64,000 bases of DNA from Anaerolineaceae bacterium. GTDB lineage: Bacteria; Chloroflexota; Anaerolineae; Aggregatilineales; Phototrophicaceae. Both the position numbers and the translations under genes were made by a program. Under the pieces are notes generated by a model. The model did no database searches. It was not told the DNA's origin and was given only the letters and a program-made list of their open reading frames with translations. The stretch covers positions 62,001-126,000 of the forward strand of contig PABP01000034.1 of NCBI GenBank assembly GCA_002699585.1. The letters run 5' to 3'. Of this stretch, positions 1 to 64,000 are shown in pieces (position 1 is the stretch's first letter; each line of letters starts with the position of its first letter).

Positions 1-76
1 CCTCCGTCCTTATCCCGAAAAGGGTAATTTTTGCAAGTCCCCTCTCCTTCGGGGAGGGGATTTAGGGGTGGGGTCT
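1..76 (+). repeat. Intergenic paired-arm element, copy 1 (left half degenerate, cut by window edge)
   Basis: The right half is well preserved: CCCCTCTCCTTCGGGGAGGGG followed by ATTTAGGGGTGGGGTCT. Positions 1-35 resemble the left half of other copies (CCTCnGTCCTT..CCCGAA..GG) but are degraded. It belongs to the family at 5260, 9491, 14304, 28367, 29381, 36600, 39864, 44877, 50191 and 52267. This is the GAAGG-type arm variant. Confidence 0.8.
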
Positions 77-381
77 TAACTTTGGCGTGTTTTCGCTACA
101 ATTTTATCATTGTCGACATATGTAGATGCGTTAGCAGCCCGAATGGGACTGCTTTATGGCCTCAAGACTAACCCACTCATCAAAACTTGACAAGCAAAAG
201 CACCCTATCTTTGTGCGGGTCGTCGGGTGCGAAAAGGCCTAAATAATGTTATCTTTCACAGACTGGCTCTAACCAAGGGTTAATCTTCTGATTACAGTCG
301 TTGGTAGCCATTTATTAACACATGGGGCATCATCTGCCCGATCCGGGGCAAATACGATGTTCGGCACTTAAGGGAGACCGG
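77..381. other. Gene-free region upstream of the nucleoside-type transporter
   Basis: No convincing ORF of either strand. It precedes the first permease and must hold the promoter of the transporter operon, but I cannot single out a clear -35/-10 pair. The last ten bases carry AGGGAG (371-376), the ribosome binding site of the first permease. Confidence 0.5.
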
Positions 382-1554
382 ATGCAAGCGCAAACACGCC
401 TATCCTGGGGATGGTTGCAGCGGCTAGCGGATTTTTTTCCGGTATTCATCGCGGTTTTACTGGCAGTCATCACCTCGGCGATCCTCCTTATCGCCTTAGA
501 AGCAGATCCCTTCACCGCCTTTAGCGAAATGCTCGGCGGGGCGTTCGGCACGGAAAACGCCTTCGCGGAGACGCTCGTCAAATCTGTTCCGATTATGTTC
601 GTCGCCATTGGCATCACGATTGCCTTCCGGGGTGGCGTGGTCAATATCGGTGGTGAAGGCCAGATGATCGCCGGGGCGCTGTTGGGTGCGGCGGTGACGC
701 TCGGCCTGGGCGAAAGCGTCGGCTGGCTGGTCATTCCGCTGGCCCTGATCGCAGCCTTTATTGGCGGTGGCCTGTATGGTGCCATCGCGGGCTTTCTCAA
801 AGCCTACTTCGATGTGAATGAAATCCTCAGCACGATCATGCTCAATCAGGTGGCTGTGCAGCTCATGAACTATTTGCTCAACGGCCCGATGCTCGACCCC
901 GAATCGGCAGGCATGAACCATATTCCCAAAACGGCCCGCATCGCTGAAATCGCTGAACTGCCGCGTCTGGTGATTGGCTTCGGCGACAATGCGCTGTTTG
1001 ATCGCACACGGCTGCACTGGGGTCTGATTATTGCGATTGTGTTGGCGGTCATCAGCTATATTTTGCTGTGGCGGACAGTCATCGGCTTCCGTATTCGTGC
1101 TGTTGGCCAAAATGAACGTGCCTCGCGCTATGCGGGTTTCCGCGTCAAGCAGCAAATCGTGCTGTCGATGTTTTTGTCGGGCGGCATGGCTGGCCTGGGT
1201 GGGGCAGTGCAGGTACTCGGCTTGCAATATCGCCTCCAGACGGATGGCTCCCCGGCAGGCTTTACAGGCAGCGCAGGCTTTAACGGCATCGTGGCGGCAC
1301 TCTTCGGCGGACTCAACCCCTTGGGTGCGGTTCCGGCGTCAGTGTTGTTCGGTGGTTTGCTGGTCGGTGCCCAGAAGATGCAGCGCGAGTTAGGCGTTCC
1401 GGCGGCCATGATTACGGCCATCAATGGCATCATTGTGATTTTTGTAGTTAGCAGCCAGATATTCATCCAGCGCCGGATGCAGCGCCGTGCCAAGCTGGAA
1501 ATCGCTGCGGTTGAAAAGAACAAATTTGAAGATACCGCGCAGGAAACAGGATAG
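382..1554 (+). CDS. ABC transporter permease, nucleoside/BMP type (YufP/NupP-like)
   Basis: Integral membrane subunit of an ABC importer of the BMP-associated branch, whose characterised members import nucleosides. About 390 aa with some ten hydrophobic segments. The family loop motif NIGGEGQMIAGA lies near residues 88-99, and a long periplasm-facing segment follows (residues 180-225). I place the start at ATG 382, because AGGGAG lies 6 nt upstream and the protein then begins MQAQTRLSWG. An upstream in-frame ATG at 322 would add 20 non-hydrophobic residues without a ribosome site. It is the first gene of a four-gene operon (permease, permease, binding protein, ATPase). In Bacillus nup-type loci the binding protein comes first, so the order here is shuffled. 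The substrate (nucleoside versus another purine-like ligand) cannot be decided from sequence. Confidence 0.9.
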   Translation: MQAQTRLSWGWLQRLADFFPVFIAVLLAVITSAILLIALEADPFTAFSEMLGGAFGTENAFAETLVKSVPIMFVAIGITIAFRGGVVNIGGEGQMIAGALLGAAVTLGLGESVGWLVIPLALIAAFIGGGLYGAIAGFLKAYFDVNEILSTIMLNQVAVQLMNYLLNGPMLDPESAGMNHIPKTARIAEIAELPRLVIGFGDNALFDRTRLHWGLIIAIVLAVISYILLWRTVIGFRIRAVGQNERASRYAGFRVKQQIVLSMFLSGGMAGLGGAVQVLGLQYRLQTDGSPAGFTGSAGFNGIVAALFGGLNPLGAVPASVLFGGLLVGAQKMQRELGVPAAMITAINGIIVIFVVSSQIFIQRRMQRRAKLEIAAVEKNKFEDTAQETG

Positions 1555-1567
1555 GTGGTGCGGATTT

Positions 1568-2494
1568 ATGCTTGATGAGATTTTTACCGCCAGCGTCTTT
1601 GCCGCGACCATCCGTCTGGCCACGCCGTATTTGTTCGCCGCATTGGGCGAGATGTATGCCCAGCGCAGTGGCCTGCTCAATTTGGGCGTCGATGGCATTA
1701 TGCTGGTCGGCAGCTTCGCCGGATTTTACCAGGTGTACCAGGGTGGTTCGCTCCTAGAGGGCGTCATCGCGGCCATGTTCGTCGGCGCATTGATGGGGCT
1801 AGCAATGGCCTTTATCAGCGTCACCCTCAAAGCAGAACAGGGCATCAGCGGCATTGGCCTCTACCTGTTCGGCCTGGGTATGAGCGAATTGCTGTTCCAG
1901 AGTTTGCTGGGTACACCACGTACCGTCAGCGGCTTCCCTGATATTTACATTCCGGGCCTGTCCGATATTCAGTTTTTGGGCATCGGCCAGATTTTCTTCC
2001 AGCATAATTTGTTGGTGTACGTTGCCTTCGCACTGGTGCCAATTTCAGCTTTCATCCTGAATAAAACACCCTTTGGCCTGAATATTCGTGCGGTTGGCCA
2101 GATGCCCGCCGCTGCTGACGCGATGGGCGTCAGCGTTTCGCGCGTGCGTTATATCACCTCGACGATTGGTGGCGCAATGGCCGGGTTGGCCGGGGCCAGC
2201 CTATCGATTGCCCTCATCGGCGCGTACCAGCAAAACCTGACATCCGGCATGGGCTTTATCGCGGTGGCGCTAGTGTACTTTGGCGCATGGCGGCCCTATG
2301 GCGTGATGGCCGGCGCGCTGCTCTTCAGCTTTGTGAATGCCTTGCAGCTCCAGATTAACGTGATTGGCTTCGACATCCCGACCGAATTTACGGTCATGGC
2401 GCCGCCGATTATCACTATTCTGGCGCTGGTCATCACATCGAAGAGCAAAGAAAAACCCACTGAGCTTACGAAGCCGTTTGAACGCGGCACGTAA
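1568..2494 (+). CDS. ABC transporter permease, second subunit (YufQ/NupQ-like)
   Basis: Second, smaller membrane subunit of the importer, about 308 aa with eight to ten hydrophobic segments. Near residues 28-46 it has the family signature EMYAQRSGLLNLGVDGIML, where most relatives read ..NLGIEGxM. The start at ATG 1568 follows GATAGGTGG. An in-frame ATG at 1487 would overlap the previous gene by about 70 nt and is less likely. It lies 13 nt after the first permease and 46 nt before the binding protein, so the genes are almost certainly co-transcribed. It would pair with the 382-1554 product to form the translocation pore. Confidence 0.9.
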   Translation: MLDEIFTASVFAATIRLATPYLFAALGEMYAQRSGLLNLGVDGIMLVGSFAGFYQVYQGGSLLEGVIAAMFVGALMGLAMAFISVTLKAEQGISGIGLYLFGLGMSELLFQSLLGTPRTVSGFPDIYIPGLSDIQFLGIGQIFFQHNLLVYVAFALVPISAFILNKTPFGLNIRAVGQMPAAADAMGVSVSRVRYITSTIGGAMAGLAGASLSIALIGAYQQNLTSGMGFIAVALVYFGAWRPYGVMAGALLFSFVNALQLQINVIGFDIPTEFTVMAPPIITILALVITSKSKEKPTELTKPFERGT

Positions 2495-2540
2495 AAATGT
2501 TCGCAATCCCTTGGAAAGTCTCTTTATGGAGGACACACAC

Positions 2541-3572
2541 ATGAAAGCACGCTTTTTAACCCTTTTGGTTCTCGTTGCAGCCCTGGTCATCGGCATGGTG
2601 ATCCCGGCGGCTGCCCAGGATGAAATTTTCCGCGTTGCCGTTGTAGCCCCTAGCGCCACCGATGACCTCGCGTTCAGCCAGAGTATGTACGATGCGCTGG
2701 TCGCAATCCGCGATGAAATGGGCGAAGATGCCTTCCAGTTCGATTTCCAGGACGGCACATTCGTCGTCGATGATGCTGCTGTCGCCCTGCGTGACTGGGC
2801 TTCGTCCGGTGAATATGACCTGATTATCGCTCACGGCTCACAGTTCGGTTCCGTTGTTGAAGAACTGGCCCCGGACTTCCCGGAAGTCTCCTTCGCCTGG
2901 GGTACAGACGTCAATACCTTCGGCCTGGATAACGTCTTTGCCTATACCGCTGCTGCGGAAGAGGGCGGTTACATCAACGGCGCACTGGCTGCTGAAATGA
3001 CCGAGAGCGGCGTTATCGGCGTGGTTGGCCCGATTGAAGTTGGCGATGCCAAGGCCTATGTCGATGGTTTCGTCGCCGGTGCGGCAGCTACCAACCCCGA
3101 TGTTGAAGTCAACGTGGTCTATATCCAGTCCTTCAGCGACATCACCCTGGCGACAGAAGCCGCCAACACGCATGTCGAAAATGGTTCGGACATCCTGACC
3201 GGTACGGCTCAGATGGTCGTCGGCCCGATTGCTGTGGCGCTTGATGATGGCATTCCCTGGTTCGGCACCCAGACCAGCCAAGCCGAATTGGCCGCAGAAT
3301 CCGGCATGGTCTTCCAGGTGTATGACTGGGTTCCGATGCTGAACGACATCATGGCCCAGATTGATGAAGGTGTCCTGGGCGGCACGTCCTACACCATCAC
3401 CCTGGAAAATGAAGGCCTCGTCATGGAAATCAGCGAATTCGCTGGCATGGAAGACGACGCCGTCGAAGAACTCCAGGCCAAGATCGACGAACTGACCGAG
3501 GGCATTGTCTCCGGTGACATCGTCATCTTCCCTGAAGAAGACATGGAAGCTACCGAAGAATCCAGCGACTAG
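2541..3572 (+). CDS. BMP-family ABC transporter substrate-binding protein
   Basis: Extracytoplasmic binding protein for the adjacent permeases, about 343 aa. It opens with a signal peptide (residues 1-24, hydrophobic core LVLVAALVIGMV, then AAAQ|DE). There is no lipobox cysteine, whereas many BMP proteins of monoderms are lipoproteins. BMP/Med-family features are visible: VAVVAPSATDDLAFSQSMYD near the N-terminus, FAWGTD in the middle, and GYINGALAAEMTESGVIGVVG in the hinge region. The C-terminal tail is very acidic (EEDMEATEESSD). The start at ATG 2541 follows GGAGG (2528-2532). It sits between the permeases and the ATPase, and a strong palindrome at 3596-3623 follows, which may shape relative expression. 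Confidence 0.92.
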   Translation: MKARFLTLLVLVAALVIGMVIPAAAQDEIFRVAVVAPSATDDLAFSQSMYDALVAIRDEMGEDAFQFDFQDGTFVVDDAAVALRDWASSGEYDLIIAHGSQFGSVVEELAPDFPEVSFAWGTDVNTFGLDNVFAYTAAAEEGGYINGALAAEMTESGVIGVVGPIEVGDAKAYVDGFVAGAAATNPDVEVNVVYIQSFSDITLATEAANTHVENGSDILTGTAQMVVGPIAVALDDGIPWFGTQTSQAELAAESGMVFQVYDWVPMLNDIMAQIDEGVLGGTSYTITLENEGLVMEISEFAGMEDDAVEELQAKIDELTEGIVSGDIVIFPEEDMEATEESSD

Positions 3573-3595
3573 TCGCTGAATTGCTACGAGCTTTT

Positions 3596-3623
3596 GTAGG
3601 GGCGCAATATATTGTGCCCCTAC
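3596..3623. repeat. 28-bp palindrome (REP-like) between binding protein and ATPase genes
   Basis: GTAGGGGCGCAATA and TATTGTGCCCCTAC form an almost perfect inverted repeat (one G/A deviation per arm). It is in the 77-nt gap inside the operon. As RNA it would fold into a 14-bp hairpin without a T-tract, which fits an mRNA stabiliser or partial attenuator better than a full terminator. Similar GTAGGGGC..GCCCCTAC palindromes are common in bacterial intergenic regions; this is the only copy in the window. Confidence 0.7.
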
Positions 3624-3661
3624 GGCTTTTACTACTTGTATCTGTCTGAATGGGGCAGGGT

Positions 3662-5227
3662 ATGGCACTGCAATTCAAGCATCTCCACATGAACGGTATC
3701 GTCAAGCAGTTCCCAGGTGTATTGGCCTGTGATCACGTCGATTTTGATGTGCAGGCGGGGGAAATCCACGCTTTGCTAGGGGAAAATGGCGCGGGTAAGT
3801 CCACGCTGATGAAAATCCTCTACGGACTGTATCGCCATGATGAAGGCGAAATCCTCCTCAACGACGAACCGCTCAACGCCAGCTCCCCGACAGATACGAT
3901 TGCGCGCGGCGTCGGCATGATCCACCAGCACTTTATGCTGGTCCCCTCGCTGACCGTCGTCGAGAACATCGCCCTCGGCCTGCGTGAAGAACCCGCCGAT
4001 GCCTCTTTCATAAGCCGCTTGCGCAGCCGTTCTGTGCTGGACCTGGGGCGCATTCGTAAAAAACTAGTCGAGCTATCGGAAACCTATAACCTGCGCGTCA
4101 ATCCCGATTCCCCCATCTGGCAGCTTTCTGTCGGTGAGCAGCAGCGCGTGGAAATTTTGCGGGCGCTGTATAAAGGCTCCGAACTGCTCATTCTGGATGA
4201 GCCGACCGCTGTCCTGACGCCTCAGGAAGTCGATGATTTGTTCCTCATTTTGCGGCAGATGGCCGATGATGGCCGTGGCCTCATTTTCATTTCGCATAAG
4301 CTGCACGAAGTCATTAACCTGACGCACCGCATCACGGTGCTGCGTGATGGCTGCCGCGTGGGGTCGATTGCGACCCAGGACGCTACCAAGGAAATTCTGG
4401 CGGAAATGATGGTCGGTCGTCCGGTTGTGTTCCAGTACGATCAGGATGCCGCCAAGCGTGGCCCGGTTCGCCTGTCGATGCAAAACGTCGAATCCGTCAG
4501 TGATCGGGGCACACCTGGCTTAAGTGGCGTATCAATGGAAGTCCATGCAGGCGAAATCGTCGGCGTTGCAGGCGTCTCCGGTAATGGTCAGAAGGAATTA
4601 GCGGAGGTCATCGCTGGCTTGCGTGTAGCGACCGCTGGCAGTGTTACCGCGCTCGATAAAGACATCACTAACGCGGAACCCGCCAAGATCAAGTCGCTAG
4701 GCATCTCCTACATTCCTGAAGAGCGCATGGTTGATGGCATCATCAAGGATTTTTCCGTCGCTGAAAATTATATCCTGCGCGACTGCACCACACAGCACTA
4801 TGCGGCCAACGGCCTGTTCATGCGCTTCAACAAAATCAAGGACGCCTGTGAAGAAGCCATTCGCGCCTATGCTATCAAGACGCCGCATACCTCCACCAAA
4901 ATAAAGAGCCTCTCCGGTGGCAACATTCAGAAGCTGGTGCTGGCCCGTGAACTCAGCAGCGACCCCCAAATTATCATTGCCTCCCAGCCGACGCGCGGCG
5001 TCGATATTGGGGCGATTGAGTACATTCACCATCGCCTGCTGGAAGAACGCGACAACGGCAAAGCCATTTTGCTGATTTCTGAAGACCTCGACGAAGTGCT
5101 GCTGCTCGCCGACCGCATTCTGGTGATTTACGAGGGCCAGTTTGTGGGCGAGGTGGATCGTGACGATGTCGTCATTGAGGAAATCGGTAAGATGATGGCT
5201 GGCAGCGCTCAGCACGAGATGGCGTAA
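3662..5227 (+). CDS. ABC transporter ATP-binding protein, two-domain (nucleoside/sugar type)
   Basis: Energy-coupling subunit with two fused nucleotide-binding domains, about 521 aa. Domain 1 carries Walker A GENGAGKST (residues 40-48), signature LSVGEQQRVEIL and Walker B LLILDEPTAVLT. Domain 2 has a degenerate P-loop (GVSGNGQKE, no GKS/T) but a good signature LSGGNIQKLVLAREL. This asymmetry is normal for RbsA/YufO-type ATPases. I prefer ATG 3662 because GGGGCAGGG lies just before it; ATG 3650 is in frame and would add MGQG. It is the last gene of the importer operon and is followed by a half copy of the intergenic element. Confidence 0.92.
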   Translation: MALQFKHLHMNGIVKQFPGVLACDHVDFDVQAGEIHALLGENGAGKSTLMKILYGLYRHDEGEILLNDEPLNASSPTDTIARGVGMIHQHFMLVPSLTVVENIALGLREEPADASFISRLRSRSVLDLGRIRKKLVELSETYNLRVNPDSPIWQLSVGEQQRVEILRALYKGSELLILDEPTAVLTPQEVDDLFLILRQMADDGRGLIFISHKLHEVINLTHRITVLRDGCRVGSIATQDATKEILAEMMVGRPVVFQYDQDAAKRGPVRLSMQNVESVSDRGTPGLSGVSMEVHAGEIVGVAGVSGNGQKELAEVIAGLRVATAGSVTALDKDITNAEPAKIKSLGISYIPEERMVDGIIKDFSVAENYILRDCTTQHYAANGLFMRFNKIKDACEEAIRAYAIKTPHTSTKIKSLSGGNIQKLVLARELSSDPQIIIASQPTRGVDIGAIEYIHHRLLEERDNGKAILLISEDLDEVLLLADRILVIYEGQFVGEVDRDDVVIEEIGKMMAGSAQHEMA

Positions 5228-5259
5228 AACAAAAGAAAACCACAAAGTCACAAAGAAAT

Positions 5260-5305
5260 AACCCCCATCCTCAGTCCTTCCCCCGAAGGAGGAAGGATGC
5301 CTCAC
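5260..5305 (+). repeat. Intergenic paired-arm element, copy 2 (left half only)
   Basis: ACCCCCATCCTCAGTCCTTC followed by CCCCGAAGGAGGAAGGATGCC is the left half of the family, GAAGG-type. The right half (CCCCTC..GAGGGGATTTAGGGG) is absent. It lies 30 nt downstream of the ATPase stop codon. Confidence 0.8.
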
Positions 5306-5411
5306 TGCGAACATCATTTCCTATCACAGCATTTCTCCTTTGCTCTGACGAAATAAGAGCAGGTACAGTTTTGTGCTAGAATGATGCTAGTGCAGCCGTG
5401 AGGTCATTCTG

Positions 5412-5978
5412 ATGGCATCCTATCCTAAAAACCGACTCAGCATCGCCGACTTCTACGATTTTGCTCAACGTCCTGAGAACGCGCAGCGTCATTTGGAACT
5501 CATCGACGGGGAGGTCGTTGACGTGCCTTCAAATATTCTTGCCTCGACCATTGCAATTCGTATTGCTACTTTAATCACGATGTGGTTGATGCAAAGCAAC
5601 AGTGACGGCAATGTCAGTGGTGCTGATGGTGGCTATGTTATTGAGGGTCATGTGTTTGTGCCAGATGTGGCATTTTATCGTGATTTTCCCAAGGCCAAGG
5701 GATTTTCTCAGACGCCGCCGCTGCTAGCTGTCGAGGTCATCTCCGACCCTGGTAGCCATTCGGAGCAGGCTGAACTGCGCCGCAAACTGAGCATCTACCG
5801 TAATGCGGATGTGGTCGTGTGGGTGGTCGATTTTGAAGCCAAGCAGATCGAAGTGCATTTTCCAGATAATCGCATCGAGATTTACGATGAATCCATGATG
5901 ATGCCTGGTGGCGACATCCTGCCTGGTTTTGAACTTGCTGTTAAAGACGTCTTCCCGGAAGAACCCTCCGACGATTGA
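5412..5978 (+). CDS. Uma2-family (DUF820) putative endonuclease
   Basis: 188 aa, the usual length for Uma2/DUF820 proteins. The restriction-nuclease-like fold is indicated by LELIDGEVV near residue 30, the PD motif in VFVPDVAFYRD (about 82-92), the E-x-x-S core LLAVEVISDPGSHSEQ (about 105-120), the Lys region ELRRKLSIYRNADV, and the final strand VVWVVDFEAKQIEV. These give the expected PD...ExS...K nuclease residues. The family is much expanded in Cyanobacteria and Chloroflexota, and no cellular role is established. It stands alone, with an imperfect hairpin GCTCT..AGAGC at 5342-5360 and a TAGAAT (5377-5382) that could be its -10 box. Confidence 0.85.
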   Translation: MASYPKNRLSIADFYDFAQRPENAQRHLELIDGEVVDVPSNILASTIAIRIATLITMWLMQSNSDGNVSGADGGYVIEGHVFVPDVAFYRDFPKAKGFSQTPPLLAVEVISDPGSHSEQAELRRKLSIYRNADVVVWVVDFEAKQIEVHFPDNRIEIYDESMMMPGGDILPGFELAVKDVFPEEPSDD

Positions 5979-5991
5979 GTGCGATTCTCTT

Positions 5992-6495
5992 ATGAAGAGA
6001 AAAAATGATCAGATTAAGCGCAAGCCCCGTAGGAATATGCTCCGTCGCAAATACGTTTTTGTTGGTGGTTTTCTTATTATTGGGTTGGTTCTGTCTGTCA
6101 TATATTTCTTATATCCAAGGCCATTGATAACATATCAGTTCGTACATGATGACTATATTTCTCGAGCGATTGAGAATGTAGAAGGCGTCGAAGCTGTATT
6201 GGATGCTGTCCGTTATTGGACGGATGTGGATTACCCTGGTGGACTTGTTGTTCCAGAGCAGTACTTTGATGCGATTGTCCACGTTGTGGTATGCGAACAG
6301 TGTATTTCATCTTCTACTGCGGACGCGCTACAAGAAGCAATTTGGCCATTATACGAGCCTAATATGATAGGCCTTAGACGAATTTATTTTCGAGCGGGTC
6401 AGCGAATTATTCAGTATGACCGTACGTCTGATGGCATACGTCGTGGATGGGAAGTTACCGAGCTATCTATGCGCTCGTTCGATGTTTCCCGCTAA
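5992..6495 (+). CDS. Hypothetical single-pass membrane protein
   Basis: I do not recognise this protein. It is 167 aa with a basic N-terminus (MKRKNDQIKRKPRRNMLRRK), one membrane segment at about residues 22-43 (VFVGGFLIIGLVLSVIYFLY) and an extracytoplasmic C-terminal domain with a CEQC motif near residue 101. ATG 5992 is chosen because longer starts would overlap the Uma2 gene. Its base composition is visibly more AT-rich than its neighbours, which suggests recent acquisition. The first gene beyond it, the GH2 glycosidase, is typical of the chromosome again. Confidence 0.6.
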   Translation: MKRKNDQIKRKPRRNMLRRKYVFVGGFLIIGLVLSVIYFLYPRPLITYQFVHDDYISRAIENVEGVEAVLDAVRYWTDVDYPGGLVVPEQYFDAIVHVVVCEQCISSSTADALQEAIWPLYEPNMIGLRRIYFRAGQRIIQYDRTSDGIRRGWEVTELSMRSFDVSR

Positions 6496-6600
6496 TGGTT
6501 CTTGATCCGTGGCACCAACCTTTCACAATAGGCTCGTTCTCGCTATGATTTGTACATGATACCTATCCGGCCAAACTGGGGTCGGTGAGCACATGGAGCG

Positions 6601-8823
6601 ATGACGTTGCGAAGTAAAATTCTTTTTAATCAAGATTGGCTTTATTCCCCCGAACAAGTCAGCTCAGATGTGCCCGATGCGGACTTTACGCCGATTACGC
6701 TACCCCATACCAATGTCGAGCTGCCGTACCACAACTTCGATGATGCTGAATACGAATTCATCAGCACCTATCGCAAGCACTTTGAGCTGCCGGAAGCGCT
6801 GAACGGTCGGCGGTTGTATATCGACTTCGATGGGGCAGCCACAGCCACCACGCTGACGATTAACGGTACCACGTTGCCGGAGCATCGCGGGGGCTATGTG
6901 CCGTTTTCGTTCGACATCACTGATTATGTGGTTGAGGATGGCAGTAACCTGCTGGAAATTCATCTAGATAGCCGCGAACGCCCGGATGTGCCGCCCTGGG
7001 GTGGCACGGCAGATTACCTGGGCTTCGGTGGCATCTACCGCGATGCCTATTTGCGCTACGTCGCGCCCGTGCATATCAGCAACGTGCACATTCGGACGCA
7101 TGACGTGCTGACCGACTCACCGCGCGTGGAATATGTGGTCTACGTCAAAAATCAGACTGATGAAGAACAGCAGGTGATGGTCGTCGCCGGGATGCGCTTC
7201 TGGCGTGATGAAATGCAGGGCGTGATGGTTGGCCCCAATACCACCACCAAAGTCACCCTATGGAGCGACTTGAGCCAGTTGCCCAGAGGGCAGTATACGT
7301 TGTGGTCGCCGCAGAACCCCAAGCTGTATGATTTTGACTTCGCCCTGTATGCCGAGGCAGGCTTCGGCGGCCTGGATGAGGTCCAGTACGATGAACGCAG
7401 CATGCAAACCGGCTTCCGGTTGGCTGAATTCAAGGACGATGGTTTTTACCTGAATGGCGAACTGTTCCCGCTGCGTGGCCTCAATCGTCACCAGATGTGG
7501 CCCTATATTGGTGGGGCGGTCCCGGCACGTTTGCAGCGCAAAGATGCCGAGATCATTCGTTATGAACTGGGCTGCAATGTGGTGCGCACCTCGCACTATC
7601 CGCAGTCGCCGCACTTTTTGCAGCATTGTGATGAAATTGGCCTGCTGGTGTTTGAGGAAATCCCCGGCTGGCAGCATATCGGTGATGCCAGTTGGCAGGA
7701 CTTGGTATTGCGCGACGTACGCGCCATGATCGAGCGTGACTGGAACCATCCGAGCATCATTATCTGGGGCGTGCGCATCAACGAAAGCTGGGACAACAGC
7801 GAATTGTATACGCGCACCAATGCCCTGGCCCGCTTCCTGGACCCGACGCGGCCTACAGGCGGCGTGCGCTTCTTCCTGGGTAGTGAATTCCTGGAAGATG
7901 TGTATACCTATAACGACTTCTCCAATGGCATTTTAGAGCCGCAGGAAACGCCGCATCTGGTCACTGAATTTGGCGGGCACATGTTCCCGACCAAGACCGT
8001 TGATCATGATGCCCGTCTGATCGAACATGCGTTGCGCCATGCCAAAGTGCAGGCGGAAGCAGCCACGATGGGCGGCGTCAGTGGGGCGATTGGCTGGTGC
8101 GCCTTCGACTACAACACCCATAAAGAATTCGGTGCAGGCGACCGCATTTGCTATCACGGTGTGATGGATATCTTCCGGTTGCCCAAATACGCGGCCTACT
8201 TCTACGGCAGTCAGGTCGACCCGCACGAGCGCATTGTGCTTTTCGCAGCCACAAGCTGGCAACTTGGTGACATCGATACGGGCGTGCCGCATGATGTCTG
8301 GGTCTTCAGCAACTGCGATGAGGTCGAGGTTTTCGTCGGTGACAATCCACAGGGGCGCTTTAAGCCAAATCATGAGCGCTTCCCCAATCTGCCGCACCCA
8401 CCGCTCCAGGCGCATCATTTGGATGCCCGCATCGCATATGGCCATGATGACCTGCGCGTCCTGGGTTATTTGGATGGCGAAGTGGTTGCGGAACATCGGC
8501 TGGCGATGGATGGCATTCTGCAGCCTGACAGCCTGCAAATCGCGCTGGATGATAGTGAACTGGTGGCGGATGGTAGCGACATGACACGGCTGGTGGTGCG
8601 CATCACTGATGAATTTGGCAACCCACTGCGGTACGCCTTCTCACCGATCACGTTTGAAATCGAGGGTCCGGCCACCCTCGTCGGCGAAAATCCGCTGGCG
8701 TTGGTGGGTGGTCAGGCGGCGCTGCTCATCAGGGCAGGTCAGGCAGCCGGAACAGTGACGATTACGGCCAGTGCACCGCGCATGAATACCGTTAGCGTCA
8801 CGCTGACGACTGTTGCCAATTAG
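6601..8823 (+). CDS. Glycoside hydrolase family 2 (beta-galactosidase-like)
   Basis: Retaining exo-glycosidase of 740 aa. The N-terminal jelly-roll sugar-binding domain (residues 1-165; NQDWLYSPEQ, IDFDGAATATTLTING) is followed by an Ig-like domain (170-270) and the TIM barrel (275-550). The acid/base is the Glu in WGVRINESWDN (about residue 398), and the nucleophile is the Glu in LVTEFGGHMF (about 457). C-terminal Ig-like domains follow, ending in an invasin-like fold. There is no signal peptide, so it likely acts on imported oligosaccharide. The galT-galK pair just downstream suggests a beta-galactoside as substrate, but GH2 members also include glucuronidases and mannosidases. ATG 6601 has only a weak, very close GGAG upstream. 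Confidence 0.88.
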   Translation: MTLRSKILFNQDWLYSPEQVSSDVPDADFTPITLPHTNVELPYHNFDDAEYEFISTYRKHFELPEALNGRRLYIDFDGAATATTLTINGTTLPEHRGGYVPFSFDITDYVVEDGSNLLEIHLDSRERPDVPPWGGTADYLGFGGIYRDAYLRYVAPVHISNVHIRTHDVLTDSPRVEYVVYVKNQTDEEQQVMVVAGMRFWRDEMQGVMVGPNTTTKVTLWSDLSQLPRGQYTLWSPQNPKLYDFDFALYAEAGFGGLDEVQYDERSMQTGFRLAEFKDDGFYLNGELFPLRGLNRHQMWPYIGGAVPARLQRKDAEIIRYELGCNVVRTSHYPQSPHFLQHCDEIGLLVFEEIPGWQHIGDASWQDLVLRDVRAMIERDWNHPSIIIWGVRINESWDNSELYTRTNALARFLDPTRPTGGVRFFLGSEFLEDVYTYNDFSNGILEPQETPHLVTEFGGHMFPTKTVDHDARLIEHALRHAKVQAEAATMGGVSGAIGWCAFDYNTHKEFGAGDRICYHGVMDIFRLPKYAAYFYGSQVDPHERIVLFAATSWQLGDIDTGVPHDVWVFSNCDEVEVFVGDNPQGRFKPNHERFPNLPHPPLQAHHLDARIAYGHDDLRVLGYLDGEVVAEHRLAMDGILQPDSLQIALDDSELVADGSDMTRLVVRITDEFGNPLRYAFSPITFEIEGPATLVGENPLALVGGQAALLIRAGQAAGTVTITASAPRMNTVSVTLTTVAN

Positions 8824-8832
8824 GGGGTCGTA

Positions 8833-9490
8833 TTGAAGCGTCTGCTGAGTGTTGGGGCAATTGTTGCGGTAATGGCGGTGATGGCCGCTTGTACGCCTGC
8901 TGCGGAAGCGCCGCTGCCGACGGCGGCGGTTTTGGCATCTCCAACTGATGCGCCACCAACGGCGACCGCGACTGAAATGCCTGTACCCACAGAGACAGCG
9001 TTGCCTACTGAAACACCGACGCTGACATCGACCTTTACGGAGACACCCATTCCGGTGAATTCTCCGACGTTCACGGCAACTGTTACGCCAACGCAGCCGA
9101 CATCGACATCGACCGCGCTAGTGATCCTGACACAGACCATCGTCACCGTGTCGCCACCAGCCAATGCAGGCCCGGCGACCTTCGTTAATACGCCGACGCC
9201 CATGCGTCAATCGGGCGTGGTGACGATACCCACACTTGACCCGGATTGCCCGACGCTGATGGCCGAACCGGCTCCCGGGGCGATTGAGGTGGTGATCGCG
9301 GCACGGCGCATCAATAGTGGGTTGGTCATCCAGCCGGGAATGGTCCGTACGTATCCGATGGCGGCTGAAGATGTGCCGGAGGACGCCCTAACGGAAGCGA
9401 GTGCGGCTATCGGCATGATTGCGCGCGATGTCATCACCTGTGGCACGCCCCTGACGCGGGATTTGCTGGCGGGGGATGTCGATGATTTTT

Positions 9491-9492
<2 letters not shown>
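8833..9492 (+). CDS. Lipoprotein with Thr/Pro-rich stalk and C-terminal SAF domain
   Basis: 219 aa. The N-terminus is a lipoprotein signal with AVMAAC as the lipobox (Cys about residue 20). Residues 25-120 are low complexity (PTETPT, TFTETP, TVTPTQP), typical of extended surface stalks in Chloroflexota. Residues 155-215 read VVIAARRINSGLVIQPGMV ... IGMIARDVITCGTPLTRDLL, the SAF/CpaB pattern found in pilus-assembly and antifreeze-like domains. The start is TTG 8833 with GGGGG 6 nt upstream. It begins 9 nt after the GH2 stop, so it is probably in the same transcript. Its function is unknown; a link to pilus assembly is only suggested by the SAF domain. Confidence 0.75.
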
Positions 9493-10690
<1,198 letters not shown>

Positions 10691-10691
<1 letters not shown>

Positions 10692-11851
10692 TGACCGACA
10701 CTCAGCAAACTGACATCGTGCAGCAAGTGACCGAGCGTTTTGTCAAAGAATTTGGTGAACAACCGAGCATCATTGTGCGTGCGCCAGGGCGGGTGAACCT
10801 CATCGGCGAGCATACCGACTACAACGATGGGTTCGTCATGCCGATGGCCATCAATCGCTCGGTGGTGATTGCCCTGCGTCCGCGCACAGATCGTCATGTG
10901 AACATCATCTCGCTGGATTTTGACCAGCCGATTACGTTTGCGCTCGATGGCCTCACCAAGGAAAAAGCCAGCCCGACGGAATACGTTAAAGGCGTGGCCT
11001 GGGCCTTACAGGAAGATGGCTACGAGCTATCCGGCTTCGAGGGCGTCATGAAGGGTGACGTGCCGATTGGCTCCGGTTTGTCGTCGTCCGCGGCGCTGGA
11101 AATGGCGGCTGTGCGGGCTTTCCTGGCTTGCATCGATGCCGACTGGCAGCCCGCGAAATTCGCGCTGCTGGGCCAGAAGGTCGAGAACAAGTGGATGGGC
11201 GTCAACAGCGGCATCATGGACCAGATGATTAGTGCTGCCGGGGTAGCCGATCATGCTGTCATGATTGACTGTCGCTCCCTAGAAATTGAAACGCTGCGCG
11301 TTCCGCCGAGAACTGCCGTGCTCATCCTCGATACCAGTACCCGCCGCGGCCTGGTCGATAGCGCTTATAACGAGCGTCGCCAGCAGTGTGAAGACGCAGC
11401 CGAGTTCTTTGACGTTCCGGCGCTGCGCGATGTCACCGTCGAGATGTTCAACGAAAAAGCCGAGGGCCTTGACCCGCTCATTCGGCAGCGGGCGCGACAT
11501 ATCGTCACGGAAAACGCGCGCGTGTTAGAGGCGCGTGATGCCATGCTCAAGGATGATGCGGCGTGGTTAGGCCGACTGATGGATGAAAGCCACGTCAGCT
11601 TGCGCGATGACTACGAAGTCAGCAGCGAGGCGCTCAACGCCATTGTGGACATCACACGTAAGCAGCCCGGTGTCTACGGCGCACGTATGACCGGGGCGGG
11701 ATTTGGCGGCTGCGCGGTGGCCCTTGTCGATGCCGAAACCGTCGAGTCGATTGTGGCCCCCATCGCCGCGGAATATAAAGAACAAACCGGGCTGGACGCC
11801 AGCATCTACGTGACGGAAGCTGCCGAGGGGGCGGAAATCATCAAGTCATAA
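10691..11851 (+). CDS. galK: Galactokinase
   Basis: GHMP-family kinase phosphorylating galactose at C1 with ATP; 386 aa. The family motifs are in order: PGRVNLIGEHTDYNDG (about 33-48), the galactokinase signature; PIGSGLSSSAALE (about 124-136), the ATP-binding loop; and TGAGFGGCAVAL (about 335-346), motif 3. Its start overlaps the galT stop. No regulator gene is adjacent, and a terminator is not obvious downstream. Confidence 0.96.
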
Positions 11852-12075
11852 ATTCACAAGCCCTGAAGGCTCTGGAACTGACTTAGTTCATCGACAAGGA
11901 TGTATTTCGTATCATGTTATGCATCCTGTCACAAACCTTTGGTATGATGAAGAAGATGTCAATATTTGTTAGGTATTTCGTGGATTGCTGCGACAAGCAA
12001 TAGCGAGTTTCATGAATTGGCATTACAATTATGTAAGGTTTACCTTTGGAAACCAAGATTAACAAAGGTTTGGCA

Positions 12076-13410
12076 ATGAGAAAAACCCTCCTCAAATTCC
12101 TTGGCATTGCGCCCATGTTGTTGTTATCGGTGGCGATAACGGCAGCACAGTCCGGTATAGACGCGCAATGCACCCAACTGCTGGAAACGGTCTTTCGTGA
12201 TTTGGGCACCAATTGTGCAGCGGCGGAAAGCAACACCGTCTGCTATGGTAGCCCCTCGATTGTTGATCCCTTGTTCACGGATGGCCAGGAAACGTTCCCC
12301 GATGATGGCCAGGTTTTCAGTGAACCGGGTGACATCGTTGACCTGGTTTTCCCTCAGGAAGATTTCTATTCGGTTGCAGCCCTCGGCGTTTCTCCGTTAT
12401 CACTTGAAGATGAAACATATGGCGTTAGCTTGATCTATACGCAGGCTAACTTGCCCACGACCGTTGATCCGGTTGTCATCGGCCTCTTTGGCAATGTCCG
12501 TATCGAAAACGGCGTGTTCGAGGATGAATTGTTCTTGCCGGGTGAAGAATTGATCGTATCGCTTGATGAGACGGTGCTTTATACCGTACCAGATACGTTT
12601 GATGAACCCTCATTGCCGATTCATGCGGTCAGTGGTAATTTTGCCGCTGATGCCGTGACCCCCGATGGGGCCTGGGTGCGCATTCAGCACGAGTATGACC
12701 ATACCTACGGGGCTAGTCGTGCCACGGCCTGGGCTAAGGTCAGCGACCTGGATGGTGCTGCTGATACGAGTAGTTTGCCTGTCATGGGGCCGGATAGTTT
12801 GGCGCCTATGCAGGAGTTCTACATCATCTCTGATAGTGGCGACGAAGACTCAGACTGTGAGTCGACACCACCGTCCGGTGTGTTGCTGCAAGGGCCGGAA
12901 AATATCGAATCCGATGTTATCATTAACGGCGTGCATGTGCGCATCTCATCGACTGTCTTCGTACAGATGGTGGATGGCGTGCTACACTTCACCACGCTCT
13001 CGGGTCTGGTCGTGCTGGAACCCAACACGGACAATGAAGTGATTGTGCCGCCTGGGTTCACGGTAGAGTTCGGTACGTCGGGCGATCTAGCGGCTTGCTT
13101 TGGCGATTTTACCAATCTCGGCCTGGATATGATCGCCAACAATGGTGTGGCTAATTTTGGGACGTGCAGCTTCTCAGAACCAGAAGTCATGAGTGAGGCG
13201 GATGCCACAGCGTTTACGAGTTTTGAGGCGCTGCCGGAAAACGTCATCAATTATGAAATCACGATCATCATCATCATAAACAGCTCCGGTACAGGTGGCT
13301 CTATTGTGATTATCATTCTGGGTGCGGAGGACTTGAGCCGAATTGAAGACCTGTGTAGTGGCGATGTTCCCATCCTGTCGTCAGACATATGTGAGTCATT
13401 CGACTTGTAA
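12076..13410 (+). CDS. Secreted protein with FecR-like domain
   Basis: 444 aa, exported by an N-terminal signal peptide (FLGIAPMLLLSVAITAAQS). The N-terminal part has a cysteine-containing segment (CTQLLETVFRDLGTNCAA, VCYG) seen in other Chloroflexota secreted proteins. Residues 285-345 (VHVRISSTVFVQMVDGVLHF, VVLEPNTDNEVIVPPGFTVEF) resemble a FecR/cupin-like beta domain. An odd hydrophobic run near residues 390-412 (EITIIIIINSSGTGGSIVII) may be a beta strand pair or a weak membrane anchor. I chose ATG 12076 because AAAGGT lies 8 nt upstream; a TTG at 12046 is in frame. Function unknown. Confidence 0.75.
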   Translation: MRKTLLKFLGIAPMLLLSVAITAAQSGIDAQCTQLLETVFRDLGTNCAAAESNTVCYGSPSIVDPLFTDGQETFPDDGQVFSEPGDIVDLVFPQEDFYSVAALGVSPLSLEDETYGVSLIYTQANLPTTVDPVVIGLFGNVRIENGVFEDELFLPGEELIVSLDETVLYTVPDTFDEPSLPIHAVSGNFAADAVTPDGAWVRIQHEYDHTYGASRATAWAKVSDLDGAADTSSLPVMGPDSLAPMQEFYIISDSGDEDSDCESTPPSGVLLQGPENIESDVIINGVHVRISSTVFVQMVDGVLHFTTLSGLVVLEPNTDNEVIVPPGFTVEFGTSGDLAACFGDFTNLGLDMIANNGVANFGTCSFSEPEVMSEADATAFTSFEALPENVINYEITIIIIINSSGTGGSIVIIILGAEDLSRIEDLCSGDVPILSSDICESFDL

Positions 13411-13439
13411 ACCAACCCCCGCAAATACGCAACAAAATC

Positions 13440-13476
13440 AACGCCTCGTCCGAATGTGGATGGGGCGTTTTGCTTT
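13440..13476 (+). terminator. Rho-independent terminator after the FecR-like gene
   Basis: AACGCCTC (13440-13447) pairs with GGGGCGTT (13462-13469), one G-T pair, 14-nt loop, followed by TTGCTTT. Confidence 0.65.
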
Positions 13477-13514
13477 GGCCCAGATGGCTATCGGCGTTGC
13501 CTGCATAAAGTCAG

Positions 13515-13520
13515 TATAAT
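13515..13520 (+). promoter_or_regulatory. Candidate -10 box upstream of the J-domain gene
   Basis: TATAAT, 27 nt before ATG 13548 and after the terminator at 13440-13476. No good -35 hexamer is visible at the right distance, so this is only a candidate. Confidence 0.3.
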
Positions 13521-13547
13521 CAGCGGCACACAGCCGATAGAGTGTCT

Positions 13548-14279
13548 ATGCGCTTTGAAACCATCAATGCCGCCAGTTATCTCGTCTGGCGCTTGCAACA
13601 TACTGACCGTGTGGCCGACATCTTCGACGATGGCGACCTGGTCAGTTTGCGGCTACGTCCTAATCGGGAGCAGGTGTATATCTATCTGGTGGAGCGGCCC
13701 ATGCCCCTGACGGATATTCAGTATCACCTGGATACCAACTCCAAGCAGGGGATTTTCACGCTGTTCATTTACTGGGTCGATATGCTGCTGCCGCCGGATG
13801 GCGTGGATTATGTGCCTGACGACTGGATGGATGCCTTGCTCAGTGTGCAGGGTGACAAAATCTATGGCTTTGAAGTTGCTGGGCGCGATGCCTACTTCTT
13901 TCCGGTATACTTCCGAGGGCAGGGTAGGCCGCGCAATATTCGCTATGGCCCGGTTGTGGATTATGCCAGCCTGCGCACGACCATCGTCGGCAGCGAACAT
14001 CCTCAGCTATTTGGTCGCTGGTGGATGGCGGGCTTCGATGATGGTTACGACAAGCGCAGCGATTATTTGCAATACGATGTGCCGTTGACCATTGTCGCTG
14101 CCTATGATGCACTCGGCCTGAACCCGAAGGCGTCGGTGGATGCCGTCAAACATGCCTATCGACACCTGGCGCGGCACTTTCATCCCGACCTGAACGATAC
14201 CGACGAGGCCCACCAGCGCATGACGCAGGTCAACGAGGCCTATCAACAGATTATTCGCTATTGGGAAGAAAAGTCGTGA
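13548..14279 (+). CDS. Protein with unknown N-terminal domain and C-terminal J domain
   Basis: 243 aa. Residues 1-180 are unrecognised, rich in aromatic and acidic residues, without signal peptide or membrane segment. Residues 185-240 form a J domain: YDALGLNPKASVDAVKHAYR, then HFHPDLND with the essential HPD tripeptide, then MTQVNEAYQQII. A C-terminal J domain on an unknown module suggests an adaptor that brings DnaK to a specific client. ATG 13548 is preferred over GTG 13542 two codons upstream. The gene is single, between a terminator and an intergenic element. Confidence 0.8.
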   Translation: MRFETINAASYLVWRLQHTDRVADIFDDGDLVSLRLRPNREQVYIYLVERPMPLTDIQYHLDTNSKQGIFTLFIYWVDMLLPPDGVDYVPDDWMDALLSVQGDKIYGFEVAGRDAYFFPVYFRGQGRPRNIRYGPVVDYASLRTTIVGSEHPQLFGRWWMAGFDDGYDKRSDYLQYDVPLTIVAAYDALGLNPKASVDAVKHAYRHLARHFHPDLNDTDEAHQRMTQVNEAYQQIIRYWEEKS

Positions 14280-14303
14280 ATGAATAGCCGTCGGATAGCG
14301 TTG

Positions 14304-14417
14304 AAACCCCACCCCAAATCACCTCAGCCATGAGGCGATGGGACCCATGCCTGCCGACGCATGGATTAGAAAGGCATCCTTCCACCTCACGGAGGAAGGA
14401 ACGAGGATAGGGGTTTG
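14304..14417 (-). repeat. Intergenic paired-arm element, copy 4 (inverted, diverged)
   Basis: On the minus strand: outer left end AACCCCTATCCTCGTTCCTT, left arm CCGTGAGGTGG, right arm GCCTCATGG, and outer right end GGGGTGGGGTTT. The arms keep a G-T compatible match although both have drifted. Confidence 0.75.
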
Positions 14418-14494
14418 ATTGACAAAATGTTCACTGAGATATCATGTTAAAAATACGTGATTAGAGACCCATGACCTAAAAGGAAAACCAATAC

Positions 14495-15367
14495 ATGCAA
14501 TTTGGAATCGTATTCCCACAGACAGAAATGAGCCCCAATCCGGCGGACATCCGCGCCTTTACGCAGGCCGTCGATGATATGGGCTTTGACTATATCCTGG
14601 CCTATGACCACGTACTTGGGGCCAATCCAGAGCGCCCCGGTGGCTGGGACGGGCCGTATACCCACGAAACGCCATTCCATGAGATATTTACCCTGTTTGC
14701 CTACATGGCCGCGCTGACCGAGCGCCTGTCGTTCGTGACGGGCATCCTGATTTTGCCGCAGCGGCAGACCGCCCTGGTCGCCAAACAAGCGGCTGAAATC
14801 GACCTGATGACCAACGGGCGCTTTCGCTTGGGCGTGGGCGTCGGCTGGAACCAGGTCGAGATGGCCGGGTTAGGCGAGGACTTCGGCAGCCGGGGCAAGC
14901 GCATTGAAGAGCAAATCGAGGTGCTGCGCCTGCTATGGTCACAGGAGTTGGTGACCTATGATGGCCGGTACAACACGTTGCATGATGTCGGCATTCGTCC
15001 GATGCCCGTACAGCAGCCGATCCCCATCTGGATGGGCGGTGGCGCGGATGTTGTGCTGCGGCGCATCGCGCGTCTGGCTGATGGTTGGCTGCCCAACAGC
15101 TACCCGCTGGAGCAGACCGCAACCCAGGTGGCCACCCTCCGGCGCTATCTGGATGATGCAGGCCGCGATCCATCCGAGTTGGGCATCGATGCCCGTGTGA
15201 GTGCGGCCCGACATACACACGCGGAATGGCTCAAACATCTGGCGGCGTGGCGTGGCTGGGGCGCGACCCATCTTTCATTGGATACCATGCGCGCCGGATA
15301 TACCAGCGTCCAGCAGCATCTGGATGCTGCCCAGGACTTTATCACCCGTATGCGGGATGCCTCTTAG
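14495..15367 (+). CDS. LLM-class F420-dependent oxidoreductase
   Basis: 290 aa, luciferase-like TIM barrel of the F420-dependent branch. Typical segments are MQFGIVFPQTEM at the start, DDMGFDYILAYDHVLG (about 29-44), FVTGILILPQRQTALVAKQAAEID (about 77-100) with the conserved lysine-glutamine, LGVGVGWNQVEM (about 110-121) and PIPIWMGGGADVVLRRIARLADGW (about 178-201). The substrate is not predictable. The ribosome site AAAGGAAAA precedes ATG 14495. It is monocistronic or leads into the unknown gene at 15457. Confidence 0.88.
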   Translation: MQFGIVFPQTEMSPNPADIRAFTQAVDDMGFDYILAYDHVLGANPERPGGWDGPYTHETPFHEIFTLFAYMAALTERLSFVTGILILPQRQTALVAKQAAEIDLMTNGRFRLGVGVGWNQVEMAGLGEDFGSRGKRIEEQIEVLRLLWSQELVTYDGRYNTLHDVGIRPMPVQQPIPIWMGGGADVVLRRIARLADGWLPNSYPLEQTATQVATLRRYLDDAGRDPSELGIDARVSAARHTHAEWLKHLAAWRGWGATHLSLDTMRAGYTSVQQHLDAAQDFITRMRDAS

Positions 15368-15456
15368 CCCGTTTGCGACGATTGCCATGCGCTCTCCTCG
15401 GCAGTAGCAAAAAAGCTGTATACTTCTATTAACAAATTATGTTACAGGAGAGCGTC

Positions 15457-16269
15457 ATGGTCGATTATTCTGAGATCGTCCAGGGTGGGGATGAAGCCGC
15501 ACTGCGGGCTTTCATCGCCGCGCATACCGGTAATGTTTTTGCAGGCACAGAATACACGCAGGTCTTCATTGGCCAACTACCGACCGAAGAACCGCTGCAT
15601 TCACTGCCCATACCCCCACAGACACAGGTCGCTGGCAGCATTGTGCAGCAACAACCCCAGCTTTTGCTGATTAGCGAACTCGCTCCGGCTGATGTAAAAG
15701 CCTTTTATGTGGATGCCATCAGCAAAATGGATTGGCAACCGGCTGCGGGGGGCCATATGCGCACGGGCTTTTTTGACACCCAGACAGAGGTTTTCAATTA
15801 TTGCAACGAGGCCCGCCATCAGACACTTTTTGGCTACATTCAGGCGATAGCTGACCGTACCTACATTCGCATCACTGTCTCAAAGTCCATGAACCCCTGC
15901 AATGATCCCCAGGGTTACATGAAGTACATGACCGCTATCCCCAACCTGAGTGCACCGCAAGGCGTTTCTCTGCTGCCATCCTCGTTTAGTAGCGGCAGCA
16001 CAGGCGGCATGGATCATTTTGAGGCACGGACGAGTGCCGTTGCCCGTTGGTCAGGGACGCTGGCCGATCTTTATCAGGCGTATGTGCCGCTGCTGGAATC
16101 GGTAGATTGGCAGATGCACACGGAAAGCCTCACCGACAAAGCTGCCGTGAGTTGGTGGGATGTCACGCTGGATGATGAAACCTGGCAGGGCGTTTTTAGC
16201 GTATTGGCCAAGCCCAAATCGCCCGATCTTTATGTGCTGATGCTCACCCTGGGCATGTCCGTCGCCTGA
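15457..16269 (+). CDS. Hypothetical protein with two similar halves
   Basis: 270 aa, not recognised. It has no signal peptide. Two segments look alike: LPIPPQTQVAGSIVQQQPQ..ADVKAFYVDAISKMDWQPA (about 48-96) and GVSLLPSSFSSGS..LADLYQAYVPLLESVDWQM (about 170-220), each ending in a helix followed by a DWQ turn. This suggests an internal duplication. The start is ATG 15457, because CAGGAGAG lies 5 nt upstream; ATG 15439 is also in frame. Its stop is only 3 nt from the stop of the convergent minus-strand gene. Confidence 0.65.
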   Translation: MVDYSEIVQGGDEAALRAFIAAHTGNVFAGTEYTQVFIGQLPTEEPLHSLPIPPQTQVAGSIVQQQPQLLLISELAPADVKAFYVDAISKMDWQPAAGGHMRTGFFDTQTEVFNYCNEARHQTLFGYIQAIADRTYIRITVSKSMNPCNDPQGYMKYMTAIPNLSAPQGVSLLPSSFSSGSTGGMDHFEARTSAVARWSGTLADLYQAYVPLLESVDWQMHTESLTDKAAVSWWDVTLDDETWQGVFSVLAKPKSPDLYVLMLTLGMSVA

Positions 16270-16272
16270 GAT

Positions 16273-17025
16273 TTAGGGGCGTGGCGGTACATCTGGGCGC
16301 TGCATAGCATCCAAACCAGCCTGCACGATCAAACGGGCGATTTCGACGCGCTTGGCCCACTGATCGACATGGTGCAGGCGGTCGTACATTTCCGGGTTGG
16401 CGATATCATAGGTCGCGCCGCTTGAGGCATAGCTCCCCACGCTGAACCCGGCACGGTGCAGCAAGATGGGCCATTCGCTGTCAGTCGCCAGGGCGTGTGT
16501 ACTCGGTGAGGATGCCTGTATCAGATATTCGGCGGCAGCACGACTGAACCCGCGTGAACCCGCGCCCAGGTCTACCGGGCGACCGAGCAGATAACTGCCT
16601 ACTGCGTTGATGATGCGCTCGGTGTCGCGTAGGGCAGGTGGGTAACTCTCGAAAACCTCCGGCGTACGTTCGATAAGTGTGCAGTCATGTTGCTGAATGG
16701 CTGCAAGGCTCGCTCGCCAATCGGCCTCATGATGGGCCATGCGTGTCAGGGCATGATCGCCATCACAATAGTGGATGAAATCTACACTCGTGAATTGCAA
16801 TGCTTTCTGCACAGTCTGATAACGGCGATTATCCGGCGATTGCTCCGACTGGTACACGCGCGTTTGGGGATAAGCTCGCAATCGCTGCACGTGCGCCGCT
16901 AATATCCCATCCGGCACGGCTATCGACAGGCCATCATAGAGTTCCTCAATCAGTGGCATGAGAGCATCCAGCGCAGTGAAGGTGTCATCTGTCGGGCGCA
17001 GGGTGATGGCGAGTACTGTTAACAT
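16273..17025 (-). CDS. Glycosyltransferase-like protein (GT-A-type DGD motif)
   Basis: 250 aa. An N-terminal Rossmann-like beginning (MLTVLAITLRPTDD) is followed by a nucleotide-sugar-type motif HYCDGDHALTRMAHH near residues 103-117, where DGD would be the metal-binding DxD. Later segments include DLGAGSRGFSRAAAEYLI and ATDSEWPILLHRAGFSVGSY, reminiscent of the acceptor side of GT-A folds. It is isolated and transcribed against its left neighbour. The enzyme class is inferred from motifs only; no specific family is recognised. Confidence 0.55.
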   Translation of the reverse strand: MLTVLAITLRPTDDTFTALDALMPLIEELYDGLSIAVPDGILAAHVQRLRAYPQTRVYQSEQSPDNRRYQTVQKALQFTSVDFIHYCDGDHALTRMAHHEADWRASLAAIQQHDCTLIERTPEVFESYPPALRDTERIINAVGSYLLGRPVDLGAGSRGFSRAAAEYLIQASSPSTHALATDSEWPILLHRAGFSVGSYASSGATYDIANPEMYDRLHHVDQWAKRVEIARLIVQAGLDAMQRPDVPPRP

Positions 17026-17449
17026 AGGGGCGATCCCTCGTTATTGAACAATCGTGGTAGGCTATTCGTAAACTATGATGTAGCCTGACCGGGTACATTC
17101 TCTATACACGCTTGCAGTCTGCATGACTTGATTCTGGGGTGGCCTTGTCGAATTATTCTTGTTGGTGGGCAATGAATGTTAATAAGCTCTTCGTTACCTA
17201 TAGTAAGTAAGTGTACAACCCCATAGACCCATTGAATTGGATGTATAGCCATACCCGGAAAGCGTGTATCATAGGAGGACTTACCCGAAAAATCGGGATA
17301 ATGGCTGCAATGCTTCTTGACGATATGTGCATTCTATGAGACCATAGTGACCCATTATGGCACGCTTGGCATCGGCGATGACATTGTATTTTGCCATAAG
17401 TCGTCGTCTATATTCGCACGCTTTGCGTGCAACAAAAGGGAGGTGAACG
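17026..17449 (+). promoter_or_regulatory. Long 5' leader of the ABC exporter with hairpins and a possible leader peptide
   Basis: 424 nt without a normal gene. Seen in order: an inverted repeat AGGCTA..TAGCCT (17052-17080 region); AGGAGG (17273-17278); a hairpin CCCGA-AAAA-TCGGG (17284-17297); a 12-codon ORF starting ATG 17301 and ending TGA 17337-17339 (MAAMLLDDMCIL); and a perfect 6-bp triloop hairpin GCACGC-TTT-GCGTGC (17416-17430) just before the exporter ribosome site GGGAGGTG. This layout would suit translational or transcriptional attenuation, but no T-tract terminator is visible. Confidence 0.4.
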
Positions 17450-19282
17450 TTGTCATCGTTCCCACAAGTCGCTCAGACCGACCTAAACTTCAATGTAAAA
17501 GAGACGATTTCTCACAATCGCTTGAAGGGCTTGCTACGGCTGCTCAAGGGCTATCGCCTGCAATATGCTGGCGCGATGGTTGCCCTGGCGGTGATGGCGT
17601 TGCTCAACACAGCCAGCCTGCTGCTGCTACGGTACCTGGTTGATGATGTGCTCGTTGCTCGGCCAGATAACTTCACCCAGGCGCTGTTGTTTACAGCAGT
17701 TGCCTTCGTGTTGCTTTCAGCCGGACGCGGTATTTTCGCCTTCTTTAGTGGCGTACTGAAGGCCAGCGCATCGGAAGGTATTGCGCTGCGTATCAAGGAT
17801 TACATGTTCGACCATTTGCAGCATCTGCCGTTCCGCTATCACGATCAGCAGCAAACGGGTGAGCTTATCCAGCGTGCGACGTCCGACATTGATGCGATAC
17901 GCCGCTTCTATGCCGACCAGGCCATTGGCATCGGGCGCATTTTGCTCTTGTTCTTCGTGAACTTCTTCGCGCTGCTGGCCCTGCACTGGCAGTTGACGCT
18001 GGTCAGCGTGATCGTCGTCCCGGTTGTGCTGGTGATGTCGCTGTACTTTTTCCGTAAGGTCAGTGCAGCTTACGAAGAACGCCAGAAGCAGGACGCGATT
18101 GTCTCTAATGTGCTGCAAGAGAACCTGACAGGCGTGCGTGTCGTCAAGGCCTTTGCGCGCCAACCCTTCGAGATTGATCGTTTTGAAGAAGAAAATACCC
18201 AGTTGTTCAAGCTGGGCATTCGCTTCATGTATATGCATGCGACCTATTGGCCCGTCGTTGACCTGCTGACGGGCTTCCAGATGATCTTCGCCTTTTTCCT
18301 GGGGGCGACACTGGTCATCAGTGGCGATATGACGGTCGGTACCTATGTCTCGTTTACGGCCATGATCGGTTGGATCATCAACCCGATGCGTAACCTGGGC
18401 CGCCTGATCGTGCAGATGAGCACCGGGATGGTCAGCTATGATCGTATCGCGGAAGTCGTCGCTGAAGACTGGGAGAAGCTGGGCATCAAAGACAAGTCGC
18501 CGAAAGAGGACATCGAAGGTCATATCATCTTTAAGGATGTCAACTTCGCCTATGAACACGACATGCCTGTGCTGCACGACATCAACTTTGAGGTGCAGCC
18601 CGGTCAGACGATTGCCTTGCTGGGGTCAACCGGGTCCGGTAAGACATCATTGATGGCCTTATTGCCGCGCTTCTATGGGTATGAGGGCAGCATCACCCTC
18701 GATGGCATCGAACTGACTGAGTATCCGCGTCACTTTTTGCGGGCCAACATCGGCATCGTGGAACAGGAACCGTTCCTATTCAGTCGGTCGATCTACGAGA
18801 ACATCACTTACGGCGTGCCGGGTGAGGTCAGCAAAGACGATGTGATTGCCGCCGCCAAAGCGGCCGCCGTCCATGACGTGATTATGACTTTCCCGGATGC
18901 CTACGAGACGTTGGTCGGTGAGCGTGGTGTGACGCTCAGTGGTGGCCAGAAGCAGCGCATCGCCCTGGCGCGTACGCTGCTGAAGAACCCGCGCATCCTG
19001 ATCCTGGATGACGCCACCAGCTCGGTCGATACACAGACCGAGAGCGAAATCCGCGAGGCGCTCAGCCGTATGATGAAGCAGCGTACCAGCTTCATCATTG
19101 CCCACCGCATCCAGAGCGTGATGGACGCTGATTTGATCCTGGTACTCGATAAGGGGCGCATCGTCCAGCATGGCACGCATGAGGAATTAATGCAGGTGCC
19201 GGGGACGTATCGCCAGACGTATGACATGCAAGCCCGTATCGAAGATGAACTCCAGGAGGAGTTGCAACGTGCCGGAGCATAA
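17450..19282 (+). CDS. Heterodimeric ABC exporter, subunit A (degenerate Walker B Glu)
   Basis: 610 aa, fused six-helix membrane domain (residues 30-330) and nucleotide-binding domain (360-600). The motifs are Walker A GSTGSGKTS, signature LSGGQKQRIALART, and Walker B ILILDDATSSVD. In the Walker B the usual catalytic Glu is Asp. The H-loop is FIIAHRIQSV. The partner at 19269 shows the opposite defect. TTG 17450 is the start, 4 nt after GGGAGGTG. Exporters of this class move drugs, lipids or peptides; no substrate can be named. A long leader precedes it. Confidence 0.92.
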   Translation: MSSFPQVAQTDLNFNVKETISHNRLKGLLRLLKGYRLQYAGAMVALAVMALLNTASLLLLRYLVDDVLVARPDNFTQALLFTAVAFVLLSAGRGIFAFFSGVLKASASEGIALRIKDYMFDHLQHLPFRYHDQQQTGELIQRATSDIDAIRRFYADQAIGIGRILLLFFVNFFALLALHWQLTLVSVIVVPVVLVMSLYFFRKVSAAYEERQKQDAIVSNVLQENLTGVRVVKAFARQPFEIDRFEEENTQLFKLGIRFMYMHATYWPVVDLLTGFQMIFAFFLGATLVISGDMTVGTYVSFTAMIGWIINPMRNLGRLIVQMSTGMVSYDRIAEVVAEDWEKLGIKDKSPKEDIEGHIIFKDVNFAYEHDMPVLHDINFEVQPGQTIALLGSTGSGKTSLMALLPRFYGYEGSITLDGIELTEYPRHFLRANIGIVEQEPFLFSRSIYENITYGVPGEVSKDDVIAAAKAAAVHDVIMTFPDAYETLVGERGVTLSGGQKQRIALARTLLKNPRILILDDATSSVDTQTESEIREALSRMMKQRTSFIIAHRIQSVMDADLILVLDKGRIVQHGTHEELMQVPGTYRQTYDMQARIEDELQEELQRAGA

Positions 19283-21104
19283 TCAATTCGAGGAAGAAGA
19301 ATTCGTAACTGAGATGAACCGAGATACGGTCTTTCGTATCTTCGGTCTCCTGAAATCGCATAAATGGCAGGTGTTCGCCTTCATGGCGGCAGTGGCCTCT
19401 GTCGCCGGCATCGAGGCCTTCATGACGTTTGTGATGAAGCTCATCATCGACGAAGGCGTCATGGTGCAGGACAGTGCCCGCCTCAACGAGTTGATTGGCG
19501 TGTACACAGTGGCTATGGTCGCGCTGGCATTAGGAGTGTTCACTTTCATCTTCTTTACGGCGAGCCTGGGCCAGCATGTGACCTATGACCTGCGCAAGAA
19601 GCTGTTTGAGCATCTGCAAACGCTATCGCTATCGTACTACAGCGCCACGCCTGTCGGCTGGATCATGTCGCGCGTGACATCTGACAGCGAGCGCATCGCT
19701 GAACTGGTGTCGTGGGGTATTCTGGACATCACCTGGGCGATAGCCAACATCTTTATGGCTTTTACCTTCATGATGACCATCAACTGGCAGCTCACGGTGA
19801 TGATTCTGCCGCTGGTGCCGATCTTGCTGTATGTCGCTATCTGGTTCCGCAAGCGCATCCTGATCCACTATCGCGACTCGCGTAAGTTCAACTCCAAGAT
19901 CACGGGCCAGTACAACGAGATGATCACTGGCGTACGTGTCATCAAGGCGCTGAACCGTGAAGCGACTTCGCTGCAAGAGTTCGGTGATGTATCGCGCGAT
20001 ATGTACAAATCGTCGTATCGTGCCGCCTGGTACAGCGCGTTGTTCCTGCCCGCCGTACAGATCCTGAGCGCGATTGTGGTGGGCATCATCATCTATGTGG
20101 GTGGTGTGCAGTTAGGCGACCCGGTCGCGGGCATGACGATTGGTGGCATCACGGCCTTCGTCAACTATATCACCTTCATCATGTGGCCGATCCAGGACAT
20201 GGCGCGCGTGTATGCCAGTATGCAGCATGCGGTGGCCTCTGCGGAGCGTTCATTCAGCTTGCTGGATACCAAAGCGGACCTCGTGGACAAACCCAACGCA
20301 ACCGATCCGGGTACCATCCGCGGTGACATCGTCTTTGAAGATGTGACGTTCTACTATGACGAGAAGAATCCGGTTCTGTCGGACTTCAGCCTGTCGCTGA
20401 AAGCGGGCGAGACGGTCGCCTTGGTGGGCCATACCGGCAGCGGTAAATCCACGCTGGTGAACCTGATCTGTCGCTTCTATGAGCCGGTCAAGGGCCGCAT
20501 CCTGATTAACGGCATGGACTACACCGACATGACCATTGAAGCAATCCAGTCGCGCATTGGTATGGTCTTGCAGACGCCGCACCTGTTCAGCGGGACCGTG
20601 CTGGAGAACATTCAGTATGGTCGTCTGGACGCCACCCGTGAAGAAGTCATCGAAGCGGCTAAGATGGCCGGGGCCCATGAGTTCATCGAAAATCTGGAAG
20701 ATGGTTACGATGAGGCTGTGGGTGAGGGCGGTAGCCTGCTCTCCGTCGGTCAGAAGCAGCTTATCAGCATCGCCCGTGCGATCCTCTCCAAGCCGGAGAT
20801 CTTCATCATGGACGAGGCGACCAGCTCGGTCGATACGCTGACGGAAGCCCTGATTCAGCAGGGTATGGACCTGCTCATGCAGGGCCGCACGAGCTTCATC
20901 ATCGCCCACCGCCTGAGCACCATCAAGAGTGCCGACCGCATCGTCGTGCTGGAAAATGGCCGCATCATCGAGATGGGCACGCACAGCGAACTGCTGCGCC
21001 AGCATGGCCACTACTACAACCTGTATACCAAGCAGTTCCGGTCACAGCGCTCGGCAGACTACGAAACAGAGGGCAGCGCGCCCGATGTGGTCCAACCTGC
21101 GTAA
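19269..21104 (+). CDS. Heterodimeric ABC exporter, subunit B (degenerate signature)
   Basis: 611 aa, membrane domain (about 35-325) plus nucleotide-binding domain (355-590). Walker A is GHTGSGKST, Walker B IFIMDEATSSVD with the catalytic Glu, and H-loop FIIAHRLSTI. The ABC signature is LSVGQKQLISIAR, where Val replaces the first Gly of LSGGQ. With subunit A this gives one consensus and one degenerate ATP site, as in TM287/288 and BmrCD. GTG 19269 is chosen because CAGGAGGAG lies 5 nt upstream within the previous gene. The two genes overlap by 14 nt, so translation is coupled. Confidence 0.92.
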   Translation: MPEHNQFEEEEFVTEMNRDTVFRIFGLLKSHKWQVFAFMAAVASVAGIEAFMTFVMKLIIDEGVMVQDSARLNELIGVYTVAMVALALGVFTFIFFTASLGQHVTYDLRKKLFEHLQTLSLSYYSATPVGWIMSRVTSDSERIAELVSWGILDITWAIANIFMAFTFMMTINWQLTVMILPLVPILLYVAIWFRKRILIHYRDSRKFNSKITGQYNEMITGVRVIKALNREATSLQEFGDVSRDMYKSSYRAAWYSALFLPAVQILSAIVVGIIIYVGGVQLGDPVAGMTIGGITAFVNYITFIMWPIQDMARVYASMQHAVASAERSFSLLDTKADLVDKPNATDPGTIRGDIVFEDVTFYYDEKNPVLSDFSLSLKAGETVALVGHTGSGKSTLVNLICRFYEPVKGRILINGMDYTDMTIEAIQSRIGMVLQTPHLFSGTVLENIQYGRLDATREEVIEAAKMAGAHEFIENLEDGYDEAVGEGGSLLSVGQKQLISIARAILSKPEIFIMDEATSSVDTLTEALIQQGMDLLMQGRTSFIIAHRLSTIKSADRIVVLENGRIIEMGTHSELLRQHGHYYNLYTKQFRSQRSADYETEGSAPDVVQPA

Positions 21105-21167
21105 GGGCTTGGCAGGCTCTCAGCCGGATTGAGGGTCACATATCGGGGATTTATCAAAGGATTAATG

Positions 21168-21193
21168 GGGCGCAGCTCAGGCTGCGTCCTTTT
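21168..21193 (+). terminator. Rho-independent terminator after the exporter pair
   Basis: GGGCGCAGC (21168-21176), loop TCAG, GCTGCGTCC (21181-21189), then TTTT. One G-T pair in the stem. Confidence 0.75.
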
Positions 21194-21312
21194 GGTTCCG
21201 TTTGTTTTGTGCAAAACGATAGTGTTTTCTGATGAATCTTTAGCTGGTAGGGCAGGTTGCACCCTGTTACACTAACGGCTGTCTGCGTCTAATGTATGGA
21301 GGATAATCACCA

Positions 21313-23097
21313 ATGCGTAAGACGCTTTTACCCGGCTTGCTGCTGCTGAGCGCACTCATAATCATCTGGATGCCAGCACAGGGGCAGGGCACGTCCATTC
21401 TGGACATTGTCGAAAGTAATGAAGACCTGACGACCCTGGCGACAGCGCTGGAACTGGTCGATGACGATATTCGCGATCAGTTGGATGGCAGTACGCCTTT
21501 GACGCTGCTGGCCCCAACCAATGTCGCTTTTGTTAATGTGGCCAGCGCGCTCGATGTGCCACTCGATGATTTGTTGCTAAACCGCGATGTGCTCACGCAG
21601 ATCGTACAATACCATATCATCCCCGGACGCATCAGCCAGGTGGCGCTGCAAGCCCGCGTGGGTGAAGTGCTGCCGACCCAGCTTGCCGGGGCCTTTGTCA
21701 GCATCAACGAGCGCGAAACTGGCGTGCTGGCGTTTAATGGCATTGGCGATGTCCAGGAAGCGGACATCACGGCCAGCAATGGCATCATTCATATTCTGGA
21801 TGATGTGCTGCTGAACCGCGTCATCACGGAAACCCTGGCTAACCAACCCGTGCCATCCGGTACGCAAACCCCGGAACCCACGCCGCAGTCGCCCGAAACG
21901 GCTGAAGAAACGGCTGAAGCCCCGGACGCAACAACCGATGCGACCCCGGCGCCAGCGACTGAACCCGGTGCTGAAGAAGCCACCCCGACCGAAGCCATCG
22001 TACAGATGGTTGATGTGCGTTTTTTCCATCTGGCATCGGACATGTTGGCGGTGGATGTGTTTATCAATGGCAACCTGGCCCTGGTCGACCTGGGCTATGG
22101 CGAAACCAGCTTCTATGTCGAGGTTCCGGCTGGTACAACTGATCTGGTGATTACGGCCAGTGGTGCCAGTATCAGCGATGCTCTGCTGCAACAGGTCAGC
22201 TTCCCGATTGATGCATCTGGCTCCCAGACCATCGCTATTATCGGCTCCCTGGAAGCGTCCAGCCTGGGTTTTGTCAAGCTTGATAGCGCCTTCCCAATGG
22301 TGCCGGAAGATCATGTGCGGCTGTTGTTTTACAATGCCCTGACCGATGTGCCTGCTGTCGATGTCATGGTCGATGAGGTGCGCCTCTCGCGTTTGGAGCG
22401 CTACCAGACGACCACTTTTGAACTGCCGTATGACGAGTTTGAATATGCCATTGAACTGGTCCCGGTTGGGGATGCCAGCGATGCCCTGAGCATTCTGGCT
22501 GAGGACGTCAGCCCCAATGCGACCTACTTCATCGGCGTGGTGGGGTCTGCGGAAGCGCCGCAATTGCTGTTTTATGTGCTGAATGCCGCCGATGCGGTCG
22601 CCATCAGCGACCCGTATGAGGCCGATACGGAACCCAATCTGTACGCGCTGGCATCCAGCGCCAACAACTTGACGCTGTTCCGGCAAGCGCTGCGGGCGGC
22701 CCCCTTGACCAGCCGCCTCTTGCGGTCCGATGGCGAGTACACGGTGCTCGCCCCAACCGATCAGGCCTTTATTGATCTGGCGGCCAGTGCTGGTATGGAC
22801 ATCGAAACACTGCTGCAAGATGGCCCTTTGCTCGTCGATATCCTCTCGTATCACATTCTGCCGGATGTGGTCGCGGCTGACGACCTGGCGACGTATGATC
22901 GAGAAGGGTTGCCGACCCTGTATGATGGCTATCGCATCGGCATCTTCGTCACCGAGGACAACGATGTGCGCCTGAATGGCCGTTTCACCATCGTCACGCC
23001 TGATTTGCAGGCCAGCAATGGCGTCCTGCACACTATCGACGCGGTGCTGCTGCCGCTGCCCATCTTCGATACACTCTTCGCCAGCGCCGCAAATTAA
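21313..23097 (+). CDS. Secreted FAS1 - DUF4397 - FAS1 protein
   Basis: 594 aa surface or secreted protein. Signal peptide at residues 1-26 (LLPGLLLLSALIIIWMPAQGQG). The first fasciclin domain spans about 30-175 (TLLAPTNVAF, IVQYHIIPG, ASNGIIHILDDVLL). A linker rich in Pro/Thr/Glu (about 180-230) leads to a DUF4397 domain (about 232-440; VRFFHLASDMLAVDVFING, VEVPAGTTDLVI). A second fasciclin domain covers about 450-592 (TVLAPTDQAF, ILSYHILPDVV, ASNGVLHTIDAVLLPLP). FAS1 domains mediate adhesion, so a cell-surface or matrix role is likely. GGAGGAT precedes ATG 21313. Confidence 0.92.
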   Translation: MRKTLLPGLLLLSALIIIWMPAQGQGTSILDIVESNEDLTTLATALELVDDDIRDQLDGSTPLTLLAPTNVAFVNVASALDVPLDDLLLNRDVLTQIVQYHIIPGRISQVALQARVGEVLPTQLAGAFVSINERETGVLAFNGIGDVQEADITASNGIIHILDDVLLNRVITETLANQPVPSGTQTPEPTPQSPETAEETAEAPDATTDATPAPATEPGAEEATPTEAIVQMVDVRFFHLASDMLAVDVFINGNLALVDLGYGETSFYVEVPAGTTDLVITASGASISDALLQQVSFPIDASGSQTIAIIGSLEASSLGFVKLDSAFPMVPEDHVRLLFYNALTDVPAVDVMVDEVRLSRLERYQTTTFELPYDEFEYAIELVPVGDASDALSILAEDVSPNATYFIGVVGSAEAPQLLFYVLNAADAVAISDPYEADTEPNLYALASSANNLTLFRQALRAAPLTSRLLRSDGEYTVLAPTDQAFIDLAASAGMDIETLLQDGPLLVDILSYHILPDVVAADDLATYDREGLPTLYDGYRIGIFVTEDNDVRLNGRFTIVTPDLQASNGVLHTIDAVLLPLPIFDTLFASAAN

Positions 23098-23182
23098 ATC
23101 CAAAAAGCATCGTTTTGCTTATTAAAAGCTTCCGTAGACATGCAGAATCCCATTGTATTTACATAGAGGTTAGGCAAAAAAG

Positions 23183-23608
23183 ATGCGTTTTAAGGTCGGT
23201 TGGTTAGTTCCACAGCATGTATTGGCGCTGACCCACTTTGAGCCGGTAGTCACGCCAGACGACTTCCAGCAAATTAGTGTGCAGACCGCAAAGGCCCTGC
23301 AACAGGTGACGGGACAGTCGTTCCATGTGTTGATAGACAATCGCATGATTGCCGAAACGAACCAGGCCACGCTTGAGATGATGTTACAGGCCTTCCCGCA
23401 GCTTGCTCGGCCTGGCCTGCGCTGGATCGTTGTTATCCTGCCGGAAAGCATCAAAGGGCAGGCGGGGACGATGCCCACCCAGCAAAAAGGGGATATTCAG
23501 CTCAAGTATGTGGACAGCCTGGAAGATGCTCAGGCGCATCTGGCGGCGGTCGATGAACAGGTCGATTGGGCGTCTGCTGATCCAGCCTTTTTTGTCGATA
23601 CCGACTAG
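23183..23608 (+). CDS. Hypothetical protein (STAS/SpoIIAA-like fold possible)
   Basis: 141 aa, soluble, no signal peptide. The pattern FHVLIDNRMIAETNQATLEMMLQ followed by LRWIVVILPE and a C-terminal SLEDAQAHLAAVDEQV resembles the small STAS/SEC14-like proteins often found in Chloroflexota, with beta-alpha alternation and a final helix. No confident family. GAGGTTAGG lies rather far upstream of ATG 23183. It is followed after 82 nt by iolB. Confidence 0.6.
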   Translation: MRFKVGWLVPQHVLALTHFEPVVTPDDFQQISVQTAKALQQVTGQSFHVLIDNRMIAETNQATLEMMLQAFPQLARPGLRWIVVILPESIKGQAGTMPTQQKGDIQLKYVDSLEDAQAHLAAVDEQVDWASADPAFFVDTD

Positions 23609-23690
23609 GCATTGCAGCAATATGCCGTGTATGATGATCCTCGCTGTAGTTCCATGACGGACGTTTGTTGATTCTGTAAAAGGTGCCGGA

Positions 23691-24572
23691 ATGACACTTC
23701 CCCCTCAAGAATGGTTGATCGCGCCCGGTAGTGGCAGCCCGCTGGTGACCCGTATCGCTGCCGAAAAAGTCGGTTGGGAACACCTGAATATGGTCGTACT
23801 GCGCCTATCCCGTGAGCAGCCTTTTGAGCTGACCATTGGCCAGTATGAATACGCCATGGTGATCCTCAGCGGTCGCTGCAATATCAAGACCAGCCGCGGC
23901 GATTACGACAACATAGGCCGCCGCGAAAACGTCTTCGCGGGTATGCCTTACGCGCTGTATCTGCCGCCCAACACGGAATTCAAAATTGAGGCGCTGACCG
24001 AGCAGGTCGAGATTGCTGCCTGCTGGACAGGCGTTGCCCAAAGCCGCAACCCGCGCCTGATTAAGCCGACCGATGTCACGCTCGATATCGTTGGCGGCGG
24101 CACGGCCACGCGCCAGATCAACACCATCATTCCGCCGGGGGATGCCAGCCAGCATCTGGTGGTGATGGAAACCTATACGCCTTCCGGTAGCTGGTCGACG
24201 TACCCACCGCACAAGCATGATACCCATCGTAATGACCCCAACGGCAAGCTGGTCGAGGCCAATCTGGAAGAAATCTGCTACTTCAAGTTTGATCGACCTA
24301 ATGGCTATGCTATCCAGCGCATCTATACCCTGGACGAGGAAATCGACCAGACATTTGTGGTCTACAGCGACGATAGCATCGTCATTCCCAGGGGGTACCA
24401 TACGTTGGTGAGCGCGCACGGCTACTCGACCTACAGCCTGCACGTTCTGGCGGGTTCGGCGCGGGCTGTCGCCGCCAGCGATGACCCGGCCTATGCCTGG
24501 GTGCGCCAAACTTGGACCCAGAAAGATCCGCGCCTGCCGATTGTCGACCACGGCATGGAACCGCTGGCGTGA
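23691..24572 (+). CDS. iolB: 5-deoxy-glucuronate isomerase (IolB)
   Basis: 293 aa, the normal IolB length; a double-cupin enzyme converting 5-deoxy-glucuronate to 2-deoxy-5-keto-gluconate in myo-inositol breakdown. The diagnostic segment is PPHKHDTHRNDP near residues 172-183, with metal-binding His, followed by LEEICYFKFDRPNGYAIQRIY and the second cupin strand IVIPRGYHTLVSAHGY. No other iol genes are in the window, so the rest of the pathway must be elsewhere or the enzyme serves another keto-sugar route. The stop overlaps the start of the VOC gene (GTGA). Confidence 0.9.
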   Translation: MTLPPQEWLIAPGSGSPLVTRIAAEKVGWEHLNMVVLRLSREQPFELTIGQYEYAMVILSGRCNIKTSRGDYDNIGRRENVFAGMPYALYLPPNTEFKIEALTEQVEIAACWTGVAQSRNPRLIKPTDVTLDIVGGGTATRQINTIIPPGDASQHLVVMETYTPSGSWSTYPPHKHDTHRNDPNGKLVEANLEEICYFKFDRPNGYAIQRIYTLDEEIDQTFVVYSDDSIVIPRGYHTLVSAHGYSTYSLHVLAGSARAVAASDDPAYAWVRQTWTQKDPRLPIVDHGMEPLA

Positions 24573-24967
24573 GCATTACTATCAGCCACCTCGATCATCT
24601 GGTACTGACCGTACGCGATATGCAAGCGACCTGTGATTTTTACCAGCGGGTGCTGGGCATGGATGTGCGTACCTTCGGCGAAGGGCGAGTTTCACTTCAC
24701 TATGGCAATCAGAAAATCAACCTGCACCAGCTTGGCCAGGAAGTCATGCCCAATGCGCAACATGCCGCACCTGGCACGGCGGACCTGTGCTTCATCGTCA
24801 GCACACCGATTGAGCAGGTCCATGCGCATTTGCAGGCGCAGAACGTCCCCCTCATTACCGACATCGTGCCGCGAACCGGGGCCAATGGCTCCATCCGGTC
24901 GATCTATTTCTGTGACCCTGATGGCAACCTGATTGAGCTTTCTGCCTATGAAGATGACAACGCATAA
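24569..24967 (+). CDS. VOC-family (glyoxalase-like) protein
   Basis: 132 aa, single vicinal-oxygen-chelate domain with two beta-alpha-beta-beta-beta modules. It begins SITISHLDHLVLTVRDMQAT with the first metal His, and ends SIYFCDPDGNLIELSAYED with the second-module Glu. NLHQLGQEVMPNAQHAAPGTADLCF in the middle is typical of the subgroup related to virulence-associated and fosfomycin-resistance-type VOC proteins. The GTG start at 24569 overlaps the iolB stop by 4 nt, and longer starts lie inside iolB. Substrate unknown. Translation is coupled to iolB. Confidence 0.85.
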   Translation: MSITISHLDHLVLTVRDMQATCDFYQRVLGMDVRTFGEGRVSLHYGNQKINLHQLGQEVMPNAQHAAPGTADLCFIVSTPIEQVHAHLQAQNVPLITDIVPRTGANGSIRSIYFCDPDGNLIELSAYEDDNA

Positions 24968-25697
24968 ACAGCGTGGCTGCTGGCCCTGGATTTTTGTTCT
25001 AGTGGCACTGGCGGGCCTCGGCCTAGCGGCGGGGATGTTGGCTTATAATTGGTACTTCGGCGTCGGTGAGAGCGATAGCAACAATGTTATCTATCGCTAT
25101 CTCATCAATCCGGCGGAGCGCCCCGGCCTGACGACCGAGGGCTATGTCGCCTGCCCGGATGCCCCCTTTATCTTACCATCACAGGGGCTAATCGGCCTAC
25201 TGTATGCCGACCCAGCGCGGCCCTATAATGCCACCCGCCGTCATACGGGCATCGATATTTTTGGCGATGGTCCCAATAACACAGTCGCCAATGTTGCCGC
25301 CTATGATGGTTGGCTGACGCGCCTGCCGGATTGGCGCAGCACGGTCATTATTCGCCATGAGGACCCTTTGCAGCCCGGTCGCACGATATGGACCTACTAC
25401 ACGCATATGGCGTCTACTGATGGCAGCGTCAGCTATATTGATGCGGCGTTCCCAGCGGGTACGACCAACCGCTTTGTCGAGCAAGGCACACTTCTGGGTC
25501 ATCAGGGGGATTATGGCGGCGATGGTTATTCGGTGGCGATGCACCTGCACTTCAGCATCGTCAAGGGCGATAGGAATGGTGAGTTCCTCAACGAAGCCAT
25601 TTTAGAGAACACAATTGATCCCACGCCGTATCTGGGCATGGAAGTGAATATTGCCGCTGACCCCAAATTCCCGATTCGTTGTGCTTCGGCCTCATAG
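24948..25697 (+). CDS. M23-family (LytM-type) metallopeptidase, membrane anchored
   Basis: 249 aa. A short cytoplasmic start and a membrane segment at about residues 11-32 (WPWIFVLVALAGLGLAAGMLAY) are followed by the extracytoplasmic peptidase. Zinc motifs are HTGIDI (HxxxD, about residue 98) and MHLHFSIV (HxH, about 200), with YYTHMA between them. Members of this family cut peptidoglycan cross-bridges. The first codons overlap the end of the VOC gene. ATG 24948 and ATG 24954 are both possible starts, and neither has a strong ribosome site. Confidence 0.82.
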   Translation: MKMTTHKQRGCWPWIFVLVALAGLGLAAGMLAYNWYFGVGESDSNNVIYRYLINPAERPGLTTEGYVACPDAPFILPSQGLIGLLYADPARPYNATRRHTGIDIFGDGPNNTVANVAAYDGWLTRLPDWRSTVIIRHEDPLQPGRTIWTYYTHMASTDGSVSYIDAAFPAGTTNRFVEQGTLLGHQGDYGGDGYSVAMHLHFSIVKGDRNGEFLNEAILENTIDPTPYLGMEVNIAADPKFPIRCASAS

Positions 25698-25752
25698 ATA
25701 TAGTATTTCGTATAGTCATGTAAACTAGGCGAGCCAGAACAGTGCGGTCGTC

Positions 25753-25802
25753 CCGGAACGCTTTGCAATACCGGGGTCTGACTGCCTGCTTTTGCGTTCC
25801 GG
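25753..25802. terminator. Inverted repeat between convergent genes (possible bidirectional terminator)
   Basis: CCGGAACGC (25753-25761) and GCGTTCCGG (25794-25802) are perfect inverted repeats around a 32-nt loop that itself contains TGCTTTTG. It sits between the convergent M23 and SDR genes. The loop is long, so terminator function is uncertain. Confidence 0.35.
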
Positions 25803-25836
25803 CCCAACCGCGCTTGATAGACTGGCGTAGGGCGGG

Positions 25837-26568
25837 CTAGCCGACGAAGTGCAGCGGTAGCTCCGCGCCCGTGACGAAACGCCCCGCATCAGAACACAAA
25901 TAAGCGACCGCTTCGGCGACATCCTGTGAGGTGGTTGTCGTTCTGTTTTGCCAGCTATCGCCATGCAAGCTTTGCGCGACGGCTTCCGTCAGCGTTTCGA
26001 TTTCTGCAACCGGACCGGGGGCGACCACGTTCATCGTCACACCCTGCGACCATGCCTGCGAATGGGCTTGCAGGATCGCTTCGTAGCGGCTGGCTTTGGC
26101 GAGGTTATAGGCATAGGCGGGGGAGGGCAGGTTGTGGTTCATGCCGATGGCGATGATGCGCCCACTTTTTTGCTCGTACATCCTGGGGAGCAGCAGCGGC
26201 AGCAGATACAGCACCGGGCTAACTTCACGCTGGATGTCCTCAAGAGCAGTATCGGGGTCGAGGGTATCGGGTGGCTCCGGGTGCCAGCCGCCACCGGGAT
26301 TGATGACGCAAATATCGACCTGCTTGAAGTTTTGCAGCGTGGTATCTACCAGATGCTGACAACCCTCTTTGCTGAAAATATCGGCTTGCACAGTGATGGC
26401 ACTGCCGCCGTGAGCCGTGATATATGCCGCCACCGCAAATGCGGCTTCCGCATTGCTATGGAAGCCGACAACAACCCGCGCTCCTTCACGAGCCAGTGTC
26501 AGGGCGGTGCTGCGCCCAATGCCGCTGCTGGCCCCGGTGACGATGGCGACTTTCCCCGCGCTGTTCAT
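25837..26568 (-). CDS. SDR-family oxidoreductase lacking the usual catalytic Ser
   Basis: 243 aa classical short-chain dehydrogenase fold. The cofactor motif is TGASSGIG (about residues 10-17). VINPGGG stands where most relatives have NNAG. The YxxxK motif is present (AYNLAKAS, about 151-158). In the strand before it the usual SS/ISS is replaced by AIGMNHN, so the catalytic Ser appears to be missing. That would make it a binding protein or an atypical enzyme. I use ATG 26568 (MNSAGKVAIVTG); a TTG at 26580 is in frame. It is single and convergent with the M23 gene. Confidence 0.82.
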   Translation of the reverse strand: MNSAGKVAIVTGASSGIGRSTALTLAREGARVVVGFHSNAEAAFAVAAYITAHGGSAITVQADIFSKEGCQHLVDTTLQNFKQVDICVINPGGGWHPEPPDTLDPDTALEDIQREVSPVLYLLPLLLPRMYEQKSGRIIAIGMNHNLPSPAYAYNLAKASRYEAILQAHSQAWSQGVTMNVVAPGPVAEIETLTEAVAQSLHGDSWQNRTTTTSQDVAEAVAYLCSDAGRFVTGAELPLHFVG

Positions 26569-26740
26569 TTTTAGGTCCAATCTGTGGGATACGTTTTGTA
26601 TGTATTATATACAGGTATAACAACGTGAGATGCCTTACAAATGGCGTATAAACTACCCACGAATTACACACATACATCACAACTTGAAAATGATACTATC
26701 GTATTCTAGCAATAGGATGTGTATGCGCGCCCGGTTGATG

Positions 26741-26746
26741 TATAAT
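26741..26746 (+). promoter_or_regulatory. Candidate -10 box for the tat operon
   Basis: A perfect TATAAT lies 58 nt upstream of the TatB-like start, within the 223-nt divergent gap shared with the SDR gene. The hexamer 17 nt upstream (TGTGTA) is a poor -35 match. Confidence 0.4.
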
Positions 26747-26803
26747 CGGGCCAAATAGAAACCAGTGTTGTTGAAGTAAAACGGCTTTTAAGGAGTCCAC
26801 CGT

Positions 26804-27490
26804 ATGAACATCTTCGGTATCGGTGGTGCCGAATTTATCGTCATCCTGATAATTATGTTGATCATTGCCGGCCCCAAACGCATGGCGACCTGGGCGGTCA
26901 TCATGGGTAAATACGTAGGGAAACTGCGCGTGATGTGGTCGGAAGTTGTCGATGTGGTGCAGAAAGAAATCGACGAGGCGGGTGTTGACGTCAAACTGCC
27001 GAAAGACCTGCCCACACGTCAGAACATTAGCAAGATGATAACCGACGTCGCCAAGCCGATCTCTCAGCCGCTAGAAGAGATGGGCAAGCAGCTAGAAAAA
27101 GACGTGCAAGAAGACGTCAAAGCCCTCAAGAGCGTTTCCAAAGAGATGGATCCCAAGCGAATTTCCAAGTCCTCACAGTCGGTGATGGGCAAAGCAGCAG
27201 ATCAAGACACGGCAGACCAAGACACAGCAGATCAAGACGCAGCAGAAAAAGCGGCAGCAGAAAATGACATTGAACTCAAGTCAGATGTCGTTGCTAAAAA
27301 TAGCTACCAGGAACGGGCGAAAGCGGCCTATGCCGCTGCTGGCCTGGGCGCCTGGGGCAATAATGGCAAAAGCGACAATGGCGCCGACAAAAAAGAAGAA
27401 CCCGCCGAAGGGTTAGGCACCTGGGGACAGTCCGCTGCCTCTGATGATGCCTCCGATTCATCGGCAGATTCACAAGCGAAACAGAGTTAG
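26804..27490 (+). CDS. tatB: Twin-arginine translocase TatA/TatB-family subunit
   Basis: 228 aa. The N-terminus MNIFGIGGAEFIVILIIMLI is the Tat membrane hairpin start, with GPKR at the hinge (about residues 23-26) followed by the amphipathic helix. The long tail points to TatB rather than TatA. Residues 132-146 are three AADQDT-like repeats coded by 15-bp units, and the remaining tail is acidic and Ala-rich with two similar GLG(A/T)WG segments. AAGGAG precedes ATG 26804. tatC follows after 3 nt. No separate TatA is in the window, so either this protein is bifunctional or TatA is elsewhere. Confidence 0.88.
   Translation: MNIFGIGGAEFIVILIIMLIIAGPKRMATWAVIMGKYVGKLRVMWSEVVDVVQKEIDEAGVDVKLPKDLPTRQNISKMITDVAKPISQPLEEMGKQLEKDVQEDVKALKSVSKEMDPKRISKSSQSVMGKAADQDTADQDTADQDAAEKAAAENDIELKSDVVAKNSYQERAKAAYAAAGLGAWGNNGKSDNGADKKEEPAEGLGTWGQSAASDDASDSSADSQAKQS
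27197..27241 (+). repeat. Three tandem 15-bp repeats inside tatB
   Basis: Units GCAGATCAAGACACG, GCAGACCAAGACACA and GCAGATCAAGACGCA code for ADQDT/ADQDA repeats in the disordered tail. Copy number may vary between strains. Confidence 0.85.
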
Positions 27491-27493
27491 ATC

Positions 27494-28360
27494 ATGCCTC
27501 GTATACCTCGCCCACGCCTCCCATTCCGTCGCAAAAAAGACGTTCAGCCGCCCAACGATGACCTCGCTCTCATAGAAAATAGTGATGGCCAGGGCGCACG
27601 CATGTCGTTCTTCTCGCATCTGAACGAGTTACGCATCCGTGTCACACGCGCTTTCTTTGCGGTAGTAATTGGCACCTTCATTGGCTTCTTCCTGGCAGAC
27701 AAAGTGCTGGCAATTTTACAGGTGCCTTATTGTGAACTTGTTGAGCAGGCTGAACAATGCGAGCTGGTTATCCTTGGGCCGACTGGCGGCATTGTGGTGT
27801 TCTTCCGCGTTGCGCTCATGCTGGGTGCCATCATTGCCATGCCGATGATTACCTATCAGGTGATGATGTTTGTCTTGCCAGCGCTGAAACGTGGCGAAAA
27901 ACGTATTGTCCTACTCTCAATCCCGGCGATTACGATCTTGTTCCTGGTGGGCGTGGCCTTCTCCTGGTTCATCTTGTTACGGCCTGCGCTCGGCTTTTTA
28001 GAGGGCTTCCAGCCGACTATCTTCAAGCCGGAATGGACCGCTGACTTATATCTCAGCTTTGTCACCTCGTTGATATTCTGGATGGGCGTGGCTTTTGAGA
28101 CGCCACTTGTGCTTTTTGTGCTGTCGGTTCTGGGCATGGTGACCCCTGGCGCCTTGGCACGCAACTGGCGCATCGCCATTGTACTCTCATCGATTGCCGC
28201 CGCACTGATCACGCCAACCATCGACCCGGTGAATATGATGCTGGTCATGGGGCCGTTGATGGGCTTGTATGCCATCAGCATTGTGCTGACCTTCTTCGGC
28301 GTGCGTATCAATCGTGCCGGGCAGGTCGACCCGGATGTGCCATACTCCGCTGGCGCGTAA
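27494..28360 (+). CDS. tatC: Twin-arginine translocase subunit TatC
   Basis: 288 aa, six membrane segments; the receptor of the Tat pathway exporting folded proteins. The N-terminal extension of about 35 residues is basic and Pro-rich. The family signature FFSHLNELRIRVTRAFF (about 40-56) contains the signal-peptide binding residues. MPMITYQVMMFVLPALKRGEKR (about 117-138) and the Glu in VAFETPLVLF (about 197-206) are also conserved. ATC between tatB stop and tatC ATG leaves a 3-nt gap, so the genes are translationally coupled. A degenerate intergenic element follows. Confidence 0.95.
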   Translation: MPRIPRPRLPFRRKKDVQPPNDDLALIENSDGQGARMSFFSHLNELRIRVTRAFFAVVIGTFIGFFLADKVLAILQVPYCELVEQAEQCELVILGPTGGIVVFFRVALMLGAIIAMPMITYQVMMFVLPALKRGEKRIVLLSIPAITILFLVGVAFSWFILLRPALGFLEGFQPTIFKPEWTADLYLSFVTSLIFWMGVAFETPLVLFVLSVLGMVTPGALARNWRIAIVLSSIAAALITPTIDPVNMMLVMGPLMGLYAISIVLTFFGVRINRAGQVDPDVPYSAGA

Positions 28361-28366
28361 CAAATA

Positions 28367-28479
28367 GGCCCGTATCCCCGGTCCTTCTTCCATAAGGTGG
28401 AAGGATGCCTTGCAAATCAAATCTCTCGCTTCTGAGAATCCCTTCACCTTGACGGAGAGGGGACTCAGGAGTGGGGTTC
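28367..28479 (+). repeat. Intergenic paired-arm element, copy 5 (diverged)
   Basis: Left arm CCATAAGGTGG and right arm TTCACCTTGACGG keep the AAGGTG/CACCTT match although both differ from the other copies. Outer ends are ATCCCCGGTCCTT and GAGGGGACTCAGGAGTGGGG. Confidence 0.7.
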
Positions 28480-28500
28480 AGCCCAGAAAGGTCGTCCATC

Positions 28501-29376
28501 ATGAGTGTCACGCTGGAACAGGTCAACGCGGTTGTGGGGACGCAACTGCCGCCATTTACCTATACCTTTACTGAGCGCGACACGGTCATTTATGCGTTGG
28601 GTATTGGGGCTCCGGCGGATTGGCTTGACCCGGATGAACTCAAGTTCGTGTATGATCACAGCCCGGAATTTGTCGCGCTGCCGACCATGTCGACAGTCTA
28701 TAGCGGCGACCTGATTCGCTACATCCTCACGGGCGATCTACAGGGCATCAAGTTCAACCCGCTGATGCTGGTGCATGGTGAACAAAAAATCGACATTCGC
28801 CAAACCTTACCCACATCGGGGGAGATTACCTGTCACCCGGTCATTTCAGCGATTTATGACAAGGGCAGCGGCATGGTCGTTGTTACCGATGTGGACTGTC
28901 GCAATGCCGCTGGCGAAACCATCGCCCTAACGCAGTCGGCCATGTTTATACGCGGATTAGGTGGTTATGGCGGGGAACGCGGCCCATCGAGCAAGGTCAA
29001 CTTGCCGCCGGACCGTATTCCCGATGTTATCCACGAAGAAACGACCCTGACGACCCAGGCCTTACTGTATCGCCTTTCCGGCGATGGCAACCCGTTGCAT
29101 GCGGACCCCTCTGCGGCGGCGATGGCCAACTTCGATATGCCCATTCTGCATGGGCTGGCGACCTATGGTTTCGGCGCACGGGCGATCATCAAGCACTACT
29201 GCGATAATAACCCCACGCACTTTAAACAGATGCAAGCCCGCTTCAGCGGTCCTGTTTTCCCTGGCGATACCCTCATCACCGAGATGTGGACCACTGACGA
29301 GGGCATCATCTTCCAGATGCGCGTCAGCGACCGCGACGAGGTTGTACTCAGCAACGGGCTGGCTGTCGTCGAGTAG
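28501..29376 (+). CDS. MaoC-type hydratase (2-enoyl-CoA hydratase 2-like)
   Basis: 291 aa, double hot-dog fold like peroxisomal hydratase 2. The first hot-dog is a non-catalytic-looking N-terminal half (MLVHGEQKIDIRQTLPTSGE). The C-terminal half has the hydratase-2 motif YRLSGDGNPLHADPSAAAMA (about 192-211), with Asp and His as catalytic residues, followed by ILHGLATYGFGARA. It would hydrate trans-2-enoyl-CoA to (R)-3-hydroxyacyl-CoA. ATG 28501 is chosen; the upstream in-frame ATG 28471 lies within the repeat element. Flanked on both sides by intergenic elements, so it is a monocistronic unit. Confidence 0.9.
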   Translation: MSVTLEQVNAVVGTQLPPFTYTFTERDTVIYALGIGAPADWLDPDELKFVYDHSPEFVALPTMSTVYSGDLIRYILTGDLQGIKFNPLMLVHGEQKIDIRQTLPTSGEITCHPVISAIYDKGSGMVVVTDVDCRNAAGETIALTQSAMFIRGLGGYGGERGPSSKVNLPPDRIPDVIHEETTLTTQALLYRLSGDGNPLHADPSAAAMANFDMPILHGLATYGFGARAIIKHYCDNNPTHFKQMQARFSGPVFPGDTLITEMWTTDEGIIFQMRVSDRDEVVLSNGLAVVE

Positions 29377-29380
29377 GGCG

Positions 29381-29495
29381 CAGACCCCCTTCCTCGTTCC
29401 TTCCCCCATGAGGTGGAAGGATGCCTTTCTTGGCGTCTAGGTAGCAGGCAAAAGTCCCCTCACATCATGGGGAGGGGATTTAGGGTTGGGGTTTT
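29381..29495 (+). repeat. Intergenic paired-arm element, copy 6 (full)
   Basis: Left arm CCCCCATGAGGTGG and right arm ACATCATGGGGAGG, ATGAGG-type. Outer ends CAGACCCCCTTCCTC and GGGGATTTAGGGTTGGGGTTTT. It lies between convergent genes and could serve as their shared transcription end. Confidence 0.88.
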
Positions 29496-29530
29496 GAGCC
29501 AAATATTTGTTTTATGCCTCGTCTACTTGC

Positions 29531-30016
29531 CTACGTATCCTGATCTTCTCGCAGCATGTTGAAATAAACGCCAGGGCTACTGTTTTCGATTTCGATGGCA
29601 CCAACTGCGCGCTTGTAGAAGTCAACAGGTCCGGCGGCCCCGATGATGCCGTAACCATAACCCTGGGCATACATATCATGCAGGCAAGCCAGTAACAGCG
29701 CCTTGCCGATGCCTTTGCCGCGTAATTCCTCATCCACGCCAGTCGGGCCGAAGAAGCCGCGTCGGGTGGTGTCGTAGCAGGCAAAGCCCGCCAGCCGCTG
29801 GCGGATGGTCGCCACGAAACAGGTATTGGGCTGGTTGCAATAAGCGACATCGGTTTCGCTGACCCAAGCTTTGCCGAAGTGCTTTTCGATCCAATCCAGG
29901 ACAATATGCTTCTCGGGAGCGATCCCGCGCCGGATGACGATGCCCTGTTCCTGTTGGCTGGCCAGAACAGGCGCTATCGGTGGTAGTTCATACAATTTGA
30001 CCAGTAAATCGTTCAT
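29531..30016 (-). CDS. GNAT-family N-acetyltransferase
   Basis: 161 aa. The acetyl-CoA binding motif A is GPTGVDEELRGKGIGKALLL (about 96-115), containing R-G-K-G-I-G. The preceding strand CFVATIRQRLAGFACYDTT and the C-terminal GPVDFYKRAVGA fit the GNAT fold. I place the start at ATG 30016 because AAGGG lies 7 nt upstream; an in-frame ATG at 30118 would run through the promoter region of the divergent MFS gene. The substrate is unknown. It is divergently transcribed from the MFS gene with a 120-nt shared upstream region. Confidence 0.82.
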   Translation of the reverse strand: MNDLLVKLYELPPIAPVLASQQEQGIVIRRGIAPEKHIVLDWIEKHFGKAWVSETDVAYCNQPNTCFVATIRQRLAGFACYDTTRRGFFGPTGVDEELRGKGIGKALLLACLHDMYAQGYGYGIIGAAGPVDFYKRAVGAIEIENSSPGVYFNMLREDQDT

Positions 30017-30062
30017 GTGGTTGCCCTTATGATGTATCCCCGATTTTGTTTTTCTATAACCA

Positions 30063-30097
30063 TTCGGGATAGGTAACAAGCCCGAACAGCCTATAAT
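30063..30097 (+). promoter_or_regulatory. Candidate operator and -10 box of the MFS gene
   Basis: TTCGGG (30063-30068) and CCCGAA (30081-30086) form an inverted repeat directly upstream of TATAAT (30092-30097), 40 nt before ATG 30137. The symmetric site could bind a repressor controlling this gene and possibly the divergent GNAT gene. Confidence 0.45.
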
Positions 30098-30136
30098 ATT
30101 AGACCTTATTTCCGACAAAGGGTGTAATTATTTTCG

Positions 30137-31351
30137 ATGACGGCTGTTACCAAACCTAAAAAACGCGGTCCGATGGACCTGGTGCTAATTAGCTTCTTCT
30201 CCTTCTTGGTGATTTCGACCCCGTCCGGCTTGTTCAACATCGCCTGGACCTACATGCACGAAACGTTTGACGTACCCCTGGCCAATCTAGGTGTGTTCAT
30301 GTCGGTGGGCGTGGTCGGTGGCTTGCTGATGTCATTCTCTAGCGGGCGCTTTGTGGGCTGGCTGGGGGTTGGCTGGACGCTGATCCTGGCGACCGTCATT
30401 CATCTAGGCGGCATGACCGTGACGGCTATCGCCCCCAGCTGGGCCGTGCTGCTGATCGGCGCATTCCTGGGTGGTGCGGGCTCCGGTCTGGTGGATACAG
30501 GCATGAACACGATTGCCTCACAACGTTTTAGCACCGGACAGCTAAACTGGCTACACGCTTGCTTCGGCATCGGGCAGACGGTTGGCCCCATCATCATGAC
30601 CTTCATTGTTGTCAACCTGGACCAATCCTGGCGCGTGGGTTATGTGCTGACCTTCGTGCTCGATATTGCGCTGCTGGTGATCCTGCTGGCAACTCGCAAC
30701 CGCTGGATGGTCAAGCGCAATGGTGAACAGCATCACGACGATGCAGATGTGCCGTCCGCATCCATCCGGCGTTCGCTGGCCGTGCCGATGGTGCTCTTGA
30801 GCATGGCCTTCTTCTTTGTGTATGCTGGTGTGGAAGTTGGGGCAGGGCAGTTGTCCAATACGCTATTCCTCGATGGCTGGCGCATTGACCAGGCCACAGC
30901 GGGTACCTGGGTCGGCATGTATTGGGGATCGTTTACTATTGGCCGCATCCTGATTGGCCTGGTGGCGGACCGCATCGCCAACAGCCTGATTATCCGCCTA
31001 TCGATCCTCGGCAGCGTGATTGGGGCGGCCATCATGTGGCTGCATCCCAGCGATGACATTGGCGCATTGGGCCTGCTAATCCTGGGCTTTTCGCAAGCAC
31101 CCGTGTTCGCCACCTTCATCAGCGATACGCCACGCCGCGTGGCCCCGGAACACGTTGCCAACGCGATTGGCTTCCAGGTGGGCTTCGCCAGCTTTGGTAT
31201 TGCGATGCTGCCGGGGCTGGGTGGCATTCTAGCGGCGCAGATGGGCGCGACGGTGATTGCGCCGTTCTTGTTGGCGGTGCTGGTGGTGCTGGTCTTGATC
31301 TATGAATTCATCCTCATCCGCGAGCGCCAGATTGGGGTGAAGGACGCTTAA
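30137..31351 (+). CDS. Major facilitator superfamily transporter
   Basis: 404 aa, twelve hydrophobic segments. The first half shows VGVVGGLLMSFSSGRFVGWLG and GAGSGLVDTGMNTIASQRFS, as in the FucP/sugar-type or drug-type MFS groups. The central loop (about residues 195-215) is charged (KRNGEQHHDDADVPSASIRR). The substrate cannot be assigned. It is followed after 21 nt by an AAC(3)-like acetyltransferase, so the pair probably forms an operon. An inverted repeat plus TATAAT is located just upstream. Confidence 0.85.
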   Translation: MTAVTKPKKRGPMDLVLISFFSFLVISTPSGLFNIAWTYMHETFDVPLANLGVFMSVGVVGGLLMSFSSGRFVGWLGVGWTLILATVIHLGGMTVTAIAPSWAVLLIGAFLGGAGSGLVDTGMNTIASQRFSTGQLNWLHACFGIGQTVGPIIMTFIVVNLDQSWRVGYVLTFVLDIALLVILLATRNRWMVKRNGEQHHDDADVPSASIRRSLAVPMVLLSMAFFFVYAGVEVGAGQLSNTLFLDGWRIDQATAGTWVGMYWGSFTIGRILIGLVADRIANSLIIRLSILGSVIGAAIMWLHPSDDIGALGLLILGFSQAPVFATFISDTPRRVAPEHVANAIGFQVGFASFGIAMLPGLGGILAAQMGATVIAPFLLAVLVVLVLIYEFILIRERQIGVKDA

Positions 31352-31372
31352 CGGTTCGCTAGGGGACAAGCT

Positions 31373-32200
31373 ATGCCCGATATAGATGTGATTAAGGCAA
31401 CCAAAAACCCGCTGACGATCCCGCTGCTGGTGGAATCGCTGCATGCGTGTGGGGTTCAGCCTGGGCAGACCATACTGGTGCATACGGCCCTCAGCAAGCT
31501 GGGCTGGATTGTCGGCGGGGTACAGGCCTATATCATGGCGCTGCTAGAAGCGGTCGGGGAGCAGGGCACGATCATGATGCCGACCCAGACGGGCGACCTC
31601 ACCGACCCCAAAGAGTGGCAGAACCCGCCTATTCCAGAGAGTTGGTGGCAGCTTCATCGCGATTATGCCCCGGCCTATGATCCGCAGGTGACACCGACAC
31701 GGGGTATGGGCCGTGTGCCGGAGCTGTTCCGGGTGTGGCCGGGTGTTCAACGCAGTGCCAACCCGGTTGTGTCATTTGCGGCACACGGCCCCAATGCCGA
31801 TTATCTGCTGGCTGACCATTCCCTGACCGATGAACTTGGCGAACAATCGCCATTGGGTAAGCTCTATGCGCTCGATGGCCATGTGCTGTTGATCGGTGTG
31901 GACCACTTCAACAATACATCACTTCATCTGGCAGAGTACCGCACCGACTATCCCGGCAAATCCATGATGAAAACGGGTAGCCCGATGCTGGTCGATGGTC
32001 AGCGTCAGTGGGTCGAGTATGAAGTGCTCAACACTGGTGGCGATGACTTTGGTCTGCTGGGCAAGGCCTTCGATCAGGCACATGATGTCCGCGTACAGCG
32101 CATTGGCAATGCCGATGTGCGCTTCTTCCATCAGCGGCCCCTGGTCGATTTCGCCTGCAAGTGGATGGCTGCAAATCGTACGGCAACGGGAGACGCATAG
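31373..32200 (+). CDS. AAC(3)-family aminoglycoside N-acetyltransferase-like protein
   Basis: 275 aa, the normal family length. Family motifs are VHTALSKLGWIVGGVQA (about 36-52), GTIMMPTQTGDLTDP (about 64-78), ELFRVWPGVQRSANPVVSFAA (about 116-136) and VLLIGVDHFNNTSLHLAEY (about 171-189), the last with the conserved His and Glu. Characterised relatives acetylate the 3-amino group of aminoglycosides, but many chromosomal homologues of environmental bacteria act on other amines. GGGGACAAGCT before ATG 31373 is the likely ribosome site. It probably forms an operon with the MFS transporter. Confidence 0.85.
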   Translation: MPDIDVIKATKNPLTIPLLVESLHACGVQPGQTILVHTALSKLGWIVGGVQAYIMALLEAVGEQGTIMMPTQTGDLTDPKEWQNPPIPESWWQLHRDYAPAYDPQVTPTRGMGRVPELFRVWPGVQRSANPVVSFAAHGPNADYLLADHSLTDELGEQSPLGKLYALDGHVLLIGVDHFNNTSLHLAEYRTDYPGKSMMKTGSPMLVDGQRQWVEYEVLNTGGDDFGLLGKAFDQAHDVRVQRIGNADVRFFHQRPLVDFACKWMAANRTATGDA

Positions 32201-32219
32201 ATATACCAAGAGGAACAAT

Positions 32220-32705
32220 ATGTCAGGTGAGAATCGGAAGTACACAGACGAGGAACTCGCTGCTCTAGGTGAACATATACAAGAAACTTGGAGAGAAGAT
32301 CAAAGACTCGCCGCAAAAAGCACTCGTCAAGAGATAGAACAAGATATTGACCGAGTTGCACGCGATTTTTTCGGGTGTATTAGAGAAGATGACAACTTGT
32401 GGATTCTCACATGTGATATTCTAGAATTCAAACGCCCCTGGCGCAGATTGAATTTCTATCAACAGACCGCAGCAGAAACCGATATGAGCGTCTTTACGTT
32501 TCAAGCCTATATTGATGTGCGGCAAATCTGCGAAGATATCATATCTGATCGATACTATCCCAATGCGGGTTTACCGTTTCCAGATGAAGCCAAAAGACGC
32601 GCCCAGCAGTTTCTCGATATCTTAAGTTCATTTTCGTACGATTTGATCAAAGAAGCGTGGCGGACTTTCAATAACAAGCCTAGTAGTTTGAATAACATAT
32701 TTTGA
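32220..32705 (+). CDS. Hypothetical protein, 3' end altered by IS insertion
   Basis: 161 aa, not recognised; helical and charged, AT-rich compared with its neighbours. ATG 32220 follows AAGAGG. The stop codon TGA (32703-32705) is the first three bases of the left inverted repeat of the IS630 element. If the IS and one TA duplicate are removed (32700-33884), the frame reads on from ATA into GATGTTCGTTGA, so the original protein likely ended Ile-Asp-Val-Arg. Only the last few residues are changed, so the protein may still work. Confidence 0.65.
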   Translation: MSGENRKYTDEELAALGEHIQETWREDQRLAAKSTRQEIEQDIDRVARDFFGCIREDDNLWILTCDILEFKRPWRRLNFYQQTAAETDMSVFTFQAYIDVRQICEDIISDRYYPNAGLPFPDEAKRRAQQFLDILSSFSYDLIKEAWRTFNNKPSSLNNIF

Positions 32706-32716
32706 CGGATAAGGGA
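32703..32716 (+). repeat. Left terminal inverted repeat of the IS630 element
   Basis: TGACGGATAAGGGA; the reverse complement of the right end is TGACGGATAAAGGC (12/14 identical). Confidence 0.8.
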
Positions 32717-32757
32717 GATGCTGGCAAAATTGTCTCCAGTGTTTAGGGAGAAAAACG

Positions 32758-33219
32758 ATGCCAGCGAAGAAATATGTTGTTGAATTGACAGCAGAAGAAC
32801 GTCAGGAGTTGGAACAATGGGTGAGTCAAGGTCTGCGCCATGCTCGTGAACTTCGTCGGGCACAAATGCTTTTGTTGGCGGATCAAAAGCGTAAAGATGG
32901 TAGCTGGAAAGACGCCGACATCGCTAAAGCGTTGGGTGCCGGGGTCAGAACGGTAGAAAGAACAAGACAGGTATGTGTCGAAGAAGGTGTGGAAGCGGCT
33001 GTAGCGCACAAACGCCCCAAACGTACTCGGTCAAAGATTCTTGATGGTGAAGCGGAAGCGTATCTGATTCAGTTGGCATGTAGTTCGCCTCCCGAAGGAC
33101 GGCAAAGCTGGACGATGCAGCTATTGGCGGATCGTTTGATTGAACTGGAAATTGTGGAAACCATCTCGAAGGATACGGTTCGCACAACGTTGAAAAAAAC
33201 GCGCTCAAGCCCTGGTTGA
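32758..33219 (+). CDS. IS630 transposase, N-terminal part (helix-turn-helix, ORF A)
   Basis: 153 aa in frame 0. It contains two helix-turn-helix-like segments: the first around WKDADIAKALGAGVRTVERTR (about 50-70), the second in SWTMQLLADRLIELEIVETISKDTVRTTLKK (about 118-148), as in IS630/Tc1 proteins. The ORF runs into a stop soon after AAAAAAA (33193-33199). A shift to -1 on that run gives KKNALKPWLREQWCLPE and continues into ORF B, restoring a full transposase. IS630 elements commonly need such a frameshift, so this may be programmed rather than a mutation. Confidence 0.85.
   Translation: MPAKKYVVELTAEERQELEQWVSQGLRHARELRRAQMLLLADQKRKDGSWKDADIAKALGAGVRTVERTRQVCVEEGVEAAVAHKRPKRTRSKILDGEAEAYLIQLACSSPPEGRQSWTMQLLADRLIELEIVETISKDTVRTTLKKTRSSPG
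33193..33199 (+). other. Probable slippery sequence (A7) joining the two transposase frames
   Basis: Seven A residues read as TTG AAA AAA ACG in frame 0. A -1 slip, or addition of one A by transcriptional slippage, moves translation into the frame of ORF B. Confidence 0.6.
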
Positions 33220-33896
33220 GAGAGCAATGGTGTTTACCCGAAAAACAGTCTGCGGAGTTTGTGTGTGCGATGGAGGATGTATTAGCTCTGTATCATCGCC
33301 CCTTTGATCCACATCGTCCGCTGGTTTGCTTTGACGAAGGTAGCAAACAGTTGGTCGCTGAAGTGCGAAATCCCTTACCGCCCCAACCGGGGCAATTGGC
33401 GCGTTATGACTTCGAATATCGGCGCACGGGCACGGCCAATATGTTCATCTTTTTTGCACCCTTGTCCGGGTGGCGACATATCAAGATCACTCAGCGTCGC
33501 ACCATGATTGACTGGGCACATTGTATGCGTGAGCTGGTCGATGTTCATTTTCCAGATGCTGAAAAGTTGGTCATTGTCATGGATAATCTCAACACTCACA
33601 AACTCGCTGCTCTCTATGAAGCCTTTCCACCCGCTGAGGCTCGTCGCATTGCTGAAAAGCTGGAGATCCATTACACACCTAAGCATGGCAGGCTCAACAT
33701 GGCTGAAATTGAACTCAGTGTTCTGGCTAGGCAGTGTCTCAGCGGACGAATTCCATCTTTTGATTATCTCACAAAGATGACCGCTGCCTGGGCTGCTCCA
33801 CGTAATGCTCACGGAGCTAAAATGAAATGGCACTTCACGACGGAAGAGGCTCGTATTAAACTCCACAGCCTTTATCCGTCACTAGATGTTCGTTGA
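33216..33896 (+). CDS. IS630 transposase, C-terminal DDE part (ORF B)
   Basis: 226 aa in the -1 frame. Catalytic residues are Asp in LVCFDEGSK (about residue 35), Asp in IVIVMDNLNTH (about 127) and Glu in LNMAEIELS (about 161). The loop before the Glu reads YTPKHGRLNMAEIE. From memory, relatives normally have KHGSWLNMAEIE, so one residue (the Trp) seems to be missing, consistent with a 3-nt in-frame deletion that might weaken the enzyme. The stop codon lies 12 nt beyond the right inverted repeat, so the last residues (LDVR) come from flanking DNA. Confidence 0.85.
   Translation: MREQWCLPEKQSAEFVCAMEDVLALYHRPFDPHRPLVCFDEGSKQLVAEVRNPLPPQPGQLARYDFEYRRTGTANMFIFFAPLSGWRHIKITQRRTMIDWAHCMRELVDVHFPDAEKLVIVMDNLNTHKLAALYEAFPPAEARRIAEKLEIHYTPKHGRLNMAEIELSVLARQCLSGRIPSFDYLTKMTAAWAAPRNAHGAKMKWHFTTEEARIKLHSLYPSLDVR
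33868..33881 (-). repeat. Right terminal inverted repeat of the IS630 element
   Basis: GCCTTTATCCGTCA, inside the end of ORF B; complementary to the left repeat at 12 of 14 positions. Confidence 0.8.
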
Positions 33897-33917
33897 TCTA
33901 CTAGCTAAATTCACAAA

Positions 33918-33947
33918 AGAGAAGCGAACCATGTAGTTCGCTTCTCT
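33918..33947. terminator. Strong hairpin between convergent genes, likely bidirectional terminator
   Basis: AGAGAAGCGAAC (33918-33929), loop CATGTA, GTTCGCTTCTCT (33936-33947): a perfect 12-bp stem. It lies just outside the IS right end and before the convergent minus-strand gene. T-tracts are short. Confidence 0.65.
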
Positions 33948-33966
33948 CATTTCAGCGGAGCATCCT

Positions 33967-34821
33967 CTAGAAGAAGTTGCTATCTTCCCCAACCTGGAAC
34001 TCGACGCCGTTGGCAGCGGCATTCTCGCGGATCGATTCTTTCATTTCCACCAGTTCCGGGAATTGCTCAAAGAACAGAATCTTAGCGTCCATCAGGTACG
34101 TCTCGCCATCGACCGGGTAGGACTCCTCATCCAAGCCCACGAAGTACGAAAAACTCTCGGCGAAGTCCTCAATGGGGTTGGTGGCGGCGTACTCGCTGAC
34201 GAAGCCATCCGGGTTTTCATCAAAGAAGACGGCTGCCGAGTCTTCGAATTCGCCATAGACGATCTGCTCCACTGCTGCCGGGTCCCAGAAGGCCTCTGTG
34301 AATAATGCAAGATAGGAATCCGGGAGTGGACAGCCGTCTTCAAAGGGGATTGTTGGGCAGGCCGCCATGTCAGCTTCGAGGGCGGCATCGGACTCGTCTT
34401 CGCTGAGTGCTTCGTCCAGGACGCTGGGGTAGGTATCGTACTGCGTGTTGTTGAGCGCGACAATATGCCCAAACTCATGGATGACCGTCAGGGCGCGTTC
34501 AGGGTCGTCATAAACGCTGACACCCAAATCCCAGACGTCTTCTTCCAGCTCACTGACGTATGCCAGCGTGTTTTCTGACTCGAACACAGCGAATTCATAC
34601 AGATATTGATCGACATAGTCAGTTGGTAGCAGCACCAGCATCAAAATCCACAGGTCATCATAAGCTGGATCATCAACCCCGCTCATCAAGCTGAGATTAC
34701 CTGCTTCGTCAATGTTGTAACGGGCGAGTTCGTTGAGGTCGTTGTCACCTTCCTGGGCGATGACGACACTACCCATCAGTAAGAACGTCAAAACTGTCAA
34801 GAACAATAGAATCTTGCGCAC
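33967..34821 (-). CDS. Secreted HEXXH zinc-metalloprotease-like protein
   Basis: 284 aa. Signal peptide MRKILLFLTVLTFLLMGSVV ending AQ|EG. The mature protein is very acidic. A zinc-protease motif HEFGHIVALNN is at about residues 115-125 (ALTVIHEFGHIVAL), without the extended metzincin His. The tail continues with FAESFSYFVGLDEESYPVD, where Glu-Ser-Phe could supply the third ligand region. Peptidase activity is inferred from the motif only. I prefer GTG 34821 because AAAAGG lies 9 nt upstream; GTG 34830 is in frame but too close to that site. Single gene, convergent with the IS. Confidence 0.75.
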   Translation of the reverse strand: MRKILLFLTVLTFLLMGSVVIAQEGDNDLNELARYNIDEAGNLSLMSGVDDPAYDDLWILMLVLLPTDYVDQYLYEFAVFESENTLAYVSELEEDVWDLGVSVYDDPERALTVIHEFGHIVALNNTQYDTYPSVLDEALSEDESDAALEADMAACPTIPFEDGCPLPDSYLALFTEAFWDPAAVEQIVYGEFEDSAAVFFDENPDGFVSEYAATNPIEDFAESFSYFVGLDEESYPVDGETYLMDAKILFFEQFPELVEMKESIRENAAANGVEFQVGEDSNFF

Positions 34822-35001
34822 TGGAAACACCTTTTCCCCAATAGGGTGGATAAAAATAATGAAGTTATGCCAAAAACAGAGAAAGAACGGCGACGGAATA
34901 TGCCAACGGTAACCTGATTATATCCTAAGTTCGTGTTAAAATTACTTTCATTAAATTGAAAATTTATTTTGCTTCAGGCAAATATGTTAAAGGAGATTCC
35001 A

Positions 35002-35799
35002 TTGACTGAGCCACTCGCAGCCGCCAACACTTTTTTTGATGCCGCCAACGCTATCGTCGAGCGCATTCGGACCACGCAAATGGACGCTATGTTGCAAGCA
35101 GCCGACCAATGCGCACGAACTATCGGCAATGACGGGCTGGTGCATCTCTTTGGAACAGGCCACAGCCGCATCCCGGTTGAGGAAATGTTCCCCCGGCATG
35201 GCAGCTTCCCCGGTTTCCACCCGATTGTGGAGCTGTCACTGACGCATCATACACAGGTCGTGGGGGCCAATGGCCAGCGTCAGGCGATGTACATCGAGCG
35301 TATGGAGGGCCTCGGCCAGATGATCCTGCGCAATTTCGTGTTCCATGCGCATGACTGCATGATGGTCTTTTCCGTTAGTGGCGTGAATGCGGCTGTCATC
35401 GACGTGGCCCTGGGCGCCAAAGAACGCAATCTGCCGCTGATCGCCCTGGTTTCAATGGATCACAGTCTGGCATCGACGCCCAAGCACAGTTCCGGCAAGC
35501 GCTTGTCAGACATCGCTGACATCACGATTGACCTGTGTGTGCCCAAAGGCGATGCCCTGGTCGAGATTGATGGCCTGGAAACGCCTGTTGGCCCTGGCTC
35601 GACGATTGCCTACGGCTACATCATTAACGCCATGAAGAGCATGATCGCTGCCCAGTTGACCAACCTGGGCATGCCGCCGCTGGTGCTGACCAGCAGCGTA
35701 CTGATCGGCAGTGAAAAATCGGCGGAACTATTCGACAAGACCTATGACGACTATCGTCGCCGGGTTGCCCAGACGTTTATTGAGGATGATCCCAAATGA
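35002..35799 (+). CDS. SIS-domain sugar isomerase-like protein (UPF0309 type)
   Basis: 265 aa, phosphosugar-binding SIS fold. LVHLFGTGHSRIPVEEMFPR (about 46-65) contains the phosphate-binding loop (GTGHS). MMVFSVSGVNAAVIDVALGAKERNLPLIALVSM (about 124-156) is the second SIS motif, and GPGSTIAYGYIINAM (about 199-213) is a conserved C-terminal segment of this group. I place the start at TTG 35002 because AAAGGAG lies 7 nt upstream; ATG 34984 is in frame but lies before that site. The stop overlaps the next SDR gene (ATGA), so the two act in one operon, probably in sugar or amino-sugar metabolism. Confidence 0.85.
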   Translation: MTEPLAAANTFFDAANAIVERIRTTQMDAMLQAADQCARTIGNDGLVHLFGTGHSRIPVEEMFPRHGSFPGFHPIVELSLTHHTQVVGANGQRQAMYIERMEGLGQMILRNFVFHAHDCMMVFSVSGVNAAVIDVALGAKERNLPLIALVSMDHSLASTPKHSSGKRLSDIADITIDLCVPKGDALVEIDGLETPVGPGSTIAYGYIINAMKSMIAAQLTNLGMPPLVLTSSVLIGSEKSAELFDKTYDDYRRRVAQTFIEDDPK

Positions 35800-36563
35800 A
35801 ACGGTTAGAGAATCGAATCGCTATCGTGACAGGTGCAGCAGGGGGTATCGGTCAGGCTGTGGCGCGGCGCTTTGCCGAAGAAGGTGCAACCGTCGTCCTG
35901 TGGGATGTTCAAGCTGAACCCCTGGCTGAACTGGCGGAAGAACTGGACGCGGCCCATGCACATATCGTCGATGTCACAGATGCTGAAGCGGTACAGGCAA
36001 CGGTCGAATCGATCAAATCTGATTTTGGCCGCCTGGACATCGTGTTCAGTGGGGTAGGTGTCAGTGGTCGGCGCTGGGGTGATGGACCCGCACATGAATG
36101 CACCGAAGACGCTTGGAACCGCGTGCTGGACATCAACCTGAACAGTATGTTCCATGTGACCAAATATACTCTGAACGCCATGTTGACTAACCCCAACGGC
36201 GGCTCGCTGATTACGCTGGCGTCCGTGTTGGGCATGGTCGGCGGTGATGACGACTTTGCGACCCATGCTTATGCCGCCAGCAAAGGCGGCATCATCAGCT
36301 TTACGCGGGCGGTGGCGTCTTACTATGCCAAGCACCACATTCGCGCCAACGTCATCGCGCCGGGGTTGATCCTGACGCCGATGAGCCAACGCGCCCAGGC
36401 CGATGCCCATATTCAGGAGAAGTTGCAGACGCTGCAACCACTCACCGGGGCGATGGGGCAACCGGAAGACATCGCCGGGGCTGCTGCTTATTTGGCGTCT
36501 GATGATGCCAAGTTCGTTACGGGTACGGTGCTCACGGTCGATGGCGGCTGGACGATGCGGTAA
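35796..36563 (+). CDS. SDR-family NAD(P)-dependent oxidoreductase
   Basis: 255 aa classical SDR. Cofactor motif TGAAGGIGQAVARRF (about residues 12-26), VFSGVGVSG in place of NNAG, catalytic Ser in LITLASVLGMVGG, YAASKGGI (YxxxK, about 160-167) and the tail GTVLTVDGGWTMR typical of 3-oxoacyl-ACP reductase-like and sugar dehydrogenase members. It overlaps the SIS gene by 4 nt, suggesting a paired sugar isomerase/dehydrogenase function. Substrate unknown. Confidence 0.9.
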   Translation: MKRLENRIAIVTGAAGGIGQAVARRFAEEGATVVLWDVQAEPLAELAEELDAAHAHIVDVTDAEAVQATVESIKSDFGRLDIVFSGVGVSGRRWGDGPAHECTEDAWNRVLDINLNSMFHVTKYTLNAMLTNPNGGSLITLASVLGMVGGDDDFATHAYAASKGGIISFTRAVASYYAKHHIRANVIAPGLILTPMSQRAQADAHIQEKLQTLQPLTGAMGQPEDIAGAAAYLASDDAKFVTGTVLTVDGGWTMR

Positions 36564-36599
36564 GGGGCTGTTAGCTATCAGCGAATAGCTGGCAGATAT

Positions 36600-36684
36600 A
36601 CCCCACCCCTGTTTCCCCTCCCCGAAGGAGAGGGGACTCTGTGGAGCGCAGATGGTCGCAGAATGCACATTGAGGATGGGGGTT
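36600..36684 (-). repeat. Intergenic paired-arm element, copy 7 (inverted, internal deletion)
   Basis: Minus-strand right arm CTCCTTCGGGGAGGGG is kept, as is the outer left end AACCCCCATCCTCA, but the left inner arm is lost. Both sides carry AGCT(A/G)A-type short repeats: AGCTATCAGCGAATAGCTGG on the left and GCTGATAGCTGAAAGCTGAC on the right. Confidence 0.8.
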
Positions 36685-36780
36685 GCTGATAGCTGAAAGC
36701 TGACTGCTCCAGGCCGTGATTAGCAGACCATTGGTAGATCAATCAAGAATTTCTAAAAATGAGTATAAGAGGACTAAGCC

Positions 36781-37806
36781 ATGTACGAAAATCTACCCAT
36801 TATTCCAACCAGCGTCATCGGATCGTATGCGCAGCCGGGATGGTTGCACCTCGTTCAGAAAGCCGCTGCTGCCGGGGAATTCGGCCAGCAAGACCTCAAA
36901 GAAGCCGAAGATGATGCCGTTGATGCGGCTCTACGTGACCAGGAAGACGCCGATGTGGACATCATCACCGATGGCGAAATGCGCCGCGTAGGCTTCTTCA
37001 CCGCCGAGTTTTACCATCACATGACCGGGCTAGATACGCGCGAACAGAGCCGGAAATCTGGCGTGGGTGGCCATGACCAGCGCGAAAAATACCTGGCCTT
37101 GGAGCCGCTCGGATCGCCCAATGGCCTGGGCCTGCTGGAAGAATACCAGTACGTCAAGACGCGCACCGACCGTCCCATCAAGATGCCGATTCCGGGGCCG
37201 TTCACGCTTTCCGGGCGCATTGATGGCGGCAAGGTCTACAAAGACCGCATGGAAGTCGCCTGGGGCCTCAGCAGCCTGGTCAACGCCGAACTCAAGCGAC
37301 TGGTAGCGGCTGGCGTGCAGTTCATCCAGATGGACGAACCCTCCATGTCGGTGCATTCCAGCACGCCCAAAGAATTTGTGGACCTGTTCAACAAGACGGT
37401 CGAAGGCGTCGATGCCTATATCAGCATGCACCTGTGCTTTGGTAATTACCTGGGACGTCCGGTCGCCAAGCGCACCTATAAGCCGCTGCTGCCGCACATC
37501 TTCGACATGAACCTCAAAGAATATGCCCTGGAATTCGCCAATCGTGAGTTAGCTGAACTCGACATTTTGCGCGAGTTCCCTGAGGACAAACGCATCGCGG
37601 TCGGCCTGATCGACGTGAAGAACTACTATGTGGAAACGCCGGAAGATGTCGCCGAACGGCTGCGGGCGGTGCTCGATGTATTGCCGCCGGAGCGCGTCAC
37701 TGTGACGCCGGACTGCGGCTTTAGCCAGACGGCCCGTTGGGCTGCCAAGCGTAAATTGCAGTCGATGGTCGCCGGGACGAAAATCGTGCGCGCAGAAATT
37801 TCCTGA
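36781..37806 (+). CDS. Cobalamin-independent methionine synthase C-terminal-like protein (core-MetE type)
   Basis: 341 aa, only the catalytic TIM barrel of MetE without the N-terminal half. All zinc ligands are visible: His and Cys in MHLCFGN (about residues 220-226), Glu in the following EYALEFANREL region, and Cys in VTPDCGFSQT (about 306-315). QMDEPSMS (about 181-188) is the substrate-side motif. The N-terminal TSVIGSYAQPGWL corresponds to the homocysteine-binding start. Short MetE forms take methyl groups from corrinoid proteins or other donors rather than from methyl-folate polyglutamate. Single gene preceded by an intergenic element. Confidence 0.85.
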   Translation: MYENLPIIPTSVIGSYAQPGWLHLVQKAAAAGEFGQQDLKEAEDDAVDAALRDQEDADVDIITDGEMRRVGFFTAEFYHHMTGLDTREQSRKSGVGGHDQREKYLALEPLGSPNGLGLLEEYQYVKTRTDRPIKMPIPGPFTLSGRIDGGKVYKDRMEVAWGLSSLVNAELKRLVAAGVQFIQMDEPSMSVHSSTPKEFVDLFNKTVEGVDAYISMHLCFGNYLGRPVAKRTYKPLLPHIFDMNLKEYALEFANRELAELDILREFPEDKRIAVGLIDVKNYYVETPEDVAERLRAVLDVLPPERVTVTPDCGFSQTARWAAKRKLQSMVAGTKIVRAEIS

Positions 37807-37820
37807 GATGGCGAGTTGCG

Positions 37821-37870
37821 AGGGCATCTGCTAATTGGTCCGATCCAGTTTGTGGATGCCCTTATGCTTT
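37821..37870 (+). terminator. Hairpin after the MetE-like gene
   Basis: AGGGCATC (37821-37828) pairs with GATGCCCT (37855-37862), 26-nt loop, followed by TATGCTTTCT. The T-tract is weak. Confidence 0.5.
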
Positions 37871-37962
37871 CTGGTAGACTGTGTATCTCACAGGTAAGTT
37901 AATGACATAGATTATTGAGTATCCTCGCTATGGGGATAATGGCATCATATACAAGGAAGCAT

Positions 37963-39825
37963 ATGGATACTTATTGGTCCTCACCTCAGGGCACTTACGA
38001 AACCCGTCGTCAAGCGTATCTCGAATATTGTGCAGCCCAAGCGCCCGGTGAACGCACGGGCTTTTTTAGTCAGATTGCCCGCCTGGAACTGGGCATCGAT
38101 GTCGATGAAAAGCCCATCCGCGAGGCCATCGACTTCGTATATACCAACCAGGATTGCAATGACTTCACAATGGGCGGTTTCTTGCGCATCCTGTACAAAT
38201 TCCACGATAGCCCGCACATCAGCCGTGAATTGATCGCTGAGATCGAAAAGACGCTGCTATGGTTCAAATACTGGTGGGATGAACCGGGCCTCAAAGGCCG
38301 CTGCTTCTGGACGGAAAATCACCAGATTATCTTCCACAGCGACGAACTGCTGGCCGCACAGCTCTACCCGGAAGCGACTTTTCAGGATGGCAACACGGGC
38401 CAATATCACATGGAGCATGCGCTGCACTACATCCGGCGCTGGCTGACCTTCCGCGTGCGTTTTGGCTTCAGCGAGTGGCTGTCCAACTGCTACTTTGAAG
38501 AGGATTTGCTGGGGCTGGTCAACCTGTATGACTTCGCTCAGCAGGAAGATGTGCGTGAGCAGGCGGGCGGCCTGATTGATATGCTCATGTACGAAATGGC
38601 TATGCACACGTATCGCGGTGTAATGGGTTGTTCGCATGGGCGCACCTACGCCTGGTTGATTAAGGGCGGGCGTCGGGAACACGCCACCAATACGGCCAAG
38701 CTGATGTTCGGCATGGGCGTGTACAACAGCCCGAATATCCTGGGTACGATTTGCTTGGCGACCAGCGACTACCGCTGCCCACCAGCGATTGCCGCCATTG
38801 CTGCCGACCTGGACCAGCCACGCCTGATTAAAGAGCGTCACAGCCTGAACATCGCTGATGCCCACAAATACGGCCTATCCTATGACAGCCTGGATGATGG
38901 CCACCTGTACTGGAGCATTCAGGATTATGTGCATCCGACCATTATCGGCCTCAACGAACGCCTGATCCGCACCTATGACGTGCTGATTCACGAGGATTAC
39001 CAATCGCTGTATTCGCGCCTGTATCAGTGGCAGGTTGATGAATTTGGCGAAATCGTGGATCCTCAAATGGAATGCCACGCCATGACCGAGGTCCATATCC
39101 AGACCTACCGTACTCCCAATTACATGCTATCCGCAGCGCAGGATTACCGGCACGGTAATCCGGGTTATCAGCAGCATCCCTGGCAGGCGACCCTGGGCAT
39201 TGATGCGGTCGTCTTCACCAACCATCCCGGCTCCGATGACGAAATCGCCCGTCCGAACTTCTGGGCTGGCAACTGCATCCTGCCGCGTGTGGCCCAGCAC
39301 AAAAACGTGCTGGTAAGCATCCATCATGTGCCGGAAAATGACCCATTCCCTTATAGCCATGCCTACTTCCCGCGCGATGCCTTCGACGAGGTGGTCGAGC
39401 GCGGCAACTGGGTATTTGGTCGCCTGGGTGAGGCCTACATCGCCATGTATTCGCAGCATAAAGTCACCTGGCATGAAGATCGCTACAATGACGCGCATCC
39501 GATTATCGAAGCCCGTGCGGAGTCGCCGGATAATGTGTGGATCGTAGAAATGGGTGATGCCGCCCAATGGGGCAATTTTGAGAATTTTGTCGCCATTGTT
39601 GAAGATGCCTGGATTCAGGTGGACCCGCTGGCAGTTTCCTACGAGTCGCCCAGTGTCGGCGAAGTCTCGTTCTCTTGGCGTGGTAAATTCTTCGTGGGCG
39701 AAGATACGGTTGAGCTGCACAACTATCCGCGCTTTGACAATCCGTATTGCAAAGCCGATTTTGACGCCCGCGAGTATGTTATCCAGTATCAGGATATGTC
39801 ACATACCATCGCATTTGATATTTAG
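37963..39825 (+). CDS. Large hypothetical protein, possibly alpha/alpha-toroid enzyme
   Basis: 620 aa, cytoplasmic (no signal peptide), not recognised. The first 330 residues are helical with many aromatic residues (LLWFKYWWDEPG, CFWTENHQIIFHSDELLAAQLYP, SCSHGRTYAWLIKGG-like segments), the last part is beta-rich (EVSFSWRGKFFVGEDTVELHNYPRFDNPY). This order resembles helical-toroid plus beta-sandwich carbohydrate lyases or hydrolases such as heparinase-type proteins, but no catalytic motif can be claimed. ATG 37963 follows AAGGA; an upstream in-frame start at 37915 has none. A DUF1349 and a DUF427 protein and a phosphodiesterase follow. Confidence 0.6.
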   Translation: MDTYWSSPQGTYETRRQAYLEYCAAQAPGERTGFFSQIARLELGIDVDEKPIREAIDFVYTNQDCNDFTMGGFLRILYKFHDSPHISRELIAEIEKTLLWFKYWWDEPGLKGRCFWTENHQIIFHSDELLAAQLYPEATFQDGNTGQYHMEHALHYIRRWLTFRVRFGFSEWLSNCYFEEDLLGLVNLYDFAQQEDVREQAGGLIDMLMYEMAMHTYRGVMGCSHGRTYAWLIKGGRREHATNTAKLMFGMGVYNSPNILGTICLATSDYRCPPAIAAIAADLDQPRLIKERHSLNIADAHKYGLSYDSLDDGHLYWSIQDYVHPTIIGLNERLIRTYDVLIHEDYQSLYSRLYQWQVDEFGEIVDPQMECHAMTEVHIQTYRTPNYMLSAAQDYRHGNPGYQQHPWQATLGIDAVVFTNHPGSDDEIARPNFWAGNCILPRVAQHKNVLVSIHHVPENDPFPYSHAYFPRDAFDEVVERGNWVFGRLGEAYIAMYSQHKVTWHEDRYNDAHPIIEARAESPDNVWIVEMGDAAQWGNFENFVAIVEDAWIQVDPLAVSYESPSVGEVSFSWRGKFFVGEDTVELHNYPRFDNPYCKADFDAREYVIQYQDMSHTIAFDI

Positions 39826-39863
39826 TGTCTGTCCGTAAAGTAGCCAGGATGTATTTTTCTGTC

Positions 39864-39975
39864 AGACCCCTATCCTCATTCCTTTCCCCGTGAGGGGCAA
39901 GGATGCCTTTCTGCAACCATTCTGGCCTGTAAAAGTCCCCTCACCTCATGGGGAGGGGATTTAGGGGTGGGGTCT
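39864..39975 (+). repeat. Intergenic paired-arm element, copy 8 (full)
   Basis: Left arm CCCCGTGAGGGG, right arm CACCTCATGGGGAGGGG; outer ends AGACCCCTATCCTC and ATTTAGGGGTGGGGTCT. A G-T pair replaces one Watson-Crick pair between the arms. Confidence 0.88.
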
Positions 39976-40039
39976 GGTGAGGAAGATGCCCTGATTTGTC
40001 GGATAGATATTTAGGAACCTATGCCAAGGAGTCCATACC

Positions 40040-40645
40040 ATGACGTTTAACTTATCGCCCATCCCCGGCGAACTTCACTGGAAAAATGACCCTGTCGATT
40101 GGCAAGTTGGCGACGATGGCAGTTTGCATATCACAGCAGGGCCGCAGTGTGACTGGTTCAATAATCCGACGGGCCACGATGCGCCCAAGAGCAATGCCCC
40201 CGTAGCACTCTTTGCGCCGCCTGAGGGCGACTTCATGTTGAGTGCCAAAGTCACCGTCGATTTTGCATCCGACTTTGACGCAGGCGTGCTGTTTGTCTAT
40301 CTGCGTGATGATCTGTGGGCCAAGCTGTGTTTTGAGTATTCGCCGCAAGCAGAGCCAATGGTGGTGTCCGTCGTGACGCGCGGCCTATCCGATGACTGTA
40401 ATTCGGTGGTAATCGATGGCAACAGCGTGCATTATCGTATCGCACGCATGGGGCAAGCCCTGGCCATGCATTACTCGCTGGATGGTGCTGACTGGCATTT
40501 CGTACGGCACTTTTCACTGGGGAGCCTGGATAACCTACAAGTGGGTTTCCTGGCGCAGGCCCCGACAGGCCAGGGCTGTAAAGTCGCCTTTTCAGACATC
40601 GCTTATCAGGCTAAGACGCTGTCGAATTTGCGCGACGGAACTTAG
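40040..40645 (+). CDS. DUF1349-domain protein (concanavalin-like)
   Basis: 201 aa, the full length of DUF1349 (YesU-like) proteins. Typical strands are HWKNDPVDWQVGDDGSLHI, CDWFNNPTG, FDAGVLFVYLRDDLWAKLCFEYSP, SDDCNSVVIDGNSVHYRIARMG and LSLDGADWHFVRHF-like segments. The fold is a beta-sandwich related to carbohydrate-binding lectin domains. No signal peptide. Molecular role unknown. AAGGAG precedes ATG 40040. Confidence 0.85.
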   Translation: MTFNLSPIPGELHWKNDPVDWQVGDDGSLHITAGPQCDWFNNPTGHDAPKSNAPVALFAPPEGDFMLSAKVTVDFASDFDAGVLFVYLRDDLWAKLCFEYSPQAEPMVVSVVTRGLSDDCNSVVIDGNSVHYRIARMGQALAMHYSLDGADWHFVRHFSLGSLDNLQVGFLAQAPTGQGCKVAFSDIAYQAKTLSNLRDGT

Positions 40646-40715
40646 GCTGTGCCCATACAAATTTAAGGATTAGCGGTTAGGCTCAAACTATATGATTTGA
40701 GAGAGGACCGCAAGT

Positions 40716-41216
40716 ATGGTGAAACGAGCAAAACGTATCGAACCTGGGCCGGGGCAGGAATCTGTATGGGACTATCCGCGCCCACCGCGCATGGAGCTAT
40801 CCGACGAGCGGGTGCGTGTCGTTTTCAATGGCGTGACCATCGCCGATAGCAAAAACGCGTTCCGTGTCCTGGAAACCAGCCATCCGCCTACATATTACAT
40901 CCCGCCAGAAGATGTGCAGATGCAGTTCTTTTCGCCGACCAACCGCATGACCTTCTGTGAGTACAAAGGGGCGGCCAGCTATTACACGCTCAACGTCGAT
41001 GGCCGCATTGAGGAAAATGTCGCCTGGGCCTACAAAAACCCGACGCCTGGGTTCCGAGAAATCGACGGCTATATTGCCCTGTATCCAGGCCGCATGGATG
41101 CCTGCTATGTCGATGATGAACTTGTGCAGGCCCAGGAGGGCGATTTCTACGGCGGCTGGATTACCTCGAAGATCGTCGGTCCCTTCAAAGGCGCCCCAGG
41201 GACGCTCGGCTGGTAA
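40716..41216 (+). CDS. DUF427-domain protein
   Basis: 166 aa. The DUF427 core (residues 30-130) shows VRVVFNGVTIADSKNAFRVLET, PTYYIPPEDVQMQFFSPTN, TFCEYKGAASYYTLNV and VAWAYKNPTPGFREIDGYIALYPG. There is an N-terminal extension of about 25 residues and a C-terminal tail ending GGWITSKIVGPFKGAPGTLGW, as in the longer subgroup. The function of the family is not established. A shorter paralogue at 45146 is broken by an amber codon. GAGAGGA precedes ATG 40716. Confidence 0.9.
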   Translation: MVKRAKRIEPGPGQESVWDYPRPPRMELSDERVRVVFNGVTIADSKNAFRVLETSHPPTYYIPPEDVQMQFFSPTNRMTFCEYKGAASYYTLNVDGRIEENVAWAYKNPTPGFREIDGYIALYPGRMDACYVDDELVQAQEGDFYGGWITSKIVGPFKGAPGTLGW

Positions 41217-41327
41217 CGTAGAAAAGGACCAACCACTATTAACGATCAGCTAAGACCCATAGCCGTAGCAGGGCAGGTTGGTTATAAATGGGGCCAACTT
41301 ATATCCATGCAAATCTGGTGAATTTAC

Positions 41328-42143
41328 ATGTCAGAAACGTTACGAGATATGCCCGTCATTTTCTTCATGATGGATGGGGTGCGCCCGGATGCCATTGACG
41401 CTGCTGATACGCCCACGCTGGATGGCATGCGTCAGCGTGGGGCCTATACCGCTATGGCTCAGTCGGTGATGCCTTCGATCACGCTGCCGTGCCACATGTC
41501 CATCTTTAAGAGTGTGCCGCCCTCACGGCATGGCATCCTCCAGAACGAATACATGCCGCTGGCGCGCCCGGTCATGGGCCTGATTGAACACCTGCACAAC
41601 AATGGCATCGATAGCGCCATGTACTACAATTGGGACTATCTGCGCGATGTGGTGCAGCCCGGTCATCTGTATCGCAATTTTTATAGCAACACGTCGCTGG
41701 ACCCGGAAGGCGATGTTCCGACGGTAGAGGCAGCTTGCGAGGGCATCAGCAAAAACGATGCTAAGTTCTCGTTTGTCTACTTGGGTACGACCGACACTAT
41801 GGGCCATGCCGCTGGCTGGATGTCCGATATGTACCTGCGCCAAATCGAGAAAATCGACGGTCTGATCGCCCAGGTGCTGCATGCCGCCCCGGCCAACAGC
41901 CGCGTTTTGATCCACAGCGACCACGGTGGCCATGAGCGTACTCACGGAACGGACATGCCGGAAGACATGAACATTCCCTGGATGCTGGCCGGACCGGGCA
42001 TCAAAGAAGGGCACGCTATTGGGCGTGATGTCTCCCTGCTGGATACGGCCCCGACAATAGCCAGCCTGTTTGGCTTGGAACCGCATCAGCAGTGGGAGGG
42101 CAGCCCGGTTACGGAAGCCTATGTTGATGGTGGTATGGCATAA
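41328..42143 (+). CDS. Alkaline-phosphatase-superfamily phosphodiesterase
   Basis: 271 aa, type I phosphodiesterase/nucleotide pyrophosphatase fold. The metal and nucleophile motifs are visible: MMDGVRPDAID (first metal Asp, about 14-24), SITLPCHMSIF with Thr as nucleophile (about 50-60), YLGTTDTMGHAAGWM (Asp and His, about 150-164), LIHSDHGGHERTHG (Asp-His and His, about 199-212). It probably cleaves a phosphodiester or phosphonate on a small molecule. No signal peptide. ATG 41349 (MPVIF) is an alternative start. A bidirectional terminator follows. Confidence 0.88.
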   Translation: MSETLRDMPVIFFMMDGVRPDAIDAADTPTLDGMRQRGAYTAMAQSVMPSITLPCHMSIFKSVPPSRHGILQNEYMPLARPVMGLIEHLHNNGIDSAMYYNWDYLRDVVQPGHLYRNFYSNTSLDPEGDVPTVEAACEGISKNDAKFSFVYLGTTDTMGHAAGWMSDMYLRQIEKIDGLIAQVLHAAPANSRVLIHSDHGGHERTHGTDMPEDMNIPWMLAGPGIKEGHAIGRDVSLLDTAPTIASLFGLEPHQQWEGSPVTEAYVDGGMA

Positions 42144-42163
42144 ACTGGCGGGTGCATCACATA

Positions 42164-42200
42164 AAAAAAGAGGCTGCCCAATAAGAGGAGCCTCTTTTTT
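42164..42200. terminator. Bidirectional Rho-independent terminator
   Basis: AAAAAAGAGGCT (42164-42175), 13-nt loop, AGCCTCTTTTTT (42189-42200): perfect 12-bp stem with A-tract and T-tract, between convergent genes. Confidence 0.9.
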
Positions 42201-42224
42201 GTTACATGCTAAGTGTTGAAATTA

Positions 42225-43292
42225 TTATGGTGCGACAACCCACCACACATCACCGCGACCCTGGCCGTTGGTATCGCCAGGTGCTTCGTCACCCGCGAAG
42301 TAGTACAGCGGCATGCCATTGTAGGTGATATGTGCCGGACCCTCTTCGTTGGCAATTGTGTCCCATTCGCCCATGATGTCTGAGCTGGCTACCAGACGGT
42401 CGCCAGGGTAGAGCGTGAACGCGGGCCAGTTTTCCAGGCAGCTTTCATCACAATTGCTGACGCCCATCTCGTCATTGGTGAACATATAGAGCGTCATGCC
42501 GTTGGCAGCCACCAGGAATTCACCCAGCTCGTCGTTGCTGCTGATGACAGCGACTTCCGGTGCGACGGTAAACCATACATCACCCACGCCTTCGCCAGTC
42601 GTATCGCCACGCGCCATGTCGCTGGCCCAGTAATATAGCGGCCAACCATTGTAAGTAACTTGCAGCGAACCGTCGGCGCGTTCGGTGGTGCCCAGTTCAC
42701 CCGGCAGGCGCGGATCGCCAACCAGATCGTCGGCACTTTCGACAGTCAGTGGCGGCCAGTTCACAGCACATTGATCGGTGCAGTTGCTGACGCCCATCTC
42801 GTCATTGGCGAAGGTGTAAAGCGTCATGCCCGTATCGCCAACCAGGATGTGACCCAGTTCGTCATCGCGCAGCACATAGACATCGGCTGGCGCGACGACC
42901 CACCACACATTGCCAACGGCCTGACCATTGGCGTCGCCCGCTTCAAAGTCATTGATGAAATAATACAGCGGTAGACCGTTGTAGGTTACTTGCAACATCT
43001 CGCTGTCCGTGCGTTCAACCGTGCCGAACTCGCCAGGGATGCTCTCATCGTAAGTGATGTCATCGGCGCTTTCTACCATAAGCGGTGGCCAGTTTACGGC
43101 ACACTGTTCATAGCAGACCGTCTCACCGAGTGGATCGCGGGTGAAGATGTACAGGGTCATGTCACCTTCACCAATCATGAACTCACCGAGATCGTCATCA
43201 CTACCCAGTGTAATGAGCGTATCCTGGGCGAATGCGGAACTGGCGACCAGGGCCAGCACAACAAAAAGCAGTACAAACTTGATTTTAGACAT
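42225..43292 (-). CDS. Secreted protein with three YxFxxD (Lipoprotein_15-type) repeat units
   Basis: 355 aa. Signal peptide MSKIKFVLLFVVLALVASSAFA|QD. Three units of about 110 residues follow. Each unit has a first half with LYxFxxD and a Cys-x3-Cys before NWPP/NWPA (TVCYEQCAVNWPPL, SNCTDQCAVNWPPL, SNCDESCLENWPAF), and a second half with VTYNGxPLYYxxxD and GDVWWVV. This is the COG4315 repeat family of unknown function, found in exported proteins of many bacteria. It is followed by a longer paralogue upstream on the same strand, which suggests duplication. Confidence 0.88.
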   Translation of the reverse strand: MSKIKFVLLFVVLALVASSAFAQDTLITLGSDDDLGEFMIGEGDMTLYIFTRDPLGETVCYEQCAVNWPPLMVESADDITYDESIPGEFGTVERTDSEMLQVTYNGLPLYYFINDFEAGDANGQAVGNVWWVVAPADVYVLRDDELGHILVGDTGMTLYTFANDEMGVSNCTDQCAVNWPPLTVESADDLVGDPRLPGELGTTERADGSLQVTYNGWPLYYWASDMARGDTTGEGVGDVWFTVAPEVAVISSNDELGEFLVAANGMTLYMFTNDEMGVSNCDESCLENWPAFTLYPGDRLVASSDIMGEWDTIANEEGPAHITYNGMPLYYFAGDEAPGDTNGQGRGDVWWVVAP

Positions 43293-43413
43293 AGTCCTCT
43301 TACCCCTTGAGATTATTCTTTTGAAGCCAACGCTTCACATCAGTAACGCGGTAAGATGTCGTTTTGGATTTATGCCCGTTCTGTTTTTATTATTTTTTTA
43401 TAAGTTTGCCGCT

Positions 43414-43446
43414 GAAAATAAAAAATCCCCGCCAATTGACGGGGAT
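43414..43446 (-). terminator. Rho-independent terminator of the 43465-44802 gene
   Basis: On the minus strand ATCCCCG (43446-43440) pairs with CGGGGAT (43431-43425), 8-nt loop, then TTTTTATTTT. Confidence 0.8.
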
Positions 43447-43464
43447 CTACTGTGGGGATGCCAA

Positions 43465-44802
43465 TTAGTTCGCTGGTGCAATTACACTGGGGACATTATC
43501 ACAGGTGCCATCGACTTGCACGATGTCTGAGCGCACCCAGACTTCGCCTTCAAGCTGCCACCAGAGGTAACTATCGCCGCCTTGAGACTGGCCGATGACA
43601 TAGCGCGTGGAGCCGCCAGAGAAAATATCGACCTGGGCATAGTTGGTGCCAGGGCCACCACGTAGATTGACGTTGTTCGATGGCGTCACCGTACATACGA
43701 ACAGGGGGCCGCTGCCTGCGCCCAGGGGCACGATGTACCAGACCTCATTCCGATTGTGGCCGTTGGTCGCACCGGGCACGCCGTCGCCGATGAAGCCATA
43801 CAGCGGCGCGCCATCATAAGTCACCTGGGTACTGCCATCCGGGCGCGTGAAGTAGCTGATGTCACCGGGAATGGCCTCGCTATCGACAGTCGCCACATCA
43901 GATGGCGCAGCGATTGTTAGCGGCGGCCAATTCTGGGCACACTGATCGACACAGGTGGTTTCAAATTCGGGATCGTTGGCGAAGGTATACAGCGTCAGGC
44001 CATCGCTGCTGACCAGAATCTCACCGAAGTTGGGGTTCTGTCCTGCCTTCAGCACGGGTGGTTTGACCACTGACCAGACGCCGTTGACACCTTCACCATT
44101 GGCCTGGCCGGGTTCACTATCGCCAGCGAACGTATACAACGGCATGCCATTATAGGTGACTTGCAGCGTACCTGTATCGGTGCGCGTGAGAGTGCCCAGG
44201 CTATCCTGCTGAACAGCGCCCAACCCGGCGACCAATTCATCTTCACGGCTGATCGATAGGGCAGGCCAGTTTTGCAGGCAGTTGCCGCTGCAATTGCTGA
44301 CGCCCTCGCCGTCATTGGCGAAGGTATACAGGGTGTATCCCTGGCTGTTGACCAGCACGCCGCCCAATCCCTCGACCGCACCCAGGCTGACGATCTGCGG
44401 GCGAGCCACGTACCATACACTGCCGACGCCTTCGCCATTGACCTGGCCTGTGTTTGTGTCGCCCGCGAAAGTGTACAGTGGCTGGCGATTGTAAGTCACT
44501 TGCAATGAGCCGTTATCCGCGCGGGCGAACGTACCCAACTCACCCGCTAGCTTAGTAACCCCACTGACGGCATCGGCACTGGGCACAATGACGGGCGGCC
44601 AGTTCTGGGCGCAGCTATCGGCACAATTGCTGCTGTTGGCGCTATCTTGTGTAAAAACGTAAAGTGTATTGCCGTCGTCATCTGTTAGATACGTACCAAC
44701 TGCTTCGTTAAAGCTGATGCCAATCGTAACTGGAGCCTGGGCCTGTACGGCTAATGACAGCATCAGCCCCAGGATGACCGCCATGAAGGCTTTCCGTAGC
44801 AT
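43465..44802 (-). CDS. Secreted protein with three YxFxxD repeat units and C-terminal SH3b domain
   Basis: 445 aa. Signal peptide LRKAFMAVILGLMLSLAVQA|QA. Three COG4315-type units: NTLYVFTQD..NCADSCAQNWPPV, YTLYTFANDG..NCSGNCLQNWPAL and LTLYTFANDP..TCVDQCAQNWPPL, each with the VTYNGxPLYTFAGD second half. Residues 370-440 form a bacterial SH3 domain (VNLRGGPGTNYAQVDIF, WWQLEGEVWVRSDIVQ), a fold that often binds cell-wall material. The paralogue at 42225 lacks that domain. The two genes are separated by a terminator, so they are transcribed independently. Confidence 0.88.
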   Translation of the reverse strand: MLRKAFMAVILGLMLSLAVQAQAPVTIGISFNEAVGTYLTDDDGNTLYVFTQDSANSSNCADSCAQNWPPVIVPSADAVSGVTKLAGELGTFARADNGSLQVTYNRQPLYTFAGDTNTGQVNGEGVGSVWYVARPQIVSLGAVEGLGGVLVNSQGYTLYTFANDGEGVSNCSGNCLQNWPALSISREDELVAGLGAVQQDSLGTLTRTDTGTLQVTYNGMPLYTFAGDSEPGQANGEGVNGVWSVVKPPVLKAGQNPNFGEILVSSDGLTLYTFANDPEFETTCVDQCAQNWPPLTIAAPSDVATVDSEAIPGDISYFTRPDGSTQVTYDGAPLYGFIGDGVPGATNGHNRNEVWYIVPLGAGSGPLFVCTVTPSNNVNLRGGPGTNYAQVDIFSGGSTRYVIGQSQGGDSYLWWQLEGEVWVRSDIVQVDGTCDNVPSVIAPAN

Positions 44803-45145
44803 CTTTTTCTCCTTGTGAATTGTAAAACACTATCTATTTGAGAACACTATCGTGATAGATTCTGACTGCTCAATTGAACCCCATCCTCGGTCCTTCCCCC
44901 GAAGGAGGAAGGATGTCTTTTCCCGATACTATGCAAATCATCAGGTCCCCTCTCCTTCGGGGAGGGGATTTAGGGGTGGGGTTTCATGTTATGAAGCAAT
45001 CCGATTTTTCGTGTCACTCCGTACAGCTTATCACGGCTTCTGAAGGCGTGCTGCAATGGAATTGGTAAGATTTTGGTCAGGTTTGCATCTTAAGCTATGC
45101 ATGCATGTGATACCCCAAATGTATAGAATGAATAAGGATTGACTT
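44803..45145. other. Gene-free region between divergent genes
   Basis: Contains the promoter of the repeat-protein gene on the minus strand, copy 9 of the intergenic element (44877-44983), and about 160 nt before the broken DUF427 gene. I see no further gene. Confidence 0.6.
44877..44983 (+). repeat. Intergenic paired-arm element, copy 9 (full)
   Basis: Left arm CCCCCGAAGGAGG and right arm CTCTCCTTCGGGGAGG, GAAGG-type. Outer ends AACCCCATCCTC and ATTTAGGGGTGGGGTTT. Confidence 0.9.
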
Positions 45146-45430
45146 ATGGCTAAGGCAGTCTGGAATGGTGTTGTGCTTGCTGAAAGCGACGACACGATCC
45201 TGGTCGAGGGTAACCATTACTTCCCGTTGGCAGATGTAAACCTCGACTATTTTTCCGAAACAGATTTCCACACAACCTGCCCGTGGAAGGGCGAGGCCAG
45301 CTACTACAGCGTCACCGTGGATGACTAGACCAACGAGAATGCCGCCTGGTTTTACCCACAGCCCAAAAACGCTGCCAAGCACGTCGAAGGGCGAGTGGCA
45401 TTCTGGCGCGGGGTACAGGTCACGCGCTAA
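45146..45430 (+). pseudogene. DUF427 gene interrupted by an amber codon
   Basis: The frame is open for 94 codons except for TAG at 45326-45328. Before it the protein reads AKAVWNGVVLAESDDTILVE, HYFPLADVN, CPWKGEASYYSVTVDD; after it TNENAAWFYPQPKNAAKHVE and VAFWRGVQVTR. Together this is a complete short DUF427 protein. At this position relatives commonly have Lys before Thr-Asn, so AAG to TAG is the simplest explanation. There is no other frame defect, so the mutation is recent, is a sequencing error, or the codon is read through. A longer intact paralogue is at 40716-41216. Confidence 0.85.
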
Positions 45431-45609
45431 ACGCAGGCATTCTAAAGTGTACAAGGGTGCTTTTATTGCCAAATCATTCGGAACGCATGAGAAATCCATG
45501 AAACTTGTGTTCTAGTAATGGCAAAAAGAGCATACTTATAATAGGGTGGGATAGGGAAACTCGTCCCCAATCATTTTACTTTTTACGCACGGTTCCATAG
45601 GGAGCAAGC

Positions 45610-47160
45610 ATGTTTAATAATATCGCTCACTTATTCGGACGCAGCGGCGTCGCTCGTTTGAAGATGACCAGCAACGTCGTTCTTGTCGCGCTTTTAGCAC
45701 TCGTACTGTCCGTCAGTGTTTATGCCCAGGATGAAAATGTCCTGGTCATTGGTACAGAAGCCCCCGTTAATCTCGATCCCGCCATTGGTAGTAACGATCA
45801 AGAAGCCCTTTTTAACCGCACAGTGTATGATTTCCTGGTCGATGTCACCGTCGATTCTGACATTGCCCCGGCACTTGCTGAGTCCTGGGAAATCAGTGAC
45901 GATGGCCTGACCTATACCTTCACTCTGCGTGAGGGCGTCACCTTCCACGATGGCAGCAGCTTTGGCCCGGAAGATGTCGTATTCACCTTTGATCGCCTGA
46001 AGGAACTGGAATCTTCGGTCCTCAGCCGTTTGGGTGAGTTCACCGTCGAAGCTGGCGAAGGCAATACGGTTGTCTTCACGTTGACCCAGCCCAATGCTGA
46101 CTTCCTGTATGCGGTCGGCGCGCGCTTCACGGCTATCCTCAGCTCGGATGACATGGCCTTTGATACCGGCGTGGATGCCAACGGCACCGGCGCTTTCAGC
46201 GTGTCGGAATACGTCCCTGGCGAGCGCACAACCTTTGCCGCCAATGAAGCTTACTGGGGTGGGGCACCGTCCCTGGCTGGCGTGGAACATGTCTACATCG
46301 AAGACAAGAACGCCCAGGTTGATGCCTTACTAAGCGGCGATGTCGATTTCATCTTCAAGTTGTCGCTGGACCAGATCGCTCGTATCGAAGGCGAAGACGG
46401 TTTTACCGTTCTGGAAGTCGCCACCAACCAGCATCCGGTCATCCGCCTGCATGCCAATGAAGGTGCGATTGGCGAAGATGTCCGCGTGCGTCAGGCCTTC
46501 AAGCTGGCGACCAACCGCGAAGAAATCAACGACATCCTGTATGGTGGTCGCGCGGTCATCGGCAATAACGACCCCATTGGCCCGCTGTATGGCCAGTTCT
46601 ACAACGATATGCTGGAAAAACCCGCTTACGATCCTGAAGCCGCCTGTGCCCTGATCCAGGAAGCGACGGGTGAGGAACGCCTGACATCGACGCTGCGCCT
46701 GCCGGATGCTTTCGGTGGCGATTATGCGCTGATGGCTGCCGCCCTGCAACAACAGTGGGCAGAAGGCTGCATCGACGTGGACATCGAAGTGTTCCCGGAA
46801 GGCGTTTACTACAGTGATGGCACCTGGCTCGACACTGAACTGGGTATTACGGGTTGGGGCAGCCGCCCGATTGCCCAGGCAATTCTTGTCGAAGCCTATG
46901 TTCCGGGCGCGGCTTATAACGAATCCAACTGGGAAGATGAAGAAGTGGGTGCTTTGGTCGCGGAAGCGGGTGTCACCACCGACCCGGAAGCCCGTACCCA
47001 GCTTTACCATCAGATCAGCGAAATCTTCGCTGAACGCGGCCCGATCATCGTGCCGTTCTTCGCTCCGGTACTCGGTGCTGTCAGCAATGACGTTCAGGGC
47101 CTTGAAATGAACCCATTCCCCGGCCTGACGGACGTCCGCAACGTTTCGCTCGGTCAATAA
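45610..47160 (+). CDS. Peptide-type ABC transporter substrate-binding protein (SBP_bac_5)
   Basis: 516 aa extracytoplasmic binding protein. A signal sequence lies around residues 18-41 (MTSNVVLVALLALVLSVSVYA|QD), preceded by a basic, somewhat long n-region. Family segments: NLDPAIGSNDQEALFNRTVYDFL, LAESWEISDDGLTYTFTLREGVTFHDG (about 75-101), TGAFSVSEYVPGERTTFAANEAYWGG, RQAFKLATNREEIND. There is no lipobox. Likely ligands are peptides or similar compounds, unspecific from sequence. AGGGAGCAAGC precedes ATG 45610. It is the first gene of an importer operon (binding protein, DppC-like, fused ATPases, DppB-like). Confidence 0.92.
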   Translation: MFNNIAHLFGRSGVARLKMTSNVVLVALLALVLSVSVYAQDENVLVIGTEAPVNLDPAIGSNDQEALFNRTVYDFLVDVTVDSDIAPALAESWEISDDGLTYTFTLREGVTFHDGSSFGPEDVVFTFDRLKELESSVLSRLGEFTVEAGEGNTVVFTLTQPNADFLYAVGARFTAILSSDDMAFDTGVDANGTGAFSVSEYVPGERTTFAANEAYWGGAPSLAGVEHVYIEDKNAQVDALLSGDVDFIFKLSLDQIARIEGEDGFTVLEVATNQHPVIRLHANEGAIGEDVRVRQAFKLATNREEINDILYGGRAVIGNNDPIGPLYGQFYNDMLEKPAYDPEAACALIQEATGEERLTSTLRLPDAFGGDYALMAAALQQQWAEGCIDVDIEVFPEGVYYSDGTWLDTELGITGWGSRPIAQAILVEAYVPGAAYNESNWEDEEVGALVAEAGVTTDPEARTQLYHQISEIFAERGPIIVPFFAPVLGAVSNDVQGLEMNPFPGLTDVRNVSLGQ

Positions 47161-47169
47161 GACCCTGCG

Positions 47170-48081
47170 ATGACCCAGACTCAACCACAGACGGATGTGA
47201 CGCCCAAGCGGGTGTCACGTCCGTTTTACAAACGTGCGCTGGCTTCCGCTGGCGATTTTTTGCGTCAACTGGCACGTCGACCCTTGTCATTCATCGGTCT
47301 GATGCTGGTGATTGGCTTCATCCTGATGGCCATCTTCGCGCCAATCATCGCCCCCTTTGCTTTCGACCAGATTTCCACTGGACCACGCAGCAGTCCACCT
47401 AGCATCGACAACCTGTTTGGAACAGACCGCCTGGGACGTGATGTCTTCAGCCGCGTGGTGTGGGGATCGCGTGAAATTATTGTGATTCCGGGCATTGCTA
47501 CCGCGATTGCTGTGTTTTTCGGTGCTGGATTGGGCATGATGACGGGCTTTTATGGTGGTTGGATCGATGAAGTGATTTCGCGGGCATTCGACAGCCTGCT
47601 GGCGATCCCGGCCATGGTCTTGGCGCTGGTCATGCTGGCGACGATAGGGCCCTCAGCAGTGGGCATCGTGATTGTGATTGTGTTGCTCTATACGCCGATC
47701 ATCACGCGCGTCGTCCGCAGTGCGACCCTCAACGTGCGCAGCCTGGGTTATGTAGAAGCTGCTCGTCTGCGCGGCGAGAGCACCTTCTATATTGTCACCC
47801 GCGAGATTTTGCCCGGTGTGCTGCCGGCACTGGTTGTAGAAGCCGCCTTGCGCTTCTCTTATGCCATCTTCCTGACGGCCTCTTTGGGCTTTTTGGGGTT
47901 AGGTGTGCAGCCACCCTCACCGGATTGGGGCCGTATGGTCAGTGAGGCGCGTAACAATTACACACGTACCCCCTGGGAAATGGTCTATCCGGCGGCGGCG
48001 ATTGCCGTGCTGGTGGTCGGTGTCAATTTGATGGCCGATGGCCTGCGCCGAATTTTCCGCTATGAAGGGCAGGAACGATGA
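47170..48081 (+). CDS. Peptide-type ABC transporter permease (DppC/OppC-like)
   Basis: 303 aa. N-terminal cytoplasmic part, first membrane segment at about 37-60, then the extracytoplasmic NLFGTDRLGRDVFSRVVWGSR (about 77-97) that is diagnostic for the DppC/OppC group, and the EAA loop EAARLRGESTFYIVTREILP (about 196-215). Five to six membrane segments. It overlaps the next gene by 4 nt (ATGA) and follows the binding protein by 9 nt. Confidence 0.93.
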   Translation: MTQTQPQTDVTPKRVSRPFYKRALASAGDFLRQLARRPLSFIGLMLVIGFILMAIFAPIIAPFAFDQISTGPRSSPPSIDNLFGTDRLGRDVFSRVVWGSREIIVIPGIATAIAVFFGAGLGMMTGFYGGWIDEVISRAFDSLLAIPAMVLALVMLATIGPSAVGIVIVIVLLYTPIITRVVRSATLNVRSLGYVEAARLRGESTFYIVTREILPGVLPALVVEAALRFSYAIFLTASLGFLGLGVQPPSPDWGRMVSEARNNYTRTPWEMVYPAAAIAVLVVGVNLMADGLRRIFRYEGQER

Positions 48082-50174
48082 CGACAGCCCCCAAAGACAA
48101 TACGCAACAAGCGGTGATCCAGGCCAAGGATTTGCGCGTCGAGTATCGCATCAATCGTGAATGGCTGACAGCGGTCAACGGCGTCAATCTGGCGATTTAT
48201 CCGCTGGAGATTCATGGGTTGGTGGGCGAGAGTGGCAGCGGCAAGAGCACGCTGGCCCTGTCCATGATGAATTATATGGCCGATAACGCGCGGATTGGGT
48301 CCGGGCAGGTTTTGCTGGATGGCCAGGACATCGCGCCGCTATCCTCGCAGCAGATGCGGGCCATCTGGGGCAAGAAGATGAGTCTCGTTCCCCAGGATGC
48401 ACTGGCGTCGCTCAATCCCTCGTATACCATCCGCGAGCAAATTGCCGAGGTCACGCAGCAGCACATGGGTATGGCCAAAGATGAGGCCTACGCTTACGCC
48501 GTGGAGATGCTCGCTCGCGTCAAAATCGCTGACCCGGAAGCCGTTGCCCGCAGTTACCCGCATGAACTCAGTGGCGGGATGCAGCAGCGCGTCATGATTG
48601 CGATGGCGCTCAGCACGGAACCGCGCTTTTTGGTGCTTGACGAGCCGACCACCGCCCTGGATGTGACGACCCAGGCCGTTATCCTCGATTTGTTCCGCGA
48701 GCTGATACTGAATAACCAGGCGGCGGCGTTGTACGTGTCGCACGATTTAGGCACGGTCGCCCAATTGTGTGACCGCGTGACGGTGCTCTATGGTGGCGAA
48801 ATCATGGAGAGTGCTTCGGTCACGGAGCTGTATGCACAGCCATTGCACCCGTACACGGTCGGCTTGCTCAACAGCTTGCCGCGCCATCATGACGGGACCA
48901 ACACGCGCCTATCGACCATCAAAGGGGTCGCGCCATCATTGCAGCAGCGCAGCAAGGTCTGCGTGTTTGCTGACCGCTGTCCGGTGGCCATCGACATCTG
49001 CCGCGCGGAAAAACCGCCCTTAGAAACCACGCCAGATGGGCGCACCGTGCGCTGCTTCCGCTGGCAGGAGATCGCCAATAACGAGTTGGATCTCTCGCCG
49101 CCAGAGGAGCGCGTCACTGAGACGAGTGACGAGGCGGATCGAGAACTGCTGCAAGCCAACAGCCTGAGCAAAGCCTTCGGCAACAGTGATTTGCTGGATC
49201 GACTCTTAGGCCGTGCCAAAGAGCCTTTACAGGCCGTCGATGATGTGTCGTTTTCGATGAAAACCCATTCCACGCTGGGGCTGGTAGGCGAGAGTGGCAG
49301 CGGCAAGACGACCCTGGCCCGCAGTATCGTCGCCCTGATTAAGGCGGACAGCGGCCAGATTGAGTTGTACGACGAACCCATCGCGCTAGATTTAGAAAAG
49401 CGGCCTCAGGACGTGCTCAGCGAGTTGCAGATGGTGTTCCAGAACCCCAACGACGCGCTCAATCCGTACCATAGTATCGGCCAGACGCTCAAGCGCACCA
49501 TCAACAAGCTGACCAGCAAAAACATGACCGATGAACAGGTCGCGGCGCGTGTCGAGGATTTATTGCAAGCCGTGCGCCTGCCTGCCGATTACGCCGGACG
49601 CTATCCCTCGGAATTGAGTGGTGGCGAAAAGCAGCGCGTGGCGATTGCCCGTGCCTTTGCGGCCAATCCCTCGTTGGTTGTCGCCGATGAGCCGACGAGT
49701 TCGCTAGATGTCTCAGTGCAGGCGGTCATCCTCAATTTGCTGAAAGATCTACGCGCCCGTGAAGGGGCCTCGTATCTGCTGATCTCGCACGATCTGGATG
49801 TGATTGCTTATCTGGCTGATGAAATCGCGGTCATGTACCTGGGCGAAATTGTGGAAATCGGCCCAACGGAAGCGGTCTACAACCTGCCTTCGCACCCCTA
49901 TACGGAAGCGCTCATCAGCGCGATTCCAGAGCCGGACCCGACCAGTGGCAAGCAGCGTATTCTGCTGGAGGGCGATGTTCCCAGCGCGCGTGATCTGCCG
50001 CAGGGTTGCCGTTTCCATACGCGCTGCCCGCGCAAAATCGGTGCCATCTGCGAGAACGAAGCGCCGCCACTGCGCGATGCCAGCGATGGCCACGTCATCC
50101 GCTGCCACATCCCGATTGATGAACTGGTCGCGCTGCAAAGTCAGCCGCCTGTTGCAGCAGGGGAGGGCAAATAA
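48078..50174 (+). CDS. Peptide-type ABC transporter fused ATPases (DppD-DppF)
   Basis: 698 aa, two nucleotide-binding domains in one chain. Domain 1: GESGSGKST (about 51-59), LSGGMQQRVMIA, FLVLDEPTTALD. Domain 2: GESGSGKTT (about 403-411), LSGGEKQRVAIARA, LVVADEPTSSLD. Each is followed by the oligopeptide-transporter C-terminal Cys cluster (CVFADRCPVAIDIC and CRFHTRCPRKIGAIC, plus a final RC), the proposed iron-sulfur site. Fusion of the two ATPases is frequent in this family. Start overlaps the permease stop. The second permease lies beyond a repeat element at 50191-50303. Confidence 0.94.
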   Translation: MTTAPKDNTQQAVIQAKDLRVEYRINREWLTAVNGVNLAIYPLEIHGLVGESGSGKSTLALSMMNYMADNARIGSGQVLLDGQDIAPLSSQQMRAIWGKKMSLVPQDALASLNPSYTIREQIAEVTQQHMGMAKDEAYAYAVEMLARVKIADPEAVARSYPHELSGGMQQRVMIAMALSTEPRFLVLDEPTTALDVTTQAVILDLFRELILNNQAAALYVSHDLGTVAQLCDRVTVLYGGEIMESASVTELYAQPLHPYTVGLLNSLPRHHDGTNTRLSTIKGVAPSLQQRSKVCVFADRCPVAIDICRAEKPPLETTPDGRTVRCFRWQEIANNELDLSPPEERVTETSDEADRELLQANSLSKAFGNSDLLDRLLGRAKEPLQAVDDVSFSMKTHSTLGLVGESGSGKTTLARSIVALIKADSGQIELYDEPIALDLEKRPQDVLSELQMVFQNPNDALNPYHSIGQTLKRTINKLTSKNMTDEQVAARVEDLLQAVRLPADYAGRYPSELSGGEKQRVAIARAFAANPSLVVADEPTSSLDVSVQAVILNLLKDLRAREGASYLLISHDLDVIAYLADEIAVMYLGEIVEIGPTEAVYNLPSHPYTEALISAIPEPDPTSGKQRILLEGDVPSARDLPQGCRFHTRCPRKIGAICENEAPPLRDASDGHVIRCHIPIDELVALQSQPPVAAGEGK

Positions 50175-50190
50175 TGAATTTCTGTTCATT

Positions 50191-50303
50191 AGACCCCTAT
50201 CCTCGGTCCTTCCCCCATGAGGTGGAAGGATACCTTTCTGCGTCCGTTGCGGCCTGCAAAAGTCCCCTCACCTCATGGGGAGGGGATTTAGGGGAGGGGT
50301 TTT
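50191..50303 (+). repeat. Intergenic paired-arm element, copy 10 (full, inside an operon)
   Basis: Left arm CCCCCATGAGGTGG and right arm CACCTCATGGGGAGG, ATGAGG-type; outer ends AGACCCCTATCCTC and GGGGATTTAGGGGAGGGG. It starts 16 nt after the fused ATPase gene and separates it from the second permease of the same transporter. Confidence 0.9.
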
Positions 50304-50351
50304 GCTCACCAGTTCTCCATCCTCATGCTTTTAGCGGTCAATTTACCTCGG

Positions 50352-50407
50352 TAAAAGACTCAGCACTCAGCACGCAAACCTCAGCACTATTTCACTCAGC
50401 ACTCACG
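50352..50407 (+). repeat. Degenerate CTCAGCACT short repeats
   Basis: CTCAGCACT-like units occur four times between copy 10 and the DppB-like gene (ACTCAGCACTCAGCAC, CTCAGCACTATTT, CACTCAGCACTCAC). The spacing is irregular. Confidence 0.6.
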
Positions 50408-50421
50408 ACTGGAAGTCGCCC

Positions 50422-51327
50422 ATGATTCGTTTCTTCATCCGGCGCATTATTTTGCTGTTCGTCACCCTGTTCGTGACCTCGGCCATTGTGTTTGGCCTGA
50501 CCCAGCTATTGCCAGGAGACATCGCGCTCTTAATCAAAGGGCGTGATGCCAGCCAGGTGGTCATCGATGACTTCCGCGAGACGCACGGCCTGAATGCTCC
50601 CGTACTGGTGCAGTACACGAATTGGCTGGGTGGCTTTGCCACGGGCGATTGGGGAAAGTCCTACCTCGATAGCAGCGATGTGCGCACGACCGTCCTGCGC
50701 CGCCTGGGGAATTCCTTGCAGCTAGCCGGTTTGACGCTCCTGCTGGCCGTGCCGATTTCGATTGTGCTCGGTGTGGTGGCGGCGGTCGCCCAGGATACGT
50801 GGGTCGATGGCGTTATTTCGATATTTTCGCTGGCGGTCGTGGGCCTGCCGGAATTCGTGACCGGGCTGCTGTTTTTGTCGATTTTCGCGCCCGGTGCCGG
50901 ATGGCCGGACTGGTTCCGTGACTTTTTCCTGCCCGCGCTGACGGCGACCCTGGTCCTGCTGGGGTACATCGCCCGTATGACGCGCGCCGGGGTCATCGAA
51001 GAACTGCGCAAGCCCTACGTGCGTACCGCCCGCCTGAAAGGTCTTTCCACGCGCGAAGTGCTGTTCAAGCATGTTTTACGCAATGCCTTGCTGCCGACCA
51101 TCACCGTGATCGCCATCAGCGTCGGCTGGCTGATTGGCGGCCTGGTGGTCATCGAAAATGTGTTTAATTACTTTGGTGTGGGCCTGCTGCTGGTCGAGGC
51201 TGTCGAGCGCAAGAATATGCCCATCATCATGGCCGCGACCATGATTATCGTGTTCTTCTTCGCAGTCTCCAACATGCTCGCCGATTTGTTGTATGCTATG
51301 CTCAACCCGCGCATTCGGTTGGGGTAA
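50422..51327 (+). CDS. Peptide-type ABC transporter permease (DppB/OppB-like)
   Basis: 301 aa, six membrane segments. N-terminal FFIRRIILLFVTLFVTSAIVFGLTQLLPGD is the typical DppB start. After the first loop (FRETHGLNAPVLVQYTNWLGGFATGDWGKSY) the conserved DWG-S appears. The EAA loop is YVRTARLKGLSTREVLFKHVLRNALLP (about 195-221), and VIENVFNYFGVGLLLVEAVERKN follows. It completes the importer begun at 45610, but a 247-nt gap with a repeat element precedes it, so its expression may be uncoupled. ATG 50422 has only GGAAGT as a weak ribosome site. Confidence 0.92.
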   Translation: MIRFFIRRIILLFVTLFVTSAIVFGLTQLLPGDIALLIKGRDASQVVIDDFRETHGLNAPVLVQYTNWLGGFATGDWGKSYLDSSDVRTTVLRRLGNSLQLAGLTLLLAVPISIVLGVVAAVAQDTWVDGVISIFSLAVVGLPEFVTGLLFLSIFAPGAGWPDWFRDFFLPALTATLVLLGYIARMTRAGVIEELRKPYVRTARLKGLSTREVLFKHVLRNALLPTITVIAISVGWLIGGLVVIENVFNYFGVGLLLVEAVERKNMPIIMAATMIIVFFFAVSNMLADLLYAMLNPRIRLG

Positions 51328-51339
51328 AGGGTAACCAAG

Positions 51340-52257
51340 ATGGCGCCAAAAAGGCCAAGTGTTTTCATAAGTTATGCACACCATGATGGATTGGATTTTA
51401 CACGCCGATTGGCTTATTCGCTCAGTATGTATATGGATGTTTTCTGGGATCGCAATTTAGGTGCAGGTGAGTATCCAGAACAGCTTAAGAACGAGATATT
51501 GAACAGGGACTTTTTCTTGCTGGTAATGACTCCTAGTTCAATCGTAAGCAAATGGTGCATGGAGATAGAGCTTGGCTACGCGCAAGAAGCACAGAAGACG
51601 ATAGTTCCTGTGAGACCCTTTAATGATAGAGAAACAGATCAGCATAAACTTTATGATAAGAATACTTACGCAGCATTTTACGATGATTTCGATGTCGGTT
51701 TTCGTCGAGTTACTGCGATGATGCTCGGCACTCCTTTGTCATCTTGGGAATACCTGTCTACAGTCAAGGAGGATTCTTTATTGCGAGAAACTCTGCGTAA
51801 GGAACAGCTTCCTACGGTTATTGCAACGCAATTATCCGAGTGGGTGATAATTGATGTGCTCTGGGATTATGTGCAAGAATCTATCCGCTTAAGTAATCCT
51901 CCTGTTTCAGTCGGTAATCCGCGAACAATTCGAGGAATATTAGGTCAGTGTTCTCGATTGAAGCCAGAATTCGCTCAGATTAACAATTCTGCCGCATGGG
52001 CAAGGGTGGAAGCGGTAGAGAAAATTTGTAATGAGCAAATCAAAAATGTCGAAGACGTCGTGAAAGCGGGTGGAAATATTGGATTTTATGTGGATTCGAT
52101 CTGTGAAAACGTCAAAACAACCTTGCGGAAAGAGTATTCGTCAAGTCTGAAGGCAGGCGGTGTAAGTAAGGTAAACGCTTATTTTGACTTTAATATCGCT
52201 GAGAAAATCCGTGAATTAATCCTCGTACATTCCCGCAGATCGCGGTATTTATACTAG
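51340..52257 (+). CDS. TIR-domain protein with unknown C-terminal domain
   Basis: 305 aa, AT-rich compared with the ABC genes before it. Residues 6-125 are a TIR domain: PSVFISYAHHDGLDFTRRLA (strand A and box 1), VFWDRNLGAGEYPEQLKNEI (box 2 region), FFLLVMTPSSIVSKWCMEIE (strand D and helix with the candidate catalytic Glu), KTIVPVRPF. Many bacterial TIR domains cleave NAD in anti-phage defence. Residues 150-305 are helical and unrecognised. No partner effector, CBASS or Thoeris gene is adjacent. It starts 12 nt after the permease gene, with TAAAGGG as ribosome site, so it may be read from the same transcript. Confidence 0.82.
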   Translation: MAPKRPSVFISYAHHDGLDFTRRLAYSLSMYMDVFWDRNLGAGEYPEQLKNEILNRDFFLLVMTPSSIVSKWCMEIELGYAQEAQKTIVPVRPFNDRETDQHKLYDKNTYAAFYDDFDVGFRRVTAMMLGTPLSSWEYLSTVKEDSLLRETLRKEQLPTVIATQLSEWVIIDVLWDYVQESIRLSNPPVSVGNPRTIRGILGQCSRLKPEFAQINNSAAWARVEAVEKICNEQIKNVEDVVKAGGNIGFYVDSICENVKTTLRKEYSSSLKAGGVSKVNAYFDFNIAEKIRELILVHSRRSRYLY

Positions 52258-52266
52258 GCCATGCTC

Positions 52267-52374
52267 AACCCCACCCCTAAATCCCCTCCCCGAAGGAGAG
52301 GGGACTTTTGTAGGCCAAGATGGTCGCAGAAAGGCATCCTTCCTCCTTCGGGGGAAGGACCGAGGATGGGGGTC
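52267..52374 (-). repeat. Intergenic paired-arm element, copy 11 (inverted, full)
   Basis: Minus strand left arm CCCCCGAAGGAGG and right arm CTCTCCTTCGGGGAGG, GAAGG-type; outer ends ACCCCCATCCTCGGTCC and ATTTAGGGGTGGGGTT. The middle TGGTCGCAGAA also occurs in copy 7. Confidence 0.9.
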
Positions 52375-52487
52375 CGGCCAGAAGCGCTTCAATTTCAATA
52401 TTCCCAGTCACCTTTTGGCGATGAACTGGCTCCTTTATGTGAACGCTGTCCATAGTCGTTGGCTATCAGCCGGGTAAAGGAACCCCT

Positions 52488-53093
52488 ATGTCACTGTTTA
52501 ATGTCGTCCCGATGGTTGTTGAGCGCTCGTCCCAAGGTGGGGAACGCGCCTATGATATTTATTCGCTGCTGCTGAAAGAGCGCGTGGTCATGCTGGGCAC
52601 GGAAGTGAATGCGCAGTCGGCCAATTTAATTGTCGCCCAACTGCTGTTCCTGGCGCGGGAAGACCCGGATCGTAATGTGCAGATGTACATCCAGAGTCCG
52701 GGTGGCAGCGTCTATGCTGGGATGGCTATTTATGACACCATGCAATCGGTCCCAACACCCATCTCCACGACCGCCGTCGGCATGACAGCCAGCTTCGGCA
52801 CGGTGGTCCTCACCGCCGGGGAAAAGGGCCAGCGCTATACCTTGCCCCATGCCACAATTCACATTCATCAGCCGCATGGGGGCGCCCAGGGCCAGACGAC
52901 CGATATGGAAATCCAGGTGAAGGAGTACCAGCGTATGAAGGAAATTCTGACGGACATTTTTGTCGAGCAGACCGGCCAGCCGCGCGATGTCATCCTGCGC
53001 GATAATGACCGTGATCGCTATTTCGACGCCCAGGGTGCGGTCGATTACGGCCTGGTCGATGAGATTGTCGCCACCCCGCCCAAAGCCAATTAG
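52488..53093 (+). CDS. clpP: ATP-dependent Clp protease proteolytic subunit
   Basis: 201 aa, the proteolytic barrel subunit that works with ClpX or ClpC. The catalytic triad is visible: Ser in [10 protein letters not shown] (about residue 102; most relatives have GxAASMGA), His in IHIHQPHGG (about 127), Asp in [19 protein letters not shown] (about 176). [18 protein letters not shown] is the conserved oxyanion region. The N-terminus [20 protein letters not shown] is typical. No Clp ATPase gene is nearby. An inverted repeat element precedes it and a sigma factor follows after 55 nt. Confidence 0.93.
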
Positions 53094-53148
53094 CCTTTGT
53101 CGCCGATGTCTGCTACGATAATTTCACTAGCCTACAGGAGCCGTTCCC

Positions 53149-53748
53149 ATGCCTGATATGACCGCCGAAAAAACGCGCCCGACCTATGCCGACCTCGTCG
53201 AGCAGGCTCAGTCGGCGGATGCCGAAACGCGCGAACGCATTTTTGGCCAACTGGTGGCCCAATTCACGATTGCCGCCCAATCCTGGGCCTACCAAACCCT
53301 GGACGATCTCCATGCCGCCCAGGACGCCGCCCAGGATGCCTTCATCACCGCTTATGAAAATCTCGACAGCCTGCGCGATGCTGAGGCGTTTCCATCCTGG
53401 CTGCGCCGCATTGTCATGACGCACTGCCATCGCCAGCAGCGGGGTAGCCTGCAAACCGTCGCCCTGGAGGAAGACAGCCTGCCCATTGGCAGCGATCTCC
53501 TGACAGTGGTGGAAAAACGGCTGCTGCACGATCACCTGCGCGAATCAGTCGATGATCTGCCGGACCATGAGCGCATCGTCACCGAGATGTTTTATCTGGA
53601 AGGCTATTCGCAGCAGGAGGTCGCCGACGCGCTCGGTCTGCCCCTGACGACCGTCAAGAAGCGGCTGCAACGCGCCCGTGAACATCTGCGCGAGGTCATG
53701 GCTCCGGTCAGTCGCCTGAATAGTTTTTTGCTTATGCGCGTGGCCTAG
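53149..53748 (+). CDS. ECF-type RNA polymerase sigma factor
   Basis: 199 aa. Region 2 spans about residues 35-85 (AAQDAAQDAFITAYENLDSL, FPSWLRRIVMTHC), region 4 about 132-182 (LPDHERIVTEMFYLEGYSQQ, EVADALGLPLTTVKKRLQRA). A short linker with acidic residues joins them, and a tail of about 17 residues (PVSRLNSFLLMRVA) follows region 4. No anti-sigma gene is adjacent. The last 66 nt are repeated after the SUKH gene (54395-54460), evidence for a former second copy. ACAGGAG precedes ATG 53149. Confidence 0.88.
   Translation: MPDMTAEKTRPTYADLVEQAQSADAETRERIFGQLVAQFTIAAQSWAYQTLDDLHAAQDAAQDAFITAYENLDSLRDAEAFPSWLRRIVMTHCHRQQRGSLQTVALEEDSLPIGSDLLTVVEKRLLHDHLRESVDDLPDHERIVTEMFYLEGYSQQEVADALGLPLTTVKKRLQRAREHLREVMAPVSRLNSFLLMRVA
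53683..53748 (+). repeat. Direct repeat 1: 3' end of the sigma-factor gene
   Basis: Matches 54395-54460 with 59 of 66 bases identical. All differences within codons are synonymous, and the stop codon changes from TAG to TGA. Confidence 0.9.
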
Positions 53749-53849
53749 CCTTATTCAACAGTGGAAGAAGGCTACCGGATCGGTGAAGGTAGATCACCAT
53801 AGGCTGCGGTAGAAATAAGAATAGTAGCGTTTCTTTTCCAGCATTGGCG

Positions 53850-54341
53850 TTATTTTAAAGCGTCAAATCTTCCTCTCCAACTATCTACAAATTCTGATAG
53901 AAAGTCGAGAAAACTATCTGCAATCTTTTCAATCTTACAATCCTCTTCTCTCATCTCTTCCATATACATATACGTGGGTGGATTATCGCCTTCATCGGTT
54001 CTTATGAAAAAGAATACGTAACCTTGATGCATGTAAAAGACTATTGAATTGTCGAGTGCAGTATCTATAACATTTTTCTCTTTTAATATCTCTTTTGCCT
54101 CCGTATTCATGTCAAAGGCTAACATCGCTTGTGCTCCAGCATCACTGCCTGCGAAAATTCCGCCGCTTGAAGTTCCCATAACTTCAAGGTAAGCGAGAAA
54201 AGCTTTTGGCATGTAATCGATCTTTTGTTTTTCTTTGATCTTTTTGATAGTTTGTTCTGAACAACCTGCAATAAGCTTTGCTGCGTTAGGGTCAGAATCT
54301 ATAATTAGCTGTTTTAGTTCTTCGACTTTTCTTTTAAACAA
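53850..54341 (-). CDS. SMI1/KNR4 (SUKH)-family protein
   Basis: 163 aa, AT-rich. The SUKH pattern is seen in KIKEKQKIDYMPKAFLAYLE near residues 32-51, SGGIFAGSDAGAQAMLAF, NSIVFYMHQGYVFFFIRTDE and the C-terminal SFLDFLSEFVDSW. SUKH proteins are frequent immunity proteins against polymorphic toxins, but no toxin gene is adjacent, so it is an orphan. It is inserted, in opposite orientation, between the sigma-factor gene and the remnant of a second sigma gene. ATG is at 54341; a clear ribosome site is not obvious. Confidence 0.75.
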   Translation of the reverse strand: MFKRKVEELKQLIIDSDPNAAKLIAGCSEQTIKKIKEKQKIDYMPKAFLAYLEVMGTSSGGIFAGSDAGAQAMLAFDMNTEAKEILKEKNVIDTALDNSIVFYMHQGYVFFFIRTDEGDNPPTYMYMEEMREEDCKIEKIADSFLDFLSEFVDSWRGRFDALK

Positions 54342-54371
54342 TTTAGTTGATCCTCTTAGATAATTAGCCCA

Positions 54372-54460
54372 CTGTTGTGCACTTGCTGCACCATCACCTG
54401 CGCGAGGTCATGGCTCCGGTCAGCCGCCTGAACAGTTTTTTGCTTATGCGTGTGGCGTGA
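54372..54460 (+). pseudogene. Remnant of a second sigma-factor gene with internal deletion
   Basis: Reads in frame as TVVHLLHHHLREVMAPVSRL followed by NSFLLMRVA and TGA. The first part matches the TVVEKRLLHDHLRE segment of the intact sigma gene (53521-53543, 21 of 23 bases), the second part its 3' end (59 of 66). The junction falls at the shared CACCTGCGCGA / CATCTGCGCGA, so about 147 nt in between were lost by recombination at this short repeat. The 5' part is replaced by the SUKH region. Confidence 0.75.
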
Positions 54461-54461
54461 T

Positions 54462-55412
54462 CTAAGCAGTTGTTTGCTGGTAGGCCGCGACCGTCTGTTG
54501 CAGGCCCTCGCTGAAGCTGGTACGCGGCGCAAAGTCGAGCAGTTCGCGGGCTTTGTTGATGTTGGCCCCAGAATGCACGATGTCACCGACGCGGGCGGGC
54601 TTATGGATGGGCTGCATATCCGTACCCAGAATGGCGTTCAACTCCTCGACCAGCGTCAGCAGCGAAATACTGGTTCCAGTTGCCAGGTTGATGACCTCGC
54701 CGACCGCATCTGGTGCATGGGCCGCTAGCCAGTTCCCCTGAACCACGTTGTTCACATGGATGAAATCGCGCGTTTGTTCACCATCGCCGAAGATAATCGG
54801 CGCTTGGCCCTCCAGCATGCGGGTGATGAACTTGGGAATCACGGCGGCGTATTCCGAATTGGGGTCCTGACGTGGGCCGAAGACGTTGAAGTAACGCAAG
54901 CATACCGTTTCCAGGCCATAGCTCTCATGGAACGCCTGACAGTAAATTTCCCCGGCGAGCTTGGCCGCACCATAGGGCGATAGGGGAGCCGGGAGCATGG
55001 TTTCGGTCTGGTTGGTAGGCTGACGATCGCCATAGGCGGCTGACGAGGCCGCATAAACTACGCGCCGTACCTCTGCATCAACGGCGGCTTTGAGTACGCT
55101 GACTGTTCCCGTGACGCAGTGGGCATTGGCTTCTAACGGGTCGGCAATGCTACGCGGGACCGAGGGCAAGGCAGCCTGATGAAAAACGGCATCTGCGCCT
55201 TTGAAGACGTCCGTGATGGCGGTAGTATCCAATATGCTCAGTTCATGAATGGTCAGATCGCCATCAGGCGAACGCAGGTAGTCCAGGTTGGAGGATTTGC
55301 CCGTCAGCAGGTTATCGACCACGCGGACACTATGCCCCTGGGTCAAGAGGTTGGCGGCAATATGTGACCCGATGAACCCGGCCCCGCCTGTAACAATATA
55401 TGTTTCGCTCAT
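54462..55412 (-). CDS. NAD-dependent sugar-nucleotide epimerase/dehydratase
   Basis: 316 aa, extended SDR fold. Cofactor motif TGGAGFIGSHIA (about 7-18), DNLLTGKSSNLDYL for the adenosine pocket, VYAASSAAYG with catalytic Ser (about 116-125), YGAAK (YxxxK, about 146-150), RYFNVFGPRQDPNSEYAAVIPKF for substrate binding. The profile is that of UDP-glucose or UDP-GlcNAc(A) 4-epimerase-like enzymes (WbpP/GalE group). It could supply the epimerase step missing beside galT-galK, or surface polysaccharide precursors. ATG 55412 is preferred over 55430. The gene is convergent with the sigma remnant. Confidence 0.88.
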   Translation of the reverse strand: MSETYIVTGGAGFIGSHIAANLLTQGHSVRVVDNLLTGKSSNLDYLRSPDGDLTIHELSILDTTAITDVFKGADAVFHQAALPSVPRSIADPLEANAHCVTGTVSVLKAAVDAEVRRVVYAASSAAYGDRQPTNQTETMLPAPLSPYGAAKLAGEIYCQAFHESYGLETVCLRYFNVFGPRQDPNSEYAAVIPKFITRMLEGQAPIIFGDGEQTRDFIHVNNVVQGNWLAAHAPDAVGEVINLATGTSISLLTLVEELNAILGTDMQPIHKPARVGDIVHSGANINKARELLDFAPRTSFSEGLQQTVAAYQQTTA

Positions 55413-55682
55413 GAATGCTCTGATCCCCAATAAGTGAATATGTGTGACGCATCATAACATGTACCTATGCTAATGCTATCGGTATCAGGGGAATTGGTCA
55501 ATTGAGGTGTGGGGCGAAAATAAAAACGCTGCCTGTCATTGTCGAACGCCGCACAACCACAGGCAACCGTAGGAGGATGCAAATTCATCTATTTTGGAAA
55601 TCGGCAACCTAACACAAGAATCGTGCTACAGATGCCTTAGGAACGTCCTTACGCAGGTCAACCCTAGGCGCGACCGATAGGC

Positions 55683-55877
55683 CTAGACGCGGTAGGTGCT
55701 GCGATACCCGTGGAAATAAGGACTGTAAACCGCGCCATATTCATCCATAGGCTGGTAAGAAACAGCTTTCGGTTTTTCCTCGATTTCGTGGGGGCTGTCC
55801 ATGTCGACAGTGTGCTTTTTGCGAGCAGCATCAAGGACGGAATCAACGGTCTTTTTGTTATCTTTGCGTGTAAACAT
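55683..55877 (-). CDS. Small hypothetical protein
   Basis: 64 aa, soluble and charged (MFTRKDNKKTVDSVLDAARK ... DEYGAVYSPYFHGYRSTYRV). Nothing recognisable, but the composition is protein-like and the gap is otherwise empty. The ribosome site is weak (GGATG). Could be a conserved small protein or a chance ORF. Confidence 0.4.
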   Translation of the reverse strand: MFTRKDNKKTVDSVLDAARKKHTVDMDSPHEIEEKPKAVSYQPMDEYGAVYSPYFHGYRSTYRV

Positions 55878-56044
55878 AATCTAACATCCATAAATAAGTA
55901 CAACATATTATTGTCTATACTGTACGCGATGATTTGACCGCTGGCAACGATTCTAAAAAAATCAAATGCTGCACATAAATTCCCAGTATCAGGTCAAAAA
56001 ACATTAGTAGGGGAGCCTAAAGTATTTTAAAAAATCAAAGGGGT

Positions 56045-58249
56045 TTATAAGGGACCACTTGCGCTGTGGTCTAATTGGTTGACCGAATAGGGGATCGTTA
56101 CGATAAATGTCGTTCCTTTATTCTGTATAGAGCTGAATTCTATGTTGCCATCGTGATGCCTCACGGCACGCTCAACAATAGACAACCCCAGGCCCGTGCC
56201 GCGTTTGTTGCCAACATTCGCACCCCGGATAAAAGGGTCGAAAATATGGCTCTGATCGGCTTCTGGGATGCCGATGCCCGTATCGGACACAGTCAGTTGC
56301 CACTGGTCCTCCTGATAATCCAGGGTTACGCGGACGACCTTGCTTTCGCTGCTGTACTTGATGGCGTTCTCCACAAGATTGATAAATATATGCTGCATCT
56401 GAGTGATATCACAGCGGACATTTTGGACCTTGCCTGTAATATCAAAAGTGATGTCGTAACCTGTGCCGATACTGGCAAGCAGGTCTTCGTAGGCGCTCCT
56501 AAAGACAGCACTGAGATCGATGTGGCTGCGATCTTTCTGCTTATGTGGGGTTTCGTCCAGGGTTAGCGAGAGCAGGTCATTCAGCATTTCTGTCATACGG
56601 GTGACGTTGGAGTCAATCTGGTTGAAGTTACGCGCGCGCTGCTGGTCATTCATGCGTTCGTAGTAGCGCTCTAAACCATCTTTTGCGGAAAGAATCGTCG
56701 CCAGCGGCGTACGGAATTCATGCGATACGACCGCAATGAACTGCGACTTCAACTGGTTGAGTTCCATCTCATGCGCCAATGCGTCGCGCAAGCCTTCTTC
56801 CATCTTCTTCAAGTCACTGATGTCACGTATCGTGAACACAATACCACTGACATGGTCGCGGCTGTTGCGGACGGCGGCCAGGGTTGTATCGATATAAGTC
56901 GGATTGGTATCGCGGTTGATGGTCGTCGCGATGAGGCGCTCCGACTGCGATACACCACTTGCAACGCGCACCAGGGCAGCGGCACAATCATTGGACTGCT
57001 GCGGGTCAATGTCTATCAACTCAACGATAGATAGGTTCTCATCAGTGCGGGTTAGCGGTCCAAATATCTTTTCGAAAGCCGTATTCGTCCGAATAATATG
57101 CCCATCTTGTGTGGTGAAGGCTACGCCATCGCTACTGTAATTGAGAATGGTCTCGACCTGTTCTTTCGCCTCTCGCAGTTCAAGCGTGCGTTCTGCCAAT
57201 AGCTGCTCTTGATCGGTAGCAAAGGTACGGATTTCTTCATAGAGACGTGCATTTTCGATGGCGACTGCCGCGCGTTGGGCAAAAGCTTCAAGAACGCGCA
57301 CGTCGTTGGGGCTAAAAGAGTGCGTTTGCGTACTCTGTAAGTCGAGCACGCCAATAATGTTGTTATTCGTGCGCAGTGGGATGACCAGCTCGGATTTGGC
57401 TTCCGGTACATTGGCGACGTAGCGCGTATCCTGGCTGACATCCGGGGCGTAGGTTGTGATGCCGCTGCGAATCGCAGAGGGGACCAACCCCGGCCCATCC
57501 AGATAAAGCGGCTCGGCGGTGCTTAAGCCTTCAATACCGGCGCGGGGTAAGCGCTCTAACTGCGGTGAATACAGATCGACCAGGATGACGCCACAATCCA
57601 CATGTGCGAACTCTTTGACGACGGCTTCAGCAATTTGACCACCCAACATGCGGACGTTATCGGTTGTGAGCAAAACAGAAGTTGCATTGTAGAGAGCTTC
57701 AAGTTCGCTGGTGGTTTGTTCTTGCTGACGATAAATCGTTGCCAGATGAACGGCCAGACTGGTCTGAGCAACGAGGGGCTGTATCCGTCGAACGTCCTGG
57801 TCACTGAATTGATTGGGCGTCATGCCCTGTAGGAAGATGAATCCGAAAAATGCATCCTGAGTGAACATGGGGATCGCAATATGCGACCGGATCCATTGCG
57901 TCCGGTCATCGATAATCCAGTCAGGATCATTGTGTGTATCGGCTGTCAGGACGGGTTGGTGCGTCGTATAGGCTTGCTTGAGCGCGACATACTCGTCGAC
58001 ATTGAAAATGTCATTCGCCTGCAAATAGGAGAGGTCGTTGGGATAATAACTGCGGAAGTTGCGGACTTTGTCACCATCTAGCAGGGAGATGGTAATGACA
58101 TCTGAAACAACAACTTCACTGATACAAGATAACAGATAGTCCAGTACGGCATCGATATCTGGCATCCGCTGCATGACTTCGATAGGCATGCGTTGTACCA
58201 GTGCGTTGATATCTTGAGATAACCCTTGCGGTTCTTCCACTTGATTCAT
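56045..58249 (-). CDS. Sensor histidine kinase with GAF-GAF-PAS input
   Basis: 734 aa, no membrane segments, so a cytoplasmic sensor. Two GAF domains (about 20-175 and 190-340; the second has VPEAKSELVIPLRTNNNIIG) and a PAS domain (about 365-485; DGHIIRTNTAFEKIFG) precede the HisKA helix pair with VSHEFRTPLATIL (phospho-His about 512). The HATPase domain has NLVENAIKYS (N box), DTGIGIPEAD (G1) and GTGLGLSIV (G2). All catalytic motifs are intact. Signals may be small ligands or redox/light cofactors bound by the GAF or PAS domains. First of four signalling genes on this strand; no receiver partner is adjacent downstream. Confidence 0.92.
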   Translation of the reverse strand: MNQVEEPQGLSQDINALVQRMPIEVMQRMPDIDAVLDYLLSCISEVVVSDVITISLLDGDKVRNFRSYYPNDLSYLQANDIFNVDEYVALKQAYTTHQPVLTADTHNDPDWIIDDRTQWIRSHIAIPMFTQDAFFGFIFLQGMTPNQFSDQDVRRIQPLVAQTSLAVHLATIYRQQEQTTSELEALYNATSVLLTTDNVRMLGGQIAEAVVKEFAHVDCGVILVDLYSPQLERLPRAGIEGLSTAEPLYLDGPGLVPSAIRSGITTYAPDVSQDTRYVANVPEAKSELVIPLRTNNNIIGVLDLQSTQTHSFSPNDVRVLEAFAQRAAVAIENARLYEEIRTFATDQEQLLAERTLELREAKEQVETILNYSSDGVAFTTQDGHIIRTNTAFEKIFGPLTRTDENLSIVELIDIDPQQSNDCAAALVRVASGVSQSERLIATTINRDTNPTYIDTTLAAVRNSRDHVSGIVFTIRDISDLKKMEEGLRDALAHEMELNQLKSQFIAVVSHEFRTPLATILSAKDGLERYYERMNDQQRARNFNQIDSNVTRMTEMLNDLLSLTLDETPHKQKDRSHIDLSAVFRSAYEDLLASIGTGYDITFDITGKVQNVRCDITQMQHIFINLVENAIKYSSESKVVRVTLDYQEDQWQLTVSDTGIGIPEADQSHIFDPFIRGANVGNKRGTGLGLSIVERAVRHHDGNIEFSSIQNKGTTFIVTIPYSVNQLDHSASGPL

Positions 58250-58336
58250 GCGTCATTGTCAACCGATTGTCAAGAAATGTCTATTAGGCAGCAATATATC
58301 CCCAAAACCACCTACATTATCTTAACGCATATTATC

Positions 58337-58383
58337 CTCGATGAGTATCGAGATTTGTAACCAGTCTCCTTAACCAGTCTCCC
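58337..58383. promoter_or_regulatory. Inverted repeat and 13-nt tandem repeat upstream of the GAF-PAS kinase
   Basis: CTCGAT-GAGT-ATCGAG (58337-58352) is a 6-bp inverted repeat. Directly next to it TAACCAGTCTCC(T/C) occurs twice in tandem (58358-58383). Both lie 88-134 nt upstream of the kinase start on the minus strand and could be operators. Confidence 0.35.
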
Positions 58384-58485
58384 TAATCTGTTGTCTTAAC
58401 TTATCCCATCGTATTTCGGTCGGTTACTTGCTTATAGTGATCGCCGGGCTTTGTGCTGCCACTTTTACCACAGCTCGGCCATACT

Positions 58486-59619
58486 CTAAACACTAATCGA
58501 CACTGTTGTGCCTTTACCGGGCGTACTGTTGATGTGTAATGCGCCATCAAACATCTTGGCCAGATGCTGCACGATGGCCAACCCCAGGCCAATGCCTTGT
58601 TGTTCGTAGATATTGCGATTGAACTGAATGTAGGCACCTATCTGTTGGATTTCGCTTTCGCTCATGCCCGTGCCGTAATCTGTGACCGAAACCTCGTAGC
58701 GTCCCCTGGTATCAAAACCGGATGTGATCTTAATCGGCGTGCCTTGCTTGGAAAAAGCACAGGCGTTGCGCAATAGTTCATGCAGCATTTTGGTGAGCAC
58801 AGGCTCCGGTAGGGGGCTATCCTCTTCCATCATATTGAAGACCAGATCTTGCTTACGCCCATAGTCGGCAGCAAGGTTTTTACATTCCGCCTGTATATCC
58901 ACAGCCCAACCATACTGGCTGTTGCGTAGATGGGCAGCGACAGTCTCGATATCGACATCTATCGTGCTGAGTTCAGTAAACAGCAGGTAGTTCTCTACCA
59001 TGCGATGTAATTTCTTACCCGCATTTAGGATGTGGCTCGCCCGTGAGGCTTCCTCAGTGTTGCCCTTTTTCCCGGCATCTTGCAGCATAATTTCGCTGTA
59101 GCCCAGGATGGTTGTCAAAGGTGTACGGAACTCATGGGGCAAGGAACGCGTCACCAGATCATGGATCTGTTGAACGCGCTGCTGTTGGGACTCCGCAACG
59201 GCCTTCACTTTTTGCATTTGCGTTTCGATGGCTTGCAGCATCTCGTCATAGGAAAATGGCTTGGTGATGTAGTCATCAGCGCCTAATTCCATACCCGCGC
59301 GCATATCACTGCGTTCCGCTTTGGCTGTCATGAAGATGAACGGAATCAGCCGTGTGCTGGCGTGCGAACGAATCGCCTTGAGCACCTGATAGCCATTGAT
59401 GTGCGGCATCATAATGTCGCACAGGATCACATCGGGTTCTTTGCTGAGTGCAGCAGCGATCCCGTGGGCGCCATCTGGTGCGGTAATGACCTCGAAATTT
59501 TCCATGCTCAGGACATCAGTCATGTCCAAGCGCAGGTCCTTTTCATCCTCGATTATGAGGACGCGAGTGGGCTTTTCCTTGTCGAAATTCGTTTCTACAT
59601 CCTGTGTGGCTGAGATCAT
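58486..59619 (-). CDS. Hybrid receiver - histidine kinase
   Basis: 377 aa. An N-terminal receiver (about residues 15-130) has VLIIEDEKD, phospho-Asp in VILCDIMMPHINGYQ (about 68), FIFMTAKA and ADDYITKPF. The HisKA domain has RSLPHEFRTPLTTILGYSE (phospho-His about 163), and the HATPase LLRNACAFSK, DYGTGMSESE, GIGLGLAIV. Receiver-first hybrid kinases usually take phosphate from an upstream kinase and change their own activity. I use ATG 59619 because AGGTAAT precedes it; the longer frame to 59814 overlaps the neighbouring kinase gene. It likely connects with the kinase encoded immediately upstream (59720-61378). Confidence 0.88.
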   Translation of the reverse strand: MISATQDVETNFDKEKPTRVLIIEDEKDLRLDMTDVLSMENFEVITAPDGAHGIAAALSKEPDVILCDIMMPHINGYQVLKAIRSHASTRLIPFIFMTAKAERSDMRAGMELGADDYITKPFSYDEMLQAIETQMQKVKAVAESQQQRVQQIHDLVTRSLPHEFRTPLTTILGYSEIMLQDAGKKGNTEEASRASHILNAGKKLHRMVENYLLFTELSTIDVDIETVAAHLRNSQYGWAVDIQAECKNLAADYGRKQDLVFNMMEEDSPLPEPVLTKMLHELLRNACAFSKQGTPIKITSGFDTRGRYEVSVTDYGTGMSESEIQQIGAYIQFNRNIYEQQGIGLGLAIVQHLAKMFDGALHINSTPGKGTTVSISV

Positions 59620-59719
59620 TGAAATTACCTGCCAGTCTATGCTTCTTAAGGATTTTGTTATTTCGATTTCTAATTGCTTACGATCAAAATACGGGTTATT
59701 GGCTAGCTTATGCAGACTG

Positions 59720-61378
59720 CTATAACGCGCTCGATTTAGTGAAACGACACGTGACGGTCGTGCCTTCACCCAGGGTGCTCTCCAAAGCCACGTCACCGCC
59801 CAGCAAGCGCACATCCTCTTTCAGAATGGCCAGGCCCAACCCATTGCCTGGGAGGGGCAGGGCATTACTCGAGCGATAGAAACTCTCGAATACGCGATCA
59901 ATATCTTCCTGCGGGATGCCGACGCCGTTGTCGGCCACTTGTACGATCACTTCAGACTGTGTTGTTTGTAGGATGACCCGAACCTGGCCGTCGTCCTCGC
60001 TGAACTTAAACGCATTCGCGATCAATTGGCGCAAGATGCGCCGCAAGACTTCTTCGTCTGCCCAAATTGTCGCATCGTCATCGGTCGTCGCCTGGTAGAG
60101 GATGTCGACTCGCCCGTGGTCTATCTGATATTTGCGCAAGAAGCGCGTTAACCATTTGTTGACGTCAATCGGCATCGGGTTGAATAGCGTCTGATGACTC
60201 TCTAGGTCGCTCAAAACCAATACATTGTCGAGCAACACGGTCATTCGTTCGATTTGCTGCTTGATGCGCTCCAGGCGTTGAACACGATGATCGTGGTTCA
60301 TCTTGTCGTGGTAATCGACGAAGGACTCCGCAGCGGCCTGGATGATCGCCAGGGGGGTGCGGAATTGGTGCGACGCCATCGAAACAAATTGGGAACGCAG
60401 ATGATTCACTTCTTGTTCGTGGGCCAACTGCGTGCGCAACTGATTTTCGATCTTTACGCGTTCAGTCACGTCTTGCATGGTACATACGAAGCCAACATGG
60501 GCTTTCAGTTCGACAATAGCCGCTATGGTAATGTCGACGTTTTGCTGTTCTTCTGTATTCAGTTGCACCATGACCTGACTTTGGCTACCTGAATCGTGCG
60601 CATCCTGCATGGCCTCGCGCAGCACATCCATATCCTGGTCGTGCACAATCTCCCAGAAGGGCTGCCCGATATAATCGTTGATGTCGCATTGCATCAGACG
60701 CGAGAAGGGCGCATTGTATTGTTGAATAATGCCGTCTTCGTTCAGGAATAAGATGACATTCGAGCTGTTTTCCAAAGCTAGACGAAAACGATTGTTGCTG
60801 CTCATCAGCTCGGCCTGGGTGCCCTTGTCAAATGTGGCCACCTGTTGCCAGTTGAGTTGCTCTAGCAGCGTATGCAAAATCCCCATCGTACCCTGGACGG
60901 CGAAATGGTCTAAAAGATGGGTGGGTTCATCCCCCAGATCATGTTGGAATTCACCTTCATTAGCTGAAGTTGCCACCGACAACCCGCCAAAGTCATGACT
61001 GCCATCAGCCAGGGGTATTACCCAAAGGTGCTCCCAATCTTCATTTAAGAGCGTATCCGTGAGCACATAGGAGTCGTCTATCTGTCCGCGATAGATATGC
61101 CCGATTTCAAGCGGATTGCGTACCCAATTTAAGGGCGTGGAGTGTGTAACCAAGGATACTTCATGATGGGTGCCCCTGGCAATAATCGACCCATCACCGG
61201 CACCAATGGCCGCCAGATTTACAAAACCAACGGCGGAGTCGCAGGTACTACAATGCTCCAACATCAGCCTGATGGTTGCCAGTAGCACCTCAGAAATGTT
61301 GGTGCCATAAAGGATCTCAGGGTGAAGCGAGAGTTGCTCCCTATTTGAATGTATTTGTCTAGCAGTGCGTGGATTCAA
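59720..61378 (-). CDS. Sensor histidine kinase with GAF-like and PAS input
   Basis: 552 aa, cytoplasmic. N-terminal region (about 20-190) resembles a GAF domain with a CSTC pair near residues 43-46 that could bind a metal or act as redox switch. PAS domain at about 200-310 (NVILFLNEDGIIQQYNAPFSRLMQCD), HisKA with MASHQFRTPLAIIQ (phospho-His about 345), HATPase with LIANAFKFSE, DNGVGIPQED and GNGLGLAIL. TTG 61378 is the start, with CAGGGA 6 nt upstream. It lies 100 nt before the receiver-kinase gene, and the two are probably co-transcribed. Confidence 0.88.
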   Translation of the reverse strand: MNPRTARQIHSNREQLSLHPEILYGTNISEVLLATIRLMLEHCSTCDSAVGFVNLAAIGAGDGSIIARGTHHEVSLVTHSTPLNWVRNPLEIGHIYRGQIDDSYVLTDTLLNEDWEHLWVIPLADGSHDFGGLSVATSANEGEFQHDLGDEPTHLLDHFAVQGTMGILHTLLEQLNWQQVATFDKGTQAELMSSNNRFRLALENSSNVILFLNEDGIIQQYNAPFSRLMQCDINDYIGQPFWEIVHDQDMDVLREAMQDAHDSGSQSQVMVQLNTEEQQNVDITIAAIVELKAHVGFVCTMQDVTERVKIENQLRTQLAHEQEVNHLRSQFVSMASHQFRTPLAIIQAAAESFVDYHDKMNHDHRVQRLERIKQQIERMTVLLDNVLVLSDLESHQTLFNPMPIDVNKWLTRFLRKYQIDHGRVDILYQATTDDDATIWADEEVLRRILRQLIANAFKFSEDDGQVRVILQTTQSEVIVQVADNGVGIPQEDIDRVFESFYRSSNALPLPGNGLGLAILKEDVRLLGGDVALESTLGEGTTVTCRFTKSSAL

Positions 61379-61514
61379 AATAGTCCCTGATGACTAATAA
61401 ACGGCGATTACAGTTTGCAAAGGGCACGGATTGACGATGTCAACGAGTGCCGAGTGCATCGTAATAAAGTGCAATCTTACTCTAAATTACTCTCTGTTAT
61501 GTGTCCCCACTATT

Positions 61515-61528
61515 CGTGCTAATACGGA
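61515..61528 (+). promoter_or_regulatory. 14-nt shared upstream sequence, site 1
   Basis: CGTGCTAATACGGA, 137 nt upstream of the TTG start of the minus-strand kinase gene; identical to 63656-63669. Candidate binding site for a common regulator. Confidence 0.45.
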
Positions 61529-61615
61529 TTTCAGGTGTCATTCAGTCGTCTAAGCCGATGCATGCGTAATAACACGTAGTTCACTTATCGATGTGCCGAG
61601 ACACATGAACGCAGC

Positions 61616-63400
61616 CTAAGTTTCAGCGGAAATCAACCCCAGGTTAACCGCGTAGCGCATGAGTGATGCTTGGCCGCGAATGCCCAGCTTCCGCATCATA
61701 TTGCTGCGGTGTGTTTCCACAGTACGCGGGCTGATGACCAACTTCTCGGCAATTTTAGTATTTTGCAGGCCTTCCAACACCATAAACAGAATCTCGCGCT
61801 CGCGCCGCGTCAGCGATTGATAGGCTTCATCCTGCGTTTCTGGACGACTAGGCAGCTCTTTGCGATCGGGCTGGACGTTCTGGTCAACGACCTGTACGCC
61901 TTGTTCGATACGCTCCAAAGCTGCCAGCAAGACTTTGCTACCGGATTGCTTGAGAATGTAGCCGTCGGCCCCGTTAATCATACACGAATGGGCATAGGCC
62001 GACTGCGGATAGTTCGACAGGACAATCAGGCGCATATCTGGCTGCAACTGGGACAGCTCACTCAAAATCGGGCCTGTGTTGGATTCTGACAGGGTATAGC
62101 TCATGATGAGCAGGTCGGCATGAATATCCTGGATCAGGTTCCGCAGGCCGCGTAGCGTCTGGACTTCGGCCCGGACGGTATAGTTGCCTTCGGTCGTCAG
62201 GATGGTCCGCAAGCCCTGGCGCACGAGGTCATTCTCTTCCGCGATGATAACGGTACGCTGGGCCTCGCCGGCCACTGCGGGCGATTCAGCCGCGACTGAA
62301 ATGGTGCCAAAAACCTGGGCGGCGGGCAACGTGGTTACGGGTTGGGCAGTCGCAGTCGTCACCTGATAGGGTAGGTTGACCGAAACAGATGTGCCTTCAG
62401 TGGGCGTTGACTGCAAAAGCGCGTAGCCGCCGACCGCCGTCGCACGTTCCCGCATGGTGAACAGGCCGTGCGTGTTGGGGTCATTCAATGCCTGGTTCAG
62501 ATCAAAGCCTTTGCCTTCATCGATGACTTCAATCAGCAGGGAATTATCTTCGGTCCACATGTCGGCTTCGATGCTGGCGACCTGGGCATACTTGGCTGCG
62601 TTCAACAATGCTTCCTGTAGGATGCGGAAAGCCGCCAGTTCGATGTCATGCTGTATGTGCCCACTGATGTCACGATGCCTGAAGTTGACCTGAACATCAT
62701 ATTGATTGCTGATTTGCTGGCATAACCAGGTGACTGCCTGGATCAGGCCCACATGCTTGAGCATGACCGGGCGCAGCTCATGGATGAAGCCCTGCACTCG
62801 TTGGGTCAGATTATCGATAATCTGTATGGACTGGTCATACACGGGCTTCTGGTCGATGATCCGCTGCGACTCTTGCGTGCTCATAATCATCTTCAAGCCG
62901 GACAACACGCTCAAGACCTCGTCTTGCAGGTAAACGGCGGTGTTGTCCCGCTCGACTTCCTGGTAATCGATCAGACGTTGAGACAGCACGCGCAGTTGTT
63001 GCATCTGGCGCTTGGCTTCCTTATTACGCCGTGCCTGGATTGCAGTTAACAGATCCTCTTTTGTGAAGGGTTTGGTCATATAGTCATCAGCACCCAGGCT
63101 CATGCCGCGCCGCTGGTTGGCGTGGTCGGCAAATGCCGTCAGGAAGATGAAAGGAATTGTTGCTGTTGAAGAGTCTTTTTGCAGCGCCTCCAAGACTTGA
63201 TAGCCATCCATATCTGGCATGCCCACATCACAGATGATCATATCCGGCGATTCTTGGCGCGCTTTGGCAATGCCTTCTGTACCATTGGCGGCCTCGATGG
63301 CATTAAAATCCTCAAATGTTAGGATGTCGAGCAACTCTTCTCGGAGTTCTGCTTCATCATCTATGACAAGGATTGTGATGGGTTGCGGGTCCGTGTCCAT
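61616..63400 (-). CDS. Fused receiver - pseudokinase - pseudo-receiver - LuxR regulator
   Basis: 594 aa. REC1 (about 8-125) is canonical: VIDDEAE, CDVGMPDMDGYQ, FLTAFA, DDYMTKPF. The NarX-type HisKA_3 helix (about 145-165) reads EVERDNTAVYLQDEVLSVL. Relatives have RELHDE there, so the phospho-His is Gln. The HATPase (about 255-345) is intact (ILQEALLNAAKYA, IDEGKGFD, GLFTMRERA). REC2 (about 385-500) has AEEND instead of ADDH and LLIMSYT instead of LLLDxxM, so it lacks the phospho-Asp. The LuxR HTH (about 525-590; LTRREREILFMVLEGL, ISPRTVETHRSNMMRKL) is intact. It probably binds DNA under control of REC1 phosphorylation and ATP binding. AGAGGTAATC precedes ATG 63400. Confidence 0.9.
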   Translation of the reverse strand: MDTDPQPITILVIDDEAELREELLDILTFEDFNAIEAANGTEGIAKARQESPDMIICDVGMPDMDGYQVLEALQKDSSTATIPFIFLTAFADHANQRRGMSLGADDYMTKPFTKEDLLTAIQARRNKEAKRQMQQLRVLSQRLIDYQEVERDNTAVYLQDEVLSVLSGLKMIMSTQESQRIIDQKPVYDQSIQIIDNLTQRVQGFIHELRPVMLKHVGLIQAVTWLCQQISNQYDVQVNFRHRDISGHIQHDIELAAFRILQEALLNAAKYAQVASIEADMWTEDNSLLIEVIDEGKGFDLNQALNDPNTHGLFTMRERATAVGGYALLQSTPTEGTSVSVNLPYQVTTATAQPVTTLPAAQVFGTISVAAESPAVAGEAQRTVIIAEENDLVRQGLRTILTTEGNYTVRAEVQTLRGLRNLIQDIHADLLIMSYTLSESNTGPILSELSQLQPDMRLIVLSNYPQSAYAHSCMINGADGYILKQSGSKVLLAALERIEQGVQVVDQNVQPDRKELPSRPETQDEAYQSLTRREREILFMVLEGLQNTKIAEKLVISPRTVETHRSNMMRKLGIRGQASLMRYAVNLGLISAET

Positions 63401-63881
63401 GATTACCTCTATGAAAGATTTAGTTACTTCCGCTAGCTATAAGCCACAACAGCTTGGTTAAAGTTCTTATCTACAAGTATGATATGTATTCATTATATGA
63501 GCCAATGGACGCGAATAGGCAGAAGATTTTGGATTCTATGTTTGATCGGCTGCAAAATTAATTTATCTACGCATGTTTATTAAATGGTATTACGTATTGA
63601 TACATTCCATAAGAGACTCTTTTTAACATATAGAGATGTGTTCACCAGATATATACGTGCTAATACGGAGTTTTTCTAGAAAGAATATTTATCATAATAA
63701 TAAAGGGACATAAGTAACCTTATGGTGTCTTTACGGAGTTACTATCAAAGATCAGCATCAATCTTAAGTGTTTTTTCTAAGAGAGCTATTGTATGCTCCC
63801 GTATATGATAATCAGCGCCTCGTTATGCAGCGCGCATTGTACGTAGATTATCATTTAGAGAGTCAATAAGGACTGCAGGTT
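63401..63881. promoter_or_regulatory. Long AT-rich divergent regulatory region
   Basis: 481 nt without a gene, between the fused regulator (minus) and the response regulator (plus). It contains the second CGTGCTAATACGGA at 63656-63669. It must hold promoters for both directions; the AT-rich stretch at 63480-63720 offers several -10-like hexamers but none stands out. Confidence 0.5.
63656..63669 (+). promoter_or_regulatory. 14-nt shared upstream sequence, site 2
   Basis: CGTGCTAATACGGA, identical to 61515-61528; here 256 nt upstream of the minus-strand regulator and 213 nt upstream of the plus-strand response regulator. Confidence 0.45.
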
Positions 63882-64000
63882 ATGTATCGTGTACTGCTAA
63901 TCGAAGATGAAGCTCAACTGTTGGAAAATTTAGCAGAGAATCTTTCGTTTGAAGGGTTTGAAGTCTATACAGCCGGAGATGGTTGGGCGGGGGTACAGGC
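63882..64000 (+). CDS. Response regulator receiver (partial, runs off the window)
   Basis: The first 39 codons read MYRVLLIEDEAQLLENLAEN followed by LSFEGFEVYTAGDGWAGVQA, the start of a receiver domain with the acidic pair IEDE. AAGGACTGCAGGT precedes ATG 63882. The output domain is beyond the window. It is divergent from the fused regulator and may be the receiver partner of the kinases on the minus strand. Confidence 0.85.
   Translation, partial: MYRVLLIEDEAQLLENLAENLSFEGFEVYTAGDGWAGVQ

What the first reader, a model, noticed from the sequence alone, without database searches (positions are those of the whole stretch)
61616..63400. One-chain regulator with live first receiver but dead kinase His and dead second receiver
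The protein joins REC, NarX-like HisKA_3/HATPase, a second NarL-like REC and a LuxR helix-turn-helix. The ELHD phospho-His of HisKA_3 is YLQD (His to Gln) and the second receiver has Ser for the phospho-Asp and EE for the acidic pair, while the ATP-binding site and HTH motifs are kept. This looks like a NarX-NarL phosphorelay collapsed into a single polypeptide and converted from phosphotransfer to conformational signalling: REC1 phosphorylation and ATP binding would gate DNA binding directly.
Basis: partly seen in the sequence, partly recalled or inferred. Interest (0 to 1): 0.65.

Follow-up and report, generated by a model that had tools for sequence, protein, structure and literature searches.

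The report
One-chain regulator with decayed kinase core
A bacterial gene switch that once passed phosphate along a relay inside one protein has kept its input and DNA-binding ends while its inner relay parts decay, and in several related bacteria it sits beside genes for an archaeal-type swimming filament.

Summary
The 594-aa protein reads REC1, NarX-like transmitter, REC2, LuxR/GerE helix-turn-helix. Gln159 replaces the phospho-His; Ser434 replaces the REC2 phospho-Asp, with EE as its acidic pair. REC1 and the ATP-binding motifs are intact.

It is not a one-off. I found 15 members of this kind, the window included: 13 in 154 genomes of the order, 2 in a 396-genome class sample. REC1's site is complete in 15 of 15. 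His is kept in 3, and only G049 also keeps an acidic residue after it. The other 12 hold Q, K, D, G, R, E or S. REC2's standard set is complete in 1; REC2 is deleted in another. ATP motifs are gone in 3. REC1 and HTH are about twice as conserved as the domains between. Unfused kinases of this type keep the His: 18 of 18 read in the window's genome.

Best reading: a NarX-NarL-type relay fused into one chain, now a REC1-to-DNA switch on a pseudokinase scaffold. ATP gating is possible here but not general. In three relatives the gene touches archaellum genes; in the window's genome they lie 16.4 kb away. New variant of a known kind.

The parts
61616..63400 (-). whole gene: REC1-pseudotransmitter-pseudoREC2-LuxR HTH, 594 aa
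63035..63373 (-). REC1 (residues 10-122), all phosphorylation-site residues kept; D58 codon at 63227-63229
   Evidence: Pfam Response_reg 10-122; site complete in 15 of 15 members
62726..63034 (-). linker and DHp helices (residues 123-225), HisKA_3-like; limits approximate
   Evidence: alignment; no Pfam HisKA_3 row
62924..62926 (-). Gln159 codon (CAA) at the phospho-His position
62351..62725 (-). CA / HATPase_c region (residues 226-350, limits approximate), N and G1 motifs kept
   Evidence: Pfam HATPase_c 255-345
61886..62257 (-). REC2 (residues 382-505, limits approximate), pseudo-receiver: E388/E389, Ser434
62099..62101 (-). Ser434 codon at the REC2 phospho-Asp position
61649..61819 (-). 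LuxR/GerE helix-turn-helix (residues 528-584)
   Evidence: Pfam GerE E 4e-20
63882..64000 (+). start of a divergent REC-HisKA kinase gene (387 aa, runs past the window end; H-box VSHDLR); candidate partner kinase for REC1
   Evidence: a REC-HisKA kinase also stands next to the fused gene in G106 and G078, and one gene away in G146 and G147
59720..61378 (-). PAS-HisKA-HATPase kinase, candidate partner
58486..59814 (-). REC-HisKA-HATPase kinase (listed start probably too far upstream), candidate partner
56045..58249 (-). GAF-PAS-HisKA-HATPase kinase, candidate partner

Best explanation
A REC-HisKA_3 kinase gene and its NarL-type response-regulator gene fused into one chain. After fusion the His-to-Asp transfer became dispensable and the catalytic residues decayed. 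The protein now works as a transcription factor whose switch is REC1. A separate kinase, most simply one of the REC-HisKA or PAS-HisKA kinases encoded beside it, phosphorylates Asp58 of REC1. REC1~P changes the pose of the DHp/CA dimer, which serves as scaffold and dimeriser, and through the decayed REC2 this frees or pairs the LuxR helix-turn-helix domains on DNA. ATP may still bind the window protein's CA domain and bias the switch, but that is not a general feature of the family. Shown from sequence: the architecture, the loss of His and of the REC2 site, conservation of REC1 and HTH, and the existence of unfused cousins. Inferred: the fusion history, which kinase feeds REC1, the conformational coupling, and the target genes.
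For: REC1 phosphorylation residues are complete in 15 of 15 members, while the His is kept in 3 of 15. Among those 3, the residue after His is acidic only in G049 (E; T in G078, G in G079). Mean pairwise identity among 12 members is REC1 0.52, HTH 0.52, DHp 0.29, CA 0.28, REC2 0.27. In 7 selected unfused His-bearing kinase/regulator pairs it is DHp 0.40, CA 0.38, REC 0.47, HTH 0.48. G106 has no REC2 (445 aa from the inner start: REC, HATPase_c, GerE) in one open frame. G149, G147 and G146 have lost ATP motifs but keep REC1 and HTH. A state like the un-fused one exists in G311: a REC-HisKA_3 kinase with RELHDEIGQ, whose reading frame overlaps that of a NarL-type regulator. 18 of 18 other transmitter-type kinases read from the window's genome have His. 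A REC-HisKA kinase lies next to the fused gene in the window, G106 and G078, and one gene away in G146 and G147. Precedent for a kinase fold used as a phospho-receiver sensor: DivL, PMC4211667 (passages).
Against: No biochemistry, and no usable structure: the single-sequence AlphaFold model had mean pLDDT 36. Among the 9 members that keep the ATP site (G079, G416 and G392 not counted), CA identity is 0.36, close to the 0.38 of unfused pairs, so there the CA domain may still be doing something. G392 keeps REC1, a His-less DHp, CA and REC2 but has no HTH, so not every member can act as a transcription factor. G049 looks competent for an internal relay. In G151, G066, G061, G078 and others an Asp is still present at the REC2 site, so phosphorylation of REC2 from outside is not excluded there. 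No one partner kinase is present at every locus read.
Confidence: 0.6

Rival explanations
1. The protein is a pseudogene-like, decaying remnant with no regulatory role.
For: The His and REC2 sites are degenerate in the window and in most members. The middle domains diverge fast. One member has lost its HTH.
Against: Open frames of near full length persist at 25-40% identity to the window protein, in several families of the order and two genomes outside it. The REC1 site is complete in 15 of 15. The HTH is present, with its His564 and Arg565 positions kept, in 13 of 14 members whose frame is not cut. A dying gene would not keep exactly the two ends.
Confidence: 0.05
2. Phosphatase or sink: the transmitter lost kinase activity but works as a phosphatase that drains REC1 or a partner regulator.
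For: His does not appear to take part in HisKA_3 phosphatase activity (PMC12632262 section 6).
Against: The DxxxQ phosphatase motif (recalled from work on NarX-type kinases, from no call) is complete in 1 of 15 members (G151). It is not complete in the window protein (D160 kept, Ser at the Gln position), but is complete in the three comparison proteins aligned with them.
Confidence: 0.06
3. ATP-gated switch: the CA domain is the main sensor (nucleotide charge or a bound ligand), and REC1 modulates it.
For: N and G1 motifs are kept in 12 of 15 members, the window included, although most of these have no His to serve. Among 9 such members CA identity is 0.36, a little above DHp 0.33 and REC2 0.31, and near the 0.38 of unfused pairs.
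Against: Three members have lost the ATP motifs and keep REC1 and HTH. Over 12 members CA (0.28) is no better kept than DHp (0.29) or REC2 (0.27) and far below REC1 and HTH (0.52).
Confidence: 0.17
4. Trans-phosphorylated hybrid: a separate kinase heterodimerises with the DHp and phosphorylates REC1 or REC2 in trans, so phosphotransfer still drives REC2 where its Asp remains.
For: Heterodimers with a pseudokinase are reported in one system (ChrS/HrrS, PMC9491836, abstract). The REC2 Asp position is kept in several members.
Against: The window protein lacks the REC2 Asp. REC2 is absent in G106, and its active-site set is complete only in G049.
Confidence: 0.1

Closest known systems
NarX/NarL-type two-component systems (HisKA_3 kinase plus NarL/FixJ regulator)
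   Same: Transmitter and regulator domains align with those of 7 adjacent unfused kinase and regulator gene pairs that I read
   Different: One chain, an extra N-terminal REC, no phospho-His, no REC2 phospho-Asp
DivL pseudo-histidine kinase of Caulobacter (PMC4211667, passages)
   Same: Phospho-His replaced, transmitter fold kept, an intact receiver as the likely input
   Different: DivL has PAS domains, a Tyr conserved across nearly all homologues, a receiver (DivK) in trans and no DNA-binding domain mentioned. Here the receiver is in cis, the residue varies freely and the output is a LuxR HTH
Pseudo-receiver regulators (PMC12632262, section 6 and passages)
   Same: REC2 lacks key residues and is followed by an output domain
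   Different: A second, intact receiver in the same chain can take over the input
Hybrid two-component systems of Bacteroides (HTCS; recalled, no call)
   Same: Kinase, receiver and HTH in one chain
   Different: AraC-type HTH, periplasmic sensor and working phosphotransfer there (recalled); LuxR HTH, REC input and dead relay here
Intact fused kinase-regulator of G568 (L215)
   Same: HisKA_3 kinase, REC and LuxR HTH in one chain
   Different: Keeps His, DxxxQ and the REC Asp; the N-terminus is not a receiver (it looks GAF-like by eye)

Membership tests
HisKA_3 sensor/hybrid histidine kinase | phosphorylatable His in the DHp | tested here: not met
   Gln159
HisKA_3 sensor/hybrid histidine kinase | N and G1 ATP-binding motifs | tested here: met
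   N267, D294, G296, G298; Pfam HATPase_c
HisKA_3 sensor/hybrid histidine kinase | Pfam HisKA_3 match | tested here: not met
   no HisKA_3 row up to E 0.1
NarL/FixJ response regulator | phosphorylatable receiver directly before the HTH | tested here: not met
   REC2 EE and Ser434
NarL/FixJ response regulator | GerE/LuxR helix-turn-helix | tested here: met
   GerE 528-584, E 4e-20
pseudo-histidine kinase (DivL-like) | transmitter without phospho-His | tested here: met
pseudo-histidine kinase (DivL-like) | responds to a phosphorylated receiver | not testable with these tools
   needs biochemistry; REC1 is intact in cis
pseudo-receiver | receiver lacking at least one of the five conserved residues | tested here: met
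   REC2: Asp to Ser
Bacteroides HTCS | AraC-type HTH output (recalled) | tested here: not met
   GerE, no AraC row
Bacteroides HTCS | periplasmic sensor domain and membrane span (recalled) | not tested
   no transmembrane prediction was run

The most novel reading that the evidence does not exclude
A family of regulators in which a complete two-component relay fused, lost its chemistry and became a one-chain REC1-to-DNA allosteric switch, with REC2 shed altogether in at least one lineage, and in which several members control archaella acquired from Archaea: a home-grown bacterial regulator wired to a foreign motility machine.
Probability: 0.25. Interest if true: 0.75.

Novelty: new variant of a known kind. 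Interest (0 to 1): 0.55.

Why it matters
Pseudo-histidine kinases and pseudo-receivers are known one by one, but the mechanisms of bacterial pseudo-receivers are called a mystery in the abstract of PMC12632262 (seen in the listing). Here both sit in one chain with an intact receiver. The family offers members at graded stages of decay: G049 apparently intact; G078 with His but no acidic neighbour; the window with neither His nor REC2 Asp; G106 without REC2; G146, G147 and G149 without an ATP site. That series makes it testable which domains are still needed. It may also supply a regulator for bacterial archaella. I found none named by term search in the main text of the two Chloroflexota archaellum papers I opened (PMC12488501; PMC13319060); other papers listed were not opened.

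Tried and rejected
Single-sequence AlphaFold of the window protein gave mean pLDDT 36 and was not used. The one genome-contig scan kept 80 loci; the table shows matches mostly to the first receiver, and I read none of them further.

One-off mutation or sequencing error: rejected, since 12 of 15 members lack the His. A conserved functional Gln: rejected, since only 3 of the 12 carry Gln. A single ancestral loss of His: neither shown nor excluded. The fewest His changes on the REC1-DHp-CA tree are 3, but holding the non-His rows together is not rejected (p-AU 0.186). The full-length tree of 13 needs only 1, and most inner branches are weak.

Archaellum control as the settled function: not accepted. 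5 of 13 carriers in the order (G093, G112, G079, G151, G149; G079 and G151 are 69% and 65% complete), and both carriers outside it, have no archaellin match. 18 of 26 archaellin-bearing genomes have no fused gene that I found. In G061 the two lie about 830 kb apart, and in G106, G146 and G147 on different contigs. The linkage probability assumed 6 Mb genomes and a distance chosen after seeing the data.

Set aside before counting: matches read through a stop. Those that I read are separate kinase and regulator genes (L002, L099, L128, L132-L135, L137, L138, L188 and, by gene order alone, L141). Most rows were not read, among them G312 and G297, the latter an open frame over 125-592. G079 (L098) ends early and was left out of REC2, HTH and identity counts; G416 and G392 were found after the identity count.

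I therefore moved that rival from 0.15 to 0.17 and the remnant rival from 0.07 to 0.05.

Full report
OBSERVATION. The gene lies at 61616-63400 on the minus strand: ATG start, AGAGGT upstream, 594 aa. Pfam finds Response_reg (two stretches), HATPase_c and GerE. NCBIfam transmitter models MctS and UhpB match within 120-351, below their cut-offs, and NarL-type models match the C-terminal part. Pfam HisKA_3 is not reported, so the DHp rests on alignment. REC2 does keep Ser462 and Lys484.

RELATIVES. The window is G000 C3:62001-126000. A single-sequence search of 154 genomes of the order at E 1e-65 found 9 carriers, the window's genome included (up to 8 candidates scored per genome). The same search over 396 genomes of the class and 400 of the phylum (3 candidates scored per genome) found no further full-length fused protein. 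A profile search of the order added G106, G149, G147 and G146. A profile search of 396 genomes of the class added G416 and G392. One of 271 genomes of the phylum added none among the rows that I read. The single-sequence search had missed divergent members, so more may exist. This gives 15 members, the others at 25-40% identity to the window protein. G079 is cut short.

RESIDUES. REC1 site: complete in 15 of 15. Acceptor: H in G049, G078, G079; Q in the window, G093, G066; K in G112; D in G151, G392; G in G061; R in G106, G149, G147; E in G146; S in G416. Among the three His members the next residue is acidic only in G049. The DxxxQ motif (recalled as the HisKA_3 phosphatase motif) is complete in 1 of 15, G151, and in all three comparison proteins. 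N and G1 motifs: kept in 12 of 15, lost in G149, G147, G146. REC2: the complete set only in G049; Asp replaced in the window (S), G112 (S), G093 (G), G392 (N); the domain absent in G106 (the D that the aligner puts there lies in the short linker). Pfam reports only one receiver in G149 and G147. The alignment of REC2 in G149, G147, G146 and G416 is uncertain. HTH: present in 13 of the 14 members whose reading frame is not cut, absent in G392.

RELATIVE CONSTRAINT. Mean pairwise identity over 12 members (G079, G416 and G392 not included) is 0.52 for REC1 and for HTH, against 0.29, 0.28 and 0.27 for DHp, CA and REC2. Over the 9 of these that keep the ATP site it is REC1 0.54, HTH 0.58, DHp 0.33, CA 0.36, REC2 0.31. 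Seven selected unfused His-bearing pairs give DHp 0.40, CA 0.38, REC 0.47, HTH 0.48. The pairs are a mixed set of paralogues, so this control is rough. Relative to its ends, the middle of the fused protein has loosened, REC2 most clearly. In absolute terms the CA of the ATP-site members is close to that of the unfused kinases, which leaves room for a role of ATP there.

CONTROL FOR HIS. From the 139 matches I took the 18 that cover the transmitter region and are not plain REC or REC-HisKA matches; all 18 have the His. Fetching by similarity may favour well-kept kinases. A published survey gives 56 of 16,025 HisKA_3 domains without His and 2.0% of receivers without Asp (PMC12632262, section 6). 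That survey depends on HisKA_3 being recognised, and Pfam did not recognise it here, so the true rate may be higher.

ORIGIN. G311 carries a REC-HisKA_3 kinase with intact His and DxxxQ, and its reading frame overlaps that of a NarL-type regulator. G497 has a similar adjacent pair. This is what the un-fused state should look like; descent is inferred. G568 shows that fused kinase-regulator chains with His and Asp intact also exist. Tree of REC1-DHp-CA: the three His members group together (90/89) and nest with G066 and G061 (81/86). The fewest changes are 3, but a single loss is not rejected, p-AU 0.186. On the full-length tree of 13 the fewest is 1.

SURROUNDINGS. In the window, four kinases surround the gene: a divergent REC-HisKA kinase from 63882, and three more downstream on the same strand. 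A REC-HisKA kinase also stands next to the fused gene in G106 and G078, and one gene away, behind another kinase-like gene, in G146 and G147. G149 has a REC-PAS-HisKA-like kinase overlapping the gene start (by eye). By eye I saw none immediately beside it in G049, G061, G066, G093 or G112; G093 has a REC-kinase-like gene about 3 kb away. The contigs of G151 and G079 are short. These kinases are the natural candidates to phosphorylate REC1; this is inferred.

ARCHAELLUM LINK. In G066 and G078 the fused gene lies directly upstream of archaellin genes (Pfam Arch_flagellin), on the same strand and within 300 bases. In G049 it is convergent with, and within 20 bases of, the last gene of an operon that starts with archaellin and holds T2SSF and PilN genes. 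In the window's genome a similar operon starts 16,445 bases beyond the gene start, outside the window. Archaellin occurs in 26 of 154 genomes of the order: 8 of 13 carriers and 18 of 141 others, Fisher p 0.00017, not corrected for kinship or genome size. Four of the 8 shared genomes have the two within 17 kb; under random placement in 6 Mb p is about 7e-8, with the distance chosen afterwards. Outside the order, G416 and G392 have no archaellin match. Bacterial archaella in Chloroflexota are established (PMC12488501: abstract, section 7 and passages). That my genomes are Chloroflexota is a recalled inference: they are unnamed and no taxonomy call was made. A term search of that paper for response regulator, two-component, transcription and histidine kinase found nothing, and one of PMC13319060 found no regulator. 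Archaellum control is a lead for the family; for the window protein I put it near 0.35.

MECHANISM. Best reading, confidence 0.6: an external kinase phosphorylates REC1; the pseudo-transmitter dimer and pseudo-REC2 carry the change to the HTH. G106, without REC2, is the strongest single argument that the path does not need REC2 chemistry. G149, G147 and G146 argue against ATP as an obligatory part. DivL shows that a kinase fold without His can read a phosphorylated receiver (PMC4211667, passages).

NOVELTY. Pseudo-histidine kinases, pseudo-receivers and fused relays are each known. Their combination with an intact receiver in cis and a LuxR output I did not see in the listings (open-licence papers only; one search listed 20 of 356). 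I file it as a new variant of a known kind.

Noticed in passing
L139:7846-17523 (G000 C3, about 16-26 kb beyond the regulator, outside the window): Archaellum-type operon in the window's own genome: an archaellin (PF01917 match at C3:141884), then genes that by eye and position look like arlCDE, arlG, arlF, arlH, arlI, arlJ, a prepilin peptidase-like gene and PilN-like genes (no family search of these).
   Followed up: partly
L180:8437-9078: Directly upstream of two archaellin genes in G147 stands a LuxR-type regulator whose receiver is below Pfam's cut-off and looks degenerate (DS pair, no Asp in VLVHYS): perhaps a second archaellum-side regulator without a phosphorylation site.
   Followed up: partly
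L168:655-5695, L178:10369-14732, L179:8138-8815: Two-component genes stand beside archaellin in G088, G091 and G146. With G147 that is 4 of 18 archaellum loci looked at with a rough motif scan (cut rows); 5 more loci were read in other calls and 3 of the 26 genomes were not fetched for this.
   Followed up: partly
L187:1459-3021: G392 carries a member without HTH, between glycosyltransferase-like genes.
   Followed up: no
L107:14871-17191: Four tandem similar small secreted-looking proteins (KKPLTT motif after a hydrophobic start) between the regulator and the archaellum operon in the window's genome.
   Followed up: no
L215:1495-3285: G568 has a fused kinase-regulator with His, DxxxQ and Asp all intact, a useful comparison.
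   Followed up: partly
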